Assembly: GCA_017648065.1 (NCBI GenBank)
Contig: JAGCJJ010000078.1
Coordinates: forward strand, 1-35,493
Direction: 5' to 3'
Length of the DNA stretch: 35,493 nt
Source of the DNA: Kiritimatiellia bacterium
GTDB lineage: Bacteria > Verrucomicrobiota > Kiritimatiellia > RFP12 > UBA3636
Positions 1 to 35,493 of the stretch are shown in pieces; the first letter of the stretch is position 1, and the number at the start of each line of letters is the position of its first letter. The notes below the pieces were generated by a model that saw only the letters and a list, made by a program, of their open reading frames with translations, ran no database searches and was not told where the DNA came from. The translations under genes and the position numbers were made by a program.

Positions 1-633
1 AACACGACGGAAGAACTGTCCCTTAGCAGATGCTGGGCGCTCAGCGCGAACTACTGAGATAATTGCCTCTGCGTTTTCAGCTAGCTTATCAGCTTCGAAG
101 CTTAGCTTACCGAATAGTACGCAGATGTTGCCCTGACGATCCATACGGAACTCAACCTTACCAGCCTTCTGAGCCTTAACTGCAGCAGCTGTATCGTCTG
201 TAACTATACCTGTCTTTGGGTTTGGCATCAAACCACGAGGACCTAGCTGACGAGCGATCTTACGAACGCCCTGCATTGCCTCTGGAGTAGCGATTGCTAC
301 ATCGAAATCTGTCCAACCTTCCTTAACCTTCTCGATAAGATCATCATTACCTACGAAGTCTGCGCCTGCTTCGCGAGCTGCATCAGCAGCTGTACCGCCA
401 GCAAAAACAACAACTCGTACGTTCTTACCTGTACCGTGTGGTAGGCTTACTGTACCACGAATCATCTGATCAGACTTACGTGAATCACAACCCATGCGCA
501 TACCGAGCTCCATTGTCTCGTCGAACTTTGCAATTGGGTTTGCCTTGATGAAAGCGATTGCCTCAGCTAGTGAAACTGCCTCAGTTGGTGCCTTCTTGGC
601 TACATCTGTATATTTTTTACCGTGCTTTGCCAT
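1..633 (-). CDS. rplA: 50S ribosomal protein L1 (uL1), 3' end cut by the window
   Basis: The 211 visible codons read [19 protein letters not shown] at the start and contain the L1-type segments [25 protein letters not shown] and [14 protein letters not shown]1 forms the mobile stalk by the ribosomal E site and in many bacteria binds its own mRNA to repress the rplK-rplA pair. Family members are about 230 residues, so roughly 20 C-terminal residues lie beyond base 1. The ATG at 633 has a GGAAGG ribosome binding site just upstream, overlapping the end of rplK; only 17 bases separate the two genes. It is the last gene visible of the rpmG-secE-nusG-rplK-rplA unit; rplJ, rplL and rpoBC would be expected next but are outside the window. 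Confidence 0.97.
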
Positions 634-650
634 AGTTATCTACACCTTCC

Positions 651-1079
651 TTAGCCTTCTACTACATCGATGCCCATAGAACGAGCTGTACCCTCGATCA
701 TGCGAGCTGCGTGCTCTTCGTTGATTGCGTTCAAGTCATTTGCCTTGATCTTAACGATTTCCATGATCTGTGACTTTGTTACCTTACCAACCTTTGCGCT
801 ATTTGGCTTACCAGAACCCTTCTGGATACCAGCTGCCTTCTTTAGAAGTACTGCTGCTGGAGGGCTCTTTAGAACGAAGGTGAAGGAACGGTCAGCATAA
901 ACAGTGATAACAACTGGAATAATCATTCCAGACTGTGCCTGTGTTGCTGCATTGAACTCTTTACAGAACGCCATGATGTTAACGCCCTGAGAACCAAGTG
1001 CTGGTCCGATAGGAGGTGCTGGGTTTGCAGCTCCTGCTGGCACCTGCAAACGCACGATGCCTGTTACTTTCTTTGCCAT
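651..1079 (-). CDS. rplK: 50S ribosomal protein L11 (uL11)
   Basis: At 142 residues this is the normal L11 length. The N-terminal domain has the proline-rich [19 protein letters not shown] segment that contacts thiostrepton-type drugs in other bacteria, followed by the FNAAT linker. The C-terminal RNA-binding domain (about residues 75-142) has [13 protein letters not shown] and [11 protein letters not shown]11 binds the GTPase-associated centre of 23S rRNA and supports factor-dependent GTP hydrolysis and RelA activation. It sits between nusG (62 bases upstream) and rplA (17 bases downstream). The 62-base leader can fold and is listed separately as a possible L1 control site. Confidence 0.98.
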
Positions 1080-1099
1080 ATTATGGTTTTCCTTTGAAT

Positions 1100-1135
1100 A
1101 TACTCTCCCGGGTCCCTACCGGTACATTCGAGTAT
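1100..1135 (-). promoter_or_regulatory. Inverted repeats in the rplK leader, possible L1 target
   Basis: The nusG-rplK gap contains an outer inverted repeat (ATACTC at 1100-1105 with GAGTAT at 1130-1135) enclosing two CCGG blocks (1108-1111 and 1119-1122) that can pair with each other. In E. coli, L1 represses rplKA by binding a hairpin in this same leader, so the position fits. I did not recognise an exact L1 consensus; the function is inferred. Confidence 0.35.
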
Positions 1136-1141
1136 CAATTA

Positions 1142-1780
1142 TTATATGATAGGTGCTGACTCGGTCTCTTCAGGTACTACCTTTTCAACCTCGTAAATAC
1201 CTATCGTAGTAAGGACGTCTCTGCCAAAGATTGTTACATTAACCTTTAGCTCGCCCTTCTCGGGATCTATTTCTTGTACTATGCCAGTTGATGATACAAA
1301 TGGGCCAGACTTAATCTTAACCTCATCACCAACCTCAAATGGGATAACAACCTTAGCTTCTTGACCTGCTTCAGATGCACCAAGAATTGATGCCATCTCT
1401 TCTGCTGATAATGGTTGTGGTTTTCTTTGCTCACCACCCAAGAAACCAATTACACCCTGAATACCACGTATAAATGACCAAACTGGTTCATTCAAAGGAC
1501 GCTCGCCACGCTTTGCGCCTTTGTAATAAACAGCTGCATTAATAAATACATAGCCAGGGAAAAGCTTCTTTGTAATATTTGTCTTACGCTTTTTACCAGA
1601 AGCATCAGTTGTGAAATTAACAACCTTTTCTACAGGAACACGTACATCCTGAATATAGATGTCTAAGCCTTGCTCTTTTGATTGAGCCTTTAATAGCTTC
1701 TCTACTTTTTGTTCCTGACCTGTAAGTGCTTGTAATACAAACCACTCCATTACAGGCTCTAGTTCTAAATCTGTCTGCAT
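1142..1780 (-). CDS. nusG: Transcription termination/antitermination factor NusG
   Basis: The N-terminal NGN domain starts at EWFVLQALTGQEQKVEKLL, and the C-terminal KOW domain reads FEVGDEVKIKSGPFVSSTG through VNVTIFGRD. NusG binds the RNA polymerase clamp, and its KOW domain contacts Rho or S10/NusE, coupling transcription with translation. The ATG at 1780 is chosen because AGAAGG lies 8 bases before it; a TTG at 1816 would add 12 residues and sits nearly on the secE stop. The protein has 212 residues from 1780. The stretch between the domains (about residues 95-150, with GAKRGERPLNE and FLGGEQRKPQP) is longer than in E. coli NusG. It lies 44 bases after secE. Confidence 0.96.
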   Translation of the reverse strand: MQTDLELEPVMEWFVLQALTGQEQKVEKLLKAQSKEQGLDIYIQDVRVPVEKVVNFTTDASGKKRKTNITKKLFPGYVFINAAVYYKGAKRGERPLNEPVWSFIRGIQGVIGFLGGEQRKPQPLSAEEMASILGASEAGQEAKVVIPFEVGDEVKIKSGPFVSSTGIVQEIDPEKGELKVNVTIFGRDVLTTIGIYEVEKVVPEETESAPII

Positions 1781-1824
1781 TAGTATACCTTCTTGCTTAA
1801 AAAAGTGAATAGACAAGGTTTTGC

Positions 1825-2049
1825 TTATCTAATAACTAGGGCGTTAACAATGCCCTGCAAAACCTTGTCACATAGTAATACAAACACTGCTACAAGCAAA
1901 AGCATTGCAGCAATAACCCAGGTAGACTCAACAAGCTCTTTGCGACCAGGCCAAGAAATCTTACTGAATTCAGAACGGCAATCACGTAGGAAACTTCCTA
2001 GTCCCTTTTTCTCTTCTTGTTCCTTTTTCTCTTCTTGTTTGTTGTTCAT
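1825..2049 (-). CDS. secE: Preprotein translocase subunit SecE
   Basis: This 74-residue protein has a charged N-terminal tail (KQEEKKEQEEKK), the conserved amphipathic segment with ISWPGRKEL, and a single transmembrane helix at about residues 45-66 (VIAAMLLLVAVFVLL). This is the short one-helix SecE found in most bacteria, which clamps the two halves of SecY in the membrane. The ATG at 2049 is preceded by a GGAGAG ribosome binding site. It follows tRNA-Trp by 46 bases, with a hairpin in between, and leads into nusG, the classical tRNA-Trp-secE-nusG order. Confidence 0.95.
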   Translation of the reverse strand: MNNKQEEKKEQEEKKGLGSFLRDCRSEFSKISWPGRKELVESTWVIAAMLLLVAVFVLLCDKVLQGIVNALVIR

Positions 2050-2067
2050 GAATCTCTCCAGGACAAA

Positions 2068-2090
2068 ATCCCTATCTCATCGATAGGGAT
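2068..2090 (-). terminator. Perfect 9-bp hairpin between tRNA-Trp and secE
   Basis: ATCCCTATC and GATAGGGAT pair perfectly around a 5-base loop. On the minus strand the stem is followed only by TTTTGT, a weak U-run, so it may be a partial terminator (attenuator) or a 3' processing/protection element for the tRNA. It begins 5 bases after the encoded CCA. Confidence 0.45.
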
Positions 2091-2095
2091 AAAAA

Positions 2096-2171
2096 TGGCA
2101 CGTGGAGCCGGACTCGAACCAGCAACAGGCGGTTTTGGAGACCGCTGCTCTACCAATTGAACTACCCACGT
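2096..2171 (-). tRNA. tRNA-Trp (anticodon CCA)
   Basis: The minus strand folds into a full cloverleaf: acceptor ACGTGGG with TCCACGT (one G-U pair at the base), D arm GTTC...GAGC, anticodon stem GCGGT/ACCGC with loop CTCCAAA (anticodon CCA), and T arm GCTGG-TTCGAGT-CCGGC. The discriminator base is G and the 3' CCA is encoded at 2096-2098. The mature body without CCA is 2099-2171. It lies between rpmG and secE, a common place for tRNA-Trp, and is probably cut from the rpmG-secE transcript. Confidence 0.98.
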
Positions 2172-2224
2172 ATTAAAATCGTTTTTTACTCTATAATCTT
2201 AATAGTTATATCAGCAAATAACGC

Positions 2225-2377
2225 TTACTTTACTTCCTTATGAAGTGTGCGTTTACGCTCATTTGGGCAGAACTTCTTCTGCTCAAGACGTGCTGACATT
2301 GTCTTCTTATTACGAGTTGTTGTATAGTTACGGCGCTTGCACTCTGTGCATTCCATTATAGCGAGCTCTCTCGGCAT
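2225..2377 (-). CDS. rpmG: 50S ribosomal protein L33 (bL33)
   Basis: This 50-residue gene starts MPRELAIMECTECKRRNYTT and ends RKRTLHKEVK, typical of L33. Most zinc-binding L33 proteins have two CxxC pairs; here C10 and C13 form the first pair, but the second is FCPNE, with one cysteine at residue 37 and none at residue 40, so a complete four-cysteine site is missing. The ATG at 2377 has AGGAG seven bases upstream. It is the first gene after the promoter at 2420-2449 and is followed by tRNA-Trp 53 bases on. Confidence 0.95.
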   Translation of the reverse strand: MPRELAIMECTECKRRNYTTTRNKKTMSARLEQKKFCPNERKRTLHKEVK

Positions 2378-2419
2378 AATATAACTCCTAAAATCATTGC
2401 TTTGAAAAATTGAGATGTT

Positions 2420-2449
2420 AATTTACCATAACTCTTAAACGTAAATCAA
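2420..2449 (-). promoter_or_regulatory. Promoter of the rpmG-tRNA-Trp-secE-nusG-rplK-rplA unit
   Basis: On the minus strand, TTGATT (2444-2449) is followed 18 bases later by TAAATT (2420-2425), with TGG directly before it as an extended -10. An A-tract lies upstream, like an UP element. The core, AAGAGTTATGGTAAATTA on the minus strand (2419-2436), is repeated exactly at the rpsL promoter with the same 18-base spacing. Transcription would begin about 35 bases before rpmG. Confidence 0.7.
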
Positions 2450-2640
2450 GTCTTTTTTTTAGATTTTTTTATTTTTTTTCAATAATTTCTTAAATTTTCT
2501 TTTATAAAACGATATTTTTGACTTAAATTCCTATTTTATTAGGGAATGTTATTTAATCTAAAATCTATTTAATGAAAAGTACGAGAATTTGTCTATATCT
2601 TGAATCTTGAAGGGAGAGTAAATAAGAGCATAAGAAATGC

Positions 2641-2674
2641 AGGAGGAGCACGTCCCAATCGTTGTGCTCCTCCT
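2641..2674. repeat. Perfect 11-bp inverted repeat with 12-base loop
   Basis: AGGAGGAGCAC (2641-2651) and GTGCTCCTCCT (2664-2674) are exact reverse complements around a 12-base loop. There is no T-run on either side, so it is not a simple terminator. On the plus strand the right arm continues into ACCTCCTAAG, giving two CCTCC words that could pair with ribosome binding sites. Its role is unknown. Confidence 0.6.
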
Positions 2675-2971
2675 ACCTCCTAAGTATGATAGGTTTATTT
2701 CAGAAAAAATAAACCACCTTTCCTAAACGCGCGAGCTTTGCATGCTTGATCCAGCAATATAATTTGATTTATAGCAGACGATGAGACGAGAGGCTTTGTT
2801 TCCTCAGTTCTGTTGTTGCATTAACATACATAGAACATGAGACAAGAGACGTTAGACGAGAGACACATACATTGGGCTAGAAGACAATCAGACAAAATGA
2901 TTGAATTTAATCGGATATATTGCGGGGCATTGCTTCATATTGCAACGAGCTGCTTCATCAAACTAAAACAA

Positions 2972-3001
2972 AAAAAAGGCGCCCCAATGGGACGCCTTTT
3001 T
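2972..3001 (-). terminator. Rho-independent terminator after rplO
   Basis: An 8-bp G+C-rich stem (GGCGCCCC at 2978-2985 with GGGACGCC at 2989-2996, including one wobble) is flanked by an A-run on the left and a T-run on the right. On the minus strand it ends in a run of T and lies 27 bases beyond the rplO stop, closing the ribosomal-protein unit. It could also act on the plus strand. The hairpin is nearly the same as the one after the phosphofructokinase gene. Confidence 0.88.
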
Positions 3002-3027
3002 GATAATTGCGATTTATCTCACAATAA

Positions 3028-3483
3028 TTATGCGATTACTTCGCATGTACCACCAAGAGCTTCGATCTTAGCCTTAGCTGTAGCTGAGAAAGCGTTAGCC
3101 TTAACAGTTAGCTTCTTCTCTAGATCACCCTTGCAAAGTACCTTGAAGCCGCCATTAGCGAACTTCTTAACTGCGCCAGCTGCAACTAGTGCTGCTGCGT
3201 CTACTACATCGCCATCCTTGAAGAATGAGTTTAGTACTTCTAGGTTAACAGCTGTGTATGCTACACGTGCTGGGTTCTTGAAGCCACGCTTTGGAAGACG
3301 ACGCAATAGTGGCATCTGACCACCCTCGAAGTTTACCTTCCTCTTGTGACCCTTACGAGCCATCTGGCCCTTGTTACCCTTACCAGAAGTCTTACCCTTA
3401 CCTGATGACTCACCACGGCCAAGACGCTTTGATGTCTTGTTTGAACCAGGTGTTGTATAAAGATTAGAAAGTGATAGTGTCAT
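3028..3483 (-). CDS. rplO: 50S ribosomal protein L15 (uL15)
   Basis: The 151-residue product has the glycine/lysine-rich N-terminal extension of L15 (KRLGRGESSGKGKTSGKGN, about residues 19-37), which threads into 23S rRNA, and the FEGGQMPLLRRLPKRGF block. The C-terminal part ends with KIEALGGTCEVIA. It starts 11 bases after rpsE, leaving no room for rpmD (L30), which sits between them in many bacteria. It is the last gene of the unit: a terminator follows, not secY. Confidence 0.97.
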   Translation of the reverse strand: MTLSLSNLYTTPGSNKTSKRLGRGESSGKGKTSGKGNKGQMARKGHKRKVNFEGGQMPLLRRLPKRGFKNPARVAYTAVNLEVLNSFFKDGDVVDAAALVAAGAVKKFANGGFKVLCKGDLEKKLTVKANAFSATAKAKIEALGGTCEVIA

Positions 3484-3494
3484 TTTCAGTCTCC

Positions 3495-3974
3495 TTATGC
3501 GTTACGCTGTGCCTTGATTTCCTCAGCAGTGCGGAGCTGTGAAAGAGCGTCGAATGTAGCCTTAACTACGTTCAAGCGGTTCTTACTGCCCTGGCTCTTG
3601 CCTAGGATGTTGTGAATACCAGATAGCTCTAGAACTGCGCGCATACCGCCACCAGCGATAACACCAGTACCGTCGCATGCAGGCTTTAGAAGCACACGGC
3701 CACCATCGCACTGACCTGTAACCTCGTGAGGGATTGTTGTACCCTTCATCTTGATAGTTACTAGAGAGCGCTTAGCTGCCTCTGTACCCTTACGGATAGC
3801 TTCGCTAACCTCGTTTGCCTTACCGAAGCCTAGGCCTACCTTGCCAGCGCGGTTGCCGATAACGACAACTGCACTGAAGCTAAAACGGCGACCGCCCTTA
3901 ACTACTTTGGCGCAACGATTAACGAATACGACATTCTCCTCAAACTCAGGAGTCTCTTTTTCTTCGAAAGCCAT
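3495..3974 (-). CDS. rpsE: 30S ribosomal protein S5 (uS5)
   Basis: This 159-residue protein has the S5 N-terminal RNA-binding part ([19 protein letters not shown]), the loop [20 protein letters not shown] and the C-terminal fold with [18 protein letters not shown]5 sits near the mRNA entrance of the 30S subunit and affects decoding accuracy. Its ATG overlaps the rplR stop by one base (TAATG), so translation is probably coupled to rplR. Confidence 0.98.
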
Positions 3975-4339
3975 TATTCAGCCTCCTCTTCACGTACCTT
4001 TAGACCTGATGCAAGTACTGTCTCAACTAGCTGCTTAACGCGGCCGTGGAAACGGAAACCACCGCGGTCGATAACGATTGTCGTAATACCTTTAGCCTTA
4101 GCTGCCTCAGCTGCTTTTTCGCCTAGAGCCTTAGCTGTTTCGATATTTAGTTTTGCATCCATGCCTAGTGTGCTAGCAGCTGCTAGTGTTGTGCCTGCAT
4201 CGTCATCAATAAACTGCACATACATGTGAGAGTTTGAAACGAATACTGACATACGTGGGCGTGCTGCTGTGCCTGCGATCTTTTGACGTAGGCGCTTATG
4301 GCGGCGGATGCGATAGTCTTTACGATTTTCAAGCTTCAT
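3974..4339 (-). CDS. rplR: 50S ribosomal protein L18 (uL18)
   Basis: The protein has 121 residues, a typical L18 length, with the basic N-terminus [19 protein letters not shown] and the C-terminal [16 protein letters not shown] segment. L18 carries 5S rRNA into the large subunit with L5. It lies 18 bases after rplF and shares its last base with the rpsE start. Confidence 0.97.
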
Positions 4340-4357
4340 AACTTAAAGTTCTTCCTA

Positions 4358-4894
4358 TTAAGCAACTGTCTTACCTTCCTTACGACGAATCTTCTCATCC
4401 GTGTAACGAATACCCTTGCCCTTATATGGCTCTGCTGGGTAATAAGAGCGAATATCTGCTGCGACACGACCAACTAGCTGCTTGTCAATGCCCTCAACTG
4501 TGATTTTCACACCACCCTGCTCTGTAACCTTAACACCTGCTGGGATTGAATAATCCTTTGGAGATGCAAAGCCTAGAGATAGAGAAAGTGTGGAACCTGC
4601 GATAACAGCCTTAAAACCAACACCCTCGATATCAAGTGTCTTCTTATAGCCTTCTGCTACGCCAACGATCATGTTATTGATTAGTGTGCGTGCTAGACCA
4701 TGGAAGGACTTGTGCTGACGAATATCAGAAGCGCGTGTAACGATTACCTGGTTTTCCTTGACTTCTGCTGTGATACCCTCTGGAAGAGTGTATGTTAGCT
4801 CGCCAAGCTTACCCTTTACGTTAACAACATTGTTGTTGATAGTAACAGTAACGCCTGCCTTGATTTCAACTGGAGTTTTACCAATTCTTGACAT
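4358..4894 (-). CDS. rplF: 50S ribosomal protein L6 (uL6)
   Basis: This 178-residue protein has the two repeated L6 domains: the first begins MSRIGKTPVEIKAGV and the second carries GVGFKAVIAGSTLSLSLGF. The family signature near the C-terminus, PAEPYKGKGIRYTDEKIRRK, is intact. L6 lies near the factor-binding site of the large subunit. It is 14 bases downstream of rpsH. Confidence 0.98.
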   Translation of the reverse strand: MSRIGKTPVEIKAGVTVTINNNVVNVKGKLGELTYTLPEGITAEVKENQVIVTRASDIRQHKSFHGLARTLINNMIVGVAEGYKKTLDIEGVGFKAVIAGSTLSLSLGFASPKDYSIPAGVKVTEQGGVKITVEGIDKQLVGRVAADIRSYYPAEPYKGKGIRYTDEKIRRKEGKTVA

Positions 4895-4908
4895 TTACGT
4901 TCCTCCTA

Positions 4909-5304
4909 TTACCAAACGCTGCAGATAATCTCGCCACCTAGCTTAGCACGGCGAGCCTTGTGGCCAGCCATGATGCCGCGGTTTGTTGAGAGAATTGCAA
5001 TTCCAAGACCACCAAGTACGCGAGGAATTTCTTCGCAGCCGCAGAAGCGGCGTAGGCCTGGAGTAGACTCACGGCGGATACCGCGAATTACTGGCTTCTC
5101 ATTCTCGTCATACTTTAGTGCGATACGAAGTACCTTCTTTGCATCGCCTTCGATTTCAAAGTCTGCAATGTAGCCTTCTTCCTTAAGAACGCTAGCGATT
5201 CCAGCCTTCTGCTTTGAGCTAGGTAGCTCAATGATTTCGATACCTGCACTCTGTGCATTGCGGATACGTGTTAGCATATCTGCGATTGGATCTGTCAAAC
5301 TCAT
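4909..5304 (-). CDS. rpsH: 30S ribosomal protein S8 (uS8)
   Basis: The 131-residue product begins MSLTDPIADMLTRIRNAQSA and ends with the S8 signature ILSTNRGIMAGHKARRAKLG followed by GEIICSVW. S8 organises the central domain of 16S rRNA. In E. coli it represses the spc operon by binding mRNA near rplE; I did not find a clear copy of that site. It follows rpsN by 19 bases. Confidence 0.98.
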   Translation of the reverse strand: MSLTDPIADMLTRIRNAQSAGIEIIELPSSKQKAGIASVLKEEGYIADFEIEGDAKKVLRIALKYDENEKPVIRGIRRESTPGLRRFCGCEEIPRVLGGLGIAILSTNRGIMAGHKARRAKLGGEIICSVW

Positions 5305-5323
5305 TTTAACGTAGCTCCTTTTC

Positions 5324-5509
5324 TTACCATGATGCCTTTGTTACGCCAGGGATCTGACCAGTTACTGCTAGCTCACGGAAGCAAATACGGCATAGCTTGA
5401 ACTTGCCCATAAATGCATGTGGACGACCACAGCGGCTGCAGCGGTTATAGCCACGAACCTTGAACTTAGGCTTGCGTGCTGCTTTAGCGATTAATGCTTT
5501 TCTTGCCAT
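5324..5509 (-). CDS. rpsN: 30S ribosomal protein S14, zinc-binding short form (uS14)
   Basis: At 61 residues this is the short, zinc-type S14. The four cysteines C24, C27, C40 and C43 form CSRC and CRIC pairs, and the C-terminus [11 protein letters not shown] matches the family. S14 helps assemble the 30S head. It lies 16 bases after rplE in the usual spc order. Confidence 0.98.
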
Positions 5510-5525
5510 AGTTTTCTAGCTCCCA

Positions 5526-6065
5526 TTAGCGGCCTGCGAAAGGCATGCCTAGCTGAGTGAGAAGCTCTTTTGCCTTCTCGTCAGTATCAGCTGTTGTTAC
5601 GATGGTGATATCCATACCCTGCTCTGGTGCGCCATGACGGCTTAGATCGATTTCAGGGAAAATGGTCTGCTCCTTCAAACCTAGAGTATAGTTACCTCTG
5701 TGGTCGAAGCCCTTGTTAGGAACACCGCGGAAGTCACGAATACGTGGTAGAGCGATGTTAATGAAACGATCTAAGAAATCGTACATTCTGCTGCCACGAA
5801 GAGTGACCTTAGCTCCGATAACCATACCTTCACGGAGTTTGAAGTTAGAGATGCTCTTACGAGCTGCGCAAAGAGCAGGCTTCTGACCTGTAATCTTTGT
5901 CAAATCTTCAATAACAGACTTCTGTGTATCCTTATCAACGATACCGAAAGCCATATTTACTACGATTTTCTCTAGTTTAGGTACTACCATAGGATTTGTG
6001 ATGCCATACTTCTGAATTAGAGCTGGCACGACCTGTTCCTGGTATTTCTGTTTAAGATTTGCCAT
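5526..6065 (-). CDS. rplE: 50S ribosomal protein L5 (uL5)
   Basis: This 179-residue protein has the L5 segments [35 protein letters not shown] and LRDFRGV-like [19 protein letters not shown]5 contacts 5S rRNA and the P-site tRNA. It starts 12 bases after rplX. The length and every conserved block agree with an intact gene. Confidence 0.98.
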
Positions 6066-6077
6066 TTGTACTTATCC

Positions 6078-6398
6078 TTACTTATCGAAACGATAACCTG
6101 TGCCCTTAGCCACACGTACGCTCTTACCATCCTCACGAACGCGAGAGATGCGAACACCCTTCTTTGCCTCTGGATCGTATGGCATTAGATTTGACATATC
6201 GATTGGAGAAGGCAAATCAACGATTGCGCCCTCTGGATATGCCTGGCTCTTTGCAACTGTCTTCTTCTTCATGTTGATACCTTCGACCAATGCCTTGTTC
6301 TTAGTATAATCAACAGCTAGAACTTTACCAGTCTTGCCATTATCTTTGCCTGCGATTACGATAACGGTATCGTCCTTCTTAATTCTTTTAACGCTCAT
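6078..6398 (-). CDS. rplX: 50S ribosomal protein L24 (uL24)
   Basis: The 106-residue protein opens with a KOW motif (IKKDDTVIVIAGKDNGKTGK) that holds early 23S rRNA folding intermediates, followed by the GINMKKKTV segment. The first base of its ATG region overlaps the rplN stop as TAATG, so the two are translated in a coupled way. Confidence 0.97.
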   Translation of the reverse strand: MSVKRIKKDDTVIVIAGKDNGKTGKVLAVDYTKNKALVEGINMKKKTVAKSQAYPEGAIVDLPSPIDMSNLMPYDPEAKKGVRISRVREDGKSVRVAKGTGYRFDK

Positions 6399-6763
6399 TA
6401 CAATACCTCCGGAGCTAATGAAACAATCTTCATATAGTTCTTATCACGAAGCTCGCGAGCAACAGGGCCAAAGATACGAGATCCGATTGGATTCTTCTTT
6501 GCATCCACGATTACTACTGCGTTGCTATCGAATTTGATGTATGAGCCATCTGCGCGGCGAATTGGATATGCTGTGCGTACGATAACTGCTAGGCATACCT
6601 GACCCTTCTTAACCGCACCATTAGGCTGAGCTTCTTTAACGGCTACGCGGATTACGTCACCAACGTATGCATAACGCTTACGCTGACCTAGTACACGGAA
6701 GCAACGTACGCGACGTGCACCTGTGTTATCCGCTACTGCCAAATCGGTTTCTTCCTGGATCAT
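6398..6763 (-). CDS. rplN: 50S ribosomal protein L14 (uL14)
   Basis: The 121-residue protein starts [20 protein letters not shown], the highly conserved L14 opening, and contains [15 protein letters not shown] and [19 protein letters not shown]14 forms an inter-subunit bridge near the sarcin-ricin loop. It begins one base after rpsQ ends. Confidence 0.98.
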
Positions 6764-6764
6764 G

Positions 6765-7064
6765 TTATTTAACCTCTCCGGCTGCTGCCTTTGTATCGAT
6801 GATCTTAACGAGGCGCCAGCGCTTCATGCGGCTTAGTGGGCGGCACTCCTGTATCTCTACGAAATCACCAACAACTGCCTTGTTTTCCTCATCATGTGTG
6901 TGGAACTTATTGCGAGCGATAAGCTGCTTCTTATAGAGCTTGTGGTGGTAGCGACGCTCAACAAGTACTACGATAGTCTTGTCACCGCTCTTGCTAACAA
7001 CAGTACCTCTACGTGTCTTACGACGATTGCGCTCAACAGGCTCTTTAACAACTTCTTCAGACAT
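6765..7064 (-). CDS. rpsQ: 30S ribosomal protein S17 (uS17)
   Basis: This 99-residue S17 is somewhat longer than the usual 84-90, with an acidic N-terminal lead ([13 protein letters not shown]) before the core [19 protein letters not shown]. The OB-fold continues through [19 protein letters not shown] and the signature block [18 protein letters not shown]. The ATG at 7064 overlaps nothing upstream; rpmC ends 5 bases before it. Confidence 0.97.
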
Positions 7065-7069
7065 TGTTA

Positions 7070-7261
7070 TTATTCTCCTCGTTCGCGGATTACTGTCTTC
7101 ATACGAGCTACATCACGACGGAGTGTACGTACCTTAACAGGCTTTACAGAACCATCTGCTGCTGCATTCTTGACTTTTGTTACAGCGATTTCACGCTCAG
7201 CCTCTTTGATCTGAGCTAAAATCTCTTCAGTTGTGTTTTCACGAATCTGCTTTACTTTCAT
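7070..7261 (-). CDS. rpmC: 50S ribosomal protein L29 (uL29)
   Basis: A 63-residue helical protein starting MKVKQIRENTTEEILAQIKE, with the C-terminal RTLRRDVARMKTVIRERG that matches the L29 signature. L29 lies at the peptide exit tunnel, where trigger factor and SRP dock in other bacteria. It sits 12 bases after rplP in the standard S10 order. Confidence 0.95.
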   Translation of the reverse strand: MKVKQIRENTTEEILAQIKEAEREIAVTKVKNAAADGSVKPVKVRTLRRDVARMKTVIRERGE

Positions 7262-7273
7262 TTCGTGCTCTCC

Positions 7274-7696
7274 TTAAAGCTCTGTGCCATCACGGCGGAT
7301 TAGAACTGTGCGTACACCTAGCTTAGCTGCAGCAAGGCGCATTGCCTCACGTGCTAGACCGTCAGGAACACCTGCAAGCTCGAACATAACGTGACCAGGT
7401 AGAACTACTGCTACCCAGAACTCTGGATTACCTTTACCCTTACCCATACGAACTTCGATAGGCTTCTTAGATACTGGTTTATCTGGATAGATACGAATCC
7501 ATAGCTGACCGCGACGCTTTAGGTGACGGTTGATTGCAACACGGCAAGCCTCGATTTGGATGTTTGTGATCCAAGCACGCTCTAGTGTCTTTAGACCATA
7601 ATCACCCTGTGCTAGCTGAGTGTTGCTAGTAGCGATACCAGAGCGGCTACCACGCTGCACCTTGCGGTGCTTAACTCTTTTAGGCATTAGCGGCAT
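7274..7696 (-). CDS. rplP: 50S ribosomal protein L16 (uL16)
   Basis: The protein has the L16 features [31 protein letters not shown] and [20 protein letters not shown]. It fits against the A-site tRNA. The ATG at 7696 gives 140 residues and has AAGGGG eight bases upstream; the next ATG at 7687 lacks such a site at the right distance. The chosen start overlaps the end of rpsC by 17 bases, a larger overlap than elsewhere in this operon. Confidence 0.96.
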
Positions 7697-8378
7697 GTGT
7701 CTTACCCCTTCTCTGCTGCTTTGGCTGATAATTTTCCTTCTTGCAGATCCAGACCTTTACGCCGATGATACCTGCAGGAGTATTTGCCTCTGCGAAACCA
7801 TAATCAATATTTGCGCGTAGAGTATGTAGAGGAACCTTGCCCTCCTTCATCCACTCTGTACGTGCGATTTCTGCACCATTGATACGGCCTGCTGCGCTAA
7901 TCTTGATACCATCAACACCTAGATCCAATGCTAGCTTCTGAGCACGCTTCATTGCGCGCTTCATTGCTACGCGGTGTAGGATCTGCTGTGCAATGCTCTC
8001 TGCTACTAGCTTAGCATTTGCATCTGGATCACGAACCTCAACAACCTCAATGTAAACTTCGCGCTTTGTCTTGCGTGCTAGCAAGTCGCTTAGCTTCTTT
8101 GAGCGATCACCCTTGTTACCGATTACGATAGCTGGGCGTGAGGTGTGAATTGTAACACGTACGCGTGCACCGTCTCTCTCGATACGGATATCTGCTACGC
8201 CACCATCCTTACTTTCCTTGTCGGATGGATCCTTCTTTAGCTCATTTGTGACTGTGTCACGAATGATGCAATCTTCCTTTAGAAAATCTCCGAAATTACG
8301 CTTGTCAGCGAACCAGCGTGAGCGCCAGTCCTTATTGACAGCAACACGGAAACCGATAGGATTTACTTTCTGTCCCAA
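7680..8378 (-). CDS. rpsC: 30S ribosomal protein S3 (uS3)
   Basis: The 232-residue protein begins [20 protein letters not shown] and has a type-II KH RNA-binding domain in the first half (with [16 protein letters not shown]) and the C-terminal S3 domain ending [18 protein letters not shown]3 lines the mRNA entry tunnel and has helicase-assisting residues. It is 12 bases after rplV; its last 17 bases overlap rplP. Confidence 0.98.
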
Positions 8379-8390
8379 GGCTATACTCCT

Positions 8391-8729
8391 TTACTTTGAT
8401 TCATCAGTAAGAACCACTGTGATGTGGCTCGTCTGTTTTTCAATTGGGCTAGCAGAACCACGGGCACGAGGCCAGAATCTACGCATGCTAACACCCTCAT
8501 CGAATACAGCCTTCTTAACACGTAGTGCATCTACGTCTAGGCCGTTATTGTGCTGCGCATTAGCGATTGCTGACTTCAAAGTTGCCTTTAGAAGCTTTGC
8601 AGCCTTGCGCGGACTATACTCCGTAATATTTAGTGCTTCTGCAGCTGTCTTGCCCACGATTGCGCGAGCTAGATCACGGCCCTTAGAAGCTGAGATACGG
8701 ACATTTTTACTAATTGCTTTGACTTCCAT
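8391..8729 (-). CDS. rplV: 50S ribosomal protein L22 (uL22)
   Basis: From the ATG at 8729 the protein has 112 residues, MEVKAISKNVRISASKGRDL through ITVVLTDESK. The conserved hairpin that reaches into the exit tunnel is around VSMRRFWPRARGSASPI. A GTG at 8738 would add three residues, but the AGGTG ribosome binding site lies between them, six bases before the ATG, so the ATG is preferred. Confidence 0.96.
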   Translation of the reverse strand: MEVKAISKNVRISASKGRDLARAIVGKTAAEALNITEYSPRKAAKLLKATLKSAIANAQHNNGLDVDALRVKKAVFDEGVSMRRFWPRARGSASPIEKQTSHITVVLTDESK

Positions 8730-8745
8730 TGTATACACCTATCGA

Positions 8746-9024
8746 TTACTTTGTAACCTTATCGGTTGTAGCACCATGCTTACGGAAAGTACGGCTTGGA
8801 GCGAACTCGCCTAGGCGATGTCCAACCATATTCTCTGTAATGAAGATTGGTAGGTGCTGTTTGCCATTGTGAATAGCAAATGTGTGGCCGACAAACTCCG
8901 GAATAATCATTGAGCGACGTGACCAAGTCTTGATTGGTAGCTTCTTACCAGACTTGTTCATCTCCTCAACCTTCTTGATTAGATGAGCCTCTACATATGG
9001 GCCCTTTTTAATTGAACGTGCCAT
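8746..9024 (-). CDS. rpsS: 30S ribosomal protein S19 (uS19)
   Basis: The 92-residue protein has the S19 hallmarks [33 protein letters not shown] and [18 protein letters not shown]19 pairs with S13 in the 30S head. It is 8 bases downstream of rplB and 16 bases upstream of rplV. Confidence 0.98.
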
Positions 9025-9032
9025 GTGTTAGA

Positions 9033-9857
9033 TTACTTTCTGCGCTTTAGGATTAGACGGTCAGAAGCCTTGCGTGGCTTACGTGTCTTACCGCCCTTAG
9101 CTAGCTTGCCCCATGGTGAGCGTGCTGGGCCACCACCAGATGTGCGACCTTCACCACCACCCATTGGGTGATCAACTGGGTTCATAGCAACACCACGTAC
9201 TGTTGGGCGGATACCCAACCAGCGTTTGCGGCCTGCCTTACCAAGCATCAAGCCTTCCAACTCGCCGTTGCCAACCTGGCCAACTGTAGCCATGCAACGA
9301 CCTAGGAACTGACGCTGCTCGCCTGAAGGCATCTTTAGTGTAACCTTCTCACCATCGCGAGCCATAACCTGTGCTCCGTTACCTGCTGAGCGAACTACCT
9401 TTGCACCACGGCCAGGTACTAGCTCTACACAGTGTACTGTCATACCTAGAGGTACCTTAGAAAGTGGTAGGCAGTTACCAACAGTTGCCTCAACATCAAC
9501 ACCTGTCTCAACCTTCTGACCAACTACTAGACCCTCAGGTGCTAGAATGTAACGCTTCTCACCGTCAGCATATGCTAGTAGAGCGATATTTGCTGTGCGG
9601 TTTGGATCATACTCAATTGCCTGTACTGTTGCAGGAATGCCTGCCTTGTTACGTACAAAGTCAATAATACGATAACGACGCTTGTGGCCACCACCGTGAT
9701 GACGTACTGAAATGCGACCAGAACTATCACGACCGCCATTGCGCTTCTTTGCCTTTGTCAAACCACGCTCTGGCTTAGACTTCGTAATTGTATCGAAGGT
9801 TAAGCCTGTTGCGAAACGGCGACTTGGCGTATAGGGTTTATAAGATTTAATTCCCAT
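9033..9857 (-). CDS. rplB: 50S ribosomal protein L2 (uL2)
   Basis: This 274-residue protein has the RNA-binding block [17 protein letters not shown] and the catalytic-centre segment [17 protein letters not shown], including the conserved histidine after VD. L2 is essential for subunit joining and supports peptidyl transfer. It starts 39 bases after rplW, one of the wider gaps in this operon, and has normal length. Confidence 0.98.
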
Positions 9858-9896
9858 GGATTTTGCTCCGTAAATTTTGCGTTCAAATCAGCCTAA

Positions 9897-10178
9897 TTAG
9901 ATTAGGTCGATTTTATCGCCCTTCTTTAGCGTTACGATAGCACGCTTCCAATCCTGAGCCTTTGTAACCTTGCGATTACGTAGAACTCTCTTCTTTCCTT
10001 CGTAATTCTGCGTATTAACTGAAACAACAGAAACATTGAAAAGCTCTTCTACAGCCTTCTTGATTTCAATCTTGTTTGCAGCCTTTGCTACGCGAAGCAT
10101 ATAGCGGTTTAGGCTTTCCTGATTCTGAAGAGCCTTCTCCGTGCTCATTACGGACTTAATAACATCTTTCTGCATCAT
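9897..10178 (-). CDS. rplW: 50S ribosomal protein L23 (uL23)
   Basis: The 93-residue product has STEKALQNQE near the start, NKIEIKKAVEELFNVSVVSV in the middle, and a basic RVLRNRKVTKAQDWKRA segment. L23 sits at the tunnel exit and docks trigger factor and SRP. It lies 5 bases after rplD. Confidence 0.96.
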   Translation of the reverse strand: MMQKDVIKSVMSTEKALQNQESLNRYMLRVAKAANKIEIKKAVEELFNVSVVSVNTQNYEGKKRVLRNRKVTKAQDWKRAIVTLKKGDKIDLI

Positions 10179-10183
10179 AACGT

Positions 10184-10828
10184 TTATGCCTCCTCTACGA
10201 TTGACTCACCCTCAAGGCGTGTCTGTAGCTGCTCCCATGCAGCACGTGTTACCACTACTGCTGGATAACGCAAAATTTGATAAACGCTGCAATCACGAGC
10301 GCGAGAAACCTCAACACCTGGTACATTGCGTGCAGATAGGCTTAGATTCTTATCTACAGCTAGTGTAACAACTAGTGCTGATGGAGCCTCTAGTGCCTTA
10401 AGAGTAGCAACTAGCTCCTTTGTCTTTGGCTCTGCAAAGCTTAGATCCTCAACAATCTTCACTGCACCATTTGCGATACGCTCGCTAAGTGCGCGACGGA
10501 ATGCTAGGCGAGAAACCTTCTTGTTTAGCTTTACGGAGTAATCGCGTGGGTGAGGACCAAATGCAACACCACCACCGCGCCATACTGGAGACTGGCGTAG
10601 ACCTGCGCGAGCACGGCCTGTACCCTTCTGCTTCCATGGCTTCTTGTTTGAACCAGCAACCTCACCCTTTGTTAGAGTTGATGCTGTACCTGCACGATAG
10701 CAAGCCTGATTACCGACAACAACGTCGCGTACTGCCTGCTCACCGCGGTCTAAAACCATAATCTCGTCAGCGACATTAACATCGCCCTTTACTTGGCCAT
10801 CGCGGCCATACATAGTAATTGTAGCCAT
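10184..10828 (-). CDS. rplD: 50S ribosomal protein L4 (uL4)
   Basis: The 214-residue protein has the long L4 tunnel loop KKPWKQKGTGRARAGLRQSP followed by WRGGGVAFGPHPRDYS. L4 lines the exit tunnel and in E. coli also represses the S10 operon. Its ATG shares a base with the rplC stop (TAATG). Of 13 leucine codons I read in it, 11 are CTA, which illustrates the codon habit of this ribosomal cluster. Confidence 0.97.
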   Translation of the reverse strand: MATITMYGRDGQVKGDVNVADEIMVLDRGEQAVRDVVVGNQACYRAGTASTLTKGEVAGSNKKPWKQKGTGRARAGLRQSPVWRGGGVAFGPHPRDYSVKLNKKVSRLAFRRALSERIANGAVKIVEDLSFAEPKTKELVATLKALEAPSALVVTLAVDKNLSLSARNVPGVEVSRARDCSVYQILRYPAVVVTRAAWEQLQTRLEGESIVEEA

Positions 10829-11469
10829 TATGCCTTCACCGCCTTCTTGATTGACTTACGAACGATTACCATGCCACCGTTTGGTCCAGGAATTGCGCCC
10901 TTAACTAGAATGATATTCTGCTCTGGACGAACCTGTACAACCTTTAGATTCTGAGTTGTTACGCGGCGAGCACCCATATGACCTGGCATTGGGTGACCCT
11001 TCTCAACAGAACCTGGGTCCTGACGCATACCAATAGAACCTGGACGGCGCTTTGTGTGTGAGCCGTGAGTCATAGGACCACCCTGGAAGCTCCAGCGCTT
11101 CATAACGCCCTGGAAACCGTGACCCTTGCTTGTTCCAATTACATCTACATAGCCGATGTTCTCAAACACAGATACTGTGTAAACATCACCAGCCTTTACC
11201 TCTTCGCCCGCATCTGCCTTGAACTCACGTAGTACGCGTACTGGTGTCTCTAGACCAGCCTTAGCGCAGTGAGCGACCTCTGCCTTGCTCAAGCGAGAAG
11301 CCTTCTGCGAACCCCAACCTAGCTGAACAGCCTCATAGCCATCCTTCTCAGTTGTCTTTACCTGTACAACGGGACATGGGCCCGCTTCAATGACTGTTAC
11401 AGGAATGCGAACTCCGTCAGCATCCCAAATCTGAGTCATTCCAATTTTCTTTCCGATCAAGCCTTCCAT
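10828..11469 (-). CDS. rplC: 50S ribosomal protein L3 (uL3)
   Basis: The 213-residue protein opens [19 protein letters not shown] and has the central extension [20 protein letters not shown] and [20 protein letters not shown], which reaches toward the peptidyl-transferase centre. L3 is one of the first proteins to bind 23S rRNA. It lies 3 bases after rpsJ. Confidence 0.98.
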
Positions 11470-11472
11470 TCT

Positions 11473-11790
11473 TTACCCCTGAATCGTCTTGATGGTTACA
11501 AACACACCAGCTGCTAGATTTAGCTTCTTTAGCTCATCTACTGTCTTAGCTGTTGGGCCTACAATGTCAAGCATGCGCTTATGAGTGCGCATCTCGAACT
11601 GATCCATTGATTTCTTATCTACGTGCGGACTGCGATTAACTGTGAATCGCTCGATACGCGTCGGTAGTGGTACAGGTCCAACAACCTGTGAACCAGTTCT
11701 ACGAGCGGTTTCGATGATCTCAGACACAGCGTGATCTAGCACTCTGTGATCGTAAGCCTGCATCTTAATTCTTATGCGTTGATTCTGCAT
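11473..11790 (-). CDS. rpsJ: 30S ribosomal protein S10 (uS10, NusE)
   Basis: This 105-residue protein has [20 protein letters not shown] and the signature [21 protein letters not shown]10 belongs to the 30S head and doubles as NusE in antitermination with NusG. It begins only 5 bases after the fusA stop; its AGGTAA ribosome binding site overlaps that stop codon. In many bacteria tuf lies between fusA and rpsJ; here it is absent. Confidence 0.98.
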
Positions 11791-11795
11791 TAGTG

Positions 11796-13919
11796 TTACC
11801 TGTTCAATATTGCTTCTTTGACTGCCTGTGGTACAATAGCAAACTGCTCAGGCTCCATAGAGTAGGAAGCCCTACCTCTGGAGAGAGAGCGTATTGCAGT
11901 AGAATACCCAAACAATTCTGCCAATGGCACGTCCGCTTTGATGGCCTGCATGTCACCACGAGTATCCATCTCACGCACCTGTCCACGGCGCCCGTTCAAG
12001 TCACCCATGAGATCACCTGTATACTCAGGTGGTGCCACGAGTTCGACTGACATAATTGGCTCGAGCAATTCGGGAGCGGCTGCACTCGCAGCATCCCGAA
12101 ACGCCATGATTGCGGCAGTGCGGAACGCCATTTCCGTAGCAGAATCATTATCAACGATTCCACCACCTGTAATGCGGACTTGAATGTCCTGCATTGGAAG
12201 TCGCGCTAGCACGCCTGTTAAAATCGCATCCTGCACACCCTGCTCGATGGATGTCCAGAATTCAGGCGGCACGGTGTTTCGAGGTGGTTTAACTTCGATA
12301 GAGTTACCTTTTCCTCGCGCCCCCGCCGACACGTGGAGGGCCACTGTCGCCGCCTGGCGTTTGCCACCAAATTCACGGTCGAACGTATAAGTTGCGTCCG
12401 CTTCCTTGGTAAGCGTCTCGTAATAGGAGACCATTGGCTTGCCTGCATTGGCTGGCACCTTAAACTCTCTCAAGAGTCTATCTCGTAGAATTTCTAGGTG
12501 TAGCTCGCCCATACCGCTCATGATTGTCTGCCCGGTCTCGCCGTCAATTCTTACACGACATGTAGGATCTTCATCAGAAAGCATCTGTAGAGCTTCCTCA
12601 AGCTTATCCTTGTCGCCACGGCTCTTTGGTTCAATTGCCATGAACATTACAGGCTCAGGAAATTCAATTCTATCAAGTGCAATCTGTGCCTGTTCAGCAC
12701 AGAGTGTATCACCTGTAGTAAACTTCCCGATTCCGGCCATCACACCAATTTCACCGCTGTAAATCGTCTCTGTATCGGTCTGACTATTAGAATGCATACG
12801 AATTAGTCTACCGACGCGCTCTCTTGTCTTTGTACGTGGGTTATAAACATTCTGGCCCTTCTTTAGCTTACCAGAATAGATACGTACAAATAGTAGGCGG
12901 CCTAGATAAGGGTCAACAGCCACCTTAAAAATCAATCCTGCTAGCGGAGCACTATCATCTGCTGGGCGCTCAGCCTGATTGCCTGTCTTTATTTCAGTAC
13001 CTGTAACAGCTGGTACATCTAGTGGTGAAGGCAAATACCAGACAACAGCGTCTAGCAGAGCCTGCACACCCTTATTCTTCAAAGCTGTTCCGCAAAGCAC
13101 TGGAACAACCTTGCCTGAGATTACTGCACTGCGGATTGCGCTTCTGATGATCTCAGAAGAAATCTCGCCACCCTCTAGATAAGCATCTGCAAGAGCCTCG
13201 TCATCATTTGCAAGAGTTTCAATCATACTCTCGCGTGCTGCCTCAGCCTCTGCAAGCATATCTGCAGGAATTTCGCTAACTACAGGATGAGCACCCAAAT
13301 CCTCGCTCTTGTACACAACTGCCTTCATCTCGATTAGGTCAATTGCGCCTTCGAAGGTTTCAGCTGCACCAATTGGAAGCTGAAGTGGAACTGCATTTGC
13401 CTTTAGCTTAGTACGAATCTCAGAAACCACGCGGCTAAAATCTGCACCCATACGATCCATCTTATTGATGAATGCGATACGTGGTACATTATAGCGATTG
13501 GCCTGTCTCCAAACAGTCTCAGACTGTGGCTGAACACCACCAACAGCGCAGAAAACACCAACAGCGCCATCTAGGACGCGAAGTGCTCTCTCAACCTCAA
13601 CAGTAAAGTCTACGTGTCCTGGAGTATCGATAAGGTTAATCTGCTTACCAAGCCACTCGCAAGTTGTAGCTGCTGAAGTAATAGTGATTCCTCTCTCACG
13701 CTCCTGAATCATCCAGTCCATTGTTGCAGTACCATCATGTACTTCACCAATCTTGTGAACAACACCAGCGTAATAAAGAATGCGCTCTGAAACTGTTGTC
13801 TTTCCGGCATCAATGTGAGCAATAATGCCAATATCACGCAAATCACATAGCTCGTGTGTACGGCCTGCGCTTGCGCCATCTGCATTCTTACCTTTTACAA
13901 CTGAATCTTTCTCAGCCAC
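11796..13919 (-). CDS. fusA: Translation elongation factor G (EF-G)
   Basis: EF-G moves tRNAs and mRNA through the ribosome after each peptide bond, using GTP. The 707-residue protein carries the G domain motifs AHIDAGKT (34-41), DTPGHVDF (98-105, with catalytic His102) and NKMD (about 152-155), then domains II-V. About 28 residues precede the G-domain strand, longer than usual. The start is a GTG at 13919 with GGAG seven bases upstream. Codon use changes around 12475 (about residue 481, start of domain IV): upstream leucines are mostly CTA/CTT, while in the last 220 residues they are mostly CTC/TTG, with many GCG, CGA and CGC codons. This hints at recombination. The reading frame is intact. 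Confidence 0.97.
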
Positions 13920-13971
13920 AATAATTCTCCGGAAAGGGGTCTTCTATTACGTTCTATTTTCAAAGATCTAT

Positions 13972-13995
13972 GCCACCCACCTCTGTTTGGGAGGC
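13972..13995 (-). promoter_or_regulatory. Second hairpin of the rpsG-fusA leader
   Basis: GCCACCC (13972-13978) pairs with GGGAGGC (13989-13995) with one central mismatch around a 10-base loop. It lies next to the stronger hairpin at 13997-14029, giving two tandem stem-loops between rpsG and fusA. No T-run follows, so a terminator is unlikely; control of fusA or rpsG is possible. Confidence 0.45.
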
Positions 13996-13996
13996 T

Positions 13997-14029
13997 TCTC
14001 CAGGTAGGCTCATGCGAACCTACCGGAGA
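13997..14029 (-). promoter_or_regulatory. Strong hairpin between rpsG and fusA, candidate S7-type regulatory structure
   Basis: TCTCC and GGTAGG (13997-14008, one bulged A) pair with CCTACC and GGAGA (14019-14029), giving 11 base pairs around a 10-base loop. The 132-base rpsG-fusA gap is the only long one in the str/S10/spc unit. In E. coli, S7 represses its own operon by binding a structured spacer, there located between rpsL and rpsG; here that gap is only 16 bases, so a shifted site is plausible. Confidence 0.5.
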
Positions 14030-14051
14030 CAAATTCACGCATTAGCAAAAA

Positions 14052-14567
14052 TTACCAAGCGTAGTGAGCAAAAGCCTTATTAGCTTGTGCCATCTTGTGT
14101 GTATCATCGCGCTTCTTGATGATATTGCCCTGGCCATTGTATGCATCGATGATTTCGAGTGCAACTGCCTTTGGCATACCAACGCCACGACGACCACCAG
14201 CAAAGGTTGTTAACCAGCGTAGAGCAAGAGCTAGCTGACGAGCAGGCTTAATCTCTACTGGAACCTGGTATGTTGAACCACCAACGCGGCGGCTCTTAAC
14301 CTCTACTTTAGGCTTCATGTTATTTACAGCCTTGTCTACTACCTCTAGAGCGATATCTGCTGCAGCTGGGTCCATGCCCTCTGCTAGCTTGATCTTGCCA
14401 GCCTCAATGCTGCTGCCAATCTCTTCGATAGCTCCATAAACAATGCGCTGAGCTGTAGTCTTCTTACCGCTACGCATTAGGTAGTTAATCATATGTGCAA
14501 CCATCTCGCTGCCATATTTTGGGTCAATCTGCTGTGGGCGCTTGACTGTCTTACGTCTTCTTGACAT
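14052..14567 (-). CDS. rpsG: 30S ribosomal protein S7 (uS7)
   Basis: The protein has 171 residues against about 156 for E. coli-type S7. The extra residues are near positions 52-70 (SSIEAGKIKLAEGMDPAAA). The rest is standard: SRRRKTVKRPQQIDPKYGSE, KPKVEVKSRRVGGSTYQVPV and a C-terminus ending KAFAHYAW. S7 nucleates the 30S head and contacts E-site tRNA. It is 16 bases downstream of rpsL, and 132 bases upstream of fusA with hairpins in between. Confidence 0.97.
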   Translation of the reverse strand: MSRRRKTVKRPQQIDPKYGSEMVAHMINYLMRSGKKTTAQRIVYGAIEEIGSSIEAGKIKLAEGMDPAAADIALEVVDKAVNNMKPKVEVKSRRVGGSTYQVPVEIKPARQLALALRWLTTFAGGRRGVGMPKAVALEIIDAYNGQGNIIKKRDDTHKMAQANKAFAHYAW

Positions 14568-14583
14568 ATTCTATTAACTCCGA

Positions 14584-14955
14584 TTACTTACCGCGTTTAA
14601 CGCCGTACTTAGAACGGCCGCGCTTACGTCCATTAACACCTAGGCAGTCCAAAGAACCGCGTACAACATGATAACGAACACCTGGAAGGTCAGCTACACG
14701 TCCACCACGGACTAGAACAACGCTATGCTCCTGTAGATTATGACCCTCACCGCCAATATAAGCGGTAACCTCATAGCCAGTTGTTAAGCGGACACGGCAA
14801 ACCTTACGCAAAGCTGAGTTTGGCTTCTTAGGAGTCTGTGTCTTTACAACTAGACAAACGCCACGACGTTGTGGGCAATTTTTTAGAGCCGTTGACTTGC
14901 TCTTCTTAGGAAGAGTCTGACGGCCTTTTCTGATTAATTGATTAATTGTAGGCAT
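14584..14955 (-). CDS. rpsL: 30S ribosomal protein S12 (uS12)
   Basis: The 123-residue protein begins [20 protein letters not shown] and carries the decoding-centre loops [11 protein letters not shown] and [11 protein letters not shown], where streptomycin-resistance changes arise in other bacteria. A reading frame open to 15009 is rejected as the start: the promoter -10 element lies at 15011-15016, so transcription begins too close, and the family starts with MPT. The ribosome binding site is weak (AAGAA). It is the first gene of the long ribosomal-protein unit. Confidence 0.97.
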
Positions 14956-15010
14956 AATTTTTCTTAATTCGTTCTTCTTTGCTACACTTCTTCTATGCAA
15001 AGGAAGCACT

Positions 15011-15040
15011 AATTTACCATAACTCTTGATAGCATTGCAA
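15011..15040 (-). promoter_or_regulatory. Promoter of the str-S10-spc ribosomal-protein unit
   Basis: On the minus strand, TTGCAA (15035-15040) is 18 bases from TAAATT (15011-15016), which is preceded by TGG as an extended -10. The 18-base core 15010-15027 is identical to 2419-2436 upstream of rpmG. T/A runs lie upstream. Transcription would begin about 50 bases before rpsL. Confidence 0.72.
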
Positions 15041-15169
15041 GAGAAAAAACGATAAAAAAATATTTTTTTTAATTTTTTTTTAATAAATTTAGCACATCAC
15101 GTTGCTTTTATATATATTATTTGTTCGCGCGCGCGATGGTCATATAAATTGTTGATATTTATTTTTAAT

Positions 15170-16300
15170 TTAATCATCAACACTGAGCTGAGAATCACCC
15201 ATCTTTGTTATATTATCTTTAACTTCGTCTAGGATTTCCTCATACTCTTGCATCAAATTACGCAATCCTTCACATGTATCAGAAGCTGTTATTGCTAACT
15301 TCTTCACTTCATCACCTTGTGCATTGCTGCGAATTTTCTCTATGTATGAAGACAACTCTTCAAGATTTGCTAAAAAGCAATTTTGAATTTCTTCAAAGCG
15401 ACTAATTGATCCAGTCATGTAACTCAAGTTCTTTTCTGAGTACATCATTCTATCGCGTTCAGTAAGGTCTGTAAAAGAAACAACAGCTCCTACAACCTCA
15501 CCATTTGTATTGCGATTACATGCTGCTCGAATTTGAGCGCGGAAAGGTGTACCATCTGCTCTCTTGGCAACTACTACACCATCAGTCGTAAAATTCTCGC
15601 CAGACAAGCACTGAATAATTGCTGTACCATCAGCTGGATTTAAGAACAAAATTCCCAAGTTATGATTAATGATATCAGCAGGTGATGGCAATCCCCAGAT
15701 TCTTGCAACAGCTGGGTTAGCATACTCAACAACAGAATTTAGATCAATTACCACAATTGCATCGCTTGAGTTCTGCAATGCGGTGTGTTCTGTACGTAGC
15801 ATTTCATCCTGCTGAATACGCGTAGTAATATCACGAATAAAAAACGTTAAATGTGGTGTTGAAAGTCTAATCTGACTTACGGCTATTTCTGCATGGAAAA
15901 ATGTGCCATCAACTCGCTGACAAACAGCTGTCATTAATGTAAAGCGTTCACATTGCACATTCTCGTAAAGTGTTCGTATGATTTCATCATCCATACCGGC
16001 AACAACATCAGAAATGTCCAAATCGCACAAATCTTCCTGTGTATAACCAAAATAGTCAAGTGCGCGACGATTTACATCGCGAATGCGTCCATGCAAATCA
16101 GTAATAATACCAGCATCATATACATTTTGAAAAAGCTCTGTATAGCTACGTGTCTTTCCCCCGTCAACAGCTCCAGCAGTCAAAATAATCTTCTTTTGAG
16201 ATGCTACAACTTGAGCCTTAGGACGCTCCCTTAAAGGAACCTCTGGGATATCAGGAATCAAATCGATACGCATTGTGCTAGATTTACTTAGATTTTTCAT
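15170..16300 (-). CDS. Protein with two PAS domains and no recognisable output domain
   Basis: The 376-residue protein has PAS domain 1 at about 52-160 (TELFQNVYDAGIITDLHGRI to FFIRDITTR) and PAS domain 2 at about 174-283 (LQNSSDAIVVIDLNSVVEYA to VVSFTDLTERD). PAS domains sense small ligands, redox state or light, or mediate protein contacts. The remaining 90 residues look helical (EEIQNCFLANLEELSSYIEK), rather like a dimerisation region, but no kinase ATPase, GGDEF, phosphatase or DNA-binding domain follows. There is no signal peptide, so it is probably cytoplasmic. It follows a 50-residue membrane protein and a zinc-ribbon protein, probably one operon. It may pass signals through a partner. 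The start has only a distant AAAGGG. Confidence 0.85.
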   Translation of the reverse strand: MKNLSKSSTMRIDLIPDIPEVPLRERPKAQVVASQKKIILTAGAVDGGKTRSYTELFQNVYDAGIITDLHGRIRDVNRRALDYFGYTQEDLCDLDISDVVAGMDDEIIRTLYENVQCERFTLMTAVCQRVDGTFFHAEIAVSQIRLSTPHLTFFIRDITTRIQQDEMLRTEHTALQNSSDAIVVIDLNSVVEYANPAVARIWGLPSPADIINHNLGILFLNPADGTAIIQCLSGENFTTDGVVVAKRADGTPFRAQIRAACNRNTNGEVVGAVVSFTDLTERDRMMYSEKNLSYMTGSISRFEEIQNCFLANLEELSSYIEKIRSNAQGDEVKKLAITASDTCEGLRNLMQEYEEILDEVKDNITKMGDSQLSVDD

Positions 16301-16356
16301 GTTTTAGCAAAACCCTTTAACTTAATTTTATAAAATATACTACTTAATTTATTGTA

Positions 16357-16509
16357 TTAAAAAAAGAAACGAACAATACACCCTACAATAAATATAAAAA
16401 TAATTACTGCAATAGCTTTTTGTTCTCTAAATGTAAGCCTTGTATTGGCAGAAACAAGAAGGCGACCAGACTTTGTCAATGCTCTGATTTTTTCAAAAAA
16501 AGACATCAT
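16357..16509 (-). CDS. Small single-pass membrane protein, 50 residues
   Basis: The frame begins MMSFFEKIRALTKSGRLLVS, continues with NTRLTFREQ, and ends in a hydrophobic helix with a basic edge (AVIIFIFIVGCIVR, about 34-47). The start lies 14 bases after the zinc-ribbon gene, in the same direction, and the PAS gene begins 56 bases after its stop, so it fits an operon. No clear ribosome binding site is seen, which lowers confidence. I do not recognise a family; the LTFREQ plus membrane helix pattern vaguely recalls the membrane anchor at the start of some PVC helix-hairpin-helix proteins. Confidence 0.5.
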   Translation of the reverse strand: MMSFFEKIRALTKSGRLLVSANTRLTFREQKAIAVIIFIFIVGCIVRFFF

Positions 16510-16523
16510 TTTGTGTAATCAAA

Positions 16524-16967
16524 CTATTCTGGAATCTTACTATTAATGTCAACAAGTGCTTCTTCAATTTGCTTTTGTATTTTAGCGACATGAAGAAGAT
16601 TTGCTTTTATTACTCTACGGCGTGCATCTTGTTCTGCAGCTTGAGCAATAGCTTTCTCTTTAAAACTTTGAAGCTCTTCAATCTGTTGTTGGAGAGACAA
16701 AATCTGCTGTTGAAGTTTACTAATTGTGGCCTTAGAAGTTCTCAATCTAAATGACAACTCCTCTGGTGTTGCATCAATATCTTCAATATCTAATCCTTCT
16801 GGAATAGGTACAGAAACATGCTTCTCACAATCTGGGCAAACAATAACCAACCCGGCACCTCTTGGGTCAATAGAAAGGTGCTTGTTACAATGAGGACAAT
16901 CAAACTGAATATCTGACTCTGGAATCTCGTCAATATCTAATTCTACACTTTTATTTTTCTCATCCAT
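16524..16967 (-). CDS. Zinc-ribbon and coiled-coil protein
   Basis: The 147-residue protein has an acidic N-terminus and a compact zinc ribbon with C24, C27, C44 and C47 (FDCPHCNKHLSID, VIVCPDCEKHVSVP). A long helix of about 65-145 follows, with leucine and glutamine repeats (LQQQILSLQQQIEELQ) that predict a coiled coil. Similar ribbons are common in Lentisphaerota, Verrucomicrobiota and Planctomycetota proteins of unknown role. The ATG at 16967 has GAGGA just upstream, and a good promoter lies 57-85 bases upstream. It leads an apparent operon with the small membrane protein and the PAS protein. The function is not known. Confidence 0.88.
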   Translation of the reverse strand: MDEKNKSVELDIDEIPESDIQFDCPHCNKHLSIDPRGAGLVIVCPDCEKHVSVPIPEGLDIEDIDATPEELSFRLRTSKATISKLQQQILSLQQQIEELQSFKEKAIAQAAEQDARRRVIKANLLHVAKIQKQIEEALVDINSKIPE

Positions 16968-17023
16968 ATCTTCCTCACAAACTTTACATTGTTATTTAAT
17001 GTACAAAACCATTTTTTAGTTCC

Positions 17024-17052
17024 ATTATACATTAAGCAGGAAATTTTGTCAT
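17024..17052 (-). promoter_or_regulatory. Promoter of the zinc-ribbon/PAS operon
   Basis: On the minus strand, ATGACA (17047-17052) is separated by 17 bases from a perfect TATAAT (17024-17029). It lies just past the phosphofructokinase terminator and about 57 bases upstream of the start at 16967. Confidence 0.65.
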
Positions 17053-17162
17053 CAAGAATTTTGAAATTATTTTGATGTTTCGAGCATATAAATTAGACTT
17101 TATTCTATAAGAGCATTAATAGCGAACCCAAAGCAACTTTTATATGTATATAATACTCTCAA

Positions 17163-17195
17163 AATAAAAAAGAGGCGCCCCGTAGGACGCCCCTT
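17163..17195 (-). terminator. Terminator after the phosphofructokinase gene
   Basis: AAGAGGCGCCC (17170-17180) pairs with GGACGCCCCTT (17185-17195) around CGTA, with G-U pairs on the minus-strand RNA, and the minus strand then runs into T residues. It begins 9 bases beyond the pfp stop. The stem closely matches the terminator after rplO (both have GGCGCCCC and GGACGCC). Confidence 0.88.
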
Positions 17196-17204
17196 TTTAG
17201 AAGA

Positions 17205-18434
17205 TTAGTGCTTTACTTCAACCTTTTCACCCTTTGGCTGACCGATGTCAGCTAGTAGCTGATTGAACCATGCCTGATCTGTATCAAATGGCTTACCGCC
17301 CTTGATGCGCTCGAACTCACAAGCACGTAGCTCGTTGTTATTGTTCTCGTCCTCACCGATAACACCACCAACGCCCATCATTGCGCACTCAACTGCCTTG
17401 TCTGCGCACTTGATGATTAGCTCCTTATCAGCAGGATTTGATGCAGCAGCACGGCTGTAGTAACCAGACTTCTGTACCATTGTCTTCTCAGCACCTAGCA
17501 TCTGAGCAAACTGCTTTGCAAACCATGCACCTGGGTTGATTGCATCTAGCTTTGCATGACCAAATGCGTCGCGTGGAACTTCCTCACCACGAGCTTCCAT
17601 CTCCTTGATGATTGTCTCAACGCCAGCACCCTCAGAAACGAAGATGTTAACATTATCAACCTCATCCATAATCTTGCGTAGACGCTCAGCCTCTGCCTTA
17701 ACATCAAATGCTAGCTCTGGGATGTAGATAGCGTGGATTTCCTTGCGCTCCTTGCTTAGACCCATGCCAGGAACAAATTCCATCTTATCTAGTAGCTTGC
17801 GATACTCAACTGCTGTTGCAGCTGTTAGGTAACCGCAGTTACGGCCCATAACCTCGTGTACGATTAGCATACGTGGGTTTGCATTGTGCTCACCAACTAC
17901 GTTAGCGAAGAACTTAGCACCCTCTTCTGCTGCTGTCCATGCACCTAGGCTCTGGCGGATTGGATATACGTCATTGTCAATTGTCTTTGGAAGACCAACT
18001 ACTGTTAGAGCATAGTTGTTTGTCTTTAGGAATGCAGCCAAATCTGCTGCAGCTGTATTTGTGTCATCACCACCGATTGTGTGAAGAACATCTACGCCAT
18101 CCTTAACTAGCTGATCAGCAGCAACCTTCTGAGGATCCTGACCTTCCTTTACAAGGCCACGCTTTACGCAGTCCTTGATGTTTGTTAGCTTAACGCGGCT
18201 ATTACCGATTGGAGAGCCACCGTGCTTGTATAGAACAGCGATATTCTTACGCATCTCAGGAGTTACTGTGATGCTCTTTCCTTCCAAAAGACCCTTATAA
18301 CCACCAACGTAGCAGATAATCTCTACCTCTGGTGCTACATCTGTATAACGCTCAATTAGAGCAGCAATTGCAGAGCTTAGGCATGGTGCCAAACCACCTG
18401 CAGTTAGAATTGCAACTTTCTTTACATTATTCAT
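17205..18434 (-). CDS. pfp: Pyrophosphate-dependent 6-phosphofructokinase
   Basis: The enzyme interconverts fructose 6-phosphate and fructose 1,6-bisphosphate using pyrophosphate, making this glycolytic step reversible. The 409-residue protein has the PPi-type signature GGDDT (121-125), where ATP enzymes have GGDG, and PKTIDND (149-155) in place of PGTIDND. The substrate region MGRNCGYLTAATAVEYRKL and GLPKTID agree with the PPi family. AAGGA lies eight bases before the ATG at 18434. It is 54 bases downstream of the DEAD-box gene and is followed by a terminator; whether it has its own promoter is unclear. A PPi-dependent enzyme suits an anaerobic fermenter. Confidence 0.94.
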   Translation of the reverse strand: MNNVKKVAILTAGGLAPCLSSAIAALIERYTDVAPEVEIICYVGGYKGLLEGKSITVTPEMRKNIAVLYKHGGSPIGNSRVKLTNIKDCVKRGLVKEGQDPQKVAADQLVKDGVDVLHTIGGDDTNTAAADLAAFLKTNNYALTVVGLPKTIDNDVYPIRQSLGAWTAAEEGAKFFANVVGEHNANPRMLIVHEVMGRNCGYLTAATAVEYRKLLDKMEFVPGMGLSKERKEIHAIYIPELAFDVKAEAERLRKIMDEVDNVNIFVSEGAGVETIIKEMEARGEEVPRDAFGHAKLDAINPGAWFAKQFAQMLGAEKTMVQKSGYYSRAAASNPADKELIIKCADKAVECAMMGVGGVIGEDENNNNELRACEFERIKGGKPFDTDQAWFNQLLADIGQPKGEKVEVKH

Positions 18435-18488
18435 GATTTTTATCCTTATTTTTGTATTTGTTTTTAAATTTTGTGTTATTTATAAAAG

Positions 18489-20267
18489 CTAGTTTGTTTT
18501 CTTTGGTGGGCGAGGTCCACGCTTGAAATTACCATGAGGTTTGCGGCCTCCACCAAAACCACGAGCATGAGCACCTGTGCCATTATTGTTAGCTGGATTT
18601 TTGCGTGGAACATTTGCTGTTGGCTCTGGCACCTCTGCAAATAGTTCCTCTGCTGGCTGCTGACAATGTAATGGCTCGCCTAGTAGTGTCTCAATTTCAG
18701 GAATGGTAAAGGACTCATCCTCACAAGCAAATGATACTGCTGTACCCATTGTTCCAGCACGGCCTGTACGGCCAATACGATGAATATAATCATCTGCCTC
18801 GTATGGGAAATCATAGTTTACAACAAGTGAGATATCGTCAACATGAATTCCACGACCAGCAACATCTGTTGCTACAACCAAATTTACTTTGCCACTGCGA
18901 AAATCCTCAAGAATACGGCAGCGCTTCTTTTGATCTACATCTCCAGAAAGCATTTCTGCTATAATTCCTTGACGAGCGAGTCTGTATACTAACTCTTCGC
19001 AATCGCGCTTTCTATTTCTAAAGATAATGGTGCGACCATATTTCTCACTCTTTAGAATATTGTAAAGCACAGTAAACTTTTCGCGTGCTGCAATTGGATA
19101 AACTAGCTGACTGATTGTGTCAACAGTGCCATGCTCTGGATCTACTGATACCTGAACTGGGTTTGGCATCCATTGCTGTGCTAAGCGCATCACTTCATCA
19201 TTAAGTGTTGCTGAGAATAACAATGTTTGGCGCATATTCTGATATGGAAGCAGACGAATGATGCGGCGAACATCTGGGATAAAGCCCATATCAAGCATAC
19301 GGTCAGCTTCATCAATAACAATTGTCTGCACACCACGCAAATCAAGTACATGATTTCTGCAGAAATCAAGCAAGCGGCCAGGTGTGGCTGCTACAAGATC
19401 AACTGGTGTCTCAATAACTGTCTTTAGTTGCTTATCGTAATCCATACCACCAAATACTGCTACACTTCTCAGACCACAATATTTTCCAAGAGCCTCTGCA
19501 TCCTTTTGGATTTGCATTACTAGCTCGCGTGTTGGTGCAAGAACAAGTGCTGCTGGGCGGCCAATCTTAACTGGACGGCTTTCCACATTGATTAGCATGC
19601 GCTTTAAAATAGAGATTAGGAAGGCAGCTGTTTTACCTGTACCGGTTTGAGCTTTACCTGCCACATTAAGCCCAGACATTGTCTTGTCTAATGTCTCAGC
19701 TTGAATAGGTGTGCAATACTGGAAGCCTAAATCATAGATTGCGTGCATGATTGGATTAGGTAGATCAAAATCATGAAAGCGCTTCTTATCATCCACTACT
19801 GGCACTTGAAATTCTGATGCATCCCATGATAATTCAACAGTTGGGATAGCAAAGAATTTTTCCTCTTGAAGAGCCTTTGCAATTTCCTCGCGTGAGATAG
19901 AGCCTTTATCTGCCTGCTGCTGTGGCTTCTTTTGTTGCTGCTTTTTAGGCTGATTATTTGGCTTATTTTGTTGCTTATTCTCACCCTTATTCTTTTGATT
20001 TGGATTTTGGGAGGAATTGCTTTGTTTAGCATTTTGCTTTTTATTATGGTCCTTATTACCTGACTGGTGGTTTTTATTATTAGCAAACTTATTATTTTGC
20101 TGCTTATTAGGACCCTGCTTATTATTTTTTGTCTTCTTAGAGGAGTTTTGTGTATTAGGATTTTTTCCCTTATTGCTCTGCTTAGAACTTGCAGATAAGG
20201 AATCCTTTTTTACAACTACAGTTTTGAGCTTAGTTGCAATAGTTTTGAAAAAACTCTTTATTGACAT
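18489..20267 (-). CDS. DEAD-box RNA helicase with Asn/Lys/Gln-rich N-terminal arm
   Basis: The 592-residue protein unwinds RNA, probably in ribosome assembly or mRNA turnover. The helicase core begins with the Q motif (FDLPNPIMHAIYD, PIQ), motif I AQTGTGKT (206-213), PTREL, DEAD (319-322), SAT (352-354) and HRIGRTGRAG near 500. It resembles the RhlE/RhlB type. Residues about 25-122 are low-complexity, dominated by N, K and Q, and must be disordered; the C-terminus is also basic and glycine-rich (GGGRKPHGNFKRGPRPPKK). Such arms bind RNA and promote condensates in other helicases. It lies 128 bases downstream of rpsI, past a terminator, so it is likely a separate unit. Confidence 0.94.
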   Translation of the reverse strand: MSIKSFFKTIATKLKTVVVKKDSLSASSKQSNKGKNPNTQNSSKKTKNNKQGPNKQQNNKFANNKNHQSGNKDHNKKQNAKQSNSSQNPNQKNKGENKQQNKPNNQPKKQQQKKPQQQADKGSISREEIAKALQEEKFFAIPTVELSWDASEFQVPVVDDKKRFHDFDLPNPIMHAIYDLGFQYCTPIQAETLDKTMSGLNVAGKAQTGTGKTAAFLISILKRMLINVESRPVKIGRPAALVLAPTRELVMQIQKDAEALGKYCGLRSVAVFGGMDYDKQLKTVIETPVDLVAATPGRLLDFCRNHVLDLRGVQTIVIDEADRMLDMGFIPDVRRIIRLLPYQNMRQTLLFSATLNDEVMRLAQQWMPNPVQVSVDPEHGTVDTISQLVYPIAAREKFTVLYNILKSEKYGRTIIFRNRKRDCEELVYRLARQGIIAEMLSGDVDQKKRCRILEDFRSGKVNLVVATDVAGRGIHVDDISLVVNYDFPYEADDYIHRIGRTGRAGTMGTAVSFACEDESFTIPEIETLLGEPLHCQQPAEELFAEVPEPTANVPRKNPANNNGTGAHARGFGGGRKPHGNFKRGPRPPKKTN

Positions 20268-20342
20268 ATTTTATTAAACCTCTGCCTTTTTATAGAATTT
20301 AAGACAAGAAATTTTATTTAATAAGCGATAGTATAATATAAA

Positions 20343-20378
20343 CGACAACGGACACCCCGATAGAGATGCCCGCTGCCG
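20343..20378 (-). terminator. Long hairpin after rpsI
   Basis: The arms 20343-20358 and 20363-20378 can form 16 consecutive base pairs around GATA if G-U pairs are allowed; those pairs form only in the minus-strand RNA, which fits rpsI transcription. The following T-run is weak (CGTTTAT). The rpsI stop is 17 bases upstream. Confidence 0.7.
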
Positions 20379-20395
20379 ATAACAAATACGTAGAA

Positions 20396-20800
20396 TTAAC
20401 GCTTTGAGAACTGGAAGCGACGGCGTGCACCGCGCAAACCTGGCTTTTTACGTTCCTTCATACGTGAATCGCGTGTCAAGCAACCTGCTGCCTTTAGTGC
20501 TGGGCGTAGTGAAGAATCTGCTTCACATAGAGCACGTGAAAGAGCGTGGCGAACTGCGCCTGCCTGACCTGAAACACCGCCACCCTTTACGAATGCCTTG
20601 ATGTCGAACTTACCTTCAACACCAGCAATCTCTAGTGGCTGGAATACGTACTTTAGAAGAGCATCGCTCTTGAAGTATTCCTTTGTCTCACGGCGATTAA
20701 CTGCACACACACCAGTACCATTGAAGAGCTGAACGCGTGCGACTGCAGTCTTACGACGACCTGTTGCAGCTGAGATATAATCTACTTTCTTATCTGCCAT
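20396..20800 (-). CDS. rpsI: 30S ribosomal protein S9 (uS9)
   Basis: The 134-residue protein has the S9 blocks ATGRRKTAVARVQLFNGTG, GGGVSGQAGAVRHALSRAL and SRMKERKKPGLRGARRRFQF. Its basic tail reaches the P-site tRNA; it ends FSKR, as expected. It is 29 bases downstream of rplM in the normal L13-S9 operon and is followed by a strong hairpin. Confidence 0.98.
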   Translation of the reverse strand: MADKKVDYISAATGRRKTAVARVQLFNGTGVCAVNRRETKEYFKSDALLKYVFQPLEIAGVEGKFDIKAFVKGGGVSGQAGAVRHALSRALCEADSSLRPALKAAGCLTRDSRMKERKKPGLRGARRRFQFSKR

Positions 20801-20829
20801 ATTCTGTCCTTTTGGTTATTGGTGTGAAA

Positions 20830-21252
20830 TTACATAGCTACTGGCTTTTGAGCAGCGTGTGGGTGCTCTGGGCCAACATAGACCTTAAGGCGACGCATCA
20901 TTTCACGAGCAAGCTTGTTGCCTGGAAGCATGCCTTCTACAGCCTTCTTGATAATCCAATCTGGGTGCTTTACGCGCATCTGAGCAGCAGTTGTCTCATA
21001 AAGACCACTACGCCAGCCTGTATAGTGCTGGTAAATCTTCTCTTGCTCTTTTTTACCTGTGAACTTAATCTTCTCACAGTTTACTACGATTACGAATGCG
21101 CCTGTATCTACCCATGGAGTGTAGGTTGGCTGATCTTTGCCACGAAGTGCGTTAGCGATCTGTACAGCTAGGCGACCTACTGTCTTACCTGCTGCGTCAA
21201 CGACTAACCATCTGCGGTTGTCACCTGGATCTTTTGGTACGAATGTTTTCAT
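20830..21252 (-). CDS. rplM: 50S ribosomal protein L13 (uL13)
   Basis: The 140-residue protein has WLVVDAAGKTVGRLAVQIAN, GDQPTYTPW-like KDQPTYTPWVDTGAFVIVVN and VEGMLPGNKLAREMMRRLKV, which match L13. L13 is an early assembly protein of the 50S subunit. It has a leader of about 150 bases with a possible hairpin, consistent with the autogenous control by L13 known in E. coli. Confidence 0.98.
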   Translation of the reverse strand: MKTFVPKDPGDNRRWLVVDAAGKTVGRLAVQIANALRGKDQPTYTPWVDTGAFVIVVNCEKIKFTGKKEQEKIYQHYTGWRSGLYETTAAQMRVKHPDWIIKKAVEGMLPGNKLAREMMRRLKVYVGPEHPHAAQKPVAM

Positions 21253-21556
21253 TTATTTCCTGTATTTCTTTTGCTAAGAATCATTTAAACCTATTACTTT
21301 ATATATAGAGGAGGGAACTCTGAAAGCAAACGGCTTAAAAATTCGAGTTTTTTGTGATGTAACCCGCAGGAGTAAACCGGGCTATAAGACAAATGAGCAA
21401 TTATTATGCTATATTTTGACCGAAATAGTCAACCCTCTTTTTTAATTTATTAATAAAAAACGTATTTTTTTTGAAAAATTCTCTGTTTTTCGTATAAAAT
21501 CCTATACAATATAAATATTATTAGGATATATGCAAGCTATTATACGAATAATTAAT
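21253..21556. other. Intergenic region: rplM leader and upstream spacer
   Basis: From left to right it holds the rplM ribosome binding region, an AACTC/GAGTT inverted repeat (about 21315-21345), a CCCG/CGGG hairpin (about 21363-21382) that is in the transcribed leader, the rplM promoter (21403-21432), an A/T-rich run, and a weak ATCCTA/TAGGAT inverted repeat (21499-21527) that may end the upstream nucleotidyltransferase transcript. No coding sequence is supported. Confidence 0.55.
21403..21432 (-). promoter_or_regulatory. Promoter of rplM-rpsI
   Basis: On the minus strand, TTGACT (21427-21432) and CATAAT (21403-21408) are 18 bases apart, the same spacing as in the other two ribosomal promoters here. 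Transcription would begin about 145 bases before the rplM start, leaving a long leader. Confidence 0.65.
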
Positions 21557-22408
21557 TTAGACATTTTTTAGCTTTTCTACTACCTCATCACGATCTTCTC
21601 GGCTTGTAATACCAAACCACTCTGAGGTTGTTCGTAGCAGTTTAACCTTTGCATCACCAGCAGCTAACAAAGCACTAAGTTCTGTTGGCATCTGATATTC
21701 TGCCTTTGGATTACCCTCGCTACGCTTTAAGAATGCAGGGAAGCGAGCAATCAATGCATCCATATAACTACGCTTAAATCCGAATAGATTCATTGAAACC
21801 GGTGTATCATCAGCAAAAGCATCTCCTTCATCACGAATTACACCATCATCCTCACGGCGTAGTGCAAGGCGCTCAGTTACTTTTGTCAGGAAGCTATTTT
21901 CATCAATCTCACAAATACCACGTGAAACACCACTATACTTAGATAGTGTTTTTGACAACTCATAAGCTACCATACAATATGTATTAGGCTCAGATTCTGT
22001 TTCCTTTAGATATTGATATGCCAATTTAAAGCCTTCTGCGCCATAAAAATCATCTGCATTTACTACAACAAATGTATCTGCTACTACATTACGAGCTGCA
22101 TACACTGCATGTGCGGTACCCCAAGGCTTTGTTCTGCCCTCTGGTAATGTAAATCCTTCTGGTAAATCAGATAAATCTTGGATTGCATAAGCAACGTCAA
22201 ATTTACCCTCCCAATGAGAGCCAACGATTTCCTTAAAATCCTTTTCAATATCTTTACGAATTACAAACACCACTCTGTCAAAGCCTGCTTCCTTTGCAAA
22301 ACGTACGCTATAATCAAGAATAAACTCTCCATTTGGTCCTAGTGGGTCCATCTGCTTAAGACCTCCATAGCGACTTCCCATACCTGCTGCAAGAACTAAC
22401 AAATCCAT
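21557..22408 (-). CDS. Nucleotidyltransferase of the sugar-phosphate type
   Basis: The 283-residue protein starts with the NTP-binding loop LVLAAGMGSRYGGLKQMDPLG and has the metal-binding NADDFYG (about residues 117-123) and WGTAHAVYAAR, as in glucose-1-phosphate thymidylyl/uridylyl transferases. It probably activates a sugar phosphate or another phosphorylated group with a nucleotide; the true substrate cannot be read from sequence. A near-perfect AAGGAGG precedes the ATG at 22408. It lies 28 bases after the M15-type peptidase gene. An outer-envelope sugar pathway is possible, but no other pathway genes are nearby. Confidence 0.85.
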   Translation of the reverse strand: MDLLVLAAGMGSRYGGLKQMDPLGPNGEFILDYSVRFAKEAGFDRVVFVIRKDIEKDFKEIVGSHWEGKFDVAYAIQDLSDLPEGFTLPEGRTKPWGTAHAVYAARNVVADTFVVVNADDFYGAEGFKLAYQYLKETESEPNTYCMVAYELSKTLSKYSGVSRGICEIDENSFLTKVTERLALRREDDGVIRDEGDAFADDTPVSMNLFGFKRSYMDALIARFPAFLKRSEGNPKAEYQMPTELSALLAAGDAKVKLLRTTSEWFGITSREDRDEVVEKLKNV

Positions 22409-22436
22409 ATTTCTTCCTCCTTAAACAAAACTTATA

Positions 22437-23294
22437 CTATTTACCATATGTTTGAAGCACTGGTCCATCTGCTTTTACAGACACATGAACATGAGGGCCT
22501 GTTCCAGATGCATATTCATAAAATACCCAATCAAATCCTGCCTGCCATGCTAGCTTACAAAGTAATTCATATAATTCCTTCATCTCATCAGCCGTCTTAA
22601 GTTTTTCACCATTTTTATAGCCTAATGTGATATCTAAAGCTCGTCCTTCCTTATGTAAAGACTTTGGCGAATGAATTCCTTCAGGGCGATATGTTTCTTG
22701 AACACGCAACTGGTATTCGGTTTGTGATTCAACTAAATTAACAAGACGACGAAATGGAATTTCCATTGCTCGGTGCATTGAATGGTCACACTCGTTATCT
22801 GTTTCACCATCATTATCACTTTCCCACCAAACACGCAAATCTGTAACATAAATTAAATCTCTACCAGGAGAAAATGTACTATTTACAATTTCTCCACAAA
22901 CGTCTCGCTCTGACATATTCGGCAATTTTGAATTACGAGCAAAACTTTCCGGTGCCGGGCGAACTGGATTAACTAAATCGACACCCTGTGGCTCTTTCTT
23001 CTTTTTAGGTTCCTGCTTTTGAATATCTTTGCTCGGAGTTGATTCAATTACTTTCGTTTCTTTTTTAATCTCAACAGCTTTTGGTGTATCCTTTTTTTGA
23101 CAAGACCCAATTATTGACATACAGAAAATAATCACAAGAACAAAAGGAATAATTGCTGCCTTAATCAGTGCACGATGCTTAATATCTGCTAGATAATCAG
23201 GCAAAGTATCATTATTATTAATAGAAGACATAGAACTCTGACGAGCTCCACACGAAATCTTTATACTATTAAAATTTGATCTTTTTTTTGCCAT
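22437..23294 (-). CDS. Membrane-anchored M15-type peptidase with a Hedgehog-like domain
   Basis: The 285-residue protein has a hydrophobic segment at about 45-64 ending IIGSC65, either a membrane anchor or a lipobox, then a basic, disordered linker (about 66-105) and a C-terminal zinc-peptidase domain (about 140-278). The zinc ligands are [10 protein letters not shown] (H214, D221) and HVH (H270), with E260 in GFDWVFYE as catalytic acid and H208 conserved. The order [34 protein letters not shown] and HVHVSVKA mirrors the animal Hedgehog signalling domain, which belongs to the same fold as D-Ala-D-Ala/M15 peptidases. It probably acts on peptidoglycan outside the cell. No clear ribosome binding site precedes 23294; an internal ATG at 23231 is possible. 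It is 15 bases after proC. Confidence 0.8.
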
Positions 23295-23309
23295 AATGAA
23301 ATAAAAAAA

Positions 23310-24107
23310 TTAAATTTTGCTTAACTCCTTACTGCGACGAGCTGCTGCAGCAAGAGTTCTTTTCATTGTGCTCTTAACAGCAGATTTTTCAAGAACTGCG
23401 AGACCCTCTGCTGTTGTTCCTTTAGCAGATGTAACTGCTTTAATAAAATCAGAAATTGTGCCATCTGAAGCTTGCAGTACAGTTGCTGTACCTAGCATAG
23501 TTTGAATGGCTAGAGTTTGAGCAACCTCATTCTCTAAGCCTAGTGCAACACCTCCATCAATCATTGCCTGGAGAACATATGCCATGAATGCAGGCCCTGA
23601 GCCACTAAGTGCAGTAACTGCATCAAGCTGCTCTTCCTTTAGCTGCACAGCCTTACCTGTGAGAGCAAGAAGCTTTCCTGCTAATGCAGCCTGATTTTTC
23701 TTAACCTTTGAGCCTATTGCATAACCCGTCATTCCCTCGCCAACAGAAACTGCGAGGTTTGGCATTGCACGAACAACTGCTGCCTTTGGAAGAAGTGCCT
23801 CAAGCCACTCTAACTTTCTTCCTGCTGCAATTGAAATATAAAGAGGACGTGCAAGGCTCTCTGACTCTGCCACAGATTTTAGTAAAGCCTCAAGATCCTG
23901 TGGCTTTACAGCTAGAAAAACGACATCACATTTTTCAATTACTTCGAGGGCTGTGGCAGGGTGTACCTTATATTTTTTCTTTAGTTCGTCAAGGCGTGGT
24001 TGATATGCATCGCAAGCATAAAGCTTTGTTGCGACCTTTGCATTTTTTAGAGAGACTAGGATTGCTCCTCCCATTTTACCGGCACCAAGAAACCCGATTG
24101 TTGGCAT
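23310..24107 (-). CDS. proC: Pyrroline-5-carboxylate reductase
   Basis: ProC reduces 1-pyrroline-5-carboxylate to proline with NAD(P)H. The 265-residue protein has the Rossmann motif GFLGAGKMGGAIL at the start, FLAVKPQDLEALL, and the catalytic-domain blocks ALSGSGPAFMAYVLQAMIDGG and VTSAKGTTAEGLAVLE. The ATG at 24107 has GAGGT eight bases upstream. A terminator precedes it, so it may begin its own transcript or depend on read-through from the arginine operon, which shares the glutamate-derived precursor. Confidence 0.95.
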   Translation of the reverse strand: MPTIGFLGAGKMGGAILVSLKNAKVATKLYACDAYQPRLDELKKKYKVHPATALEVIEKCDVVFLAVKPQDLEALLKSVAESESLARPLYISIAAGRKLEWLEALLPKAAVVRAMPNLAVSVGEGMTGYAIGSKVKKNQAALAGKLLALTGKAVQLKEEQLDAVTALSGSGPAFMAYVLQAMIDGGVALGLENEVAQTLAIQTMLGTATVLQASDGTISDFIKAVTSAKGTTAEGLAVLEKSAVKSTMKRTLAAAARRSKELSKI

Positions 24108-24140
24108 ATTATTTTACCTCAAAGTAATTTTATTGTTCTT

Positions 24141-24185
24141 AAAAAAATTATTCACCTTGAATGAATAAAATCCATACAAGGTGAA
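24141..24185 (-). terminator. Terminator after the arginine operon
   Basis: A 9-bp perfect inverted repeat, TTCACCTTG (24151-24159) and CAAGGTGAA (24177-24185), surrounds a 17-base loop and is followed on the minus strand by TAATTTTTTT. It begins 9 bases past the stop of the 173-residue gene, separating it from proC. Confidence 0.8.
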
Positions 24186-24194
24186 CCTTTATTT

Positions 24195-24716
24195 TTAGTA
24201 AGCAGATTCAATAAGAGCCTTAAGCTTCATTTGGAATTGGCGTAGATATTCCTGGCTAGGGCGATAGCCCTCTGTAGTAAAGTCCATAGAGATGCGGCCA
24301 TCATTTGTGATGCCCCACTCTGCTGCTTCACCATCAGGGAATACAAGACTGCCACAAAGAGCAAAGCCAGGTCTTTGGATTCGGCTTATTTCAACAGAAA
24401 CCTCACCCTCTTCTACTGGCTTTGCCCCACCCATTGGAAGCTCTGCCTCAGAAGCAACACCACTCTCGCTCTCTGCATCAATATCGTGAACCACACCACT
24501 TGCAGGAGCTTCCTCCATTGCAGGAGCTGCTGGCTGCTTTGGTGCAGGCACTTCCTTATCCTTGATGCTTGCATTGATATCCATCACAAGAAAACGTGTT
24601 TCCATGTAGCTCATGTGGATATCAAATTCTTCAGCAAGGCGTGACTGTATCTCTGATAAGCCTGCGCCTTCCTGTGCCCAAGTGCGTACTGCCTGCTCTT
24701 GCTCAGCGGTCAACAT
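24195..24716 (-). CDS. Conserved protein of unknown function, PVC type
   Basis: The 173-residue protein starts MLTAEQEQAVRTWAQEGAGL, followed by SEIQSRLAEEFDIHMSYMET, which looks like a helical recognition-like segment. A proline/alanine/glutamate-rich linker (about 55-105) leads to a C-terminal part with SVEISRIQRPGFALCGSLVF, GITNDGRISMDF and GYRPSQEYLRQFQMKLK. I recall related proteins in Verrucomicrobiota-like genomes, with no known function. The start is only 4 bases after argG ends, so it is translated with the arginine operon. I cannot assign a role. Confidence 0.8.
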   Translation of the reverse strand: MLTAEQEQAVRTWAQEGAGLSEIQSRLAEEFDIHMSYMETRFLVMDINASIKDKEVPAPKQPAAPAMEEAPASGVVHDIDAESESGVASEAELPMGGAKPVEEGEVSVEISRIQRPGFALCGSLVFPDGEAAEWGITNDGRISMDFTTEGYRPSQEYLRQFQMKLKALIESAY

Positions 24717-24720
24717 AAAT

Positions 24721-25959
24721 TTATGCCTTTATATGACCAGCCTTTGCCATAGAGCGAGCCTCAACGCTCTGAATCTCTGCAAAGCCCTGTGAGCTTACAG
24801 GATTCAAGCCTGCGCTTGCTTCCATAGATGCATCCTCTTCAAAGTATAGAGATGCCTCAACGCCTGTCAATGACTCAAATAGAATGTTACCACGATATAG
24901 GCCAACTGTTACCTCGCCAGTTGCCTTGTCTGCAAACTTCTCAATTGCAGCAAATGCAGCCTGTGTTGACAAATCATAGTACTTACCATCGTAAATCTGA
25001 ACACCAACAAAGCGAGATAGCTGCTCAAACAATGTTGTTGATGGCTTATCCATGATTGCCTGGTAAACATAGCGAAGAGCCTTACCTAGAAGCTCCATAC
25101 CTGGTGCCTCATATACGCCACGGCTCTTTGTGCCGATGATGCGATTCTCAAGTGCGTGGCTCATACCAACACCATTGCGACCACCAATCTTATTTGCCTC
25201 AACTAGCAAATCAAATGGCTTCATCTCTACGCCATTGATTGCAACTGGGCGACCCTTCTCGAACTTAATCTTTACAGACTCAATTGCATCAGGAGCCTGC
25301 ATTGGCCATACACCCATTGTTGGCTCAACGATTGTCATTGCTGTTTCCATGCTCTCAAGATCCTCTGCCTCATGAGATAGACCAGCAATGTTGCAGTCTG
25401 TTGAATAGCGCTTCTTACCACCTGGGAATGCTACGATATCGTACTTTGCTAGATATTCGCACATCTGTGTACGACCAGGGAACTCCTCTAGAAGTTTTGC
25501 ATCACGCCATGGTGCATAAACTGTCATCTCTGGAGCAAACTGATTTGTGTAGCGCTCAAAACGCATTTGGTCATTACCACGACCTGTTGCACCGTGAACT
25601 AGTGTTGAAATACCATGCTTCTTCATCTCAAGAACAATCTTGCGAACTGTTACAGCACGGCCAATACCTGTTGAATTCCAGTAGCCACCATCGTAGGTTG
25701 CCTCTGCCATAATTGTCTTGAAGCAAGCCTCTGCCATTTCCTCGCGAACATCAACGATTACAGTATCAACACCGCATGGTGCCATCTTCTTCTGAACATC
25801 GCGAATATCCTTCTCGTCTGGCTGACCTAGGTCAGCTGTGAAGCAAAGCACATCAGCACCTGCCTCGCGCAAACGAATAGCGATTGTCTTACTGTCCAAA
25901 CCACCAGATACGCAAATACCAATCTTGCGTCCCTTCATCTCATCAACTGTTAGAGCCAT
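24721..25959 (-). CDS. argG: Argininosuccinate synthase
   Basis: ArgG joins citrulline and aspartate using ATP to give argininosuccinate. The 412-residue protein has the ATP loop VSGGLDSKT (residues 17-25), where most relatives have SGGLDT; HGATGRGNDQMRFER, the usual HGxTGKGNDQVRFE block; and STDCNIAGLSHEAEDL. These mark it as a divergent ArgG branch but with a full domain set. It follows argD by 54 bases and overlaps nothing. Confidence 0.93.
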   Translation of the reverse strand: MALTVDEMKGRKIGICVSGGLDSKTIAIRLREAGADVLCFTADLGQPDEKDIRDVQKKMAPCGVDTVIVDVREEMAEACFKTIMAEATYDGGYWNSTGIGRAVTVRKIVLEMKKHGISTLVHGATGRGNDQMRFERYTNQFAPEMTVYAPWRDAKLLEEFPGRTQMCEYLAKYDIVAFPGGKKRYSTDCNIAGLSHEAEDLESMETAMTIVEPTMGVWPMQAPDAIESVKIKFEKGRPVAINGVEMKPFDLLVEANKIGGRNGVGMSHALENRIIGTKSRGVYEAPGMELLGKALRYVYQAIMDKPSTTLFEQLSRFVGVQIYDGKYYDLSTQAAFAAIEKFADKATGEVTVGLYRGNILFESLTGVEASLYFEEDASMEASAGLNPVSSQGFAEIQSVEARSMAKAGHIKA

Positions 25960-26013
25960 TGTTTAATCTCCTACGTGTGTTAAAATATATAAATTTCTTT
26001 TGTAACAAAAATA

Positions 26014-27234
26014 TTATTCAGCATCCTCTGGCTCAAATACGATTTCAAGAGTTTCGTCAATCATATCCAAAGCCTCTTCTAATTCCTTCTCCTTTAGAGA
26101 TAGAGGAGGTAAGAAGCGAACAACATTTGGACCAGCAACGCATGCTAGCAAACCACCAAAGCATAGCTCATCAACAATCTTCTTTGCATAGCCTTCCTCA
26201 ACAGCCATACCAATTAGAAGACCGCTGCCACGAATTTCAAGCACCTGGTCATACTTATCAGCAAACTGCTGAAGTCCTGTCATGAATAGCTCGCTCATCT
26301 TGTTTGCATTATCAAGAAGCTTATCATCTTCGATTGCTTCAATAACTGCAAGAGCTGCTGCGCTAGCCAATGCACCACCACCGAAAGTAGAAGCATGTGA
26401 ACCAGGAACAAATACATCAGCAAACTTCTTTGATGCAATCATTGCACCCATTGGTATACCGCCTGCCAATGCCTTTGCCAAAGAGAAAGCGTCTGGTGCT
26501 ACAGAATAATTCTGCCAGCCAAACCACTTACCTGTTCTACCCATACCGCACTGAACTTCATCGCAAAGCATTAGAAGATTATGCTCATCGCAAAGTGCAC
26601 GAACGCCTTCCATAAACTCAGGAGTTGCAGGAAGCACACCACCCTCGCCCTGAACTGGCTCTAGTAGTACAGCAATTGTCTTATCTGTGATTAGCTCCTT
26701 AACTGAAGCAAGATTATTAAACTCAGCAAAAGAGAAGCCAAGTAGAAGTGGGTCATACCCCTTCTGAACCTTGCTCTGACCTGTTGCAGAAAGTGTTCCC
26801 ATTGTACGACCATGGAAAGAATTCTTCATGCAAATGATTTCATAGCGACCGCTCTCGCTGCCATATAGGCGAGCTAGCTTAATCATTGCTTCATTTGCTT
26901 CTGCACCTGAATTACAGAAAAATGCCTTGCCTTCTAGACCGCTAAGCTGAACAAGCTTCTTTGCCAATGTTACCTGATTTGCATTGTAGAAAAGATTTGA
27001 GCAATGAACTAGCTCATCAAGCTGCTTCTTTACCTTCTCAATGTACTTTGGATGTGAATGACCAATATTCTGTACAGCAATACCTGAGGTGAAATCTAGA
27101 TACTGATTACCATTGCTACCCTTTACACGGCAGCCCTTACCACTTACTAGCACAGGAGTCTCTTCTCCACGTGCATAGGTATTCATGATATACTTGCTGC
27201 AATCTTCAACTATATTTTCGCTTTTTTTACTCAT
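26014..27234 (-). CDS. argD: Acetylornithine aminotransferase (class III PLP enzyme)
   Basis: The enzyme transfers an amino group from glutamate to N-acetylglutamate semialdehyde, yielding N-acetylornithine. The 406-residue protein has LDFTSGIAVQNIGHSHPKYI, LCDEVQCGMGRTGKW (PLP-binding Asp), and the Schiff-base lysine in SLAKALAGGIPMGAM. Sequence alone does not exclude related ornithine transaminase activity, but the operon supports ArgD. Its ATG overlaps the argB stop by four bases (ATGA), indicating coupled translation. Confidence 0.94.
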   Translation of the reverse strand: MSKKSENIVEDCSKYIMNTYARGEETPVLVSGKGCRVKGSNGNQYLDFTSGIAVQNIGHSHPKYIEKVKKQLDELVHCSNLFYNANQVTLAKKLVQLSGLEGKAFFCNSGAEANEAMIKLARLYGSESGRYEIICMKNSFHGRTMGTLSATGQSKVQKGYDPLLLGFSFAEFNNLASVKELITDKTIAVLLEPVQGEGGVLPATPEFMEGVRALCDEHNLLMLCDEVQCGMGRTGKWFGWQNYSVAPDAFSLAKALAGGIPMGAMIASKKFADVFVPGSHASTFGGGALASAAALAVIEAIEDDKLLDNANKMSELFMTGLQQFADKYDQVLEIRGSGLLIGMAVEEGYAKKIVDELCFGGLLACVAGPNVVRFLPPLSLKEKELEEALDMIDETLEIVFEPEDAE

Positions 27235-28109
27235 TGTCTAACTATCTCCGTTCCTACACCGTTATTTGTAAATATTTCAAGCAGAAGCGAGTGCTGCATT
27301 CTGCCATCAACAAGATGAACCTTTCGAACGCCTGCGGCCAAAGCCTCAAGGCAGCTCTGCATTTTTGGTAGCATACCGCCACCTGCAATTCCTTCATTTA
27401 TTAGCTCCTGACCTTGCTCTGCTGTAATCGTGTTGATTAGAGAGCTTGGGTCTGCTGGATCACGTAATAAGCCTGGCACATCTGAAACAAATGCGAGCTT
27501 ACGTGGCTTTAGAGCCTTTGCAAGAGCAGATGCTGCCACATCAGCATTGATGTTATAAGCATGACCATCTGCGCCCTTACCAACTGGGCAAATTACAGGA
27601 ACAATATCATTGTGAAGCAGCTCACGAACTGGTCCTGTATCTACTGACATTGGAATGCCAACATAGCCCCAATCAATTGTTGCGCCTGTCTCTGCATCCT
27701 TACCTGTCTTGCGAGTTGTAAAATAAATATTATCTCCGTACATTGGCTCAGCATTTACACCAGCCTCACGAAGAATGTTCACTACGCTGGCATTAACCTC
27801 GTTCTTGATTACATCCTCCATCACCTTCATGGAAGCTTCATCAGTTACACGGAAGCCCTGAACAAACTTTGTCTCAATACCTGCCTTTGCCAGCCCACGA
27901 GAAATGGCTTTACCACCACCATGCACCACAACTGGGCGCATACCAACAATGCGCATAAATGCAATGTCAGTTAAAATTGAGCGAAGATTCTCCTCGCTCT
28001 CCATTACACTGCCACCGAGCTTCACCACAATAATCTCGTTCTTAAAACGAGCAATGTATGGCAGTGCTTCGATTAGTGTATCTGCTTTTTTAATATATTC
28101 TTCCATCAT
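27231..28109 (-). CDS. argB: Acetylglutamate kinase
   Basis: ArgB phosphorylates N-acetylglutamate with ATP. The 292-residue protein has VVKLGGSVM and VVHGGGKAISRGL near the N-terminus, and NINADVAASALAKALK toward the C-terminus. The N-terminal helix before the kinase fold (KADTLIEALPYIARFKNE) is the feature typical of the arginine-inhibited, hexameric form, so feedback control is likely by family resemblance. It lies 39 bases after argJ. Confidence 0.95.
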   Translation of the reverse strand: MMEEYIKKADTLIEALPYIARFKNEIIVVKLGGSVMESEENLRSILTDIAFMRIVGMRPVVVHGGGKAISRGLAKAGIETKFVQGFRVTDEASMKVMEDVIKNEVNASVVNILREAGVNAEPMYGDNIYFTTRKTGKDAETGATIDWGYVGIPMSVDTGPVRELLHNDIVPVICPVGKGADGHAYNINADVAASALAKALKPRKLAFVSDVPGLLRDPADPSSLINTITAEQGQELINEGIAGGGMLPKMQSCLEALAAGVRKVHLVDGRMQHSLLLEIFTNNGVGTEIVRQ

Positions 28110-28148
28110 AAAAAATTTTCCTAAAAAGAAATTTAAAAAGCGTTGAAC

Positions 28149-29357
28149 TTATGTTGTATACTCGCCATTGATTTTTACATAGCCATAGGAGAGGTCGCTT
28201 GTATAAACAGTATCCTCACCCTCACCAAGGTTTAGCTTAACAGTCACGCTAAAAGCACGCTGAGCCATTACCTTTGCCAAGCGCTCATTATCCTCTTCGC
28301 TTGCAAGCTTACCCTTGTTGAATACACAAACATCATCAAAATAAATTTCTGTCTTTAGCTCCTCAACCTCGCAGCCTGAGTTTCCAACAGCAGAAATTAC
28401 GCGGCCCCAATTTGGATCACCGCCGAAGCAAGCTGTCTTAAACAAAGGAGAATTTGCAATCTCACGGCAAGCTAGTAGCGCATCTTCATTTGAAACTGCC
28501 TTCTCTACTGTGATTGCAACAAACTTTGTTGCTCCCTCTCCATCCATAACAATTTGCTTTGCCAGGCTTGTTGCTACCTCTGTAAGAGCTGCAACGAACT
28601 TACCCCACTCTGGATGAGTTTCATCTAGCTCTGCTGTTTCAGCGGCACCATTAGCAAATACAGCAAATGTGTCATTTGTACTTTGATCACCATCTACTGT
28701 GATACGGTTAAAGGATTTCTCAACTGCTGCACGAGTTGCAGCCTGAAGTGAAGACTGCTTTACATTTGCATCTGTTGTGATAAAGCAAAGTGTTGTAGCA
28801 AGATTTGGGCAAATCATACCAGAGCCCTTACAAATACCACCAACAACAACATCCTTGCCATCAATTGTAATAGCAACAGCTGATTTCTTTGGAACAAGGT
28901 CAGTCGTCAAAATTGCATCTGCAGCAGCATTACCACCATCATAGCTTAGTGCTTCTGCTGCCATCTTAATTCCATTGCGTACACGGTCCATTGGAAGTCT
29001 GCGACCAATTGTACCTGTTGAGCAAACAAGCATTTCCTCTACAGGAACATTTATTGCTTCAGCAGCCAGCTTACCCATCTCTACGGCATCTGCATAACCA
29101 CCTTCGCCAGTACAAGCATTAGCACAGCCAACATTAACTACAACTGCACGGCACTTACCCTTAGCAGCAAGAGGTCTGTCATATTGCACAGGTGCAGCAG
29201 GCACACGATTCTGTGTGAACATTACAGCACATACTGCAGGACGATCAGATGCAATAATTGACATATCAAGGCGATTTACCTTGATGCCAGCAGCAACACC
29301 ACTGGCTAAAAAACCTTTAGCAGATGTAACTGTTCCATTTTCTATGATTTTCATCAT
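28149..29357 (-). CDS. argJ: Bifunctional glutamate N-acetyltransferase/ornithine acetyltransferase
   Basis: ArgJ moves the acetyl group from N-acetylornithine to glutamate, giving ornithine and recycling acetylglutamate. The 402-residue precursor cuts itself at the KGSGMICPNLATTL site; Thr188, after Ala187, is the expected nucleophile of the mature beta chain. GAGGT precedes the tandem ATGs at 29354 and 29357. It leads the argJ-argB-argD-argG run. argC, needed between ArgB and ArgD in the pathway, is not in the window. Confidence 0.95.
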   Translation of the reverse strand: MMKIIENGTVTSAKGFLASGVAAGIKVNRLDMSIIASDRPAVCAVMFTQNRVPAAPVQYDRPLAAKGKCRAVVVNVGCANACTGEGGYADAVEMGKLAAEAINVPVEEMLVCSTGTIGRRLPMDRVRNGIKMAAEALSYDGGNAAADAILTTDLVPKKSAVAITIDGKDVVVGGICKGSGMICPNLATTLCFITTDANVKQSSLQAATRAAVEKSFNRITVDGDQSTNDTFAVFANGAAETAELDETHPEWGKFVAALTEVATSLAKQIVMDGEGATKFVAITVEKAVSNEDALLACREIANSPLFKTACFGGDPNWGRVISAVGNSGCEVEELKTEIYFDDVCVFNKGKLASEEDNERLAKVMAQRAFSVTVKLNLGEGEDTVYTSDLSYGYVKINGEYTT

Positions 29358-29421
29358 ATTTTTTACCTCAAAAAAAATCGATTTTTTCTAAACTATATAA
29401 TATAGCACTTAAAACTTGGAT

Positions 29422-29451
29422 ATTATGCCATATTTACTTCGTAAAGTAAAT
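29422..29451 (-). promoter_or_regulatory. argJ promoter with overlapping palindrome
   Basis: On the minus strand, TTTACT (29445-29450) and CATAAT (29422-29427) are 17 bases apart. An 8-bp inverted repeat, ATTTACTT (29432-29439) and AAGTAAAT (29444-29451), with a 4-base centre covers the -35 element, placing it well for a repressor. It does not look like the E. coli ARG box. Confidence 0.5.
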
Positions 29452-29647
29452 TACGAAATTAGGTTAGCTACTTTTTAACCATAAATTTCAACCAAAACCT
29501 AAAAATCGACTGTTTATGATTATTTCCCACAGAGGCGTAGAGCCGCAGAGGGGGTTAAAGGGGAAATATGTCTATTGGTTTCATAATTTTTTATTATGCA
29601 GCTTAAGTATCTGTGAAGACACCATTTGCAAAACATTCAAATCCAAT

Positions 29648-29694
29648 AAAAAAACAAATACGGCTGTTAGACAAGAAATCCAACTGCCGTATTT
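29648..29694 (-). terminator. Terminator of the secreted-protein gene
   Basis: AAATACGGC (29656-29664) pairs with GCCGTATTT (29686-29694), extended by GTT/AAC after one mismatch, and the minus strand then runs GTTTTTTTATT. It is 21 bases beyond the stop at 29716. Confidence 0.8.
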
Positions 29695-29715
29695 TGTATT
29701 TTTATGCAAAGCTAC

Positions 29716-32700
29716 TTATTTGATGATAATAACTGTTGCAGCTGTAGCAGGAATGAAGTACTTCAAACCTGTTGGACGCTGACCAACCTCTTCTGGTTCG
29801 TCTAAATCAGATGGCCATCCATAGGTGTATGAAAGCACTGCTCCACGTGTATCTTCAACAACAACATTGTTTGTATCAATACCAGACTCCCACAAGATTA
29901 AGTGACCATCAGCAGCTCTCTCACCACCACGTAGCTGAATAGACTTTGGATCAATCTTAACAATAAGCTTTGCTGTACTGTCAGCATTCTTGTATGTACC
30001 CAAAGGCAATACTTTGCTTGATGTTGCATATAGAGGAGCTGCATTTGTATAGCCACCATTTGGAACATCAAAGATTACTGTCAAATCATTATTTCCAGCT
30101 ACACTTTCTGTATCAAGAAGAATTGCCTCTTTAACAGCGATTGTAGGTGCTGCACCAGCAATGCGTACATTTACATTTTCTAAGTGCTCTGCAGTTTCAA
30201 CAGAAAGCTTTGTTACTGTAAATGTTGCATCATCAACAACTAATGCATCACCACCAGTTGAACCAAGCGCCATCTCTTTGTATGTTACAGAAGATCCGCT
30301 TTCAACAGCAAATGTAACATTAGTACCTCTGATATTTACTCCTGAACCACCTTGAGAGAATACTGCTCCATTTGTAAATTTGAATACAGAATTTGTACTT
30401 ACATAGGAACCAATTCCCCGGTCAATAGTATCCTTTTCACCCAATGTCATTGCGGAAAATTCAACATACTCATCATTCATTGTTCCTGCAAACATATCAA
30501 AACGGATTTTTGAAGTAGCAGCATCTTTTCCTACAAAACGAACTTTTAGACCATCTTTGGAACCAAGATTTAAATCCTCCAAATAATAGTAGATATCAGA
30601 AATATAAACTGTAGCAACAGTTCCTGCCTCAAAATATATACCATTATTTGTATCAAGAGGATAACCTGCGATAACTCCATCTGCAGGAATATTGCTAGGT
30701 TTCCAGCTGTTTGGATCATCCCAATAACCCTCAGCTACCTCTTTATTCCAAGTATAAGAAGCTAAGTCACGTGTTGTAACAGAAATAATTCCTGTTTGTG
30801 ATGTCCAACTACTTCCTGAAGCTATTGAGTTTTCTGAAGCAACATATAGCTTCCAATCTTGAGGAAGTCCGTCAATAACAACCTTAATATATGACTGGGT
30901 AGCATCAGCTGCAAAGAAAAAGTCATGCTCAACCATGCTATTAGAATCTTTTCCAACAAAGACCTTATAGGTTGTCTCACCAGCACCAATTTCAAAGTCC
31001 TTCATTGAAATAGTAACTGTATGACTATTTACTGTTGTTGTTGGAGCTACAGGCAATACTGTACCTGCTTTTGTTGTAAATGAAACAACTTCTGTTAAAT
31101 CATTTCCGCCCTCGCTTGTTGTAGCAACATACTGATAATAGTAAGTTGTACCTGGTTCAAGAGAAGTTACATAAGAATAGTTACCAACATTAGAAACAGG
31201 AATATCATATTCCTTTGCCCCACTCATATCCTGAGATGTTGACAAAAGCAGCTTTAGAGAGAACTCTCCAACACCGACACTACCAACATTTACATTAAAT
31301 GTACCTGTATCACCATTATGTGCAACACCTTCATCTCCGATTGAAACACTTGTCAAATCAATCTGTGCAGTGTAGCTCCATGAGGTTGAACCATCTGGAT
31401 GAACGAACATAAAGCGTGTGTATAATGCTTTAGGAACAGAAGTTACAAAGCTTGCTTCAGCTGCTGAAATATCACCTACAAGTGCTACATTATCCCATGC
31501 ATCTTGATCCTCTGCCTCATAAGTATCGCCATATAGTACATATAGCTGGCCCTCATCACCAGAGCTAATATTTAAATCAAAATCAATATTTGATCCATTT
31601 GGGGAATATGAGTTAACAATTATATCACGTCCAGGAATACCTGTTTTTAATTTTGCGCCATATTCAACACTCAAGAACTTCCAAGCAATAGTACCAGGGG
31701 CCTCTGACACTACTGTTGCACCATCCTTGTTCCAACCAAAAGAATAAGCCCAACCACCATGTGTTCCTGCGGAGCCTCTTCCATTTTGCATCCATAGCTG
31801 AATACGATGCCAACCGGTCTCTATACACTCATAAGTTCCAACTGATGGCGTAGCATAGCCACAATCAAGAATTATCTCACCATCAATCTTTAATCTTGTG
31901 TTATCCTGGAAATTGGCAAAGAAATTATATGAGCTTCCAGCCTCTAGCCACATATATCCAAGGTATGAATATCCACGTCCAGAGTCCATTTTCCACTCAT
32001 TCCCATCCTTATCTACATAAAGACTGGTGTAAAGTCCTGAAGCATTATTTCCTGAAGAAAGACCTGCTGCAATTGCTCCAGGCATAGGAACAAGTGTTTC
32101 ATCTGTTTCATCAAAAGCAACAAAGCTTGAGGAGGTTGAATAATGCTTTTGTAATAAACCATCAGTCACAGATCTGCCAAAGGTATCAATGCGAACAACT
32201 TCCTCCTGGTTTGGAAGCGTAAATGTGATAACACTTGAGTATGATTTATCACCTGCATCATTTTCTACAACTAATCTTACAAAATAAGTTTCTGCTGGAC
32301 GCAAGTCATTAATTTCAAATACCTCTCCTCCAAAAAAGGCATCATCCAAAACGATTTCTTCTCTTGCAAAAGAGCCATCCTCAGCAAAATCACTTGCAAC
32401 ATTTGAAATCTGCAAAGAAAGGACTACTTTACCACTTTGAGAATTAGCACCTGCGAATTCTACTGATACCGGTATCAGAGCAGAAAAAATACGTGTTTGA
32501 ATTACACCAGCAGCAACTGTTGGGTTAATAACAGTAGCCTTATTTTCCATGCGTAGGATTACTACACCAGAGCCACCTGATGCACCAGCGCCCCAGTTCT
32601 TTGAACCGCCACCGCCACCACCATGATTTGGGCGACCTTGAGCATACTGAAGATTATTTTTCATTGAGTTATCGTCTGAACCAGCATTGTAACCACAACC

Positions 32701-33450
32701 CCAAATGAAACCATCTGCATCAGGTGTTGTATCACCACCAAGGCCACCTAATCCATTATAACCACCAGCACCACCGCCAGGTCCATAATAATCAACTACG
32801 CCAGTAATATCACTTGCTCGGCCTGGGCCACCAGCTGACATACGAACTGTTGAACTGCCCTTATCATTATGTACTTGAACAGGAGAACCACCAGCACCGC
32901 CACCACCTTGAGGAGATGTTGTTGCATCAACAGAAGGATAACCTTGACCTTCTACGCCCTTACCAGCGCTACCCCAGTTTGCCGGGCCGCCACCGCAGCC
33001 GCCATCACGACCTGCACCAGAGCCATATGCTCCACCGCCGCCACCACCAAATGCTTGGAAAACGACCTTATTACCTGAAGCATCAAAAATAATAGAATCT
33101 TCACCATTGTAGCCCTTCTGACCAGTGGCAATACCTTGAGCACCACCTTTACCTACAGTAATGAGGTATGTGCCGGCCTTTAGTGTAATTGTTTCGTCAA
33201 TTACACCACCGCCGCCGCCACCGCCGCCGCAGTCAAAACCACCGCCACCGCCACCACCGACGACGCGAACGCGTGCTTCTACATCTGAATAAAGCGACAA
33301 TGTTCCTGACTCATTAAAGGTGTGAATCACCTCTGTATTGTCATTCAAGTATGTATCAATACCACCACTGCCCACCAGCGATGCCATTGCTGCTGAAATA
33401 CCAGTAAACATCATTGCATTTACTGAAGCAAATAATTTTGAAATTTTCAT
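29716..33450 (-). CDS. Large secreted glycine-rich, PA14-like and FN3-like protein
   Basis: The 1244-residue protein has a signal peptide ending about AAMA-S24, then a glycine-rich domain (about 60-300) with runs such as VVGGGGGGGF and GGGAGGYNGLGGLGG. An FN3-like unit (about 309-412) and a PA14-type carbohydrate-binding-like domain (about 417-593, with MWLEAGSSYNFFANFQDNT and GWHRIQLWMQ) follow, then more FN3-like units to about 900 and a long beta-rich region to the C-terminus (start YTWNKEVAEGYWDDPNSW). No catalytic motif is visible. The end, FIPATAATVIIIK, is not a PEP-CTERM or LPXTG signal. The ATG at 33450 has AAGGGA upstream. It looks like a surface or exported adhesin-like protein; glycan contact is inferred from the PA14-like part. 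Confidence 0.8.
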   Translation of the reverse strand: MKISKLFASVNAMMFTGISAAMASLVGSGGIDTYLNDNTEVIHTFNESGTLSLYSDVEARVRVVGGGGGGGFDCGGGGGGGGVIDETITLKAGTYLITVGKGGAQGIATGQKGYNGEDSIIFDASGNKVVFQAFGGGGGGAYGSGAGRDGGCGGGPANWGSAGKGVEGQGYPSVDATTSPQGGGGAGGSPVQVHNDKGSSTVRMSAGGPGRASDITGVVDYYGPGGGAGGYNGLGGLGGDTTPDADGFIWGCGYNAGSDDNSMKNNLQYAQGRPNHGGGGGGSKNWGAGASGGSGVVILRMENKATVINPTVAAGVIQTRIFSALIPVSVEFAGANSQSGKVVLSLQISNVASDFAEDGSFAREEIVLDDAFFGGEVFEINDLRPAETYFVRLVVENDAGDKSYSSVITFTLPNQEEVVRIDTFGRSVTDGLLQKHYSTSSSFVAFDETDETLVPMPGAIAAGLSSGNNASGLYTSLYVDKDGNEWKMDSGRGYSYLGYMWLEAGSSYNFFANFQDNTRLKIDGEIILDCGYATPSVGTYECIETGWHRIQLWMQNGRGSAGTHGGWAYSFGWNKDGATVVSEAPGTIAWKFLSVEYGAKLKTGIPGRDIIVNSYSPNGSNIDFDLNISSGDEGQLYVLYGDTYEAEDQDAWDNVALVGDISAAEASFVTSVPKALYTRFMFVHPDGSTSWSYTAQIDLTSVSIGDEGVAHNGDTGTFNVNVGSVGVGEFSLKLLLSTSQDMSGAKEYDIPVSNVGNYSYVTSLEPGTTYYYQYVATTSEGGNDLTEVVSFTTKAGTVLPVAPTTTVNSHTVTISMKDFEIGAGETTYKVFVGKDSNSMVEHDFFFAADATQSYIKVVIDGLPQDWKLYVASENSIASGSSWTSQTGIISVTTRDLASYTWNKEVAEGYWDDPNSWKPSNIPADGVIAGYPLDTNNGIYFEAGTVATVYISDIYYYLEDLNLGSKDGLKVRFVGKDAATSKIRFDMFAGTMNDEYVEFSAMTLGEKDTIDRGIGSYVSTNSVFKFTNGAVFSQGGSGVNIRGTNVTFAVESGSSVTYKEMALGSTGGDALVVDDATFTVTKLSVETAEHLENVNVRIAGAAPTIAVKEAILLDTESVAGNNDLTVIFDVPNGGYTNAAPLYATSSKVLPLGTYKNADSTAKLIVKIDPKSIQLRGGERAADGHLILWESGIDTNNVVVEDTRGAVLSYTYGWPSDLDEPEEVGQRPTGLKYFIPATAATVIIIK

Positions 33451-33490
33451 AACTTTCCCTTAGGTAAAACCTTTGACACAAATTACTAAT

Positions 33491-33520
33491 ATATTACCAC
33501 TAAACCCTTAATTCAGTAAA
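33491..33520 (-). promoter_or_regulatory. Promoter of the secreted-protein gene
   Basis: On the minus strand, TTTACT (33515-33520) is 18 bases from TAATAT (33491-33496), which has TGG directly before it, the same extended -10 form as the ribosomal promoters. Confidence 0.55.
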
Positions 33521-33571
33521 GGCTTATTTGCAAAAAACTAAAATTTTAATTCAAGTAAAACTAAAAAATTA

Positions 33572-33587
33572 TCTATTGTTCAATAGA
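33572..33587. promoter_or_regulatory. 16-bp palindrome, candidate TetR operator
   Basis: TCTATTG (33572-33578) and CAATAGA (33581-33587) are perfect inverted arms with a 2-base centre. The length and position between a TetR-family gene and a divergent gene fit a TetR operator. It lies upstream of both promoters. Confidence 0.5.
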
Positions 33588-33615
33588 CAATTTGAGAGTA
33601 TTCTATTACTTCATA

Positions 33616-33644
33616 TTGAACTCTTTAATTTTTTTTGCTAAAAT
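33616..33644 (+). promoter_or_regulatory. Promoter of the tetR-lacI unit
   Basis: TTGAAC (33616-33621) and TAAAAT (33639-33644) are exactly 17 bases apart. Transcription would start near 33651, about 30 bases before the ATG at 33682. The -10 element is inside a 21-bp palindrome. Confidence 0.7.
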
Positions 33645-33653
33645 TTAGCAAAA
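33633..33653. promoter_or_regulatory. 21-bp palindrome over the tetR -10, candidate operator
   Basis: TTTTGCTAAA (33633-33642) and TTTAGCAAAA (33644-33653) form perfect 10-bp arms around a central A. It covers the -10 element of the tetR promoter, so a bound protein would block transcription. The TTGCTAA/TTAGCAA arms resemble LacI-family sites in style; whether the LacI or the TetR protein binds is not known. Confidence 0.55.
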
Positions 33654-33681
33654 GCAACAAAACAACCCATATGAGGTCAAT

Positions 33682-34326
33682 ATGTCAGATAAAAATGATA
33701 ACAACGCTATCAGCGATTCATATCTGCTTCTACTACGTACTGCTCATGAACTTTTTGCTAAACATGGCTTTCACAATACAACCATCAGAATGATTTCCAA
33801 AGAGGCAAATGTTAATGTAGCAGCTGTAAATTATTATTTTCGTTCAAAAGAAAACCTATACTTCGAGGTATTTCAGGAAGCATTCAAATCTCTATATACT
33901 TCATTTGAGGGAACCATTCAAGATATTGTAGATGAAAAAACATGGAAAGAAGCTGTTGATAAATGGCTTGGCTTTGTGCTTACCCTCTTTCTTTCTGATG
34001 AACCACGCTACTCTCTCGTCAGACAAATTGTAGCCCACGAGCGTACAACTCCTTCACAATTATGCAAAACCCTATATGATGAATTTTTCATCCCTGTAGT
34101 AAATACACTTCATGATTTACTGCTGCTTGCTAATAAGGATATGCCAAAAACAGAATTTCGTGCCTACTACCTCTCTATCCTTGGTCAATGTACAAGCTAC
34201 ATAAATCGTACACCACCATGGGATGAATTTCTTATTGAAAAATCCATCCCTCGCGAAGAATGGATAGAAATTATTAAAGAACAAATAAAACAAAATATTT
34301 TCTCAAGATCCTCATACAAAGGTTAA
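33682..34326 (+). CDS. TetR-family transcriptional regulator
   Basis: The 214-residue protein has the N-terminal helix-turn-helix of TetR (about 17-62: AHELFAKHGFHNTTIRMISK, VAAVNYYFRSKENLY) and a helical ligand/dimer domain with WLGFVLTLFLSDEPRYSLVR and HERTTPSQL, like the CecR-type C-terminus. Such proteins release DNA on binding a small molecule. GAGGT lies just before the ATG at 33682. It is divergent from the secreted-protein gene and three bases ahead of the lacI-type gene. It probably controls its own operon through the palindromes upstream; the ligand is unknown. Confidence 0.92.
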   Translation: MSDKNDNNAISDSYLLLLRTAHELFAKHGFHNTTIRMISKEANVNVAAVNYYFRSKENLYFEVFQEAFKSLYTSFEGTIQDIVDEKTWKEAVDKWLGFVLTLFLSDEPRYSLVRQIVAHERTTPSQLCKTLYDEFFIPVVNTLHDLLLLANKDMPKTEFRAYYLSILGQCTSYINRTPPWDEFLIEKSIPREEWIEIIKEQIKQNIFSRSSYKG

Positions 34327-34329
34327 TAT

Positions 34330-35364
34330 ATGGCAAAACTGAAAGAGGTTGCTGAAAAAGCAGGTGTCAGCATTTCTACTGCAAGTATCATTCTAAACGG
34401 AAAAGCAGAACGCCACAGAATTTCTCCGGAAACTACAAGAAAAGTCCTACAAGCAGCAGGAAAACTAGAATATATAACTGATATCCATTCTCGAACAGCA
34501 AAGCATGGTGTGTCTGATGTTATTGCTTTTGCTTTTCCAATTTTTGAATCACATACTCAATCCACTGAATTTTGGATGAACATTCTTATTGGAGCAAATA
34601 GCGAAGCAACTAAACGCAACAAAGACATAATTGTTATTCCAATTGACAATAATCCAGGAGAGGCTATTGAGCGAATTATTCGCCACTACCGAGAGGGACG
34701 CATTGATTCAGCTATCATTCCTGGCCGATTTGTTCCAGAATTTAAAGCACCTCCATCTTTCCCTGTAGTATTTCTGGGAAAACCTATTGCACACCACATT
34801 GCACCACATATTAAGCTCTCCTTTCGTCATGCATACTATGAAGCAATAAAGCATATTATTGCAAAAGGGAAAAGAAAAATAATGTGGCTTGAGCAATCTA
34901 ATACTTTATTTTCAATGGAGCGTTATAACATTCTAAGTCAATTTGCCCAGGCACAAGGACTCAATTTAACCAAGCTTGAACTCGATTTGAAAAATACAGA
35001 TGCAATTTTAATCGACAATGGAATGAATATGCTCTGCGAGGCCTGTGAAAATAATTTAAAACAGATAGCTAAACACGATGTTATTTTCTGTTATAACGAT
35101 ATTCTTGCAAGTGGTCTTTGCCGAGTTGCAAGAAAGAACGGATACAAAATTCCTGAAGATTTCTCTATTATCGGATTTGATAACTTAGGTTCTCGTTTTA
35201 CATCTCCTCGAATTGCAACAATTGATCACAAAAATATTGACATTGGTGCAAAAGCCGTTAGCCTTATCATGAGAATGACTGCCACAACCCCAACTAACAT
35301 GGATGAATGGCGCACCACTACAGAATATATTGAAGCAGATTTTATTTTAGGCGAAAGTCTATAG
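34330..35364 (+). CDS. LacI-family transcriptional regulator
   Basis: The 344-residue protein begins MAKLKEVAEKAGVSISTASI, the LacI-type helix-turn-helix and hinge region, followed by a periplasmic-binding-protein-like sensor domain (DVIAFAFPIFESHTQSTEFW, FCYNDILASGLCRVARKNGY, DFSIIGFDNL). It probably senses a sugar or related small molecule. Only 3 bases separate it from the TetR gene, so both are on one transcript. The gene after it starts 63 bases downstream. Confidence 0.93.
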   Translation: MAKLKEVAEKAGVSISTASIILNGKAERHRISPETTRKVLQAAGKLEYITDIHSRTAKHGVSDVIAFAFPIFESHTQSTEFWMNILIGANSEATKRNKDIIVIPIDNNPGEAIERIIRHYREGRIDSAIIPGRFVPEFKAPPSFPVVFLGKPIAHHIAPHIKLSFRHAYYEAIKHIIAKGKRKIMWLEQSNTLFSMERYNILSQFAQAQGLNLTKLELDLKNTDAILIDNGMNMLCEACENNLKQIAKHDVIFCYNDILASGLCRVARKNGYKIPEDFSIIGFDNLGSRFTSPRIATIDHKNIDIGAKAVSLIMRMTATTPTNMDEWRTTTEYIEADFILGESL

Positions 35365-35427
35365 TATTATTTAATTAACAACAACCATATTCCAAAAAAT
35401 AAATTTAATTAACTAAAAGGAAAATTT

Positions 35428-35493
35428 ATGACAAATCGCAAATCCTGGCCAATCGCCCTATCGGTTAATATCAATGTTCTTCTGGACGATGAA
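35428..35493 (+). CDS. Start of an unidentified gene, cut by the window
   Basis: An ATG at 35428, with AAGGA six bases upstream, opens a frame of 22 codons to the edge: MTNRKSWPIALSVN, then INVLLDDE. It follows the LacI regulator in the same direction. The WP...V start with an acidic DDE faintly recalls polysaccharide deacetylase/allantoinase-like proteins, but it is too short to identify. Confidence 0.55.
   Translation, partial: MTNRKSWPIALSVNINVLLDDE

Follow-up and report, generated by a model that had tools for sequence, protein, structure and literature searches.

A membrane-anchored Hedgehog-domain protein family of Kiritimatiellia with a complete zinc-peptidase core and an arginine at a calcium-ligand position

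We identified a genuine gene for a Hedgehog-domain protein in a 35,493-nucleotide stretch of DNA from an uncultured gut bacterium of the Kiritimatiellia (hereafter the window), in which the Hedgehog-type domain lies behind an N-terminal membrane anchor and retains all six catalytic residues of the fold. The protein is probably a membrane-tethered periplasmic zinc peptidase that acts on peptidoglycan. Its relatives differ from canonical Hedgehogs at the calcium site, where an arginine that aligns with the active-site arginine of M15 peptidases takes the place of an aspartate. The Kiritimatiellia family is a lineage-specific Hedgehog variant that differs from previously published bacterial Hedgehogs. 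We found no description of a Hedgehog domain in Kiritimatiellia in the literature.

Results

Architecture of the protein

The plus strand at 22437-23294 is full of stops, and the Hedgehog ORF reads on the minus strand from 23294 to 22437 (Table 1). In the encoded protein a membrane anchor at the N-terminus is followed by a charged linker and then by the HH_signal domain, which forms the C-terminal part. An earlier note on this DNA had called the protein membrane-anchored, in agreement with the hydrophobic segment at residues 44-62 (Kyte-Doolittle mean 2.7), and such a segment (Kyte-Doolittle at least 1.6) is present in 51 of 53 relatives. A Cys within or just past the anchor occurs in 37 of the 53 relatives; a lipoprotein reading of C65 was rejected because the Cys is only partly conserved and, in the window protein, sits farther from the N-terminus than a classical lipobox would. 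The Hint/Hog autoprocessing domain is absent: the protein stops 15 residues past H270, and Pfam returned no Hint match. The C-terminal position of the Hedgehog domain behind an anchor resembles the layout of published bacterial Hedgehogs (BacHh), with a presumed orientation in the membrane.

Table 1. Features of the Hedgehog-domain gene and its two neighbours in the window
Feature	Position	Strand	Details or basis
Hedgehog-domain ORF P0001	22437..23294	-	285 aa, ATG start; PF01085 54.4 bits
Single transmembrane/anchor segment, residues 44-62	23109..23165	-	Kyte-Doolittle 2.68
Charged Lys/Glu/Pro-rich linker, residues 63-105, Cys at 65	22980..23108	-	Sequence
Hedgehog-type domain, residues 106-285	22440..22979	-	AlphaFold2 pLDDT 94.5, pTM 0.91
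Family signature loop, residues 156-171, at the Shh E90/E91/D96 half of the calcium site	22782..22829	-	Alignment, column counts
E200-T-Y-R203	22686..22697	-	E200 = Shh E127; R203 in place of Shh D130 calcium ligand
H208 (accessory His, Shh H135), zinc ligands H214 and D221 (HxxxxxxD)	22632..22673	-	59/59 aligned sequences
Catalytic E260 (Shh E177), accessory H268 (Shh H181), zinc ligand H270 (Shh H183)	22485..22517	-	59/59 aligned sequences
proC, upstream neighbour, 15 bp apart	23310..24107	-	TIGR00112 244 bits
Sugar-phosphate nucleotidyltransferase, downstream neighbour, 28 bp apart	21557..22408	-	PF00483 E 6.6e-8

Homology and predicted fold

The window protein matches the Pfam model HH_signal (PF01085) at 54.4 bits (E 1.6e-14; cut-off 22.1), whereas its M15 scores stay under the Pfam cut-offs (VanY, 14.0 vs 25; M15_4, 13.8 vs 25), so that the Hedgehog profile outscores M15 in the comparison that the earlier note had proposed. 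In a phmmer search of the PDB, 25 Hedgehog sequences head the list ahead of all else, including Desert hedgehog (9e-13) and Sonic hedgehog (Shh, 5e-12), and the next non-Hedgehog has an E value of 1.1. With a family profile the best Hedgehog match improves to 8.5e-24, and the PDB matches are Hedgehogs only. NCBIfam has no model for the protein. As judged from these sequence searches, the similarity to Hedgehog is well beyond chance and no accident of motifs. HH_signal is matched by 50 of 50 family members, among which weak additional matches occur to Peptidase_M15_3 (36 members, best 5.5e-6), M15_2/DUF882 (24) and VanY (14); these are consistent with a position between M15 and Hedgehog, without proving one.

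An AlphaFold2 model was built from an alignment of 50 domains and compared with the PDB. Matches 1-38 are all Hedgehog domains (E 4e-12 to 4e-8; TM 0.68-0.84, normalised by target), and the next ones are LdcB, MepA and VanX, peptidases that act on peptidoglycan (E 6e-3 and weaker). The structure prediction suggested in the earlier note thus points to a Hedgehog fold.

The LHYEGRALD block is not unique to Hedgehog, because it is also found in a 107-aa ORF on a viral contig (L113, 4866-5189; SARDGTHSPNSLHYEGRALDF...HLHLE), which is probably a short phage M15-type lysin.

The active site is invariant

The earlier note had described a complete Hedgehog-type zinc-peptidase core and had numbered its residues correctly throughout. 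H208, H214, D221, E260, H268 and H270 are invariant in all 59 aligned sequences, of which 49 belong to the family and 10, Shh among them, are canonical Hedgehogs. In the alignment H214, D221, H270, E260, H208 and H268 correspond to Shh H141, D148, H183, E177, H135 and H181, respectively. The window protein thereby carries the M15/LAS-type motifs H214-x6-D221 and H268-x-H270 together with the catalytic acid E260. The short insert that had been noted between E260 and H268 exists and is shared by the family: the spacer is 7 residues long in the window protein and 5-8 across the family, vs 3 in Shh and 2-3 in canonical Hedgehogs. An outlying canonical-type Hedgehog domain, internal to a 522-aa bacterial protein with a further C-terminal region (L097, 7179-8744), has 18 residues between Glu and HxH. 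The invariant catalytic set together with R203 looks like the pattern of a working enzyme rather than of a pseudo-enzyme.

An arginine occupies a calcium-ligand position

Where Shh has D130, all 49 family members carry Arg (R203) and all 10 canonical Hedgehogs carry Asp, and R203 aligns with the YR/FR arginine of two VanY-type M15 proteins. In VanX, Arg71 (Arg47 in ChiX) has been implicated in binding the substrate (PMC5778951), and in LdcB the product carboxylate is bound or bridged by Arg120 (PMC4087270); R203 would be the equivalent of these three residues. The Shh E90/E91 loop is replaced by a longer acidic loop, WWESD...E[C/D]DH, in which D170 corresponds to Shh D96. The E127 position is kept acidic (E or D at 200; E200 in the window protein) and the D132 position is variable. 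The window protein thus lacks the full calcium-ligand set E90, E91, D96, E127, D130 and D132, and the acidic cluster that the earlier note had placed at the calcium site holds for the aligned E90/E91/D96 half, but not for the D130 half, which is replaced by R203. The FDTED...MHPAM loop shared by Anaerolineae Hedgehogs resembles the DxEDDHxxH loop of the window family.

Relation to Shh and to known bacterial Hedgehogs

Bacterial Hedgehogs (BacHh or Hh-DD-peptidase) have already been published (Roelink 2018, PMC6027127; Jagers and Roelink 2021, PMC8052667). The BacHh proteins compared here were those of Pararhizobium gei (P0002), Anaerolineae (L090-L096) and Bacteroidales (L092). Rooting of the tree with VanY failed, the VanY branches being 9-10 changes per site long, and the final tree was built without VanY and is unrooted; it is therefore silent on which Hedgehog group is older. 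In this tree the 39 sampled family members lie on one side of a branch with support of 100/99, and Shh groups with the Pararhizobium BacHh and the Bacteroidales protein (support 92/89). Identity to Shh is 53% for the Pararhizobium BacHh, which scores 147 bits, vs 34% and about 50 bits for the window protein (28-38% identity to Shh across its family). The window protein is therefore not the nearest bacterial relative of animal Hedgehog, and its closeness to Hedgehog, which the earlier note had offered as part of the novelty, does not survive the comparison; the BacHh published in 2018 (PMC6027127) show it better.

The window protein shares with BacHh the C-terminal Hedgehog-type domain, the zinc ligands, the catalytic Glu and the accessory His residues. 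However, published BacHh proteins keep the Shh calcium ligands and exceed 50% identity to ShhN, whereas in the window family D130 is replaced by Arg and the calcium loop by WWESD...EDDH, the Glu-to-HxH spacer is 7 rather than 2-3 residues, and the members form a separate clade. Since its calcium-ligand set is incomplete, the window protein should not be filed as a canonical BacHh. With the N-domains of Sonic, Desert and Indian hedgehog (PF01085) it has in common the fold, the SLHxEGRAxDxT, AGFDWVxYE and HxHxSV blocks and the six catalytic residues; it differs from them in the lack of Hint/Hog, in its incomplete calcium ligands and in an anchor that is a helix instead of palmitate plus cholesterol. 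The M15/LAS peptidases (VanY, LdcB, VanX, MepA, DUF882/YcbK) share HxxxxxxD and HxH, the catalytic acid, by alignment an Arg at the R203 position and, probably, the substrate, but the window protein falls under the Pfam M15 cut-offs and its fold match to them is far weaker than that to Hedgehog.

Distribution

The draft genome of which the window forms one contig is 2.06 Mb in size and has a single copy of the Hedgehog-domain gene. Its closest named relatives (83% domain identity) come from Kiritimatiellae metagenome-assembled genomes (MAGs) of cattle and deer rectum. The searches yielded 62 loci altogether. Almost all of them lie in MAGs whose titles read Kiritimatiellae, Lentisphaerae or Verrucomicrobia, and the record titles of the relatives name gut, marine, lake, sediment, digester and groundwater-type habitats. 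Within the class of the window, 52 of 288 genomes are positive, always with one copy (51 strong matches and one marginal, E 9e-4). Among the sampled genomes of one family of the same order (f4) the gene was not found. Because most sampled class members lack it, the gene is not essential to wall growth. One member on a contig titled Phycisphaerae (Planctomycetota; L050) is nested in the Kiritimatiellia clade and reflects either a mis-binned contig or a transfer.

Canonical Hedgehog domains are rare and sporadic, occurring in Anaerolineae (L090, L091, L093-L096, with two copies in genome G409) and in Bacteroidales (L092); searches of about 250 Chloroflexota genomes revealed no further Hedgehog domain, and those of about 394 Bacteroidota genomes none over the cut-off. 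A viral origin was rejected, as no relative turned up in phage records and just one short lysin-like ORF matched in IMG/VR. Spread of the window-type family by plasmids was likewise rejected: one canonical BacHh was found on a Pararhizobium plasmid, and no window-type member on any.

Gene neighbourhood and recombination

In the window, proC and the Hedgehog-domain gene are probably co-transcribed. The order argJ-argB-argD-argG-unknown-proC-Hedgehog-nucleotidyltransferase is kept in the closest relatives (L036-L038), and the unknown gene and proC also lie upstream of the Hedgehog-domain gene in L039-L041 and L044. The unknown gene (24195-24716 in the window, 173 aa) has no Pfam or NCBIfam family over threshold and is kept upstream of proC in the window's family. 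In other families the neighbours are different housekeeping genes that resemble topA/dprA, scpA/scpB and trpS (named by eye), and no conserved cell-wall genes flank the Hedgehog-domain gene at the loci compared. The linkage to proC and the nucleotidyltransferase, stressed in the earlier note, therefore exists in the window's own family and is absent elsewhere; being so confined, it says little on function, and we drew no function from the operon.

In both of the other genomes sampled from the genus, an ORF resembling an acyltransferase (named by eye; L036 8544-9296, L037 8549-9277) sits between the Hedgehog-domain gene and the nucleotidyltransferase, and it is missing from the window (22409-22436), as is a pseudopilin-like ORF (also named by eye) that follows the nucleotidyltransferase in close relatives. 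Between the window and L036 (7692-8522), dS of the Hedgehog-domain gene is about 1.06, vs 0.035-0.09 for the flanking genes from argJ to proC, and identity reaches 98% in another region of the same genome. Recombination thus appears to have replaced the Hedgehog-domain gene in one of the lineages; both genomes are MAGs, and a cause in binning or assembly is possible. Elsewhere in the window, 29716-33450 encodes a predicted 1244-aa surface protein that has a glycine-rich domain and matches Fn3 weakly; as a whole it was not found in the two other genomes of the genus.

Discussion

The invariant residues and the anchor suggest how the protein may work. H214, D221 and H270 would bind zinc, and E260 would activate water in a site flanked by H208 and H268. 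R203, at the position of the VanX/LdcB-type Arg, may hold the substrate carboxylate or stabilise the intermediate. The N-terminal helix and the flexible linker would keep the domain near the inner membrane, presumably on its periplasmic side, where it most likely trims or opens peptidoglycan peptide stems or cross-links as a carboxypeptidase or endopeptidase. The acidic loop WWESD...E[C/D]DH and E200 may still bind calcium or another cation, though hardly in the full two-calcium arrangement of Shh. The organism very probably makes cross-linked peptidoglycan, because penicillin-binding transpeptidases are present (four matches in the window's genome; found in 21 of 21 genomes); VanY was not found in the window's genome. 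Whole-cell ornithine is reported for Kiritimatiellaeota in PMC5303756, citing Spring et al. 2016, which suggests an unusual wall.

The same catalytic residues would also serve a zinc protease that cuts proteins of the cell's own envelope or outside the cell, a reading that agrees with the patchy distribution and the lack of conserved cell-wall neighbours. We consider it unlikely, since all biochemically known bacterial LAS relatives in the fold search (LdcB, MepA, VanX, ChiX and Ply500) act on peptidoglycan or its precursors. The domain might instead be non-catalytic, a ligand-like or cell-wall-binding Hedgehog domain in which zinc is structural only, as has been argued for animal Hedgehog. 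Animal Hedgehog works as a receptor ligand, and we came across no publication in which enzymatic activity had been measured for a bacterial Hedgehog domain. The one published assay that PMC6027127 discusses, in which ShhN lacked protease activity, likewise counts against the peptidase reading that we favour. Nevertheless, E260, H208, H268 and R203 are invariant alongside the zinc ligands and no bacterial receptor is known for such a domain, and we give this explanation little credence.

That the protein is an ordinary M15 DD-peptidase, Hedgehog-like only in shared motif blocks, is very improbable. Weak M15_3, DUF882 and VanY matches in many members, the M15-like Arg203 and the SLHYEGRALDF of the viral-contig ORF, which makes that block alone non-diagnostic, fit such a reading; yet HH_signal lies about 40 bits above every M15 model in the window protein and matches every family member, the PDB profile search returned Hedgehogs only, and the best fold match to an M15 enzyme (6e-3) is far behind that to Hedgehog (4e-12). 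Capture of the gene from an animal host by a gut bacterium, to which the rectal origin of the nearest named relatives might point, has a negligible probability: judging by record titles, MAGs of marine, sediment, lake, digester and groundwater-type origin carry the family too, its members form a single deep clade that is separate from Shh (support 100/99), and their identity to Shh is 28-38% throughout, so that tree and distribution refute an animal-to-bacterium transfer.

The membrane-tethered peptidoglycan peptidase that we favour bears on an old open question, namely whether animal Hedgehog still works as a peptidase or is what remains, inactive, of a cell-wall enzyme. This could be tested more simply on a bacterial family that is compact, membrane-anchored and lineage-wide and that has invariant catalytic residues and an M15-type Arg absent from Hedgehog. 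The contrast between this Arg and the Asp of canonical Hedgehogs provides a concrete hypothesis for the origin of the calcium site. We tentatively raise the possibility, on balance a doubtful one, that the Kiritimatiellia family survives as a branch intermediate between Hedgehog and the M15 peptidases of the cell wall, with the Hedgehog fold but with the M15 Arg kept, so that a single Arg-to-Asp switch would mark the gain of the calcium site. If so, the family would provide a Hedgehog-domain protein that can be tested as an enzyme, and a point of reference for asking whether Hedgehog descends from a cell-wall enzyme.
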